From NCBI GenBank assembly GCA_013316055.1, contig WSNM01000008.1, positions 1-38,467 on the forward strand: a DNA stretch of 38,467 nucleotides. The letters run 5' to 3'. Position numbers and translations under genes: made by a program. Below the pieces are notes generated by a model that saw nothing but the letters and a program-made list of their open reading frames with translations, was not told the origin of the DNA and did no database searches. Shown here one piece after another: positions 1 to 38,467 of this stretch (its first letter is position 1; every line of letters begins with the position of its first letter). The stretch comes from Clostridia bacterium. Its GTDB lineage: Bacteria; Bacillota; Clostridia; Christensenellales; Borkfalkiaceae.

Positions 1-8
1 AACTTATG

Positions 9-37
9 TTGACAATTTTTTAAAAAAAGTATATAAT
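9..37 (+). promoter_or_regulatory. Sigma-A promoter of the LOG/phosphatase operon
   Basis: A perfect -35 TTGACA (9-14) and perfect -10 TATAAT (32-37) are separated by 17 bp. They lie about 33 bases before the first ATG, which has its own ribosome binding site (GGAACGGAG). Confidence 0.85.
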
Positions 38-70
38 AATAGGGTATTTATTTTTAGGAACGGAGTAAAA

Positions 71-655
71 ATGAAAATCTGCATTTTCGGCGCGGCAAGC
101 GCGCATATAGACGAAATTTATATAAAGAAGGTAGAGGCTTTGGCTAAAAAGCTTGCTTCGCGCGGGCATTCGCTTGTTTTCGGCGCGGGCGCAACGGGGC
201 TTATGGGCGCGGCGGCGCGCGGCTTTAAGGCGGGCGGCGGCTACATTCACGGAGTTATTCCCGAATTTTTCCGCGACGAAAGCGTGGAAGTTATTTATGA
301 CGAGTGCGACAAAATAACCTATACCGAAACCATGTCCGAACGTAAAAGAATAATGGAGGACGATTGCGACGCCTTCATAATCACTCCCGGCGGCATAGGC
401 ACGTTCGAGGAGTTTTTCGAGGTGCTTACGCTTAAACAGCTTGGCAGACACAGCAAGGCGATTGCGATTTTCAATATAGAAAACTATTACGACGGGCTTG
501 AAGAGTTTATGAAGCAGGTTTACGAGCGCAAATTTATAAATTTCAAGTGCTACGAAATGTATTCCTACTTCGATACCGCGGACGAAATTATCGACTATCT
601 TGAAAATTACAAGCCCGACGGCACGCCCTGGCAGAAGCTGAAAATAGGGGACTGA
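71..655 (+). CDS. LOG family protein (TIGR00730, nucleoside 5'-monophosphate phosphoribohydrolase type)
   Basis: This 194-residue cytosolic Rossmann-type protein carries the LOG/lysine-decarboxylase-like signature PGGIGTFEE (residues 106-114) and the preceding SERKRIM segment, whose Arg and Glu residues form the active site in the family. The N-terminal GAGATGLMGAAARGF stretch matches the nucleotide-binding part. LOG enzymes release the base from AMP or cytokinin-type nucleotides, but the bacterial substrate is often unknown. The ATG at 71 follows the Shine-Dalgarno GGAACGGAG. The next gene starts 9 bases downstream, so the two are very likely co-transcribed. The family call is firm and the substrate is inferred. 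Confidence 0.9.
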   Translation: MKICIFGAASAHIDEIYIKKVEALAKKLASRGHSLVFGAGATGLMGAAARGFKAGGGYIHGVIPEFFRDESVEVIYDECDKITYTETMSERKRIMEDDCDAFIITPGGIGTFEEFFEVLTLKQLGRHSKAIAIFNIENYYDGLEEFMKQVYERKFINFKCYEMYSYFDTADEIIDYLENYKPDGTPWQKLKIGD

Positions 656-664
656 TTTACACAA

Positions 665-1120
665 ATGATTAACGTGACCTTTGTTTGCCTCGGCAATATA
701 TGCCGTTCGCCCATGGCAGAGCTGATTTTTAAAAATATGGTTAAGGAGCGGGGGCTGGAATTAAGCTTTGTAATAACGTCGTGCGGAACCTCCGACTGCG
801 AGGAGGGCAATCCTATTTACGAGCCTGCCCGCCGCACGCTTGCTGCGCACGGTATAAGCGGCAGCCACGTTGCGCGCCAGCTGACGCTGAGGGATATAAA
901 AAACAACGATTATATTCTGGTAATGGACAGCAGTAACCTTATGGACGTTTTAAGGCTTACGTGCGGCGGGTACGGAGAGAAAATTTTTAAGCTGTGCTCG
1001 TTCACCGCGCGCCCGCGCGACGTTGCCGACCCGTGGTATACGCGCGACTTCGAATGGGCGTTCGCCGACATATATGACGGGTGCAAATGCTTTCTGGATT
1101 ACATAGTGAGCAGATTTTGA
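665..1120 (+). CDS. Low-molecular-weight protein-tyrosine-phosphatase
   Basis: The 151-residue protein begins with the CX5R P-loop of LMW-PTPs: Cys8 to Arg14 in VCLGNICRSPMAE. The general-acid Asp lies in DVADPWY near residue 118. Length and motif order are standard for the family, which dephosphorylates tyrosine-phosphorylated proteins and is often tied to envelope or polysaccharide control. It follows the LOG gene by 9 bases, and no clear ribosome binding site precedes the ATG, which fits translation coupled to the upstream gene. Its substrate cannot be told from context. Confidence 0.92.
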   Translation: MINVTFVCLGNICRSPMAELIFKNMVKERGLELSFVITSCGTSDCEEGNPIYEPARRTLAAHGISGSHVARQLTLRDIKNNDYILVMDSSNLMDVLRLTCGGYGEKIFKLCSFTARPRDVADPWYTRDFEWAFADIYDGCKCFLDYIVSRF

Positions 1121-1131
1121 TAAATGTAAAT

Positions 1132-1161
1132 CGCCCCGCGCAGAGCTTACTGCGCGGGGCG
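1132..1161 (+). terminator. GC-rich hairpin ending the LOG/phosphatase operon
   Basis: A perfect 11-bp stem (CGCCCCGCGCA with TGCGCGGGGCG, loop of 8) lies 11 bases after the phosphatase stop. There is no strong U-run on either side, so termination efficiency is uncertain. Confidence 0.6.
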
Positions 1162-1171
1162 GCTATATAAA

Positions 1172-1201
1172 ACAGACCAAACAGCCATAAAAAAGGTCTG
1201 T
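1172..1201 (-). terminator. Hairpin downstream of the DegV gene
   Basis: ACAGACC (1172-1178) pairs with GGTCTGT (1195-1201). Read on the minus strand it lies about 27 bases past the DegV stop and is followed by a short TTTTATAT stretch. Confidence 0.5.
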
Positions 1202-1228
1202 CTTACAAGCTTTGGTTGTTATTCAAAA

Positions 1229-2173
1229 TCAGTTCTTCTGCACTGCGGTTTTGCCTGCAAGGGCGGGCTGCTCCGCCGCGCTTTCGGTCTTTCTGTCCTT
1301 GCCCATAAAGAACAGCGCAACCGTGCCGGGGCCCGCGTGCGAGCCCGTGCATAAATCGTAGTATTCTATAATTATATTCTTTACGCCATACTGTGTTTTA
1401 AGCGTATCTGCAATGTACAGCGCGTCCTCCTCGCAGTCTGCGTGGGTGATTGCAACCGTCTGGTTTTCAAGGTTGACGGCGCGCTTTCTGCACAGCTCCA
1501 AAATAGAGGCAAGCGCCTTTTTTCTGCCGCGCTCCTTGTTTACCACCGATATTTTTGCGGGGGAGCCGCTGTCCGCGCGCAGAACGGGCTTTATGTTGAG
1601 AATAGTGCCCGCAATCGCCGCCGCCGCGGAAATTCTTCCGCCCTTTTTAAGGTATTTTAAATCGCTTACGGTAAAATAGCTGTTCAGCTTATAGGCGTTT
1701 CTTTCCACCCATTTCGCGCAAGCCTCCGCGCTTTCGCCCATGTCGCGCAGGTCTGCCGCCTTCAAAACAAGCAGTCCCTCGCCCATGCTGGCGTTTGCGC
1801 TGTCGCAAACGTACAGTCTGCACGCGGGGAATTGCTTTTCAAGCGTCTTTTTAGCGTTCAGCGCTTGATTATAGGTGCCGCTCACGCCGGAGGAAACTGT
1901 TACAAGCAGCGCGTCGCGGCCGTTGCGCATGGCGGGGGTAACCGCGTCTATAATGCGCTGTTCGTCCACGAGCGAGGTCTTTACGTCCGCGCCGTTGCGC
2001 ATATCCTCGTAAAACCTTTTCGCCGTCTGCACAAAGTCGACGTCCGGCTCGTAGCAAAGCCTTTCCTCGCCGTTCACCGTGCACGAATAGGATATAATAT
2101 TGATATTATGCTTTTTTACAATCTCCTGAGGTATGTTGGCGGCCGAATCCGCAAAAATTTCAAAGGTATTCAT
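1229..2173 (-). CDS. DegV family protein (fatty-acid-binding, FakB-like)
   Basis: This 314-residue protein shows the DegV fold signatures: FADSAANIP at the N-terminus, then KTSLVDEQRI, TVSSGVSGTYNQA, VCDSANASMGEG and the YLKKGGRIS segment. DegV/FakB proteins bind a fatty acid and present it to the kinase FakA, feeding exogenous fatty acids into phospholipid synthesis. No FakA gene is in view. The ATG at 2173 is chosen over an upstream in-frame ATG (2224) because AGGAG precedes it and the DegV domain starts right there. It converges on the phosphatase gene. Confidence 0.9.
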   Translation of the reverse strand: MNTFEIFADSAANIPQEIVKKHNINIISYSCTVNGEERLCYEPDVDFVQTAKRFYEDMRNGADVKTSLVDEQRIIDAVTPAMRNGRDALLVTVSSGVSGTYNQALNAKKTLEKQFPACRLYVCDSANASMGEGLLVLKAADLRDMGESAEACAKWVERNAYKLNSYFTVSDLKYLKKGGRISAAAAIAGTILNIKPVLRADSGSPAKISVVNKERGRKKALASILELCRKRAVNLENQTVAITHADCEEDALYIADTLKTQYGVKNIIIEYYDLCTGSHAGPGTVALFFMGKDRKTESAAEQPALAGKTAVQKN

Positions 2174-2263
2174 ATTTATTGTCTGCTCCTGATTTCTGTT
2201 TAAAAGCGCCGCGGCGGATAGCATTGCCGCAATAGCTATGCATACTGCCGCGCCCTTATTAAC

Positions 2264-2291
2264 ATTATGCCATGCTGCCGCGCAAAAACAA
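2264..2291 (-). promoter_or_regulatory. Probable promoter of the DegV gene
   Basis: On the minus strand, TTGTTT (2286-2291) and CATAAT (2264-2269) are spaced 16 bp, about 90 bases before the chosen DegV start. It is a weaker match than other promoters here. Confidence 0.4.
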
Positions 2292-2374
2292 CCTACTTAT
2301 GCGGTTTAAGGTTCTACACATTTATCCGGCGGGTAAACCGACAAATTTTTTAACTCTACCGCTAAAATTTCACG

Positions 2375-2391
2375 CTCTACTCACAGTAGAG
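2375..2391. promoter_or_regulatory. Palindromic operator candidate upstream of the membrane XRE gene
   Basis: CTCTACT-CAC-AGTAGAG is a perfect 7-bp inverted repeat. A half-site copy (AACTCTAC, 2352-2359) lies just upstream. It sits directly before the -35 of the XRE promoter, suggesting autoregulation by the adjacent HTH protein. Confidence 0.55.
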
Positions 2392-2403
2392 TTGTATTTT
2401 TTG

Positions 2404-2432
2404 TTGTATTTTTCGGGCGAATGTGCTAAAAT
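2404..2432 (+). promoter_or_regulatory. Promoter giving a leaderless XRE transcript
   Basis: TTGTAT (2404-2409) and TAAAAT (2427-2432) are 17 bp apart. The ATG at 2439 is only 6 bases after the -10, so the transcript should start at or next to the A of ATG. No Shine-Dalgarno is present. Confidence 0.65.
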
Positions 2433-2438
2433 ACGGGT

Positions 2439-3071
2439 ATGAGTAGCGATTTGAAGGAAAATATAGCTAAAAATCTTGTTGAATTGCGTACGCAGGCAAA
2501 GCTTACGCAGCTTCAGCTTGCAGAAATGCTTAACTACTCCGATAAAGCCGTTTCCAAGTGGGAGCGGGGCGAAGCCATTCCCGATTTGCGCGTTTTAATC
2601 CGTTTGTCGGAAATTTACGGCATATCGCTTGACGATATTGTAAAGGGTGAAAGCGTTGCGCCCAAGGTTCAGCCCAAGCGCAGAATAAGCGGCGTGCGCG
2701 CGTTTATCGTGGCAATGGCCGCCGTTTTGGTCTGGTTTGTGGCGACGCTGGTTTTTATGCTTTTTTACTTCATAATTCCCACGCAGGAATACGCTTATCT
2801 CGTGTTCGTGGTTGCGCCGTTGCCTACCGCGATAGTTCTTACGGTATTTTCCGCGCTGTGGGGCAACAGACTTTCCAACGCGGTTGCATGCTCGTGCATT
2901 TTGTGGAGCTGCGCTCTTATAATTCACGTTTTTGTGTGGAAGTTCGCCCCGTCCTTCAAGGAAATCTACTTTGTGTGGATAGTTGCGGCCGTGTTTGAAA
3001 TTCTGATAATTTTATGGTTTTCTTACAGATGGTTTGCGGCAAGGCTGTTTAAAAAACCGCTTAAAAAATGA
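2439..3071 (+). CDS. Membrane-anchored XRE-family transcriptional regulator
   Basis: Residues 5-62 form a Cro/CI-type helix-turn-helix (LTQLQLAEMLNYSDKAVSKWERGEAIP). The rest (about residues 88-205) holds four hydrophobic segments, so this is a DNA-binding head on a four-helix membrane domain, 210 residues in all. Such proteins are common in Clostridia, and the signal they sense at the membrane is generally unknown. A palindrome and half-site lie directly upstream, consistent with self-control. The start is fixed by homology and lies 6 bases behind a -10 box without a ribosome binding site. The stop overlaps the beginning of the gltX leader. Confidence 0.85.
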   Translation: MSSDLKENIAKNLVELRTQAKLTQLQLAEMLNYSDKAVSKWERGEAIPDLRVLIRLSEIYGISLDDIVKGESVAPKVQPKRRISGVRAFIVAMAAVLVWFVATLVFMLFYFIIPTQEYAYLVFVVAPLPTAIVLTVFSALWGNRLSNAVACSCILWSCALIIHVFVWKFAPSFKEIYFVWIVAAVFEILIILWFSYRWFAARLFKKPLKK

Positions 3072-3112
3072 TATTAACCGCGGCATATGCGCGGGTTAAC
3101 GAGGATATGGAT

Positions 3113-4810
3113 ATGGATTTGAAAAAGCTTGCGGCAACGCTTATACCCGATAAGGCTTTGCTTGCGCCCGAGGAATACGAGAGCGTTTATCCCCAAAGAG
3201 AGCTGGAAAAGGGAGCGGAGGTTACCCGTCTTGCGCCCTCGCCCACGGGCTTTATACATTTGGGCAACCTTTATTCCGCGCTTGCGGACGAGCGCGCCGC
3301 GCATACGAGCGGGGGTATCTTCTATCTGCGCATAGAGGACACCGACGAAAAGCGCAAGGTTGACGGCGCCGTAGAGAGCGTTATCCGCTCTTTGAAATAC
3401 TTCGGCATTAAGTTTGACGAGGGCGCGGAAATAGACAGCCCGCTCAATAAATACGGGCCTTACTATCAGCGGCAGCGCGCGGAAATTTACCGCAGCTTTG
3501 CAAAAAGGCTGATTGAGGAGGGGCTGGCGTACCCGTGCTTCTGCACCGCGGAAGAGCTTGACGCCGTGCGCGAAAAGCAGACGGAAAACAAGCAAACCAC
3601 GGGATATTACGGGGCGTATGCAAAGTGCCGCAGCCTTTCCGAGGAGGAAATTTATAATAACCTTAAAGCGGGCAAGCCGTTTGTAATACGCCTTAAATCG
3701 CAGGGAAGTATAGAAAATAAGTTCACCTTCCGCGACGCGATTAAGGGCGATATTACGGTGACGGAAAACGACCAGGACGTTGTAATTTTAAAGTCGGACG
3801 GCATACCCACCTATCACTTTGCGCACGCGATAGACGACCATTTTATGCGCACCACGCTTGTTATACGCGGCGAGGAATGGCTTTCAAGCTTGCCCGTTCA
3901 TTTGGAGCTGCACAAGGTGCTGGGGTTTAAGCCGCCGCGCTATGCGCACACCTGTTCGCTTATGAAAATGGACGGAGAAACCAAGCGCAAGCTTTCCAAG
4001 CGCAAGGACCCCGAGCTGTCGCTTGACTATTACAGAAAAGCTGGCTATTTCCCGCTTGCCGTAGTCAAGTATTTGATGACCGTTTTAAATTCCAACTTCG
4101 AGGAATGGTCGTTAAAAAATCCCGACGGCGATTACAGAGATTTTAAGTTTAAAATAGACAAAATGGGCAAGAGCGGCGCGCTGTTCGATTTGGAGAAGCT
4201 TTGCGACGTTTCCAAAACGGAAATATCCAAGCTGTCTGCAGAGGAATGCTTTGACTTTTTAAAGGGCTGGGTGGACGAATTCGGCACGGACGGCGACAAA
4301 AAGCATTTTGAGGATAAGGAATATATAATAAAAATATTGAACCTTATTATGGGCGTCGGCGGCAAAAAGCGCAGAAAGGATATCGAGCGCGCAGAGCAAG
4401 GCGTGCGCCTTATGGACTATTTCTTTGACGATACCTTTGCGCATACCGACAAATTCAGAAAATACGGCGCAGAAAAGGACTATTCAACCGTTAAAAGCGT
4501 GTTTGAAGGCTTTGCGGCTGTCTACGACCCCGCAGACGACAATTCCGCATGGTTTGCAAAATTAAAGGCGGTTGCGGGCGCGGCGGGCTTTGCAAGCGAA
4601 ATGAGCGAATGGAAGGCTAATCCCCAAAATTACAAGGGCAGCGTTTCGGACGCGGCGGAAATACTGCGTATTGCAATCACGGGCAAGGCAAATTCCCCCG
4701 ATTTGTGCACGATTATGGGCATACTCGGCAGGGAGCGCTGTCTTGAAAGGCTTGACGCCGACCTGTGTATTATGAAAAACCTTGCGCAGGCGAAAAATAG
4801 CGACATATAA
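3113..4810 (+). CDS. gltX: Glutamate--tRNA ligase
   Basis: This class I aminoacyl-tRNA synthetase of about 565 residues charges tRNA-Glu (and possibly tRNA-Gln as a non-discriminating enzyme). The catalytic HIGH motif appears as PSPTGFIHLGN (about residues 43-52), followed by LRIEDTDEKR. The KMSKS loop appears as KRKLSKRKDPE near residue 300. An N-terminal extension of about 35 residues precedes the first motif, as in a subset of clostridial enzymes. Start choice: of two in-frame ATGs (3107 and 3113), 3113 has better spacing from the GAGG at 3101-3104. No amidotransferase genes are in the window to decide discrimination. Confidence 0.93.
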   Translation: MDLKKLAATLIPDKALLAPEEYESVYPQRELEKGAEVTRLAPSPTGFIHLGNLYSALADERAAHTSGGIFYLRIEDTDEKRKVDGAVESVIRSLKYFGIKFDEGAEIDSPLNKYGPYYQRQRAEIYRSFAKRLIEEGLAYPCFCTAEELDAVREKQTENKQTTGYYGAYAKCRSLSEEEIYNNLKAGKPFVIRLKSQGSIENKFTFRDAIKGDITVTENDQDVVILKSDGIPTYHFAHAIDDHFMRTTLVIRGEEWLSSLPVHLELHKVLGFKPPRYAHTCSLMKMDGETKRKLSKRKDPELSLDYYRKAGYFPLAVVKYLMTVLNSNFEEWSLKNPDGDYRDFKFKIDKMGKSGALFDLEKLCDVSKTEISKLSAEECFDFLKGWVDEFGTDGDKKHFEDKEYIIKILNLIMGVGGKKRRKDIERAEQGVRLMDYFFDDTFAHTDKFRKYGAEKDYSTVKSVFEGFAAVYDPADDNSAWFAKLKAVAGAAGFASEMSEWKANPQNYKGSVSDAAEILRIAITGKANSPDLCTIMGILGRERCLERLDADLCIMKNLAQAKNSDI

Positions 4811-4852
4811 AATCAGCTGTCACGGGTGCCCGAACGGGCAAAGGAGGAGGAT

Positions 4853-6898
4853 ATGCTGCAATTAGTAGATATTAAAAAGGAATATAAGGTGGCGGGCGGC
4901 GCCGTGCAGGCGCTTAAAGGCATAAGCATCAACTTCCGCAAAAACGAGTTTGTTTCCATACTCGGTGCTTCGGGGTGCGGAAAAACCACGCTTTTGAACA
5001 TTATCGGCGGGCTTGACAAATATACCTCGGGCGACCTTATAATCGAGGGCACGTCCACAAAGGAATTTTCCGACGGCGACTGGGATACCTACCGCAACCA
5101 TTCGATAGGCTTCATTTTCCAAAGCTATCATTTAATTCCGCACCAGACCATTTTGCAAAACGTAGAGCTTGCGCTGACCATTTCGGGCGTAAGCAAGGAG
5201 GAACGCAGAAAGCGCGCGATAGAGGCGCTGGGAAAGGTAGGGCTTGCGGACAAAATAAACACCCGCCCCAACCAGCTTTCGGGCGGTCAGGCGCAGCGCG
5301 TTGCAATTGCCCGCGCGCTTATAAACAACCCCGAGATTGTGCTTGCAGACGAGCCGACGGGCGCGCTGGACAGCAAGACAAGCGTGCAGATAATGGAGCT
5401 GTTGAAGGAAATTTCCGGCGACAGGCTTGTAATTATGGTTACGCACAACCCCGAGCTTGCCGAGCAGTACTCTACAAGAATTATCCGCCTTTTAGACGGT
5501 GAAATTATAGACGATACAAGTCCCTACGGCGGGGAATCGGCGGAGGATATGCGAGGCACCGCGGCGTCCGCGACCGTGGCGGACGCGGAGGCTGACGAGC
5601 CGCCCGCGCACGAAAATGACGGCAAGGCGGAAAAGAAGAAAAAGGGCAAAAAGAAAAAGTCTTCAATGGGTATGGGAATGGCGTTTATGCTTTCCCTAAA
5701 AAACCTGCTTTCCAAGGCAAAACGCACCGCGCTTGTTTCGGTTGCGGGCAGTATAGGCATAATCGGCGTTTCAATGGTGCTTGCCATTTCCGCGGGCGTA
5801 ACCTCGTACATACATAAAATGGAGGACGATATGCTTTCGGGCTATCCCGTAGCTGTTACGAGAAGCGCTTACGACTTCACCTCGCTTATGGAGCTTTCAA
5901 ACGGCGGAAACACCAAAGTAGATTTGGGCGAGCTTGCAAGCGGCAACAAGGTTTACGTCAATTCTCTGCTGGATACTCTGGGAACGTTTTCAACCGGCTT
6001 CGAAACCAAAAACACCATAACCGACGCTTATCTTGCGTACGTTTCCGACATGCCGCAGGACTATATAAATTTAATTCAGTACGGTTATGCGTTCAATATA
6101 GTCAACAATATTTATACCGACTTTACCGTAAGCAACAACCTTGCCGAGCACCTTCCCGAAGGCGCCGATACAAGCTTTAACGGCGGAAATATGTCCGTTG
6201 CGGCAATAAGGTCTATGTATGCGGCGGTGCTTTCGCACGTTAAGGAATACGAAACGTGGGGCTCTATGATTTCTTCCGTGGCAACGTTTGCGGAAATTCC
6301 GAATAATTACGATTATATAATGTCGCAGTACGACGTGCTTGCAGTCGATAAAAACGGCAACGCGGTAACTTCGGGCTATACGGAAGAAGAATTAAAACAG
6401 CTTTTCAACGATAAAAGCACGCTGTTTATGGTGGTTGACGGTTACAAAATAGACGACCTAACGCTTGCGCAGTACGGCTATTTTACCGAGGACGAGTTTC
6501 TCGACTACGCTTATAAAGGCGTTGACAGCGATAAGGACGTAACTTTGGTCGGCAAGGACGGCTTCCCTTATTCGTATTTTATCGGCGATACCTCCAAAAA
6601 ATTTACCTACTACACCAACGATTGCGTTTATAACAAGACGGTTTACTACGCAAAACCCAAATACAGCGACGAAGATATACGCAAAATAATCACTATGACG
6701 GGCGCGGACGCCGCGCTTGCGGAACAGATTATTATTGCGCGCAACACAAGCGACGACGCATTGAGGGCTTTGCTTGTGCAAATGAACGGCGGAACCGAAA
6801 AACGAAAAGGTGGACGAATATTTCGAAATGTTCAGACTGCCCTCCGCAGACGAAAAAACCGAGGGCTTCGTTGCAAACGCATATTCAACCGCTTATAG
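4853..6898 (+). CDS. ABC transporter, fused ATPase and permease, 5' portion (frameshifted)
   Basis: The protein starts with a MacB/LolD-type ATPase (about residues 1-235): Walker A GASGCGKTT (38-46), signature LSGGQ, Walker B followed by TGALDSKT, and H-loop VTHNPELAEQY. A Lys-rich linker leads to the first transmembrane helix and a large extracytoplasmic domain. The ATG at 4853 follows AAAGGAGGAGG. The reading frame is lost in an A-run at about 6798-6802: the last roughly 30 residues before the TAG at 6896 are out-of-frame sequence, and the true continuation lies in the next frame up to 7937. Intact, the product would be about 1,028 residues. FtsX/MacB-type systems export peptides or act mechanically on the envelope; the substrate here is unknown. 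Confidence 0.85.
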   Translation: MLQLVDIKKEYKVAGGAVQALKGISINFRKNEFVSILGASGCGKTTLLNIIGGLDKYTSGDLIIEGTSTKEFSDGDWDTYRNHSIGFIFQSYHLIPHQTILQNVELALTISGVSKEERRKRAIEALGKVGLADKINTRPNQLSGGQAQRVAIARALINNPEIVLADEPTGALDSKTSVQIMELLKEISGDRLVIMVTHNPELAEQYSTRIIRLLDGEIIDDTSPYGGESAEDMRGTAASATVADAEADEPPAHENDGKAEKKKKGKKKKSSMGMGMAFMLSLKNLLSKAKRTALVSVAGSIGIIGVSMVLAISAGVTSYIHKMEDDMLSGYPVAVTRSAYDFTSLMELSNGGNTKVDLGELASGNKVYVNSLLDTLGTFSTGFETKNTITDAYLAYVSDMPQDYINLIQYGYAFNIVNNIYTDFTVSNNLAEHLPEGADTSFNGGNMSVAAIRSMYAAVLSHVKEYETWGSMISSVATFAEIPNNYDYIMSQYDVLAVDKNGNAVTSGYTEEELKQLFNDKSTLFMVVDGYKIDDLTLAQYGYFTEDEFLDYAYKGVDSDKDVTLVGKDGFPYSYFIGDTSKKFTYYTNDCVYNKTVYYAKPKYSDEDIRKIITMTGADAALAEQIIIARNTSDDALRALLVQMNGGTEKRKGGRIFRNVQTALRRRKNRGLRCKRIFNRL

Positions 6899-7937
6899 CA
6901 TAAACGACAACGGCAATAAGATAGAGCTGCCCGCGTTTGAGGACAAAACGGCATATTCCGACCGCGTAGAGCTGGGCGTAAAAATGATTTTGCAGAAAAA
7001 GAGCAGCGTTTCCTACGGCTGTCTTAATTCCGGCTTTTACTACACCAACGCGCTTACGGATTATATTCTTAAAACCGAAGCGGACAGCGAGATTGTCGAA
7101 TACATAAACGGTCACGAAGCACTGGACGACGTGCCCATGTACGTAAATTATTATTACGTTAAAAGCGAAAACGGTAAAGAGTTTTACGTTTTGGATACCG
7201 TTACCTCGTCCGTGGAAAAGGGCGGGGACGCAATGTCAAGCATAATCGGCTCGATAACGGGTGCGGAAGCAACGGCTATGACTGCGGATTTGTTCGGAGG
7301 AAGCTCGGTTCCCACGGCAATATTTATCTACGCCTTGGACTTTGACGCAAAAAATAAGATAACCGACTACCTTGACGATTGGAACAGAATGTGCGAAAAA
7401 GAGGGCGGCACGCAGTTTACATATAAGGACGCGGAGGGCGCTTCAAAAACAATTACGCTGACAGAAAAGGATAAAATAACCTATACCGATACGGTCGGAC
7501 TTATTATTACAATGGTCAACACAATGATTCAGATGATAACAATCGCGCTGATTGCGTTCACCGCGCTGTCGCTGGTTGTTTCTACGGTAATGGTTGGCAT
7601 TATCACCTATGTATCGGTTGTGGAGCGAATAAAGGAAATAGGCATTTTGCGCGCGGTCGGCGCAAGAAAGAAGGATATAAAGCGGCTTTTCAATGCGGAA
7701 ACCTTTATAATAGGGCTTGCCGCGGGCGTTGTGGGTATACTTATAACCTACTTACTTTCGCTTATCGTCAACCTTATAGTCGGCGCGCTTACGGGCGTGT
7801 TTACGATAGCCGCATTGCCCATATGGCAGGCGCTTGTAATGGTGTGCATAAGCGTTGCGCTTACGTTGATTTCGGGACTTATTCCCGCCGCCGCGGCAGC
7901 CAAAAAGGACCCCGTTGTGGCGCTGAGGACGGAATAA
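6810..7937 (+). CDS. ABC transporter permease, 3' portion (FtsX domain)
   Basis: This is the continuation of the preceding ABC gene in the +1 frame. It supplies the rest of the extracytoplasmic domain and then the FtsX/MacB permease core: three transmembrane segments in the last 150 residues, with VERIKEIGILRAVGARKKDI between the first two, a hallmark of the family. It ends in ...DPVVALRTE, the usual C-terminus. The GTG at 6810 has no ribosome binding site, so it is not an independent start. Coding similarity continues upstream to about 6795 in this frame, which supports one broken gene rather than two. Confidence 0.85.
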   Translation: MDEYFEMFRLPSADEKTEGFVANAYSTAYSINDNGNKIELPAFEDKTAYSDRVELGVKMILQKKSSVSYGCLNSGFYYTNALTDYILKTEADSEIVEYINGHEALDDVPMYVNYYYVKSENGKEFYVLDTVTSSVEKGGDAMSSIIGSITGAEATAMTADLFGGSSVPTAIFIYALDFDAKNKITDYLDDWNRMCEKEGGTQFTYKDAEGASKTITLTEKDKITYTDTVGLIITMVNTMIQMITIALIAFTALSLVVSTVMVGIITYVSVVERIKEIGILRAVGARKKDIKRLFNAETFIIGLAAGVVGILITYLLSLIVNLIVGALTGVFTIAALPIWQALVMVCISVALTLISGLIPAAAAAKKDPVVALRTE

Positions 7938-7979
7938 TACTGTAAATTATTTTCAGGCGCGAATTTTATCCGAAAAATA

Positions 7980-8008
7980 TTGACATAGCCGTATCGATAT
8001 GGTAAATT
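7980..8008 (+). promoter_or_regulatory. Promoter of the flavin lipoprotein gene
   Basis: TTGACA (7980-7985) and TAAATT (8003-8008) are separated by 17 bp. Transcription from here would give an untranslated leader of about 145 bases. Confidence 0.7.
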
Positions 8009-8014
8009 ATGGAT

Positions 8015-8146
8015 AAACTCATATTATGAGTACGCGGTATTTGAATTTCATAAAAGCGGTTTTTGCCGCGGATATTTTTCATATCCGCAACAGATAAATG
8101 CAAACGCATTTATCAGTAAAAAGCATTAATCGTTTTTATAAAATAT
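8015..8146 (+). ncRNA. Hairpin-rich 5' leader of the flavin lipoprotein mRNA
   Basis: Four hairpins stand in series: CTCAT/ATGAG (8018-8030), GCGG/CCGC (8056-8069), GCGGATAT/ATATCCGC (8068-8088) and GATAAATGC/GCATTTATC with an AAAC loop (8093-8114). The second and third share two bases, so they may be alternative folds. No U-run follows the last hairpin. It matches no riboswitch class I can recognise. Confidence 0.5.
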
Positions 8147-8161
8147 AAGGAGAAATTTTTT

Positions 8162-8896
8162 ATGAAGAAGCTTTTTAAAGCATTGTTGGTTTTTGCTTGC
8201 GCGGGCACGCTTTGCGCGGGTGCGTTGGCGCTTTCCGCTTGCGGCGGCGATAAGGATACGGGCGCGTACGGACTTGTACACAATGCGGGCTACGTTGGCT
8301 ATTCGACCGTAACGGTTGACAAGGACGATAAGGTTACCGACGCAACCCTTACTGAGTACTGCTTCCCCACGCAGGTTAAGACGGCTGACGGCGACTATTA
8401 CGCAGAGGTTACCTACGGCAAGGTTACCATGAAGTATGACGAGGAGGGCAAAACCTACAAGGTAGGCGAGCAGACCCTTAAAGAGTACTTCAAGGACGAG
8501 GATAACTGCAAGACGTACGTTAAGGCTGTTAACGACGGTAAGGTTTACGTTACCGTTGACGGCGTTAAGAAGAACGACGTTATGACCAAGGCTGCGCTTT
8601 GCAAGGACGATAACGGTTACGGTGGCACAAAATTTGATTGGAAGAAGAACCGCGATGCAACTGTTAACTACGTAAAAACCTATGGTGTTGCTGAATTATT
8701 AAAACTTGAACCCGAAGAGTGGGTAACCGATAAAAACGGTAATCCTGCTCCCTCAGGTGTTTGGAGCGACAGCAACAACGTTTCCACGGGCGCAACCTGG
8801 ACGGATTTGAATACCGTTAAGGAAGGCACTTTAAGCTATGCACAGCTTATTGTTAAGGCATTTAACAAGGTTGCAAAAACACCCGTTAACGCTTAA
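8162..8896 (+). CDS. Lipoprotein with an FMN-attachment motif
   Basis: The 244-residue protein has a lipoprotein signal peptide (lipobox LSAC, Cys27), so it should sit on the outer face of the membrane. Near its C-terminus is STGAT (residues 208-212), the sequence class that ApbE flavinylates at the final Thr, and the surrounding segment resembles the tail of FMN_bind domains. The next gene encodes ApbE and an Rnf operon follows, so it is a plausible extracytoplasmic flavin electron carrier. Codons are strongly biased to AAG, GAC and GTT, suggesting high expression. A strong AAGGAG precedes the ATG, and the gene has its own promoter and terminator. FMN_bind membership is inferred from motif and context. 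Confidence 0.75.
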   Translation: MKKLFKALLVFACAGTLCAGALALSACGGDKDTGAYGLVHNAGYVGYSTVTVDKDDKVTDATLTEYCFPTQVKTADGDYYAEVTYGKVTMKYDEEGKTYKVGEQTLKEYFKDEDNCKTYVKAVNDGKVYVTVDGVKKNDVMTKAALCKDDNGYGGTKFDWKKNRDATVNYVKTYGVAELLKLEPEEWVTDKNGNPAPSGVWSDSNNVSTGATWTDLNTVKEGTLSYAQLIVKAFNKVAKTPVNA

Positions 8897-8915
8897 AAAT
8901 TAAGGTTTAAAATTT

Positions 8916-8935
8916 ACCCGCCTTTATGGGCGGGT
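8916..8935 (+). terminator. Terminator of the flavin lipoprotein gene
   Basis: A 7-bp stem ACCCGCC/GGCGGGT is followed by ATTTTTATT, a standard intrinsic terminator 19 bases after the stop. Confidence 0.8.
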
Positions 8936-8942
8936 ATTTTTA

Positions 8943-8971
8943 TTGCTTTTAAACGGATAATCGGTTATAAT
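8943..8971 (+). promoter_or_regulatory. apbE promoter, leaderless arrangement
   Basis: TTGCTT (8943-8948) and TATAAT (8966-8971) are separated by 17 bp. The apbE ATG begins 6 bases after the -10 and lacks a Shine-Dalgarno. Confidence 0.7.
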
Positions 8972-8977
8972 CTTTCT

Positions 8978-10144
8978 ATGAAAAAAATTTTTGCATTAGC
9001 TACGTCGGCGTTTATATGCGCAATCGCTTTAAGCGGCTGCAACCGCGCGGAATATAATCTGTATACAAATTTGTCCAAGGGCGATTTTGTATACGATAAA
9101 AATTATGCGGTAAACCTTATCGAGGGCGGAGCCTTCGGCGGGTTGAAGGCGGATAAGGCGGAAAATACCCAAGACTTTACCGGCAAAACCAAAAGCTGGT
9201 TCGGCATAATCAACACCGATTTGACGGCTACGCTTGTAATTTCCGATAATTTTAACGAGCCCGCAACTCTGGAAAATTTCAATCTGCTGTGCGGCGAGGT
9301 CGGGGAGGTTCTCGACGATATGAATTATTCGCTTTCGGCTACGGTTGAAGGGGCGAGTATATATAATTTCAACAATGCGGCGGCGGGCGCGGAGGTAGAG
9401 CTAACCCGCACGGCGTACACCGTGCTGGATATGACGCAGCGCATTTACGAATTTACCGAAGGCTATTACAATCCCGCAGTGTATTACAGCGTGCAGGCGT
9501 ACGGCTTCGGCGGAGCGGAAGCTTACCCGCAGACGGCCGAGGATTTACCGAAAGACGGGGATATTGAAAAGTACAATATTCTTGCGGACGCGTTTATGGA
9601 CATTCGACTTAAAGAAGAGGACGGCAAATTTTATGCCGTTAAGCCGGATACCACGGTCGAGGTAAACGGCGAAACGCTCAGCTTAAAGCTTGATTTGGGC
9701 GGCATAGGCAAGGGCTATGCAACGGACGTTGTAAGCGGGCTTATAGATAAGTACGGCTTTAAATACGGCTATTTCAATTTCGGCGGCAGCAGTATCGTTT
9801 ACAAAAGCCACTTCCGCGAGGGCAATTACAGCCTTGCGATTACCGACCCCAGAAATTTAGGCGGGTATTATATGATTACGCCGATAGCGAATTTAAGCGT
9901 TTCCACCAGCGGCGACAACGCGCAGTATTATATAATAGACGGCGTAAGATACTGCCACGTTATCAACCCCAAGACGGGCAAGCCCGTGCAGACGGGGGTT
10001 ATGTCGGCAACCATTCTCGGCGGCAGCGCGGCGGAGGACGACGCATATACAACCGCTATTATGGCAATGGGCAGGGACAAGGCGGCGGAATTTATAAAGA
10101 CAAAGCTTACGGACAGACGCGTTGTATTCTCTTGCGGGGTATAA
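8978..10144 (+). CDS. apbE: FAD:protein FMN transferase (ApbE), lipoprotein
   Basis: ApbE transfers FMN from FAD to a Thr/Ser of target proteins outside the membrane. This 388-residue form starts with a lipoprotein signal (lipobox LSGC, Cys21). Family signatures are present in order: LDLGGIGKGYATD (about residues 235-247), SVSTSGDNAQYY, HVINPKTGKPV and a Mg-binding tail in SAAEDDAYTTAIMAMG. Likely targets in this window are the upstream lipoprotein (STGAT), RnfD (TDAT) and RnfG. The ATG at 8978 lies 6 bases after a perfect -10 box with no ribosome binding site, implying a leaderless mRNA. The NusG-II gene follows after 22 bases. Confidence 0.95.
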   Translation: MKKIFALATSAFICAIALSGCNRAEYNLYTNLSKGDFVYDKNYAVNLIEGGAFGGLKADKAENTQDFTGKTKSWFGIINTDLTATLVISDNFNEPATLENFNLLCGEVGEVLDDMNYSLSATVEGASIYNFNNAAAGAEVELTRTAYTVLDMTQRIYEFTEGYYNPAVYYSVQAYGFGGAEAYPQTAEDLPKDGDIEKYNILADAFMDIRLKEEDGKFYAVKPDTTVEVNGETLSLKLDLGGIGKGYATDVVSGLIDKYGFKYGYFNFGGSSIVYKSHFREGNYSLAITDPRNLGGYYMITPIANLSVSTSGDNAQYYIIDGVRYCHVINPKTGKPVQTGVMSATILGGSAAEDDAYTTAIMAMGRDKAAEFIKTKLTDRRVVFSCGV

Positions 10145-10166
10145 CGCATAATTTACGGAAAAAACA

Positions 10167-10649
10167 ATGTCGCTTAAAAAGGTTGCTCAGGTCAAGAATG
10201 ACAAGGGCTTTAAAATCTGGGATTTGATAATTTACGGCGCCGTTATACTGCTTGCGGCGGCGCTGTTTATTGTCGTATTCGCAACAAGAAATACCGACCC
10301 CTTGAGCGGCGTTAAAATTTCCGTGAGGGACGGGGTTTTTTCCGGCTATAAGGTGGTTTTCGAATACGGCTTTAACTCGGAACCGGTTTACGACAGCGAA
10401 GCGGTGGAGGTTGAGGTAAAGGGCGATATTTTAAAGGTAACGGTCAAAACGCACGGCGGCGGCTTCAATATTATCGAAATAGATAAAAGGGCGCGCACCG
10501 CAACGGTGACGGACGCAAACTGCAAAAGCCGCAGATGCGTTTATACTCCGACCATAAAGGACAATAACCGCGATATTCACTGCGACACGCACGGCTTGAA
10601 GGTGGAGCCGTTTGCATACGACCCCGATAACCCCTTCCAGCCCGTTTAA
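10167..10649 (+). CDS. NusG domain II-containing membrane protein
   Basis: This 160-residue protein has one N-terminal transmembrane helix (about residues 18-40) and a soluble part ending in ANCKSRRCVYTP...IHCDTHGL. That pattern matches NusG domain II proteins, which carry paired cysteines and a C-x-x-H element. These proteins recur next to ApbE, Gx-family proteins and Rnf genes in Clostridia, and their role in extracytoplasmic flavin/redox assembly is suspected but not established. It is downstream of apbE, likely in the same transcript, and ends at a strong terminator shared with rnfB. The cysteines could bind a metal or form disulfides. Confidence 0.8.
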   Translation: MSLKKVAQVKNDKGFKIWDLIIYGAVILLAAALFIVVFATRNTDPLSGVKISVRDGVFSGYKVVFEYGFNSEPVYDSEAVEVEVKGDILKVTVKTHGGGFNIIEIDKRARTATVTDANCKSRRCVYTPTIKDNNRDIHCDTHGLKVEPFAYDPDNPFQPV

Positions 10650-10660
10650 ATGAATTTAAA

Positions 10661-10696
10661 AGCCCCGCAAAAACGCATTTGCGTTTTTGCGGGGCT
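10661..10696. terminator. Bidirectional terminator between the apbE and rnf transcripts
   Basis: A perfect 16-bp stem (AGCCCCGCAAAAACGC with its complement, loop ATTT) is followed by TATTTTTATTTT on the plus strand and preceded by an A-run that serves the minus-strand rnfB transcript. Confidence 0.9.
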
Positions 10697-10717
10697 TATT
10701 TTTATTTTGTCACAGCC

Positions 10718-11587
10718 TTAATTGTTTTCCGTTTGCGGAGTTTCCTCTGCAACAACCTTACGGCTGATTATAATGTGGCGGGGGCACTTTTCAACGCAGG
10801 TCAAGCACCCCGTGCATTTTTTATAGTCTATAACGGGCAGATTATCGTGCATTGTAATCGCGCCGTGCGGGCATACCTTAGCGCACTTTTCACACGCTAT
10901 ACAGCCTACCTTGCAGACGCTTGCAACCTCTTTGCCGCGGCAGTTTGACGAGCAAGCGATGTATACGGGCGCGGAGGCGGGTATTCTGCCGATAATATTT
11001 TTGGGACAAGCTGTAATACAAGCCCCGCACGAAATGCATCTGTCAGGGTCAACCTGCGCAAGTCTTCCGCTGACCTTAATCGCGTCCTCGGGGCAGACCG
11101 CCTTGCAGTCGCCGCAACCGAGGCACGCGTAGGAGCAAGCCTTGTTTCCGCCAAGAAGCGAGTTGCACGCCGCGCAGGTAGGGTTGCCCTTATATTCGAA
11201 TTTGTCCGCGCAGTTTTCAACTCCGCCGTTGCAGTGCACTACCGCAACTGTGGGCTCCTCGTCGGTAAGCTCAATGCCCAAAAGCTTTGCTATTTCCGCC
11301 TTTTTTTCGGGCGAAGTTACGTGGCAGTCGTTTAAACTGCAGTTGCCCTGCGCAAGCTTTTGTGCAAACCCGCCGCAGCCAGAGCAGCCGCAGCCGCCGC
11401 AGTTTGCGCCCGCAAGGTTTTCCATAATTTTGGTGACCTTTTCGTCCATATCCACCTTAAAAACCTTGCCTATAACAAGTATCAGTGCGCCGATTAGCAA
11501 CGCGCTGCCCGCAAAAATTGCGGCAACAACGCCAAGCGTCACCCACGTTTGGGTGGTGGGAGTTGTCAATGCAAGTAAATTAATCAT
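10718..11587 (-). CDS. rnfB: Rnf complex subunit RnfB (iron-sulfur)
   Basis: RnfB (289 residues) receives electrons from ferredoxin in the Rnf ferredoxin:NAD+ oxidoreductase. It has an N-terminal membrane helix, then the four-Cys cluster motif CGGCGCSGCGGFA near residue 64. Ferredoxin-type motifs follow, including CLGCGDCKAVCP, CISCGACITACP, CIACEKCAKVCP and CTGCLTCVEKCP. This multi-cluster layout matches clostridial RnfB. It is last in the rnfCDGEAB operon, 13 bases after rnfA, with a clear AAGGGGG ribosome binding site. Confidence 0.96.
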   Translation of the reverse strand: MINLLALTTPTTQTWVTLGVVAAIFAGSALLIGALILVIGKVFKVDMDEKVTKIMENLAGANCGGCGCSGCGGFAQKLAQGNCSLNDCHVTSPEKKAEIAKLLGIELTDEEPTVAVVHCNGGVENCADKFEYKGNPTCAACNSLLGGNKACSYACLGCGDCKAVCPEDAIKVSGRLAQVDPDRCISCGACITACPKNIIGRIPASAPVYIACSSNCRGKEVASVCKVGCIACEKCAKVCPHGAITMHDNLPVIDYKKCTGCLTCVEKCPRHIIISRKVVAEETPQTENN

Positions 11588-11600
11588 TTTATTCGCCCCC

Positions 11601-12245
11601 TTAAATTTTAATGTAGCTGAATACCATAAACGCCATACATATAAAGCATGCCGTAATCATGGCAACGGGGAAGCCCGCAAGCGCCTTGTGTGTTTTGTAG
11701 CAGTTAAGCTTTTCGCGCAAGCCGCTCATAATAATCATAACCAGCGTAAAGCCGACGCCTGCAAACAGCGCGTACAGCAGCGCCCAGCCGATGTTCATTG
11801 TAAATGCCGTGCCCACGCCCGTTACAATATCGCCGAGCGAGGTTACGCCGTTGAACATCTGCGTTACGCCCAAAACCGCGCAGTTGGTTGTAATAAGCGG
11901 CAGATACACGCCCATGCTGTTGTAAAGCGAGGGGGAGATTTTTCTTATAATCATTTCCAGCATCTGCACAAGCGACGCGATAATGAATATGAAGAAGATT
12001 ATCCAAAGGAATTGGAAGTTCCATATTTCCGTGCCGTCTGCGTTATGGGCAACCATAACGTAGTTATAAACGGGATAGGTTACAAGCGTTGCAAGCACCA
12101 TTACTACGGTAACCGCAATGCCCATGCCAACTGCCGAGGAGGTTTTTTTGGAAACGCCCAAAAACGGACAGATTCCGTAGGTTTTTACGGTGATAAAGTT
12201 ATTTGTGAATACCGCGGATAAAATTATCAGAATAAACGCAGACAT
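11601..12245 (-). CDS. rnfA: Rnf complex subunit RnfA
   Basis: RnfA (214 residues) is an integral membrane subunit that, with RnfE, holds a buried Fe-S cluster between the two proteins. Six hydrophobic segments are visible. The conserved half-sites are GICPFLGVSKK near the N-terminus and NCAVLG mid-protein, each supplying a cluster Cys. It is some 20 residues longer than the typical protein because of a loop around residues 60-75. An AAGGAGGC site precedes the ATG, and the gene follows rnfE by 3 bases. Confidence 0.95.
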   Translation of the reverse strand: MSAFILIILSAVFTNNFITVKTYGICPFLGVSKKTSSAVGMGIAVTVVMVLATLVTYPVYNYVMVAHNADGTEIWNFQFLWIIFFIFIIASLVQMLEMIIRKISPSLYNSMGVYLPLITTNCAVLGVTQMFNGVTSLGDIVTGVGTAFTMNIGWALLYALFAGVGFTLVMIIMSGLREKLNCYKTHKALAGFPVAMITACFICMAFMVFSYIKI

Positions 12246-12248
12246 AAT

Positions 12249-12902
12249 TTACACGGCCTCCTTCAAAAGATTTTCCCGCGCAAGCTTGTTTGCTTTAACT
12301 CTGCGCGAACGCTCGAATGCGTCAATAACGTAGGTAAATACCGCAATCGCAATTCCGTATACAAGGAACGCGCCCGCCGGCTGAGAGAATATCGCTATTT
12401 TAAAGCTCTTCATAATCTGCAGACCGAAAAGCGAGCCGCTGCCTAAAAATTCGCAGATAATGCCCATAAGCGTAAGCGCAACCGTAAAGCCGAGGCCGTT
12501 TGCAATGCCGTCCACTGCCGCCTCGCCTACGGTGTGCTTGCTTGCAAACGCTTCCGCTCTGCCAAGCACAATGCAGTTTACTACTATCAGCGCAAGGAAG
12601 GCGCCTAAGCTTTCGTACAAATCGGGCAAAAACTTCTTTAAAAGCATCTGCACAAAGGTTACCAGCGTTGCGATAATAACTATATAGCAGGGTATGCGCA
12701 CGGAGTTGGGAATAACCCTTCTTAAAGCCGAAATAATTATGTTGCTTAACGTTAAAATAACCAAAACGGTTAAGCCCATGCCCATTGCAGAGGTTGCCGA
12801 CTGCTTAATCATTGCAAGCGTGGGGCAGGTGCCCAAAACAAGCATAAAGGTGGGGTTCTGGAAAATAAGTCCGTCCAGAGTAATTTTCTTGTACTTATTC
12901 AT
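12249..12902 (-). CDS. rnfE: Rnf complex subunit RnfE
   Basis: RnfE (217 residues) is the inverted-topology partner of RnfA in the membrane core. The two Cys-bearing sites appear as LGTCPTLA and NCIVLGRAEAFA, and six membrane segments can be drawn. The ATG at 12902 is chosen because GGAGG lies 8 bases before it. A GTG 9 bases upstream falls inside that ribosome binding site and is not credible. The start overlaps the end of rnfG by 8 bases, implying translational coupling. Confidence 0.94.
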   Translation of the reverse strand: MNKYKKITLDGLIFQNPTFMLVLGTCPTLAMIKQSATSAMGMGLTVLVILTLSNIIISALRRVIPNSVRIPCYIVIIATLVTFVQMLLKKFLPDLYESLGAFLALIVVNCIVLGRAEAFASKHTVGEAAVDGIANGLGFTVALTLMGIICEFLGSGSLFGLQIMKSFKIAIFSQPAGAFLVYGIAIAVFTYVIDAFERSRRVKANKLARENLLKEAV

Positions 12903-13965
12903 TGGTTTCACCTCCGTCGGTTGTCAGCTTATCCAAAGCTTTTTGGTAGTTTGCCGTTGCAAACGCGCCCGCGTACATGCAAAGGTAGTTGGAGCGGGAC
13001 GCGCCCGTTTCCTCGAATTTGTCGCTGTTGTCGCCGGGGTATGCCATATCCTCGCCAAGCTTATCGGTGAAGTACTTCAAATTCTTGCCGACATAGGTGA
13101 GTATCATTTTATCTACGATTTCGTTATATTTGTCCTCGGTCTTATCCTCGCCGTGGCTGTCCTCGGAGCCGTACCGCTTTACGGTGTATTTTTTGATTAT
13201 TCCGTCCGTGCCCACAACTATTTCAACGGTGAAGTAGCCCGCGGGTGCGTTGGGCTTTGTGCGTACGGTGAATACCACGTCGCCGTCCGCGTTAAGCTCG
13301 TATTTGGTATCCTTGTCGGTGTTGACAAATTCTCTGTAAAGGAAGCCCTCGAACGGGTCCTCTTTTACAATTCCGCCCGCAAACGCGTTTATAAACTCGA
13401 TAGAGCCGTTTACCGCGTTGCATATAGCCGTGAATGAGTAGGAGGCGTTTGTCTGCACGTAGGAGGGGTCGGTTTTGTCGCCGTAGTTGTAAACAATTCC
13501 GTCCTTGTAGTCCTGCGCAAACAGATTGAGGTTTGCGGCGGAAATATTGCCGACAAGCTCGCCGTCGGGATAGGCGTAAATCGAAACCGCGCGTATACCT
13601 GTAATCGCTTTTAACGAGGTATCCATTTTAATAATCGTCCAGACTGTAAGATTGCCGTTGTAACCGCCCTTGCCCTCGGCTTGAACAAGATAGTCGTTTT
13701 CTTCCTTGATAAGCCATACCTTTTGTATAGTAGAGGAGCTTAATGCAGTGCTTTGTCCGCTTATGTCTGCCGCCTCGGGGGTTACCGTTCTTCCGTCGTA
13801 AACCGCGCTTACCTGCTTGTTGAACTGTCTTTTAAACATTTCCTCCTCGGTCACTTCAAGAAAGCTGTTGGCAATCGCAAGAAAAACTCCGCTTACAAGC
13901 AACACGCACAAAAGCGATATAAGGCATTTGAAAACGTTGCTCTTAAAAAACTGTTTTGCGGTCAT
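12895..13965 (-). CDS. rnfG: Rnf complex subunit RnfG with two FMN-binding-like domains
   Basis: RnfG is a membrane-anchored periplasm-side subunit that carries covalent FMN. This one has 356 residues, against about 200 in typical proteins. After a single N-terminal helix (residues 12-32) come two successive FMN_bind-like units, roughly residues 95-195 and 230-345. Each ends in a degenerate attachment motif: TNAS (172-175, followed by YSFTAICNAV) and TGAS (320-323, followed by RSNYLCMYAGAFA). Canonical RnfG has one SGAT-type site with Thr, while here both positions are Ser. The gene abuts rnfD (TAAATG) and overlaps rnfE. The subunit assignment rests on operon order and fold pattern. Confidence 0.88.
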   Translation of the reverse strand: MTAKQFFKSNVFKCLISLLCVLLVSGVFLAIANSFLEVTEEEMFKRQFNKQVSAVYDGRTVTPEAADISGQSTALSSSTIQKVWLIKEENDYLVQAEGKGGYNGNLTVWTIIKMDTSLKAITGIRAVSIYAYPDGELVGNISAANLNLFAQDYKDGIVYNYGDKTDPSYVQTNASYSFTAICNAVNGSIEFINAFAGGIVKEDPFEGFLYREFVNTDKDTKYELNADGDVVFTVRTKPNAPAGYFTVEIVVGTDGIIKKYTVKRYGSEDSHGEDKTEDKYNEIVDKMILTYVGKNLKYFTDKLGEDMAYPGDNSDKFEETGASRSNYLCMYAGAFATANYQKALDKLTTDGGETNE

Positions 13966-15042
13966 TTATTTGCCCTCCTTATGCTTTTTTTGTCTGATAT
14001 ATCCGAAGGGTCTTCTTATCAGATATTTGTCTATAAGCGGGGTTACGAGGTTCATTAAAAGAATCACGAACGATATAACCTCCATTCTGGTAAAGTGCCG
14101 CAAAAGCGCAAGCAGTATCGCGCCCGCAACGTAGTACAACAGCTGTCCCCAAACGCCCTTGGGAGAGGTAACGTAATCGGGCATCATAAACACCGCGCCG
14201 AACAGCGCGCCGCCCGACAGTACGGAGGGGAGAAAGAGAGCTATGTCAAAGGTGTATTTATCAAAGGTGAAGCCCGCCAAAAGCACCGCCGTAAAGCCGA
14301 GCACTACAAGGAACAAAAGCGGCTGCCACCATTTGATTACGCCTCTTATGCAAAGGTAAACGTAACCTATTATTATTGCAAGCTTGCACGTTTCGCCTAT
14401 GCAACCGCTTACGCCCGTGCCAAGCAGTAAATCGAGGGGAGAAAGGTAGGAGGAGGGGGCAATATCAAGTCCGTTTGTAAGCAGACCCGCAAGGTTGGTT
14501 GCGTCGGTAAATACAAGACTGCTGTCGGAAATCGGGCCGAAGCTTGCGCCGACGAAGCCGGAGGTTGCCACTAAATGCGTAAAGCTGAGCGCCATAAACA
14601 CGCGTCCCGCCGCGGCAGGGTTAACTAAGTTTTTGCCCGTGCCGCCGAAAAGCATTTTTACTATCGCAATCGCAAAAATCGCGCCGAAAATTACCTCGTA
14701 AAGCACCTGATACCATTTATCTGTGGTGGGAATTATCATAGCGAGGATAAGCCCCGTCACTACCGAGGTGAAATCGAACTGCTTTGTCCAGCGCAGACAA
14801 ACCGCCTTTGCGTTTTTGCATTTTTCGGAAAAGCCCTTATTTGCAATAAAAAAGTAAACGAATTCCGTAGCAACGCACGCAAATACGGACATTAAAATTA
14901 TAAGTAACGCCTGCCAGCCGAAGAAAACGCAGCCCGCAATGGCGGCGGGCGCAAGCGCGATACATACGTCGAGCATAATGCCCCGCGTAGTCCGTTTGGA
15001 TTTAACGTGCGGAGGAGTGGAAATTACAATCGAGTTATCCAT
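13966..15042 (-). CDS. rnfD: Rnf complex subunit RnfD
   Basis: RnfD (358 residues) is an NqrB/RnfD-type membrane subunit that binds FMN covalently and helps drive ion translocation. Multiple membrane helices are evident, with the conserved NLVNPAAAGRVF segment near residues 138-149. The flavin-attachment site appears as TDAT (179-182), with Asp in place of the usual Gly, and Thr182 is the expected FMN site. GGAGA precedes the ATG. It lies 10 bases after rnfC and touches rnfG. Confidence 0.94.
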   Translation of the reverse strand: MDNSIVISTPPHVKSKRTTRGIMLDVCIALAPAAIAGCVFFGWQALLIILMSVFACVATEFVYFFIANKGFSEKCKNAKAVCLRWTKQFDFTSVVTGLILAMIIPTTDKWYQVLYEVIFGAIFAIAIVKMLFGGTGKNLVNPAAAGRVFMALSFTHLVATSGFVGASFGPISDSSLVFTDATNLAGLLTNGLDIAPSSYLSPLDLLLGTGVSGCIGETCKLAIIIGYVYLCIRGVIKWWQPLLFLVVLGFTAVLLAGFTFDKYTFDIALFLPSVLSGGALFGAVFMMPDYVTSPKGVWGQLLYYVAGAILLALLRHFTRMEVISFVILLMNLVTPLIDKYLIRRPFGYIRQKKHKEGK

Positions 15043-15052
15043 TGGTTTCTCC

Positions 15053-16438
15053 TTATTTCTTATTGCGAAGGTAAGCCTTCGTCTTGCGTATAGCCTGAAT
15101 CAACGGCCGCTTTGCGGGACAGATATACTCGCACGCGCCACATTCAATGCAGTATGCGGTATTGCCGTATTTCGCCGCCGCCTCGAAGTCGCCCGCCGCA
15201 GAATAAAATGCGGTGTTCATAGGCATAAGGTGCATAGGGCAAACGTCCGCGCATTTTCCGCAGTTAAGGCAGGGAGTAGGCTCTTCCGCCGCCGCCTCGC
15301 TCTTGTTCAAAAGCAGTATGCCCGAGGTGGTTTTGTGGGTATAACAGTCGTAGTCCGCCAGCGCAACGCCCGTCATAGGCCCGCCCTGAACAACCTTTTT
15401 AACGGTGGACTTTTCCGTAACCAGATTTTCGGAAGTTGCCGTCTTGTTTTTAACGTCGATTTTAACCGTTTGCAAATCTTTTTCAATAATTTGCTCAGTA
15501 ACTTCGCCGCCGCAGTAATCTATAATCGACTGCACCGGAGTACCGACGCGCACCCAAAGATTTTTTGGCTGCTTAACAGCCTTGCCGGAAACGGTTACAA
15601 CCCTTTCGTAAAGCGGCTTGCCCTGTTCGACTGCTTCGCAAACGGCAAAGCACGTTGCAACGTTCTGCACGGTAATACCGTAGTCCGCGGGCAGCCTTCC
15701 ATGCCCTATTCTTTTGCCCGTTGTAATGTATGCAAGCTGTTTTTCGCCGCCCGTAGGGTATTTTTTAGCCAGCTTTACAACCTTTATATCCTCGTACGGC
15801 TCGAATTTGGCAATACAGTCGGGCTTGTTGACCTCGATACCGATAATAATGCTTGTTACGCCCAAAGCCCTTGCAACGTAACGCGCGCCGCGCACAATTT
15901 CGTCCGTGCGTTCAAGCATAAGACGGTGGTCGCACGTTAAATACGGCTCGCATTCGGCGCCGTTTACAATCAGCGTGTCAACCTGCGTCTTGGGCGCAAC
16001 CTTGACCGCCGTGGGGAAGCCCGCGCCGCCAAGCCCTACAATGCCGCAGTCGCGTATGCGCGCCTTGATTGCTTCCGCGTCCGGCTCGGTAAGCGGGGGA
16101 AGGTAAGCCTTTTCGTCCTTACCGTCGGATTTTATAAAAATAAAGCTTTCGATAGCTCCGTTTGCTGCGGTAAGCTCCTTAATTTCCGTAACCGTGCCGC
16201 TTACGCTTGCAAAAACGTCGGAGGAAATTGCGCCGTCCGATTTTGCGATAAGCTCGCCGCATTTTACCGTTTGACCCGCTTTGACTATCGGCTCGGCGGG
16301 CTTGCCGAGCGACTGCGCGCAGGATACGGCTACCTCTTCGGGCAAGGGCATTACTTCCGTAGGGCAGTCCTGCGCAAGCTCTTTTCCGCCGCGCGGGTGC
16401 ACGCCGCCGAAGTAGTATCTACCTTTTACTGCTTTCAC
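15053..16438 (-). CDS. rnfC: Rnf complex subunit RnfC (NADH/FMN and iron-sulfur)
   Basis: RnfC (461 residues) is the peripheral NAD(H)-binding subunit. The flavin/NADH-binding region shows GLGGAGFPTAVK near residue 135, with NGAECEPYL about 30 residues later. Two C-terminal ferredoxin motifs follow: CLNCGKCADVCPMH (from about residue 390) and CIECGACEYICPAKRP (from about 430). It is the first gene of rnfCDGEAB. It starts with GTG preceded by AAAGGAGA at good spacing; no ATG gives a full-length protein. Upstream lies a 223-base gap occupied mostly by a structured repeat. Confidence 0.96.
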   Translation of the reverse strand: MKAVKGRYYFGGVHPRGGKELAQDCPTEVMPLPEEVAVSCAQSLGKPAEPIVKAGQTVKCGELIAKSDGAISSDVFASVSGTVTEIKELTAANGAIESFIFIKSDGKDEKAYLPPLTEPDAEAIKARIRDCGIVGLGGAGFPTAVKVAPKTQVDTLIVNGAECEPYLTCDHRLMLERTDEIVRGARYVARALGVTSIIIGIEVNKPDCIAKFEPYEDIKVVKLAKKYPTGGEKQLAYITTGKRIGHGRLPADYGITVQNVATCFAVCEAVEQGKPLYERVVTVSGKAVKQPKNLWVRVGTPVQSIIDYCGGEVTEQIIEKDLQTVKIDVKNKTATSENLVTEKSTVKKVVQGGPMTGVALADYDCYTHKTTSGILLLNKSEAAAEEPTPCLNCGKCADVCPMHLMPMNTAFYSAAGDFEAAAKYGNTAYCIECGACEYICPAKRPLIQAIRKTKAYLRNKK

Positions 16439-16463
16439 TTAAAATTCTCCTTTTTTATTCTAT

Positions 16464-16652
16464 TTCACAAAAATTTCGGCAAGCCGTTGCCTGCGATTTT
16501 TCGTGATTTAAAGGGCTACTCGCCCTCGCGGTTGCAATGTGTTTGCATCCACGAATTTATAATTGCAACCGCTCGCCTCGCTGAGGTGCAGTCTTGCACA
16601 AATTGGGGTGCGCAGCGCAAAAACGGGGTTTTGCTTGCGCCGTTAAATTATT
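16464..16652. repeat. 189-bp multi-hairpin dispersed repeat, copy 1
   Basis: This element fills the gap between the Gx gene and rnfC and is colinear with 25336-25524. Hairpins in order: CACAAAAAT...ATTTTTCGTG enclosing GGCAA/TTGCC, then GGGC/GCCC, an 11-bp GCGGTTGCAAT/ATTGCAACCGC stem (16528-16538 with 16562-16572, loop 23), GTGCA/TGCAC, and CAAAAC/GTTTTG. It encodes no plausible protein. Its orientation is antisense to the rnf operon. Confidence 0.85.
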
Positions 16653-16661
16653 AAAAACGTT

Positions 16662-17219
16662 TTAGCGTCCGTTTTCCTTTTTTAAAATTACTTTTTCAAA
16701 TATGTTCATGGGAACGCCCTTAACCAACAGCATTGTAATGCCGCCGACTACCGCGCCGGCGATTATGCCCAAAAGCACCAGATAGGGCAGGTTGACGAAC
16801 ATCAGCACCGACCCCGAAAGTAATGCAAAAACTGCGTTCTGCGTAACGTTGTGCGCAACCGCCGCCGCTACCGAAACGGCAAAAACCGAAATTTTGGGAT
16901 ACGCGATATACATCAGCACGGAGGAAACCGCCATTGAAACGATTCCGCCGGAAAAGCTGTATAAAAGCGCGGAAACATTGCCCGCGTATACTGCGCCGAG
17001 CACGGTGCGCAGCGCGACCACAATAAACGCCTCTATCGGGGAATACATAATAAGCGCGGCAAACGAAAAAACGTTGGCAAGACCGGGCTTTGCGCCGGGA
17101 ATTATCAGCGTGGGGAAAAGACCTTCTATTAAAAAAGTGATAAGGCTTAAGCCCGTAAGCAGGGCAAGCACCGCCGTTTTTTTTGCGGCAAATCTGCTAC
17201 GTTGTTCTTTCGTCGTCAT
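16662..17219 (-). CDS. Gx transporter family protein (Hpre_diP_synt_I type membrane protein)
   Basis: This 185-residue integral membrane protein has about five hydrophobic helices and the motif IIPGAKPGLANV, typical of the family annotated as Gx transporter or heptaprenyl diphosphate synthase component I. These genes recur beside ApbE, NusG-II and Rnf genes in Clostridia. A role in flavin, quinone or precursor supply has been suggested, and the synthase label is doubtful because no catalytic Asp-rich motif is seen. It is transcribed toward rnfC from a promoter only 9 bases upstream, so its mRNA is almost leaderless. Co-transcription with rnf across the 223-base repeat gap is likely but unproven. 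Confidence 0.8.
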   Translation of the reverse strand: MTTKEQRSRFAAKKTAVLALLTGLSLITFLIEGLFPTLIIPGAKPGLANVFSFAALIMYSPIEAFIVVALRTVLGAVYAGNVSALLYSFSGGIVSMAVSSVLMYIAYPKISVFAVSVAAAVAHNVTQNAVFALLSGSVLMFVNLPYLVLLGIIAGAVVGGITMLLVKGVPMNIFEKVILKKENGR

Positions 17220-17228
17220 ACCTATTCA

Positions 17229-17257
17229 ATTATATACTAAATTATCCTTTAAGTAAA
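17229..17257 (-). promoter_or_regulatory. Promoter of the Gx gene and probably of the rnf operon
   Basis: On the minus strand, TTTACT (17252-17257) and TATAAT (17229-17234) are spaced 17 bp. The ATG lies 9 bases after the -10, leaving a leader of about 2-3 bases. Confidence 0.75.
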
Positions 17258-17346
17258 TAGAAAAGCGCGAATTTTTTAAGCGTTTTTGCCGACATTTTGA
17301 TATAAAACAGACAAATTTTGCGCCGTGTGCAAGGGCTTGTATTCTC

Positions 17347-17375
17347 TTGACATATGCGCCGCCCGAGGTTATAAT
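17347..17375 (+). promoter_or_regulatory. Consensus promoter of the M18 aminopeptidase gene
   Basis: TTGACA (17347-17352), 17 bp, TATAAT (17370-17375): a perfect consensus promoter 37 bases before the ATG. Confidence 0.9.
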
Positions 17376-17412
17376 AAGTGGCGTAAAAAGCATCGGTAAA
17401 GGAGATAAAAAA

Positions 17413-18786
17413 ATGGATTTGAAATACACGCGTAAAAACGTATATAAGGAGGCGGACGGCGCGCAGCTTGAAGCTATTTACGATTTTGCGGAAGGCTATA
17501 AAAGGTTTTTGGACAGCTCTAAAACAGAGCGCGACGCGGCAATAACCGCCCAAAGGCTTGCGGAGGAGAACGGCTTTAAGCCCTTCTCGTTTTCGGAGAA
17601 ATTAAAGGCGGGTGACAAGCGCTATTTTATCAACCGCCACAAAAACGTGTTTTTGATAAGAGTAGGCAAGGAGGACGTTGCAAAGCACGGCGTACGCATA
17701 ATGGTTGCGCACGTTGACAGCCCGCGCCTCGATTTAAAGCCCAACCCCATGTACGAGGACAGCGGTCTGTGCTATCTTAAAACGCATTACTATGGCGGAA
17801 TTAAAAAATACCAATGGACGGCTATACCCCTTGCACTGCACGGCGTTGTAGTGCTGCGCGGCGGCGAGCGCGTGGAAATCTGCGTGGGCGAGGACGAGGA
17901 CGACCCCGTATTCTATATTACCGATATTCTGCCCCACCTCGGCGCGGAGCAGAGCGCAAAGCCCCTTGCAAAGGCGATTGACGGAGAGAGCCTTAACGCG
18001 GTAATAGGCGGGCTTCCCGCAGTTTCCGAGGACGGAGAAGAGGATAAGGAGGCGGTTAAAACCGCTGTGTTGAAGCTTTTGAACCAGAAGTACGGAATTA
18101 CCGAGGTTGATTTGCAGTGCTCGGAGCTGTGCTTTGTGCCCGCGGGCAAGGCGCGCGACGTCGGCTTTGACAGAACGCTTATCTCTGCATACGGTCACGA
18201 CGACAAGGTCTGCGCCTATCCCGAAATGCGCGCGATTTTCGACTGCGACAGCCCGCATACCATGATTGCGGTGTTTGCCGATAAGGAGGAGGTCGGCTCC
18301 GACGGCACTACGGGTATGCAAAGCAAGGTTATCTGCGACGTGATTGATACCGTTGCGGCGTCCTTTAACGCTAACCCTATCGAGGTAAGATATAACTCGA
18401 AGTGCATTTCCGCAGACGTTACCGCGGCATACGACCCCGCATATGCTTCGGTTTTTGAAAAACGCAACACAACCTTTGTGTCCTGCGGGGCGGCGGTTTC
18501 CAAATACACGGGCTCCCGCGGGAAGTCGTCGACAAACGACGCCTCTGCCGAGTTTATGGGCTTTATCCGTGATATTTTCGATAACGGAAACGCAATCTGG
18601 CAGGTCGGCGAGCTTGGCGCGGTTGACGTAGGCGGCGGCGGTACGGTTGCAAAATATATTGCAAACCTCGGCATAGATACGGTTGACGTGGGCGTTCCCG
18701 TGCTTTCTATGCACGCCCCTTACGAGCTGATTTCCAAGGCGGACGTTTACTCGCTGTATCTTGCGTGCCTTGCCTTCTGCAAATAA
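17413..18786 (+). CDS. M18 family aminopeptidase
   Basis: This 457-residue cytosolic metallopeptidase removes N-terminal, typically acidic, residues from peptides. M18 landmarks are in order: MVAHVDSPRLDLKPNP (metal-ligand His), HYYGGIKKYQW, AYGHDDKVCAYPE (metal-ligand Asp), ADKEEVGSDGTTGMQS (catalytic Glu pair) and SMHAPYELISKADVYS (C-terminal metal His). The start at 17413 follows AAAGGAG. An upstream in-frame ATG at 17347 falls inside the promoter and is rejected. The gene is monocistronic, with a consensus promoter and a strong terminator. Confidence 0.94.
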   Translation: MDLKYTRKNVYKEADGAQLEAIYDFAEGYKRFLDSSKTERDAAITAQRLAEENGFKPFSFSEKLKAGDKRYFINRHKNVFLIRVGKEDVAKHGVRIMVAHVDSPRLDLKPNPMYEDSGLCYLKTHYYGGIKKYQWTAIPLALHGVVVLRGGERVEICVGEDEDDPVFYITDILPHLGAEQSAKPLAKAIDGESLNAVIGGLPAVSEDGEEDKEAVKTAVLKLLNQKYGITEVDLQCSELCFVPAGKARDVGFDRTLISAYGHDDKVCAYPEMRAIFDCDSPHTMIAVFADKEEVGSDGTTGMQSKVICDVIDTVAASFNANPIEVRYNSKCISADVTAAYDPAYASVFEKRNTTFVSCGAAVSKYTGSRGKSSTNDASAEFMGFIRDIFDNGNAIWQVGELGAVDVGGGGTVAKYIANLGIDTVDVGVPVLSMHAPYELISKADVYSLYLACLAFCK

Positions 18787-18808
18787 TATAAAGTGCGATA
18801 AAATATAC

Positions 18809-18841
18809 CGCGCCCCGCGGGCATAAAGCCCGCGGGGCGCG
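18809..18841. terminator. Bidirectional terminator after the M18 gene
   Basis: A perfect 14-bp stem (CGCGCCCCGCGGGC with its complement, loop ATAAA) is followed by TTTTC. It also lies just past the stop of the converging minus-strand gene. Confidence 0.85.
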
Positions 18842-18862
18842 TTTTCTATCAATCAAACAATA

Positions 18863-20275
18863 TTATCTTCTTTTGTCGGGGACAAAGCTGTAAACCTCTT
18901 TCAAAACCTGTCTTACAAAGCTTTTGTACTGCTTTGCGCCCGATTCGAACAGAACGTAAACGCGTTCCTCGCCGCGCTCCTTCATAACGCAAAGCCCTTC
19001 CGACATACAAGGAATATCGTAGGTGCGCAGCAGTGTAGAGCTGTCCGCAAAATAAACCCTTAGCGTCTGTCCCGAATAGGGCAGTGTTTTGCCGTTGCCG
19101 TACTCTCTGTAAAAGTCCTCGTATTCGTAATTCTTCTTGTCCTCGTTCAGCTCGCTGTACAGCTTGCTGGGCGTTGTTTTATAATCGGTGTTTGCAAGCG
19201 TATCCCAGTCGTAATAGCAAAGCTTGCTGTTTTTAAGTCCGTAGCTTATGGAAAGCACAAGCCTTCCGTTGGTGGTGCGGGCAAAGCCCTGAACCTCGTC
19301 CGGCAGTGAAAATATTTTCTGTATCTGCGGCATTCCTTGTCCGCTTTTGGTTTTGTATTCGCTTGCGTCGGAGGAGGAGATGGCGTAAAGTCCGAAGGCG
19401 TTGTCCGTGTAATTGCTTGCGTTTACGTTGTATTCGTAAGCAAACGCCTTATTTTTATCCCCGCCGCTCTTTTTTTTCGTCAAAACGTTTTTGGAGGCGG
19501 GGGTGGTTATGTGGTGGCTTTCCGCGGTGCCGTACTTGTCGCCCTTGCGGTAAAACTCGCCTACGTAAAGTCTGTCCGCATAGCTTGCGCTTTCACTCGC
19601 GCCCATATCCGCGTCGTAATAATAGAGGAAGGAGGCGTTGCCCTGAGCGTTGAAGGACGAGGTGAAGGTGATTGAATTGTCCGCGTCGGGCTTGGCGCTG
19701 TTCTGGGCTTTTTTGATAATTTCCTTGATAAGCGGAAGGCTTGCGGTCGAGCCCTCGGGCTTCATTCCGCTTGCCTTGGCAACAAAAACGGTGCCCACCT
19801 CGGTAATTTTTCCGTTTTCGTCCTTTTCCTCTGCCTGAGAGCTTATCCAAAGATAGTCGCGGTTGACTGCAATGCCGCCGACGTGGCCGGTGTGCGGCGT
19901 GCCGTCGGGGTTTTTAAGGGTAACAAAGCCTATGTAGCCCGTTTCCTGTCCTACAACGTACACGCGCGAGGGCTGTTTTTTGGGCATGTAGGAGGATATG
20001 AAAAAGAAATTCTGTCTTTTCTTTTCCGTCTTTTGGGTTACGGTGCCGTCTGCGCCCGTTACCTCGGTCGTTACCTCGTATTCGCCGTTGAAGTAGTTTG
20101 CAAGCCCTTGGGGAGAACCGCCGCCTTCAAGGTCGGGAATGTCGAATTCCTGCTTCAATTCCCTGAAATCGCCGTATCTGTCGCCCCAGAACCAAATCAT
20201 AAGAAAAACCGCAATTATTACGAAAACCGAAAATATTGCGGTGAGTGAAATTAAAAGCTTTTTGTTGTTCTTCAT
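18863..20275 (-). CDS. Membrane-anchored extracytoplasmic protein of unknown function
   Basis: The protein has about 470 residues. A short basic head and one transmembrane helix (about residues 8-30) anchor a large external domain. Segments such as TGHVGGIAVNRDYLWISS, QGFARTTNGRLVLSISYGL and SEGLCVMKERGEERVYVLFESGAK recur at intervals, which suggests a beta-propeller-like repeat fold; this is an inference from pattern only. No catalytic motif or sorting signal is recognised. The start at 20275 is the ATG immediately before the signal anchor, and its ribosome binding site is weak. It is probably the last gene of the RqcH operon, 102 bases after the 119-residue gene. Confidence 0.65.
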   Translation of the reverse strand: MKNNKKLLISLTAIFSVFVIIAVFLMIWFWGDRYGDFRELKQEFDIPDLEGGGSPQGLANYFNGEYEVTTEVTGADGTVTQKTEKKRQNFFFISSYMPKKQPSRVYVVGQETGYIGFVTLKNPDGTPHTGHVGGIAVNRDYLWISSQAEEKDENGKITEVGTVFVAKASGMKPEGSTASLPLIKEIIKKAQNSAKPDADNSITFTSSFNAQGNASFLYYYDADMGASESASYADRLYVGEFYRKGDKYGTAESHHITTPASKNVLTKKKSGGDKNKAFAYEYNVNASNYTDNAFGLYAISSSDASEYKTKSGQGMPQIQKIFSLPDEVQGFARTTNGRLVLSISYGLKNSKLCYYDWDTLANTDYKTTPSKLYSELNEDKKNYEYEDFYREYGNGKTLPYSGQTLRVYFADSSTLLRTYDIPCMSEGLCVMKERGEERVYVLFESGAKQYKSFVRQVLKEVYSFVPDKRR

Positions 20276-20377
20276 ATACGCTACCCGTCTTTTTGCAAAT
20301 AGCGGGCGCAGCGCAGTTGCGCAAAAAGCCCGTTGCGTGGCTATTGTAACAAAAATTATATAAAAAAGCAAATAAAA

Positions 20378-20737
20378 TCAGCCGAAAACAGCTTTTAATA
20401 TAAGTCCGAAGATAAAGGTTGCCAGCGCGCCTATGAAGGCAAGGAAGATTTTAAAGGTTACGTCCCTTTGCCTTTGCTTTGCGTTGCGCTTGTACGCGCG
20501 TCCGTTTTCTTTCAGGCTTATAACGTACATTTTTTCGCCCTTTCTTTCGGACATTATCAAATCGAAATATCCGTCGCATTTGAGGGCGAAAAGAATATCC
20601 TCAAGCTTTTCTGCGGAAAAGCCGCGCTTTGAGGGGAGTATGGACATTATGTCAATCGGCGAAACCAGACAGCCCTCTGTGCCGTCGCAAAGCGCGTAAA
20701 CCGCGCTCATTACCTCGTTTTCGTTTCTTGACAGCAT
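20378..20737 (-). CDS. Small tail-anchored protein with winged-helix-like head (119 aa)
   Basis: The first 80 residues have the helix-helix-helix-strand pattern of a winged helix, ending LEDILFALKCDGYFDLIMSERKGEKMYVISL, which looks like recognition helix plus wing. A basic linker (KRNAKQRQRD) and one C-terminal transmembrane helix follow. The ATG sits 2 bases after the stop of the 126-residue gene, so translation is coupled. It appears related to that neighbour in both head and topology. No function is known to me. A DNA-binding or protein-docking head held at the membrane is an inference. Confidence 0.7.
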   Translation of the reverse strand: MLSRNENEVMSAVYALCDGTEGCLVSPIDIMSILPSKRGFSAEKLEDILFALKCDGYFDLIMSERKGEKMYVISLKENGRAYKRNAKQRQRDVTFKIFLAFIGALATFIFGLILKAVFG

Positions 20738-20739
20738 TA

Positions 20740-21120
20740 TTACACCAGCGCGAATATCAAAGAAATTATAAGACTGCCGAGCGCGCCGCCCGCGAACGCC
20801 GCAAAAAGCACGGCAACGGGTGCGGCTTGTTTTGTTTTTTCGGTCGGCTGAGGGGGCTGTGTTGCCGTTTGCGGCTCGGCGGGCGGCGCGGGTCGGGGCT
20901 TTTTAATCGGCGCGGCGCAAAAAAATTCGCCGTCCTGATACTTCAAATCGATGTAGCCGTCCGCAGTCAGCGCTTTAACGGCCTTTTTAAGCTCGGTCAT
21001 AGTTGCTTCCGCATCGTCGGGGAATGCCTCGAACAGCTCGTCGGCGGAAAACACAACATACCTTCCCAAGGGCGCAAGCGTACAAATTTTATCGAGCACG
21101 CAGCAAGAAATTCTGTCCAT
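20740..21120 (-). CDS. Small tail-anchored protein with winged-helix-like head (126 aa)
   Basis: Residues 1-75 resemble a winged helix (ELKKAVKALTADGYIDLKYQDGEFFCAAP), matching the 119-residue neighbour around ALxxDGYxDL. A Pro/Thr/Gln-rich flexible linker (about residues 75-100) and a C-terminal hydrophobic helix follow. The absence of a signal peptide and the terminal helix imply a cytosolic head anchored by its tail. It is co-directional with RqcH and flanked by genes at 2 and 51 bases. Function is unknown. Confidence 0.7.
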   Translation of the reverse strand: MDRISCCVLDKICTLAPLGRYVVFSADELFEAFPDDAEATMTELKKAVKALTADGYIDLKYQDGEFFCAAPIKKPRPAPPAEPQTATQPPQPTEKTKQAAPVAVLFAAFAGGALGSLIISLIFALV

Positions 21121-21171
21121 ATCATTATTAATAATGGCAAAATCCGTGCTGTTTTATACTGATTTTAACCT

Positions 21172-21456
21172 TTAAGAGCTTAAAGAAACGTAAATGACCC
21201 CGCCGATAAAGAATGCGGCAAAAATGCCGAGCAGTACATAGGCTGTAATTTTAACGTATTTAACCGCTTTGACGTTGTTTGCCTTTTTTTGCGCGTTGCA
21301 GAAGGCGAGAGAGGCAAGCTCGAACAAAACAGAGCATATAAGCGAGTAAATCCCAAGCCTTGTAAACGCAAGCCCGAAGGCAACCGCGCCCAGCGCGCAC
21401 GCCGCGGCGGCAATGCAAATGAATACGGTTTTGCCGTTGTTGTTATCGTTGTCCAT
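21172..21456 (-). CDS. Small membrane protein (94 aa), unknown function
   Basis: After an Asn/Asp-rich start (MDNDNNNGK) there are three hydrophobic segments in 94 residues, separated by a short basic cytosolic loop (CNAQKKANNVKAVKY). Its ATG lies 2 bases after the RqcH stop, so it is translationally coupled to rqcH. No family is recognised. Position suggests co-expression with RqcH, but nothing in the sequence shows a functional link. Confidence 0.65.
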   Translation of the reverse strand: MDNDNNNGKTVFICIAAAACALGAVAFGLAFTRLGIYSLICSVLFELASLAFCNAQKKANNVKAVKYVKITAYVLLGIFAAFFIGGVIYVSLSS

Positions 21457-21458
21457 AT

Positions 21459-23141
21459 TTATTGTCCTGTTTTTTGGTTGCTTGCAGCAAGCTCGCCGTG
21501 GGCGTCAGGCACTGCCAGCGTTGTTTTGTAATCGGTGTAAACAACAAAGCCCGCATTCGACCTCGGCGGCTTTTTTACAAACCGCCTCTGGCAGTAGTCA
21601 ACGGGGATTTTGCTTCCGTTCCGTCCGTCGGAATAGTATGCGCATATCTCCGCCGCGGCTTGCAGAACGCTGTCCGGCACAGCCTCTCCGCGGCTTGAAA
21701 TAATAACGTGAGAGGAGTGGTAGCCCTGCGTATGCAGCCATATATCCTGCGGCGAAGCGCTTTTTAAAAGTCTGTCGTTTTGCAGATTGTTGCGCCCCGC
21801 AAGAATTTTGAAGCCGCCGCATACAAATTCGCGGAAGGGCGTCTGCTTTACAACGCTTTTTTTGCCGCTTTCAACAGCTCTTATCAGCCCTAAGGCTTTA
21901 AGCTCATCCTCGGTCTCTTCAAGGTCGCAAACGCTTTCGGCGGCACATATGTGCGAGTTAATGCTGTTTAAATAGCTTTTCTGCGCCTCTGCCTCGCGCT
22001 TTTGCTCGGTTACCGATATAAGCGTGCGCTTTAATTTTGCGTATTTTTTATAGTACCTTTGCGCGTTGTCCGCGGGTGAAAGCGTTTTATCCAGCGCAAT
22101 CTTTATTTTTTCGCCGTTTTCGTCGTAATAATTTACCGCTTCAAGCTCGCTCATTCCGCGTTGAACGGCATATATGTTGGCGGTAATCAGCTCGCCCTTC
22201 AGCTTTACCGCTTCCATATCGCGGCAGTCCAAAAGCTTCTGCTCGATTACCGCAAGCCGCTTTTCCGTCTTTTTAATTGAGGAGGCAAGCGCGGATAACA
22301 GCCGCCTTTTCATGTCCTCGAAGGCGCGCCTTTCGCAGATATACGCATAATATGCGGTTTGCGCCTGCAAAACCGTGGGGTAATTCTTTTTATTCTCTCC
22401 GCAGTATTTTACGGCGAAATCGAACGGCTCGCCGTCGGCAAAGATAACGCACGGTGCAATTTGCCCCCCGCATATATAGTAGTTTACGTCTTTTGCGGTC
22501 GGTTTTCCGCCGTAAGCCTCGGCAATATCGGCGGCGGTGGAGTACGCAATTCCGCGCACGTTGTCGGCAATAAATTTAACGTAATCGTCGTAAAAGCCGT
22601 CAAACAGCTTTTCAAGCTCGTTTAAGTCGGCGGGGTTGCATTTGTCCTGCGGCGGCGGCAAAACGTATTTCGCGCCCGTAAACAGCACGCGCCGCGTGCT
22701 TTCCCCTATCGCTGTGGTTTTCAGCGCGCCGCAGATTATGCCGTTCTGCGTTAAAACCGCGTTGGAGTACTTGCCCATAAGCTCGACGTAAAAGCGCATG
22801 CTTGTTCGCTCGAATTCCGAAACGCAGTCAAGGTCGAAATAAACTATCCGCTCTCCGTCAAGCTGCTTTATTGCGGTAATCTGCGCGTTCTGCAAATGCT
22901 TCCTTAAAAGCATACAGAAGTTGGGCGCGGACTTTGGCGCGGGAACGTCCGCGTCTGCAAGGCTTAAACGGCAGCCCTTGGCGGCAAGGCAAATTTCAAG
23001 TTTAACGCTGCCCGCCGCGGTGTATATAATAAATATCAGCAAATCCTTGTTCGGCTGTGTGATTTTGGAAATTTTTCCGCCGCAGAGCCTTGCGTCAAGC
23101 TCCTGCGCAACGTATTTGATTGTAAAAGCGTCCTGCGGCAT
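21459..23141 (-). CDS. rqcH: Rqc2/NFACT family ribosome quality-control protein RqcH
   Basis: This 560-residue protein has an N-terminal NFACT-N domain (ELMGKYSNAVL at about residues 115-125), helix-hairpin-helix and coiled-coil middle regions, and a C-terminal NFACT-R domain with DIWLHTQGYHSSHVIIS. In Bacillota RqcH binds obstructed 50S subunits and adds alanine tails to stalled chains, marking them for ClpXP. It was formerly annotated as fibronectin-binding FbpA. It is divergent from tig, about 190 bases apart, and its neighbours clpP, clpX and lon fit that role. It heads a minus-strand operon of small membrane proteins. The ribosome binding site is weak. Confidence 0.92.
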   Translation of the reverse strand: MPQDAFTIKYVAQELDARLCGGKISKITQPNKDLLIFIIYTAAGSVKLEICLAAKGCRLSLADADVPAPKSAPNFCMLLRKHLQNAQITAIKQLDGERIVYFDLDCVSEFERTSMRFYVELMGKYSNAVLTQNGIICGALKTTAIGESTRRVLFTGAKYVLPPPQDKCNPADLNELEKLFDGFYDDYVKFIADNVRGIAYSTAADIAEAYGGKPTAKDVNYYICGGQIAPCVIFADGEPFDFAVKYCGENKKNYPTVLQAQTAYYAYICERRAFEDMKRRLLSALASSIKKTEKRLAVIEQKLLDCRDMEAVKLKGELITANIYAVQRGMSELEAVNYYDENGEKIKIALDKTLSPADNAQRYYKKYAKLKRTLISVTEQKREAEAQKSYLNSINSHICAAESVCDLEETEDELKALGLIRAVESGKKSVVKQTPFREFVCGGFKILAGRNNLQNDRLLKSASPQDIWLHTQGYHSSHVIISSRGEAVPDSVLQAAAEICAYYSDGRNGSKIPVDYCQRRFVKKPPRSNAGFVVYTDYKTTLAVPDAHGELAASNQKTGQ

Positions 23142-23260
23142 AAGCGTGGCGTTTAATCCTTGTATCTTTATTCGGTTTGCGTCTGACGCAGCTTATGCAT
23201 ATCAAACGTAACCGACCGTTTAATTGTATATTAAAAAATTCAAAAAGTAAATTAAATAAG

Positions 23261-23289
23261 TTGTTAAAAATTTTTACTTGTGTTACAAT
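23261..23289 (+). promoter_or_regulatory. tig promoter
   Basis: TTGTTA (23261-23266) and TACAAT (23284-23289) are 17 bp apart, 45 bases before the tig ATG. The intergenic region is AT-rich and shared with the divergent rqcH transcript. Confidence 0.65.
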
Positions 23290-23334
23290 ATTGAACGCAT
23301 AAAATACCAAAATTATATTTTTCAGGAGACAAAA

Positions 23335-24690
23335 ATGAACTATACACAGGCAGTCGGCGAAAAAAGCACGGTCAAGCTGACCATAACCTTCACCGAAGAC
23401 GAATGGCAGAACGCAATAATGCAGGCATATACCAGAACGCGCGGCAAGTACAGCGTGCCCGGCTTCCGCAAGGGCAAGGCTCCCAAGCCCGTGCTTGAAA
23501 ATTATTACGGCAAAAGCGTTTTCTTTGACGAGGCGTTCAACGTGCTGTACCGCGAGCATTACTTCGCTATTCTCGAAAAGGAGAAGGACAGCTTTACCGC
23601 AGTCGGCGAGCCCGAGCTTTCGGTTGACAGTCTGGAAGAGGGCAAGGGTCTTGTGCTGTCGGCAGTGGTGCCCGTCAAGCCCGACGTGGAAATAGAAGCC
23701 TACACAGGTTTAAAAATCAAAAAGTATGCTTATAATGTATCCGACGGCGACGTCGAGGCAGAGGTTAAAAAGCTTTTGGAGCGCAACGCGACCGACGTTG
23801 AGGCAAGCGGCAGACCCTGCAAAAACGGCGATAAGGTAAATATCGACTTTTCCGGCAGCGTCGACGGAGAGAAGTTTGCCGGCGGCACCGCAGAGGAGTA
23901 CGACCTTGTTCTCGGCAGCGGAAGCTTTATCCCCGGCTTCGAGGAGCAGGTCGTCGGTATGGAAATCGGCGGCACGCGCGATATAACCGTAAAATTCCCC
24001 GACGATTATCAAGCTGATAATCTTCGCGGCAAGGAAGCGGTTTTTGCAATCAAGCTCAATAAAATTACCGAAAAGCAGCTGCCCGAGCTGACGGACGAAT
24101 ACGTCAAAAAGCACGCCGGCGCGGAAAGCGTGGAGGCTTATAAAACCTCCGTACGCGAAAAGCTTTTAAAGAGCGCGGAAAGCCGTTCCCGCGATGAAAC
24201 GGAGAACAGCATAATAGAGGAAATCTGCAAGCACGCCAAGGCGGAAATTCCCGAAGCTATGATAGAGAGCGAAATCGACAGGCTTGTTCAGGACTTTTCC
24301 TACCGCCTTATGTATCAGGGCTTGAAGCTTGAGGATTATATCAAATATATGGGGCAGACGATGGAGCAGTTCCGCGCGCAGTATAAGCCGCAGGCTGCGC
24401 CCAGAGTGTTATCTCAGCTTGTAATCGACAAAATTATACGCACGGAGGGCTTCACCGCAGAGGACGCGGAGGTAGAGGCGAAAATCGCGGAGCAGGCGGC
24501 TTCGGTTGAAAAGACTGCGGAGGAATACAAAAAGAGTATGGACCCCCGCCAGTACGAGTATATCAAAAGCGATATTATAATCACCAAGCTCTTCGACTTC
24601 CTTGCGGCGAATAACGAGCTGTATACCGAGGACGGCGCGGCGGAGCCCGCTGCAAAGCCCGCAAAAAAAGCAACCAAAAAGAAAGCGTAA
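23335..24690 (+). CDS. tig: Trigger factor
   Basis: Trigger factor (451 residues) binds the ribosome exit tunnel and shelters nascent chains. The ribosome-docking signature is VPGFRKGKAPKPV (about residues 39-51). The FKBP-type prolyl isomerase domain spans about residues 150-245 (VNIDFSGSVDGEKFAGG, GSGSFIPGFEEQVVGM). The C-terminal helical chaperone domain follows and ends in a Lys/Ala-rich tail. The ATG at 23335 follows AGGAGA. It leads the run tig-clpP-clpX-lon, a standard arrangement in Bacillota. Confidence 0.96.
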   Translation: MNYTQAVGEKSTVKLTITFTEDEWQNAIMQAYTRTRGKYSVPGFRKGKAPKPVLENYYGKSVFFDEAFNVLYREHYFAILEKEKDSFTAVGEPELSVDSLEEGKGLVLSAVVPVKPDVEIEAYTGLKIKKYAYNVSDGDVEAEVKKLLERNATDVEASGRPCKNGDKVNIDFSGSVDGEKFAGGTAEEYDLVLGSGSFIPGFEEQVVGMEIGGTRDITVKFPDDYQADNLRGKEAVFAIKLNKITEKQLPELTDEYVKKHAGAESVEAYKTSVREKLLKSAESRSRDETENSIIEEICKHAKAEIPEAMIESEIDRLVQDFSYRLMYQGLKLEDYIKYMGQTMEQFRAQYKPQAAPRVLSQLVIDKIIRTEGFTAEDAEVEAKIAEQAASVEKTAEEYKKSMDPRQYEYIKSDIIITKLFDFLAANNELYTEDGAAEPAAKPAKKATKKKA

Positions 24691-24742
24691 CATAATATAA
24701 TTCAACGGCGCATTTGCCGCAAATTTTCAAGGAGTAGCTTTT

Positions 24743-25333
24743 ATGGAAAAGAATACGCTTGTTCCCTATATTGTCGAGCAGACCTCGCGCGGGGAACGTT
24801 CCTACGATATTTACAGCCGCCTTTTGGAGGACAGAATAATCTTTTTAAGCGGCGAGATAGACGACGCCGTTGCAAACACGGTAGTGGCACAGCTGATTTA
24901 CCTCGAAGCGAAGGACCCCGCAAAGGACATTTCGCTTTATATCAACAGCCCCGGCGGCTCGGTTTCCGCGGGACTTGCCATTTACGACACTATGAACTAT
25001 GTAAAGTGCGACGTTTCCACCATTTGCATAGGTATGGCGGCTTCGATGGGTGCGTTCTTGCTTTCCAGCGGACAAAAGGGCAAGCGCTACGCCCTGCCCA
25101 ACAGCGAAATTATGATTCATCAACCCCTCGGCGGCGCTCAGGGTCAGGCAAGCGATATAAAAATCGCCGCCGAGCATATTTTAAAGACCAAGCGCAAGCT
25201 TAACGCCATACTGTCGCAGAATTCGGGCAAGCCCGTAGAGCAGGTAGAGCGCGATACCGACCGCGACAACTATCTTTCCGCACAGGAGGCGATGGAGTAC
25301 GGCTTAATCGACAAGGTTTTTTATAAGAGGTAA
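24743..25333 (+). CDS. clpP: ATP-dependent Clp protease proteolytic subunit
   Basis: ClpP (196 residues) forms the tetradecameric peptidase chamber. The triad is visible: Ser101 in [11 protein letters not shown], His126 in [13 protein letters not shown], Asp171 in [11 protein letters not shown]. Length and spacing are typical. AAGGAG precedes the ATG, and tig ends 52 bases upstream. A 189-bp structured repeat begins 3 bases after the stop and separates it from clpX. Confidence 0.97.
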
Positions 25334-25335
25334 GG

Positions 25336-25524
25336 TTCACAAAAATCTCGGCAAGCGGTTGCCTGCGATTTTTCGTGATTTTAGGGCTACTCGCCCTCGC
25401 GGTTGCAATGCCAAGTGCCCACGAATAATATTATTGCAACCGCTCACCCCGCCGAGGTTGCTGACCGCAACAAATGGGGTCTGCTTGCAAAAAGCGTGGT
25501 TTTTGCGCGCAACGTAAAATTATT
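25336..25524. repeat. 189-bp multi-hairpin dispersed repeat, copy 2
   Basis: This copy fills the clpP-clpX gap, ends 6 bases before the clpX ribosome binding site and lies in the sense direction of that operon. It matches copy 1 (16464-16652) end to end with the same length. The 11-bp stem (25399-25409 with 25433-25443) and its 23-base loop length are conserved while the loop sequence differs. GTTGC/GCAAC replaces GTGCA/TGCAC of copy 1, and GCAAAAA/TTTTTGC forms the last hairpin. Confidence 0.85.
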
Positions 25525-25542
25525 GATTTTGGAGTTTTGTTT

Positions 25543-26763
25543 TTGAAAGACCAGAAATATTGTTCATTCTGCGGTAAACCCGAGGAATTCGTAAAAAAGC
25601 TTATAACGGGAAAAAACGGCGCGTGTATATGCGACGAATGTATAGTAATCTGCGGTGATATGGTTAAGGAGGCGGACGCGGGTGCGGCGGAGCAGGTTCC
25701 CCTTAAAACCCCCGCCGAAATCAAAAGCGAGCTCGATAAATATATAGTCGGTCAGCACGAGGCGAAGAAGGTGCTTTCCGTTGCGGTTTATAACCACTAT
25801 AAGCGTATAAACAACCTTAACCAAAGCTCGCTTGACAACGACGTGGAAATCGAGAAAAGCAATATTCTTCTGCTCGGCCCTACTGGCTGCGGCAAAACCC
25901 TGCTTGCAAGGACGCTTGCCAAAATTTTAAACGTGCCCTTTGCCGCGGCGGACGCGACAACGCTTACCGAGGCAGGCTACGTCGGCGAGGACGTCGAAAA
26001 TATTTTATTAAAGCTTATCCAGAATGCCGACTTCGATATTGCAAAGGCTCAGCGCGGCATAATTTATATCGATGAAATAGATAAAATCGCAAGGAAGAGC
26101 GAAAACGTTTCCATAACCCGCGACGTTTCGGGCGAGGGCGTACAGCAGGCTCTTTTGAAGATTATAGAAAGCACGGTCGCAAACGTACCCCCGCAGGGCG
26201 GCAGAAAGCACCCCCAGCAGGAGTGCCTTAGGATAGACACCACAAATATACTTTTTATTTGCGGCGGCGCGTTTGTCGGGCTTGACAAAATAATACAAAA
26301 GCGCAAGGACAGCACCTCGCTCGGCTTCGGCGGTAACGTAAAGCCCGCGGAGGATAACGCGGAAATGCTTGAGGACGTAAAGCCTCAGGATTTGACCAAA
26401 TTTGGGCTTATACCCGAGTTTGTTGGTCGTGTGCCCATTGTCGTAAGCCTGCACCCCCTGAATGAGGACGCGCTTGTCAACATTCTCACACAGCCCAAAA
26501 ACGCGATTATCAAGCAGTATCAGAAGCTTATTGCTATGGACGGCGTAAAGCTGACCGTGGAGGACGGCGCCGTGCGCGAGATTGCCAACACCGCAATCCG
26601 CTTAAAGACGGGCGCAAGGGGACTTAGAACTATTATCGAAAGCTTTATGACCTCGGTAATGTACAAGCTCCCTTCTGAAAAGAATATAGAAGAGGTTATC
26701 GTCACCCGCGAATGCGTAACCGACAAGGCGGAGCCGAAGATAATTTACAAGCGCACCGCTTGA
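25543..26763 (+). CDS. clpX: ATP-dependent Clp protease ATP-binding subunit ClpX
   Basis: ClpX (406 residues) unfolds substrates and feeds ClpP. The N-terminal zinc-binding domain shows CSFCGK and CICDEC. The AAA+ module has Walker A GPTGCGKT, Walker [11 protein letters not shown], the GYVGED pore loop and a ClpP-docking loop around SLGFGGNV. The likely start is the TTG at 25543, since GGAG lies 8 bases before it and the zinc finger follows directly. An ATG at 25474 would add 23 residues coded by the repeat element and is rejected. A TTG start may limit translation. Confidence 0.94.
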
Positions 26764-26798
26764 CGGACCGCATACAACTTTAAATGTAATTTTCAGCC

Positions 26799-26823
26799 TT
26801 TCCCCCTCCGTATGAGGGGGAAA
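26799..26823 (+). terminator. Hairpin between clpX and lon (possible partial terminator)
   Basis: TTTCCCCCTC pairs with GAGGGGGAAA around a CGTAT loop (10 bp, perfect). No U-run follows (CTGTGTAAAA), so it may act as an attenuator or RNA-processing/stability element rather than a full terminator. Confidence 0.5.
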
Positions 26824-26855
26824 CTGTGTAAAAAGAGTAAAAAAGGAGTACTCTT

Positions 26856-29168
26856 ATGGCAAGACAAACTTCAGAAAAGCTTCCCGTTGTGGCTTTGCGG
26901 GGAAGAGTGGTTTTTCCGTCTGTTTCCGTCAGCTTCGACGTGGGCAGACTTATTTCGCTTACGGCGGTTAAAATGGCGGCGGATACCGATTCGCGGCTGT
27001 TTGTCGTCGCGCAGAAGAATGCGGAAAAATCGGACGTCACGCCGGACGATATTTACGACGTCGGCACGGTTGTACGCATTAAGCAGATAACCAAGCTGCC
27101 CGGCAATAACGTGCGTATAAGCGCGGAAGGGCTGTACCGCGCCGCCGTGCGCACCGTGGAATACGTCGATAACACCCTTGTCGCGGACGTGAACGAGCTT
27201 AAATCGATTACAAGCGACCAAACGCTCGAAGAGGCGTATTTAAGAACCTCGCGCGACCTTGTGCGCGAGCTGTTTTCCGACGGCAACCGCATTTCCAAGG
27301 AGAATTTGCAGGCAATCGAGGCGTGCACCTCGCCCGACGAGTTTATAAATATTACCGCGCACAATTTAAACGTAAAAACGGACGTAAAGCAGCAGCTTTT
27401 AAGCTGTAACCGCGTTGTGGAAAGACTGCGCCTTATGGACAAGGTGCTTAACGACGAGCTGGAAATTTCCCGTTTAGAGCGTAAAATAAATTCTATGGTT
27501 CGCGCAAGCATAGACAAAAATCAGAAGGAATATTATCTGCGCGAGCAGTTAAAGGCTATTCATACCGAGCTTGGCGACGACGAGGAAGAGCGGGACGAGC
27601 TTGAACGCCGCATAAAAGCAAAGCAAATGCCGCAGGAGGTTGAGGAAAAAGCCCTTAAAGAGCTTTCAAGAATGTCCAGAATGCAGACCTCGTCGCCCGA
27701 TTACAACGTTTTGAGAATGTACCTCGATTGGCTTCTGGATATTCCGTGGAACGAAAAAACCGAGGATACCGAAAGCCTTAGCGACGCCGTTAAAATTCTG
27801 AACGAGGACCATTACGGTCTTGACAAAATAAAGGAGCGTATAACCGAATATCTTGCGGTTTTAAAGCTTACAAACGGGCTTAACGCGCCTATTTTGTGTC
27901 TTGTAGGCCCTCCGGGAGTAGGTAAAACCTCTATCGCAAGCTCGATTGCCCGCTCTCTTGGCAGAAAATTCGTAAGAATGAGCTTGGGCGGCGTTAAGGA
28001 CGAAAGCGAAATACGCGGACACCGTAAAACGTACATCGGAGCGCTTCCCGGCAGAATAATCGCGGGGCTTAAAAACGCGGGCTCGGCAAATCCCGTGTTT
28101 TTGCTTGACGAGATAGACAAGCTTTCCTCGGATATGCGCGGCGACCCCGCAAGCGCGCTTTTGGAGGTTTTGGACCCAGCGCAGAATTCCACCTTCCGCG
28201 ACAGATACCTTGAAGTGCCCTACGATTTAAGCAAGGTGCTTTTTATAACAACCGCAAACAGTGTGGACACCATTCCCCGTCCGCTTTTGGACAGAATGGA
28301 GCTTATAGAGCTGGGCGGCTATACCGCGGAGGAAAAGCGGGAGATTGCAAAGCGCTACCTCGTGCCTAAAAAACGCGCGGCAAACGGTTTGGAGGAGGGG
28401 CAGCTTTCCTTTGACGACGGCGCTTTGGACGAAATTATAAACGGCTATACAATGGAAGCGGGCGTAAGGCATTTGGAGCGCGAGATTGACGCTGTCTGCC
28501 GCAAGGCCGCAGTAAGAACTGCCGAGGGCAATACGGATAAAATAACCGTCACCGCGGCTACGGTGCAGGAGATGTTAGGCGCAAGACGGTACGAGCGGGA
28601 CGCGGCGGCGCTCGGCGGGGACGAGGTAGGCGCGGCAACGGGGCTTGCATGGACGGCAGTCGGCGGAACCACGCTTACAATCGAGGTTTCGGCAATGCAC
28701 GGCAAGGGCGATATACTGCTTACGGGCAAGCTTGGCGACGTTATGAAGGAGAGCGCCCGCGCGGCAATAAGCTATATCCGCGCAAATTGCTCTCAGTACG
28801 GCATAGCGGGCAGCGTTTTCGAAACGACGGATATTCACATTCATGTGCCCGAGGGCGCAACGCCCAAGGACGGCCCCAGCGCGGGCATAACCATGGCAAC
28901 GGCAATACTTTCGGCGTTCACCAAAAAGCCGGTAAGAAAAAGCGTTGCAATGACGGGAGAAATAACCCTGCGCGGCAAGGTTTTGCCTATCGGCGGACTT
29001 AAAGAAAAGGCGCTTGCCGCCTACCGCACGGGCATAACGCAGGTTATTATCCCCGCAGACAACAAAAAAGATTTGGAGGATGTGCCCGAAAGCGTGCGCG
29101 GACAGATTGATTTTGTACCCGTGACGGAAGTGGATACGGTTTTTAAAGCCGCCATAATAGGAATTTAA
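26856..29168 (+). CDS. lon: ATP-dependent protease Lon
   Basis: Lon (770 residues) is a single-chain AAA+ serine protease. The N-terminal substrate-binding domain starts [12 protein letters not shown]. Walker A is GPPGVGKT (351-358) and Walker B is [11 protein letters not shown]. The protease domain has catalytic Ser675 in [11 protein letters not shown] and the partner Lys in the [12 protein letters not shown] segment about 43 residues later. AAAAGGAG precedes the ATG. It follows clpX in the same direction, with a hairpin between. Confidence 0.97.
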
Positions 29169-29289
29169 ACCCTATATAAGCTTCGCATAGCGGTGTCGCG
29201 CTGCGTTTTTCTTGCTCGCGTACGTCATTGTACGCATCGCCGCAAAAAGCCTCGCTCTCCTTGCTTTGCTCGCTTCTATAAGGTTTAAA
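29164..29289. repeat. Large inverted repeat between lon and engB
   Basis: Outer arms of 18 bases (29164-29181 and 29272-29289) pair with two mismatches and enclose about 90 bases. A nested GCGTAC/GTACGC hairpin with flanking GCGTTTTTC/GCAAAAAGC lies inside. The left arm begins within the lon stop region. It has no ORF. It resembles a miniature inverted-repeat or palindromic repeat, but only one copy is in the window. Confidence 0.55.
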
Positions 29290-29322
29290 GGAATGCTTTA
29301 AACAGCAAACAGGTATATAAAA

Positions 29323-29922
29323 ATGCTTAAAATCACAAATGCGGAATTTATTACAAGCGCGGCGGGCAAGGCGCAGTTTGTAGAAAGCGAAAAGCCCATA
29401 ATTGCCGTTTGCGGCAAGTCTAACGTGGGCAAATCCAGCTTTATAAATATGCTTGCCAACCGCAAAAAGCTTGCAAAGGTTTCAAAGGAGCCGGGCAGAA
29501 CGCGGCTTATAAATTATTTCGACTTCGGTCGGTTTATTCTTGCAGACCTTCCGGGGTACGGCTTTGCGCGCGTTTCCCGCGAGGAAAAGCTGAAATGGTC
29601 GCGCCTTTTGGACGATTTTTTTGCGCAGAAGGATAAGCTTAAACACGTTTTTTCGCTTGCCGACATTCGCCACGACCCCACCGCGGACGATATGCAGATG
29701 GTAGAATATCTTTACTATCACCTTGTGCCGTTTACGGTAATCGCAACCAAGGCGGACAAGCTCTCGCGTGCGGCGCAAAATAAAGGCAAGCTGAATATTG
29801 CGGCATGCTATAAATGCGGGGCGGATAACATAATAGCAACCTCGTCGCAGACCCGACAGGGGTATGAAGAGGTTTTGACCGCAATAGAAAAAATTATATC
29901 CGTGGGAGAAGATGATGCTTGA
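29323..29922 (+). CDS. engB: Ribosome biogenesis GTP-binding protein EngB (YsxC/YihA)
   Basis: This 199-residue TRAFAC GTPase is needed for 50S subunit assembly. GTPase motifs: G1 GKSNVGKS (31-38), G2 region EPGRTRLINYF, G3 DLPGYG (75-80), G4 TKADK and G5 TSSQ near the C-terminus. The location after lon is conserved in Bacillota. The gene overlaps the next one by 11 bases. Confidence 0.95.
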   Translation: MLKITNAEFITSAAGKAQFVESEKPIIAVCGKSNVGKSSFINMLANRKKLAKVSKEPGRTRLINYFDFGRFILADLPGYGFARVSREEKLKWSRLLDDFFAQKDKLKHVFSLADIRHDPTADDMQMVEYLYYHLVPFTVIATKADKLSRAAQNKGKLNIAACYKCGADNIIATSSQTRQGYEEVLTAIEKIISVGEDDA

Positions 29923-30610
29923 ATTTTTGTCCACGCCTGCGGGCAGAGCTGTTTTGGGCGTTTTTATAGCGGTTGTCGTTCTGGCGCTGTTAGACCTGAA
30001 TTACAGATTTTTCGCAAAGGCACTGCTCGATTTTTTGTTTGCGCTTACGGTTGTGATAATACTTTCGCCGTTGCTTGTAACGCTTGCTGTAATATCGCGG
30101 GTAAAGGCGGGCAAAACCTTCGAAACTGCGCCATATCTGGGGGTCAAATGCAAAATTATATATCTGCATACCTTTGCGGGCATAAACGGCAGACTTAAAT
30201 ATTTTGCGGAAATTTTCGACGTGTTGGGCGGAAAAATGTCCTTTATAGGCGTAAAGCCGCTTGAAATTGCGGACGGCGCGCTTATGGACGATAAGTATAT
30301 GGAGCGCTTTACCGCCCGTCCGGGGATAATCTGCCATATGCTTGCGGGCGGATATGACGGCGCTTCGTACGAGGATATGTTTGCCCTTGACGCGCGCTAT
30401 GCAAAGCGGCGCGAGCTGTTCACCGATATTTTTATCTTTATAAAATGGCTTGTGCTTCTGGCGCGTGGCGAGGATAAAAGCTATCTTGGCGAGGCGGAGG
30501 CGGCAAGCTATACAAAAACGCTTTTAGAGCGCGGCGCTATTACGCAAAGCGGCTTCGAGCAGGCGCAAAAATTCGCCGCGGACACTCTTTCAAAAAACGC
30601 AGGGCGCTGA
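29912..30610 (+). CDS. Divergent bacterial sugar transferase-like membrane protein
   Basis: This 232-residue protein aligns in layout with the catalytic part of WcaJ/PglC-type phosphoglycosyl transferases: a membrane segment (about residues 38-62), GKMSFIGVKPL (107-117, canonical GDMSLVGPRP), ERFTARPGI (canonical R..VKPGI) and YEDMFALDARY...DIFIFIKWL. The Asp-Glu catalytic dyad, normally in SLDELPQLFNVL, is replaced by Lys96-Tyr97 in GRLKYFAEIFDVL. If the alignment holds, it cannot use the usual covalent mechanism. It overlaps engB by 11 bases and starts at one of two adjacent ATGs behind GGGAG. Its role is unknown. Confidence 0.65.
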   Translation: MMLEFLSTPAGRAVLGVFIAVVVLALLDLNYRFFAKALLDFLFALTVVIILSPLLVTLAVISRVKAGKTFETAPYLGVKCKIIYLHTFAGINGRLKYFAEIFDVLGGKMSFIGVKPLEIADGALMDDKYMERFTARPGIICHMLAGGYDGASYEDMFALDARYAKRRELFTDIFIFIKWLVLLARGEDKSYLGEAEAASYTKTLLERGAITQSGFEQAQKFAADTLSKNAGR

Positions 30611-30660
30611 GCGCTGTATAAAATTCCGTGCGCGAGCCATACTGCTTTTAAGGAGAGAGT

Positions 30661-30915
30661 ATGGTTATAGCAAATATTATTTCTTACATTCTTGTATTGC
30701 TCGGCGCGGTCAATTGGGGACTGTACGGCATTTTCGACTTCAATCTTGTCAGCTGGATATTCGGCGGACCCCGCTCGGTCGGCGCGATAATTGTTTATGT
30801 AATTATCACGCTTGCGGCAATCTGGCTTATAGTATCGCCCATTTTAAGCGGCAACGGACTTCGCCTTAGAATGCGCGACAGAGAGGAAACCGCCTACGAA
30901 GAGCAAGAGGCGTAA
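30661..30915 (+). CDS. DUF378 family small membrane protein
   Basis: The 84-residue protein has two hydrophobic helices around the DUF378 hallmark GAVNWGLYGIFDFNLV (about residues 15-30) and a short charged cytosolic tail. The family is widespread and functionally uncharacterised. AAGGAGAGA precedes the ATG, and a strong terminator follows, so it probably ends the engB-sugar transferase transcript or is expressed alone. Confidence 0.88.
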   Translation: MVIANIISYILVLLGAVNWGLYGIFDFNLVSWIFGGPRSVGAIIVYVIITLAAIWLIVSPILSGNGLRLRMRDREETAYEEQEA

Positions 30916-30934
30916 AAAATTCGGTTTTTAAGGC

Positions 30935-30974
30935 AAAAAACCGTGTGCGGCTCAGCGTCCGCGCGCGGTTTTTT
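30935..30974 (+). terminator. Strong intrinsic terminator after DUF378
   Basis: A 16-bp stem with two G-U pairs (AAAAAACCGTGTGCGG with its partner from 30959) is followed by a further TTTGTTTTT run. Confidence 0.88.
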
Positions 30975-30986
30975 TGTTTTTACAAT

Positions 30987-31015
30987 ACTTGCATAAAGCA
31001 TACGGATATGCTACA
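30987..31015 (+). promoter_or_regulatory. Promoter of the SGNH hydrolase gene
   Basis: TTGCAT (30987-30992), 17 bp, TACAAT (31010-31015). The spacer holds an inverted repeat GCATA-CGGA-TATGC overlapping the -10 edge. Confidence 0.72.
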
Positions 31016-31047
31016 ATTTAGCGGTAAAAAAATTTTAAGGTAAAGCT

Positions 31048-32196
31048 ATGTCAAAGTGGGTGACTGTATGGGGCAACGCAACCTCGGTTGCTGACCGCCG
31101 TCCCGAAAATTATGCAAAAAATTTAACCCTGCGCTATCCCGTAAAATGCGCCTTCGGCGGAAATTGCGTGCGTCTGCACTTTTCAAACTTCTGCGGAACC
31201 GAGCCTGTAACCCTCTCTCAGGTTACTGTTGCGCCCGCGGTATCCGACAGAGAAATCAACTTAAAGGACGCTTGCCTCGTCACCTTCGGCGGGAGCGAAA
31301 GCGTGACAATAGGCGCTGGCGGGGAGGTGTTTTCCGACGAAATTCCCTTCCGAGTAAAGCCGCGCGGCAGTGTTTCCGTAAGCATTTATTTAAAGGATTT
31401 CACGCTTATGCGCTCTGCCGTGGTGATAACGGGCCCGCTTTCAAAGGGCTTTTATTCGGTGGGTAACCAAACGTTAAGCTCGGTTCTGCCGCTGGAACAA
31501 ACGCGCACCACGCAGACCTTTTATTTTTTGACGGGGCTTGACGTGCTTACCGAGGACGACAACCGCGCCGTGATACTTTACGGCGATTCCATTACCGCTC
31601 AAAGCTGGGCGGACTATCTTGCAATCAAATGCATGGACGACCCCTATAACAAAACCTCGGTTATCCGCCGCGCGGCAAGCGGCACGCGCGTTCTGCGGGA
31701 GTACAGCTGTTTGACCTACGAAAGCTACGGGCTGTGCGGCAAAAACCGCTTTCTGCGGGAAATTTCCACCGTCAGCGGCGCGGATACGGTTATAATCCAG
31801 CAGGGCATAAACGATATAATCCACCCCGTCGGCACAGAGGTAAATCCATTCCGTCCCATGTCGGACTTGCCGACCTGCGAAGAGCTGCAAAAGGGTTTTG
31901 AATACTACATAAAAACGGCGAAGGAGCGCGGTCTGCGCACGCTTGCTGGCACGCTTTTGCCCATTTACGGCTGGCGCACCTATGCGCCCTTCCGCGAGGA
32001 GCTTAAAAACGCCTTTAACGGCTGGCTGAGAGGGGAATGCGGCGCGGACGGCTGTATAGACTTTGATAAGGCGTTGCGTTCGGATAAAAACCCCGCGGCG
32101 TTTGCAGGTGGCTTTGACAGCGGCGACCATCTTCACCCGTCGGAGGCGGCCTATAAAAAAATGGCGGAGCTTGCCTTCGAGCATATCGGGCTTTAA
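31048..32196 (+). CDS. SGNH/GDSL-type esterase or lipase
   Basis: In this 382-residue protein, residues 1-160 form a beta-rich N-terminal domain. The SGNH hydrolase domain follows: block I LYGDSITAQ (nucleophile Ser181), a GINDI block with the oxyanion Asn, and block V SGDHLHPS with the Asp360/His363 pair. There is no signal peptide, so the enzyme should act in the cytosol on an acyl or acetyl ester. The two-domain layout resembles acetyl-xylan/carbohydrate esterases of the SGNH type, but the substrate is not determinable. It has its own promoter. Confidence 0.85.
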   Translation: MSKWVTVWGNATSVADRRPENYAKNLTLRYPVKCAFGGNCVRLHFSNFCGTEPVTLSQVTVAPAVSDREINLKDACLVTFGGSESVTIGAGGEVFSDEIPFRVKPRGSVSVSIYLKDFTLMRSAVVITGPLSKGFYSVGNQTLSSVLPLEQTRTTQTFYFLTGLDVLTEDDNRAVILYGDSITAQSWADYLAIKCMDDPYNKTSVIRRAASGTRVLREYSCLTYESYGLCGKNRFLREISTVSGADTVIIQQGINDIIHPVGTEVNPFRPMSDLPTCEELQKGFEYYIKTAKERGLRTLAGTLLPIYGWRTYAPFREELKNAFNGWLRGECGADGCIDFDKALRSDKNPAAFAGGFDSGDHLHPSEAAYKKMAELAFEHIGL

Positions 32197-32211
32197 AAAA
32201 TTTAAAATGTA

Positions 32212-32240
32212 TTGCATTTTTGCATATACGGTGCTACAAT
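32212..32240 (+). promoter_or_regulatory. Promoter of the monoacylglycerol-lipase-like gene
   Basis: TTGCAT (32212-32217), 17 bp, TACAAT (32235-32240): the same hexamers and spacing as the SGNH promoter 1.2 kb upstream. Confidence 0.72.
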
Positions 32241-32265
32241 ATATAAAATAAGTAAGGATACGGCT

Positions 32266-33225
32266 ATGCAGGATATATATTACCCGTCAAAGGACGGAAA
32301 AAATACGGTACACGCTTGTCTTTGGCTGCCGCAGGGTAAGGCAAAGGCTGTTGTTCAGCTCATTCACGGTATGTGCGAATACGCTGAAAGATACGCGCAC
32401 TTTGCGCAGTTTTTAAACGAGCACGGCTATATTGTGTGCGCGGACGACCACCTCGGTCACGGCAAAACTGCAAAAACAGAAGCGGATTTGGGCTATTTCA
32501 ACGACCAGCGCGACTACAATATAGTGGTGGAGGACATTCACGAATTGAAGCTGACCGTCCAAAAACAGACGGGCGAGCTTCCGTGGCTTGTGCTCGGTCA
32601 CAGCATGGGCTCGTTCTTCTGCCGTAAATATATTTCCGTTTACGGCGACGAATTCGTCGGTGCTGTGATTATGGGCACGGGCTTTAAAAGCAGTATTACC
32701 CTTAACACGGCGCTGTCTGCGGTTAAGGCAAGCGCGCGCTCCCACGGCTGGCGGTACAGAAGCAATACCATTAAAAAGCTTGCGTTCGGCTCCTACAATA
32801 AAAAATTCAGACCCGCGCGCACGGGCAACGACTGGCTGTCCAAAAACCCGCAGAACGTGGACGCTTACGAAAAAGACCCGCTTTGCGGCTTCGATTTTAC
32901 AAACAACGGCTATTTTATTCTGTTTTCAATCATAAAGCAGGCCTGCTCAAAGCAAGTAATTAATGCGGTGCCCAAAAATTTGCCCGTCTATTTTGTGGCG
33001 GGCGCGCTTGACCCTGTCGGCGATTACGGCAAAGGCGTTATCAGGGCGGTTAACAAATTCCACAAGGCGGGCGTAAAAAGCGTATCTTTAACCCTTTACG
33101 AGGACAGCCGTCACGAAATTTTAAACGACGACTGCAAACAGCAAGTGCAGAACGATTTGCTTGCATTCTTTGAAGGGATATTAAACGGCGAAGCGGACGG
33201 CGCGTCGCAAACGGACAAAGGCTGA
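32266..33225 (+). CDS. Alpha/beta hydrolase, monoacylglycerol lipase type (Hydrolase_4)
   Basis: The 319-residue soluble protein carries HGMCEYAERY (oxyanion loop, about residues 34-43), DDHLGHGKT, nucleophile Ser113 in GHSMGS, the acid in AGALDPVGDYG and His in DSRHEILND. This is the pattern of bacterial monoacylglycerol lipases/lysophospholipases. The ATG at 32266 follows AAGGA, and an ATG at 32212 lies inside the promoter and is rejected. It is 47 bases upstream of the ATP-grasp gene, which may share its transcript. Confidence 0.88.
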   Translation: MQDIYYPSKDGKNTVHACLWLPQGKAKAVVQLIHGMCEYAERYAHFAQFLNEHGYIVCADDHLGHGKTAKTEADLGYFNDQRDYNIVVEDIHELKLTVQKQTGELPWLVLGHSMGSFFCRKYISVYGDEFVGAVIMGTGFKSSITLNTALSAVKASARSHGWRYRSNTIKKLAFGSYNKKFRPARTGNDWLSKNPQNVDAYEKDPLCGFDFTNNGYFILFSIIKQACSKQVINAVPKNLPVYFVAGALDPVGDYGKGVIRAVNKFHKAGVKSVSLTLYEDSRHEILNDDCKQQVQNDLLAFFEGILNGEADGASQTDKG

Positions 33226-33272
33226 GCGAATTAAAGCTTTATTTAAAAATTCTTTTTTAAGAAGGCGTATAT

Positions 33273-34466
33273 ATGAAAAATTTTATCTTTATCTCTCCTA
33301 ATTTCCCGTCAAATTACTGGAAATTCTGCCGCGAGCTGCAAAACAACGGCGTGCGCGTGCTGGGCATAGGCGACGAGGCTTACGACAGCCTTACCGCAGA
33401 CATGAAGGGCTCGCTTACGGAGTATTACAAGGTTGACGACCTTAAAAATTATGACGAGGTTTTCCGTGCGGTTGCGTTTTTCACCTTTAAGTACGGCAAA
33501 ATCGACTACATAGAGAGCAACAACGAGTATTGGCTTGAACGGGACGCGCTTCTGCGTACCGAATTCAATATCGACACGGGCTTTAAAAAGACGGATATTA
33601 AGAAGATTAAGCTTAAATCCGCAATGAAGACCTATTATAAAAAGGCGGGCGTAAAAACGGCGCGTCACTGTCTTGCAAAATCGCTTGCCGTATGCGAAAA
33701 ATTCATAAAGCAGGTAGGCTATCCCGTAATAGTCAAGCCCGATAACGGCGTCGGCGCAAGCGATACCCACAAAATCGACGGCGACGAACAGCTTAAAGCG
33801 TTTTTAAAAAGCAAGCCCAAAAAAGTCAGCTACATAATGGAGGAGTTTATCGACGGGGAGGTCAACTCCTACGACGCAATAATCGACAGCAAGGGTAATC
33901 CGATATTCGAAACGGGCAACATAACCCCCAAATCGCTTATGGACGTAGTCAACACGGGCGACAGCTGTCTGTATTATATAGTAAATCAGCTTGCGCCCGA
34001 TGTGCAGAAGCTGGGCAGAAAAACGGTCAAGGCGTTCAAGGTTAAAAGCCGTTTTGTTCATTTCGAATTTTTCCGTCTTTTGTCCGACCGGCATATCGGC
34101 AAAAAGGGCGAGGTTGTCGCGTTGGAGGTGAATATGCGCCCCGCCGGCGGAATTACCCCCGATATGATGAACTACGCCAACAGCACCAACGTGTTTAAAA
34201 TCTGGGCGGATATGATTGCCTACGACAGTTCGCTTGTGACCTTGGGTGAAAGATACTTCTGCGCGTTTGCGGGCAGACGCGACGGCGTTGATTACGCTTA
34301 TTCCGAGCAGGATATAATTGACCGCTTCGGCGCGAATATAAAAATTATTCAGCGCGTGCCCGACGTGCTTGCGGGCACAATGGGCAACATAATGTATATC
34401 GCCAACTTTAAAAACAAGGAAGAGCTTGACGAATTTTATGCCGAAGTAACTAAGGTAAGGCAGTAA
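33273..34466 (+). CDS. ATP-grasp domain protein (carboxylate-amine/thiol ligase type)
   Basis: In this 397-residue protein, an N-terminal Rossmann-like pre-ATP-grasp part (FIFISPNFPSNYWKF) leads into an ATP-grasp fold: KSAMKTYYKKAGVKTAR, VIVKPDNGVGASDT (ATP-binding Lys and flexible loop), MEEFIDGEVNSYDA and metal-binding EVNMRPAGG. Members join a carboxylate to an amine or thiol via an acyl phosphate. The substrate cannot be told, and no partner biosynthetic gene is adjacent except the lipase-like hydrolase. A long hairpin follows the stop. Confidence 0.85.
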   Translation: MKNFIFISPNFPSNYWKFCRELQNNGVRVLGIGDEAYDSLTADMKGSLTEYYKVDDLKNYDEVFRAVAFFTFKYGKIDYIESNNEYWLERDALLRTEFNIDTGFKKTDIKKIKLKSAMKTYYKKAGVKTARHCLAKSLAVCEKFIKQVGYPVIVKPDNGVGASDTHKIDGDEQLKAFLKSKPKKVSYIMEEFIDGEVNSYDAIIDSKGNPIFETGNITPKSLMDVVNTGDSCLYYIVNQLAPDVQKLGRKTVKAFKVKSRFVHFEFFRLLSDRHIGKKGEVVALEVNMRPAGGITPDMMNYANSTNVFKIWADMIAYDSSLVTLGERYFCAFAGRRDGVDYAYSEQDIIDRFGANIKIIQRVPDVLAGTMGNIMYIANFKNKEELDEFYAEVTKVRQ

Positions 34467-34473
34467 ATAAAAG

Positions 34474-34501
34474 CGCCGCCCGCGCAATTGCGCGGGCGGC
34501 G
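34474..34501. terminator. Bidirectional terminator, ATP-grasp and XRE genes
   Basis: A perfect 28-base palindrome (14-bp arms of CGCCGCCCGCGCAA) lies between two converging genes. A TAAATTATTTT stretch follows on the plus strand. Confidence 0.8.
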
Positions 34502-34515
34502 TAAATTATTTTGGT

Positions 34516-34740
34516 TCAGTCTTTATTATAATCGTCTATGCAAAGAATATCCGCGGGGTCAATATCCAGAACAGCGCATAAATTTGCAAAGGTTTCCAAC
34601 GATGGCATAATATCGCCTTTTAGATAATGAGAAATAGTTTGTTGCTTAATCCCTAATTTTTTTGCTAAATCTGTTTGCGATATACCACACAGTTTAATTG
34701 CCTCTATTAACTTTTCTTGAATTTGTTTTATTGTAATCAT
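34516..34740 (-). CDS. XRE-family repressor (74 aa)
   Basis: This compact single-domain Cro/CI-type HTH protein has the helix-turn-helix ISQTDLAKKLGIKQQTISHYLKGDIMPS at about residues 19-46. It has no sensor domain and looks like a phage- or ICE-style regulator. Its DNA is visibly more AT-rich than neighbouring genes, suggesting acquisition. It is divergent from the DUF6809-like gene across a 93-base region holding three related 15-bp operators, so it most likely represses both promoters. No Shine-Dalgarno is evident. Confidence 0.85.
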   Translation of the reverse strand: MITIKQIQEKLIEAIKLCGISQTDLAKKLGIKQQTISHYLKGDIMPSLETFANLCAVLDIDPADILCIDDYNKD

Positions 34741-34751
34741 AGTTAAAAACT

Positions 34752-34818
34752 ACACTTATCAAGCGTAAAATGTTTGACTTACGCTTGTCAAGCGTGATAA
34801 AATACGTTCAATAAGTGT
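34752..34818. promoter_or_regulatory. Three-site operator region of the XRE repressor
   Basis: The central site ACGCTTGTCAAGCGT (34781-34795) is a perfect 7-bp inverted repeat around one base. ACACTTATCAAGCGT (34752-34766) and the reverse complement of ACACTTATTGAACGT (34804-34818) are imperfect copies. Start-to-start spacings are 29 and 23 bp. The central site lies exactly between the -35 and -10 of the rightward promoter and contains a minus-strand TTGACA. Confidence 0.8.
34774..34803 (+). promoter_or_regulatory. Promoter of the DUF6809-like gene
   Basis: TTGACT (34774-34779) and TAAAAT (34798-34803) are 18 bp apart. The spacer is occupied by the palindromic operator. Confidence 0.75.
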
Positions 34819-34833
34819 AATAAGGTTAAAGCA

Positions 34834-35100
34834 ATGTCAAAATCTATTTTACAAAAAATTTTTGCGGACGGTAAAAATCTCTGCGGGGAAGAATTAAACA
34901 GCGAAAAATATATTTCCGCCGAAGAGGGCTATGCGGAAGCTTATTCCAAGCTTGCCGAAAGGCTTTCCGAAGAAGATAAAAATTTGCTGATAGAAATAGA
35001 CGGGCTTGTTACAGCCATGACTTCCTCCGCCTGTACGGAAAAGTTTATACAAGGCTTTAAGGCGGGGTTTGCATTTGCAACCGAGCTTTTAAAAAACTGA
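34834..35100 (+). CDS. DUF6809-like small protein (88 aa)
   Basis: The 88-residue cytosolic, acidic, mostly helical protein ends in LSEEDKNLLIEIDGLVTAMTSSACTEKFIQGFKAGFAFATELL. Its spacing (SEED...L...F..GFk.G...) resembles DUF6809 proteins common in Clostridia and their mobile elements. The family assignment is from memory of the pattern and is moderate. Function is unknown. It is transcribed from an operator-covered promoter controlled by the divergent XRE gene, with its own strong terminator, so this is a self-contained two-gene module. Confidence 0.6.
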   Translation: MSKSILQKIFADGKNLCGEELNSEKYISAEEGYAEAYSKLAERLSEEDKNLLIEIDGLVTAMTSSACTEKFIQGFKAGFAFATELLKN

Positions 35101-35105
35101 AATAT

Positions 35106-35140
35106 GACGGCGCGGACGGCAAAAAGCCGTCCGCGCCGTC
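35106..35140 (+). terminator. Terminator of the DUF6809-like gene
   Basis: A perfect 15-bp stem (GACGGCGCGGACGGC with its complement, loop AAAAA) is followed by CTTTTC. Confidence 0.88.
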
Positions 35141-35230
35141 CTTTTCATAACCGCAAAATATTAAAAAAGCGTTCTAAACGCCGCAAACCGTTAATAAGTT
35201 ATTATACACATTGATTTTGCGGAGGCAGAT

Positions 35231-35557
35231 ATGCTTGATTACAACGTATACGAGGACATTGCAGGAAGAAGCGGCGGCGATATATATATAGGAGTAGTAG
35301 GTCCCGTGCGTACGGGCAAATCGACGCTTATCAAAAAATTTATGACCGAGCTGGTTATTCCCAATACCGAGGACGGCAACGCAAAAACCGTAATGGTTGA
35401 CGAATTGCCGCAGTCGGCTTCGGGCAAAAGCATTATGACGACCGAGCCGAAGTTTGTGCCGGCAAAGGCGGCGCAGGTACGCATAGAAAACGCAACCGCA
35501 AACATTCGCTTTGCCGACTGCGTTGGCTTTATCACGCGCGGCGCAAACGGGTTTTAG
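35231..35557 (+). CDS. spoIVA: Stage IV sporulation protein A, N-terminal part (interrupted by TAG)
   Basis: SpoIVA is the ATPase that forms the base layer of the spore coat around the forespore. This part starts in the family style (DYNVYEDIAGRSGGDIYIGVVG), with Walker A GPVRTGKS near residue 26, the TTEPKFVP segment and ADCVGFITRGANGF. It then meets an in-frame TAG at 35555-35557. Directly after it the same frame continues EDGKPRLVNTPW, which matches SpoIVA with only the stop codon replacing a residue (Glu or similar). GCGGAGG precedes the ATG. With no suppression the product is a 108-residue fragment. Confidence 0.88.
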   Translation: MLDYNVYEDIAGRSGGDIYIGVVGPVRTGKSTLIKKFMTELVIPNTEDGNAKTVMVDELPQSASGKSIMTTEPKFVPAKAAQVRIENATANIRFADCVGFITRGANGF

Positions 35558-35722
35558 GAGGACGGAAAGCCCCGCCTTGTAAACACACCGTGGAGCGACA
35601 AGCCGCTGCCCTTTGCAGAGGCGGCGGAGCTGGGCACTCAAAAAGTAATATCCGAGCATTCCACAATAGGTATTTGCGTAACCACGGACGGCAGTATAGC
35701 GGATATTCCCCGCGACGGGTAT

Positions 35723-36706
35723 GTGGACGCGGAGGAGCGCACCGTTGCGCACCTTAAAGCAAGCGGAAAGCCGTTCGTCATAATTTTAAACTGCGTAGAA
35801 CCCGACAAGGCCGCGGCAAAAAAACTGCGGGAGGAGCTTGAAAACAAATATAAGGTGACAACCATTGCGGCAAACTGCGAAAAGCTGAACGCGGAAGGGC
35901 TTTTGAACGTGTTGAAGGCAGTGCTTTTCGAGTTCCCCGTCACGGGCTTTGACATCGACATTCCCGACTGGATGCGCTTTCTCCCGCCCGACAGCACGGC
36001 GGTGTGCGAGCTTTTAGACAGAATAAAAGCCGCGGCGGAGGCAGTTAAAAAAATGAAGGACTGCTCGGCGTTCGATAATATGCTTGCCGACTGCAAATTC
36101 TGGAAGCCCGAAGCGCTTGTAAATTTAAGCCTTTCGGACGGCAAGGCGCACGTCGATTGCTATGTTAAGGACGGAATTTTCTTCGATATGCTTTCGGAAA
36201 TCGCGGGCGATACCATTTCCGACGAGTTCACGCTTATGCGTTACGTTCGCGGCACCGCCGAAGCAAAGCGCAACTACGATAAAATAAAGGACGCCTTCGA
36301 CTGCGCAAGGGTGAACGGCTACGGCATAGTTCAGCCCGACGATACGGATATGAGCCTTGAAGAGCCAAAGGTGGTGCGTCAGGGCGGCAGTGTGGGCATA
36401 AAGCTGCGCGCAACCGCGCCCAGCTATCACATAGTTAAAATAGACGTCAGCGGAGAGGTCAGCCCGATTATGGGCAACGCCTCGCAGTCGGAGGGCATTG
36501 TGCAGGGCATGATGAACGGCTTCGAAAGCAATCCCGAGGATATGTGGGATACCAACGTGTTCGGCAAATCCTTGCGCGGAATGGTTAAGGAAGGGCTTTC
36601 GGGCAAGGTTAACTGCATGCACGACGATACAAAGGCGAAAATGCGCCGCGCAATCACGCGTATAGTGAACGAGGGCAGGGGCGGAGTAATCTGCATTATT
36701 CTGTAA
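35723..36706 (+). CDS. spoIVA: Stage IV sporulation protein A, C-terminal part (same frame after TAG)
   Basis: Homology to SpoIVA in fact resumes at 35558, immediately after the TAG, and runs in one frame to the end. It includes STIGICVTTDGSIADIPRDGY, AEERTVAHLKASGKPFVIILNC, YGIVQPDDTDMSLEEPKVVRQG, MGNASQSE and the family C-terminus NEGRGGVICIIL. The 35723 position is merely the first possible restart (GTG) and lacks a convincing ribosome binding site. Intact, the protein would have 491 residues, the normal SpoIVA length. The coding sequence beyond the TAG is otherwise undamaged, so loss of function is recent, artefactual or suppressed. Confidence 0.85.
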   Translation: MDAEERTVAHLKASGKPFVIILNCVEPDKAAAKKLREELENKYKVTTIAANCEKLNAEGLLNVLKAVLFEFPVTGFDIDIPDWMRFLPPDSTAVCELLDRIKAAAEAVKKMKDCSAFDNMLADCKFWKPEALVNLSLSDGKAHVDCYVKDGIFFDMLSEIAGDTISDEFTLMRYVRGTAEAKRNYDKIKDAFDCARVNGYGIVQPDDTDMSLEEPKVVRQGGSVGIKLRATAPSYHIVKIDVSGEVSPIMGNASQSEGIVQGMMNGFESNPEDMWDTNVFGKSLRGMVKEGLSGKVNCMHDDTKAKMRRAITRIVNEGRGGVICIIL

Positions 36707-36709
36707 CCG

Positions 36710-36731
36710 TTTTAAGCGCGGTTGCTTAAAA
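36710..36731 (+). terminator. Weak hairpin after spoIVA
   Basis: TTTTAAGC pairs with GCTTAAAA around GCGGTT, 4 bases after the stop. It is AT-rich and lacks a following U-run. Confidence 0.35.
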
Positions 36732-36756
36732 TAAACTTTCACAAAAATATCATAGG

Positions 36757-36786
36757 TTGACCAAACTGTTTACTTGTGCATATATT
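36757..36786 (+). promoter_or_regulatory. Orphan promoter in the spoIVA-55 aa gene gap
   Basis: TTGACC (36757-36762) and TATATT (36781-36786) are 18 bp apart. A transcript from here would hit the strong hairpin at 36852-36883 after about 90 bases and contains no convincing ORF, so it could be a small RNA. Confidence 0.4.
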
Positions 36787-36821
36787 ATATTAAGGCTGCA
36801 ACAGGCGTTATCCGCACTATA

Positions 36822-36843
36822 TTGCGCGGGTAATGGGCTTGCA
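36822..36843. repeat. 22-bp direct repeat, left copy
   Basis: Identical to 38446-38467 at the right edge. Read on the plus strand in frame it encodes IARVMGL, which lines up codon for codon with part of the 55-residue gene family (LAYIAGL), so it looks like a gene fragment. A TAA at 36791 and no start codon precede it. Confidence 0.6.
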
Positions 36844-36851
36844 AAATTCAC

Positions 36852-36883
36852 GGCGGCGGAATGCTATAATGCATTCCGCCGCC
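36852..36883. terminator. Strong hairpin between spoIVA and the 55 aa gene
   Basis: A perfect 13-bp stem (GGCGGCGGAATGC with its complement) has a TATAAT loop. It lies 27 bases past the stop of the minus-strand small gene and may end transcripts from both sides. Confidence 0.65.
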
Positions 36884-36909
36884 GCCAATTTATATTCGTT
36901 AAAAGCTTT

Positions 36910-37077
36910 TCAGTCGCCGCGCTTCTTTTCGGTGCGTTCGCGGGTGTACGCCTCGGGCACTGCCATTTTGCCGTCCGCGTCAAACAGCGCGGCGGGCGCG
37001 GGGTCGTCCTTAAGACCCGCTATATAAGCAAGATACTGCTCGTCCGTAATCTTTTTGATTTTATTTTTTTTACCCAT
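36910..37077 (-). CDS. Small basic protein (55 aa), repeated family, unknown function
   Basis: The protein starts MGKKNKIKKITDEQYLAYIA, continues GLKDDPAPAALFDADGKM and ends in RTEKKRGD. The Lys-rich head and tail flank a short acidic middle, with no membrane segment and no domain I recognise. AGCGGAGGC precedes the ATG at ideal spacing and can be hidden in a hairpin (37085-37117). Parts of its coding sequence recur nearby: a 28-base exact inverted copy at 38422-38449 (KITDEQYLA) and in-frame relatives at 36822 and 38446. The good ribosome binding site, a codon usage like its neighbours and the copies support a real gene. Confidence 0.65.
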   Translation of the reverse strand: MGKKNKIKKITDEQYLAYIAGLKDDPAPAALFDADGKMAVPEAYTRERTEKKRGD

Positions 37078-37084
37078 AAAAAAG

Positions 37085-37117
37085 CCTCCGCTATTTTTCT
37101 ATTATTATTAGCGAAGG
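37085..37117 (-). promoter_or_regulatory. Hairpin that can sequester the ribosome binding site of the 55 aa gene
   Basis: On the minus strand, CCTTCGCTA pairs with TAGCGGAGG (one G-U) around a 15-base A/T loop. The 3' arm is the Shine-Dalgarno itself, so the mRNA may be translated only when this stem opens. Confidence 0.5.
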
Positions 37118-37192
37118 TCTTATATTTTATACTGCCGTACCGTTTAAGTCTTGTCGGCTTGTCTGTCAAATTGCGAAAATCGCTTTGTCGGC

Positions 37193-38251
37193 TTACGCCT
37201 TGTCGAAGAAGGCGCAGGCCCTGTTCATTGTGTCGGTATTCACGCTGTTGTATAAGCGCTTGTCAATCGAGGCAATAAAACGGCTCTCCGCCTCGGCGGG
37301 TATTTTTCCGTTGTACAGCTTGCTCAGCTCGGTGTATTCCGTGTTTATCTGTTCGCGGTATTTTGCCGCTTTTTCGTTATCGGATATAACAAGGCTTGTG
37401 TGAGTTCCGTCCTCGACGAAATAGTATTCCACGCTTTGGTTTGTTATCTCGTCGCGGTGGGCGTATATGCTGTCGTTAAGCACCGTGTCGTCGTTTCCGC
37501 CCTGAACAACAAGCACCGGCACGCCGGAGGCGTTAATTCCGTCCACACCCGTCATATAGTAATTTTCGCCCGCGTCAACCATTGCCCAGAACGCGGTAAA
37601 GGGCCACAGGGTATATGCAAATCCGCCCATATTAAGCCGTCTTTGCATCCATTCGAGCATCGCGCCGGAGTTGGAGTTGTAGCCCGCTACCGAAACGACC
37701 GCCTTAATGCGTTTGTTGTTTGTGTTCAATACCGAGGTTACCGCATGCCCGCCCCAGCTGTGTCCGAAAAGGTATACGGACTTGCTTTTCAGTTGCGTGT
37801 CCGTTTCTATAAATTTAAGCGCGTTGTCAAGGTCTATCGCGGACTGCGAAAGCCCCTTTGTGCCCAGACCGTCGCTTTCGCCCGTGCCCGTATTGTCGTA
37901 TGTAAGCACGCTGTAGCCCGCGTTTACAAAGTATTCCATAACGGAATAATAGTAGTTGGAAAGCTCGCCGAAGCCGTGAGAGATTACAACAAGCCTGTCG
38001 CTTTCGCCGCTATACCAAACGTAGCCCTTAAGCGTGTTTTTACCGCTTAAAAATTCAACTCGGCGGTGCTGCACTGCGGAGAAGTCCTCGGTGGTGTAAA
38101 GAGTGGTGCGTTCCGCGCCCTCAGCCTTCTGGCGGTTAAAGGTGCCCAAAAGACAGAATTTGCAGACGGCAAAAAGCAGCAGCACAAGTCCGAAAAGCCA
38201 GACCGCGACGGACGCCGCGCCGTATTCGATTTGTTTTCTCTTGCTTTTCAT
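37193..38251 (-). CDS. Membrane-anchored alpha/beta hydrolase
   Basis: This 352-residue protein has an N-terminal signal-anchor helix (about residues 12-36) that places the catalytic domain outside the membrane. The hydrolase shows VVISHGFGE (oxyanion loop, residues 88-96), TYDNTGTGES, nucleophile Ser165 in GHSWGGHA, acid in VQGGNDDTV and His in EDGTHTS. This fits the Abhydrolase/serine aminopeptidase S33-like group of Clostridia; the natural ester or amide is unknown. It has its own promoter 40 bases upstream. It is bracketed by copies of the small-gene sequence (37028-37055 and inverted at 38422-38449). Confidence 0.85.
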   Translation of the reverse strand: MKSKRKQIEYGAASVAVWLFGLVLLLFAVCKFCLLGTFNRQKAEGAERTTLYTTEDFSAVQHRRVEFLSGKNTLKGYVWYSGESDRLVVISHGFGELSNYYYSVMEYFVNAGYSVLTYDNTGTGESDGLGTKGLSQSAIDLDNALKFIETDTQLKSKSVYLFGHSWGGHAVTSVLNTNNKRIKAVVSVAGYNSNSGAMLEWMQRRLNMGGFAYTLWPFTAFWAMVDAGENYYMTGVDGINASGVPVLVVQGGNDDTVLNDSIYAHRDEITNQSVEYYFVEDGTHTSLVISDNEKAAKYREQINTEYTELSKLYNGKIPAEAESRFIASIDKRLYNSVNTDTMNRACAFFDKA

Positions 38252-38290
38252 AATAACAGAACCCGTAAATGTTATATGTTACTGTACACA

Positions 38291-38319
38291 ATTATAGGAC
38301 ATACGCGCGTATTATGCAA
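38291..38319 (-). promoter_or_regulatory. Promoter of the membrane alpha/beta hydrolase gene
   Basis: On the minus strand, TTGCAT (38314-38319), 17 bp, TATAAT (38291-38296). The spacer contains a perfect 12-bp palindrome ATACGCGCGTAT (38299-38310), a possible operator. Confidence 0.72.
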
Positions 38320-38362
38320 CAGATTATCGCATAATTCGCTTAATTTTTTAAATTTGCCTGTT

Positions 38363-38396
38363 GCGGCGGGCGAAGGATTGCATTGCCGCCCGCCGC
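38363..38396 (-). terminator. Hairpin near the right edge
   Basis: GCGGCGGGC pairs with GCCCGCCGC (loop 16). On the minus strand it is followed by a TTTAAAAAATTA stretch and may end a transcript entering from beyond the window. No gene is otherwise visible in 38252-38421. Confidence 0.5.
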
Positions 38397-38421
38397 GCCC
38401 GATTTATGCGTCCGTTACCAT

Positions 38422-38467
38422 AAAAGATTACGGACGAGCAGTATCTTGCGCGGGTAATGGGCTTGCA
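38422..38467 (+). pseudogene. Partial copy of the 55 aa small gene, running off the window edge
   Basis: Reading from 38424 gives KITDEQYLARVMGL, matching residues 8-22 of the 55-residue protein (KKITDEQYLAYIAGL). The first 28 bases are identical to its coding strand. A TAA stands immediately upstream in frame (38421-38423) and no start codon is available, so this is a degenerate or truncated copy. The final 22 bases repeat 36822-36843 exactly. The remainder lies outside the window. Confidence 0.55.

Follow-up and report, generated by a model that had tools for sequence, protein, structure and literature searches.

A five-hairpin repeat dispersed through a clostridial genus is probably a mobile element whose hairpins may be recognised as folded DNA

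Two 189-nt segments of a 38,467-nt stretch of Clostridia bacterium DNA (the whole of which we call the window) are, with a probability that we put at roughly 0.78, copies of a genus-limited, dispersed, short and non-autonomous mobile DNA repeat with hairpins that would be recognised as folded DNA. That this five-hairpin element is a mobile repeat is, from the comparison of genomes, very probable, and we think it likely to be a small DNA parasite. The evidence comes from the number and distribution of its copies, from gaps between the same genes that carry it in one species and lack it in relatives, and from base pairing that persists through extensive sequence change with little preference for either strand.

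The two segments had been described from the letters alone as equal in length and colinear, with five hairpins in the same order, and alignment and folding confirmed this. They span 189 nt apiece at 80% identity (E 6e-37), and folding predicts five hairpins in the same order in both (z-scores against shuffles of -3.15 to -3.54). As also described, the 11-bp stem GCGGTTGCAAT/ATTGCAACCGC is invariant between the copies while its 23-nt loop differs, hairpin 4 retains its pairing with different arms (GTGCA/TGCAC versus GTTGC/GCAAC), and hairpin 5 is rebuilt. Copy 1 is antisense to rnfC and to the Hpre_diP_synt_I gene on its other side, and copy 2 lies between clpP and clpX and is sense to both, in agreement with the orientation first reported. 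The clpX start is likely the TTG at 25543, where we placed it because the longest-ORF start, at 25474, falls inside the element. Beyond these two copies, the next match in the window to a 122-position model of the element had an E value of 0.34. Across the family, the hairpin 3 loop has conserved letters, AAGNGC..CAC..ATTATATA, and among the copies listed hairpin 1 usually retains the extra C in its 3' arm. Copies from genome G072 (L270–L285) have a G+C content of 31–47%, mostly below 42%, compared with about 50% in most other sampled genomes, and their fold is unchanged.

Table 1 Positions of the two copies of the five-hairpin element, their hairpins and neighbouring features in the window.
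Feature	Position	Strand	Remarks
rnfC	15053..16438	-	
Copy 1, whole element	16464..16652	+	blastn, alignment
Copy 1, hairpin 1	16465..16506		TCAC...GTGA base, extra C in 3' arm; A-tract / GC stem / T-tract
Copy 1, hairpin 2	16512..16526		GGGC-TACTC-GCCC core
Copy 1, hairpin 3	16528..16572		11-bp stem, 23-nt loop
Copy 1, hairpin 4	16586..16599		GTGCA/TGCAC
Copy 1, hairpin 5	16610..16640		followed by conserved right end ..AATTATT (to 16652)
Hpre_diP_synt_I gene	16662..17219	-	
372-aa ORF	17734..18852	-	TTG start; beside rnf genes
clpP	24743..25333	+	
Copy 2, whole element	25336..25524	+	blastn, alignment
Copy 2, hairpin 1	25337..25378		terminator-like, both strands
Copy 2, hairpin 2	25383..25397		
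Copy 2, hairpin 3	25399..25443		11-bp stem as in copy 1, other 23-nt loop
Copy 2, hairpin 4	25457..25471		GTTGC/GCAAC
Copy 2, hairpin 5	25482..25511		followed by right end ..AATTATT (to 25524)
30-nt direct repeat, first copy	36814..36843		93% (pair)
30-nt direct repeat, second copy	38438..38467		exactly at contig end

Two further features of the window are recorded in Table 1: a 30-nt direct repeat, and a 372-aa ORF that has no Pfam match and overlaps a 479-aa ORF on the opposite strand. In the RnfC protein of the window, about 30 residues (315–344) are skipped by the alignments in most relatives, and only four relatives align over the whole length in one piece.

Searching the source genome and its relatives by blastn, as had been proposed, did find further copies, so the segments belong to a dispersed family. 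In the assembly from which the window comes (1.2 Mb in 71 contigs, 81% complete), copy 1 had six matches and copy 2 eight, and 23 of 61 genomes (own included) had a match, all of one genus. A covariance model trained on 20 copies and covering the first 122 positions matched 80 of 93 genomes of the genus (E <= 0.01; no more than 38 candidates scored in any genome); six genomes for which 150 candidates each were scored gave 24, 24, 53, 56, 66 and 68 matches at E <= 1e-6. In an order-wide sample (14 candidates scored per genome), seven of 248 genomes matched at E <= 1e-5, all within the genus, and none outside it; the 248 took in at least eight genomes of the genus and at least ten of other genera in the family, with 221 further rows lacking a match. 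An exact pattern scan of titled genomes returned 22 stretches, of which the six with species names were all Candidatus Coproplasma and the remaining 16 were titled uncultured Clostridia bacterium; from these names we infer that the searched genus is Coproplasma. Phage and plasmid collections gave no blastn match to the element, and viral contigs no match to its exact loop pattern. The outcome, raised at the outset, that it would be identified as a known insertion-derived element did not materialise, as none was recognised, and the top-ranked literature matches hold no description of a five-hairpin repeat family, which apparently has not been described before.

Relatives lacking the element in one or other of the two gaps, the empty sites that the original prediction had suggested looking for, were found. 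A model scan detected the full element in two of 30 clpP–clpX gaps, in forward orientation in the window's own genome (G000; gap of 212 bp) and inverted in G009 (ClpP 94% identical; gap of 339 bp, in which it adjoins another repeat), the two other hits of the scan at these loci falling outside the gap. The corresponding gaps in G004, G005, G093 and G008 (ClpP 93–95% identical) are element-free and measure 29, 42, 30 and 33 bp, and that of G110 (ClpP 95% identical) measures 78 bp, also without the element. In G006 and G014 the gaps exceed 500 bp and contain no element by model scan; viewed at their ends they resemble hairpin 1, and they are apparently filled by other repeats. For the rnfC gap, 30 loci were taken, and among the 27 with both genes located the element was present in G000 only; the gaps of the 26 relatives measured span 21–296 bp and all lack it. 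At species resolution, both window copies look like lineage-specific insertions. The evidence for movement is this presence and absence between species, and the mobile palindromic element, first proposed alongside a structure active on either strand, gains support because copies are many and spread genus-wide, both gaps are element-free in relatives, and opposite orientations occur in the one clpP–clpX gap.

Other repeats occur at the same sites. One dispersed repeat of about 120–130 bp with inverted ends, AAACGCATATAAGCGTCGC...CGCTTCTCTGCGTTT, lies in the G009 clpP–clpX gap (L186), seems also to fill the clpP–clpX gaps of G010, G020 and G092, and at several loci of G101, G107 and G108 (for example L112, L118, L148 and L152) apparently has the five-hairpin element inside it. 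In G035, the five-hairpin element appears just upstream of clpP (L194, 2177–2300) and not in the clpP–clpX gap.

Pairing is retained among copies whose sequences have diverged widely. RNAalifold, applied to 20 copies collected by blastn only and before any structure model, predicted 33 pairs, 26 of them with double changes; neither of the two outcomes that had been named as speaking against the original prediction, a lack of further copies or of covarying pairs, occurred (80 of 93 genomes; 26 of 33 pairs). When 204 non-redundant copies (elements more than 93% identical removed first) were aligned with MAFFT alone, 4930 of 5245 cells were Watson–Crick, against 21–36% with the partner slid by 1–3 columns, in a set of which most later copies came from a pairing-aware model that favours paired copies. 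In 173 of 202 rows hairpin 3 is perfectly palindromic over 10 bp; 46 different arms occur, several of them within one genome, and mid-stem variants of hairpin 1 within G002 alone include ATAA/TTAT, GCCG/CGGC, TCCG/CGGA, TTAG/CTAA and ATCG/CGAT. Hairpins 4 and 5 also covary across 95 full-length copies; 139 of 234 copies were left out because no right end could be recognised in them, as were five lying near a sequence end.

RNA structure tolerates G–U pairs on the transcribed strand, and the other strand then reads A–C. In hairpin 3, G–T and A–C cells number 9 and 16 (of 2029), and in hairpin 2 they number 2 and 12 (of 610), whereas the RNase P RNA of this genus, taken from 28 genomes, treated alike and with one partial match (L318) left out, has 269 and 16 (of 2967). 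Two counts run against our preferred reading: the outer stem of hairpin 1 has 26 G–T versus 13 A–C cells of 2215, and hairpins 4 and 5 summed have 17 versus 4 of 746, with 10 of the 17 in one pair. In the 26-pair count, one hairpin 1 tip pair holds 92 of the 133 G–T cells, and without that pair G–T cells number 41 and A–C cells 59 of 5055. The G–T excess in hairpins 1, 4 and 5 is small, on the forward strand and far below that of RNase P, and pairing shows strand symmetry in the hairpin that varies most and something close to it across the element. Such symmetry fits hairpins that matter, or are repaired, as DNA, and we consider it probable that pairing is maintained at the DNA rather than the RNA level, having lowered this estimate because of the 17 versus 4 in hairpins 4 and 5. 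The earlier argument for selection on structure holds in that Watson–Crick pairing outlives large sequence change; the near-absence of wobble in hairpins 1–3 is DNA-like and departs from usual RNA covariation.

These counts bear on whether the element could instead be a structured cis-regulatory or processing RNA, such as an attenuator, a riboswitch-like leader or an operon spacer, in the transcript of a neighbouring gene. Five conserved hairpins, the conserved letters of the hairpin 3 loop, the small G–T excess in hairpins 1, 4 and 5 and the terminator-like hairpin 1 would all suit such an RNA, as would position, the element often lying directly after stop codons or beside, frequently right before, Shine–Dalgarno sites. 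Where a left gene of 100 aa or more points at the element, the outer edge of hairpin 1 falls within 8 nt of the stop codon in 34 of 55 cases; on the other strand it comes within 30 nt of a start codon in 42 of 66, although 8 of these 42 have an offset of -4 and probably reflect a GTG inside the element chosen by the ORF caller; at the right edge, the spacing to genes is looser. Orientation relative to genes, however, is about even: for 153 elements, flanking genes were co-directional in 44 and 41 cases, convergent in 27, divergent in 25 and missing on one side in 16, as judged by simple ORF calls of at least 60 aa, some surely spurious, and with 19 of 172 elements that had no detectable hairpin 3 left out. 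The copy in the G009 clpP–clpX gap is inverted, relatives lack the element in the same gaps, G–T is no commoner than A–C in hairpins 2 and 3, unlike in RNase P, and an Rfam scan of the window found no family at gathering score. A regulatory RNA is very unlikely because pairing is near strand-symmetric, orientation is even and gaps are element-free, and on wobble counts, orientation and element-free gaps we rejected it.

Hairpin 1 may nonetheless affect its neighbours. Terminator scoring picks it out on either strand of each window copy (three found per region, against 0.6 and 0.4 in shuffles), and it probably acts, as a side effect, as a bidirectional terminator or mRNA-end stabiliser; from its positions ahead of rnfC and in the clpP–clpX gap, it could reduce the expression of genes downstream.

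If the element is a mobile repeat, one candidate class is the classical MITE, which derives by deletion from a DDE insertion sequence and has terminal inverted repeats. The element resembles MITEs in size, copy number and dispersal, in its intergenic position and in its lineage-specific insertions with element-free sites in relatives, and rve transposases occur in 7 of 16 element-bearing genomes searched versus 1 of 10 element-free ones. Its ends differ from those of a MITE: there is no terminal inverted repeat, the left end TTCACAAAAAT (TTCAC) and the right end ..AATTATT not being inverted matches. Target-site duplications, which the original prediction had suggested looking for, showed no excess over chance for lengths of 2–8 bases when 72 elements were compared at their annotated ends; in a few the right end is misplaced, and shifted ends were counted without an expectation. 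DDE_Tnp_1 was over the cut-off in only three of 61 genomes (G025, G070 and G071), all without an element match, and rve is missing in 9 of the 16 element-bearing genomes. We therefore regard a classical MITE as unlikely.

Less probable still is a REP/REPIN-type palindrome mobilised by RAYT, a Y1 tyrosine transposase, for which the odds are very low. The absence of visible terminal inverted repeats and target-site duplications suits this class, and Y1_Tnp is present in 18 of 61 genomes (the drafts being incomplete), including some that bear the element, such as G028, G063, G076, G086 and G102. REPs and REPINs, too, are high-copy intergenic palindromes that keep their outer parts conserved while the hairpin arms and spacer change in a compensatory way (PMC3733652, PMC3116915). 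The same sources associate REPs and REPINs with a GTAG or CGTC tag and a Y1 transposase (PMC3733652, PMC3116915). Neither mark characterises the five-hairpin element: GTAG stands at the end of 6 of 221 left flanks, where shuffled columns predict 1.35, and CGTC at none, and Y1_Tnp was not found in the incomplete drafts of G000 or of the copy-rich G002, G006, G014, G016, G024, G030, G035, G062 and G072. Nor was any replication-strand bias seen, with 48 of 86 elements in one orientation and 38 in the other relative to the G-rich strand (windows of 13–20 kb). Folded-single-strand transposons often have such a bias, so its absence counts against transposition of that kind. Neighbouring copies on one contig had the same orientation in 15 cases and opposite orientations in 8 (p 0.21).

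No candidate mobiliser tracks the element. IS110 was over the cut-off in one of 61 genomes, and G000, G002, G006, G030, G035 and G062 had no match to Y1, IS110, DDE_Tnp_1 or rve; in these incomplete drafts, the occurrence of Y1/RAYT, IS110, DDE_Tnp_1 and rve does not follow that of the element, and we rejected all four. Like the lack of terminal inverted repeats, of target-site duplications and of strand bias, this counts against our preferred reading. We also searched by pattern for a parent element, one in which an ORF separates hairpin 1 from the right end, in 40 sequences, the window and 39 others; nothing convincing appeared among 70 of the 113 hairpin 1 rows without a matched right end. 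Under our preferred reading of a mobile repeat recognised as folded DNA, the hairpins, single-stranded or as cruciforms, would be the substrate of a putative enzyme supplied in trans; that such an enzyme recognises them has, in our estimate, an even chance.

Mismatches between arms might disappear when one arm serves as the template for rewriting the other, known as quasipalindrome template switching, or alternatively through selection that favours some active copies over others. Mutation by template switching from one palindrome arm to the other has been described (PMC8794818). In the network of hairpin 3 arms, single-pair steps make up 39 of 45 edges, so wholesale rewriting of arms is not needed there, and transversion-type pair changes (26 of 43 in the element versus 29 of 63 in RNase P) are not clearly above the comparison. 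Because this excess is weak and single-pair steps dominate, we infer rather than observe template switching in the element. A version with no dedicated transposase, in which host replication spreads and rewrites the hairpins by template switching and so keeps palindromes perfect while they drift, with many 'alleles' per genome, is a little less probable than a classical MITE.

It is also unlikely, and slightly more so, that the element is not mobile as a unit and consists of ordinary bidirectional terminators or spacers, produced and reshuffled as hairpin modules recombined. Terminator-like hairpin 1, second copies of hairpin 1 beside the right end (among the copies listed), part-matches to hairpin 1 alone and different combinations of hairpin modules in G002 copies would all fit shuffling; against it, unrelated loci show the five hairpins in one order and with sharp left edges, and the whole unit sits in a clpP–clpX gap that is bare in close relatives. 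At L008, L010, L101 and L119, the second hairpin 1 after the right end matches the first of that locus (tandem or LTR-like), hairpin 1 itself differing between loci, and at L100, L102, L126 and L133 the second copy differs from the first. At L031, L037, L126, L254 and L256, hairpin 1 or 2 is broken by other repeats, of which one starts TCCC.. and another reads TTCTCGCGCGGCGAGCGGTATAGTAC; they look as though they insert at hairpin tips.

The mobile repeat that we favour has counterparts in other bacteria. The pneumococcal BOX, RUP and SPRITE repeats, with 125, 110 and 30 copies in one genome, are described as short, hairpin-forming, dispersed, taxonomically narrow and thought to be parasitic (PMC3049150), and the five-hairpin element is likewise short, hairpin-forming, dispersed and of narrow taxonomic range. 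In the same study BOX is modular and SPRITE terminator-like, as hairpin 1 is here, whereas BOX (compared by description) and RUP have terminal inverted repeats and make target-site duplications (PMC3049150), neither of which we saw. The bcr1–bcr18 repeats of Bacillus cereus are tied to TTTAT motifs (PMC6542083); TTTAT ends 1 of 221 left flanks of the five-hairpin element, and TTTATTATT is found in 8 of 72 right ends. The five-hairpin element further differs from BOX, RUP and SPRITE in its unrelated host and in having five separate hairpins in fixed order. Cyanobacterial small dispersed repeats are very small palindromic mobile repeats of about 20–30 bp whose mobiliser is not known, compared with 189 bp and five hairpins here.

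The element thus works like BOX, bcr1 and REPIN, yet lacks the tested marks of classical MITEs (terminal inverted repeats and target-site duplications) and of REPs (the tag and Y1 transposase). It is apparently a multi-hairpin, non-autonomous, genus-restricted mobile repeat, of a kind already known but of a new family, and it extends what is known of a large uncultured genus by a repeat family apparently not described before. It also provides a cautionary case, in that strong covariation, normally read as structured RNA, is here nearly strand-symmetric; counting G–T against A–C cells costs little and helps to tell palindromes in DNA from structured RNA. Should there be no transposase, the family would be a natural test of the maintenance of palindromes by template switching.
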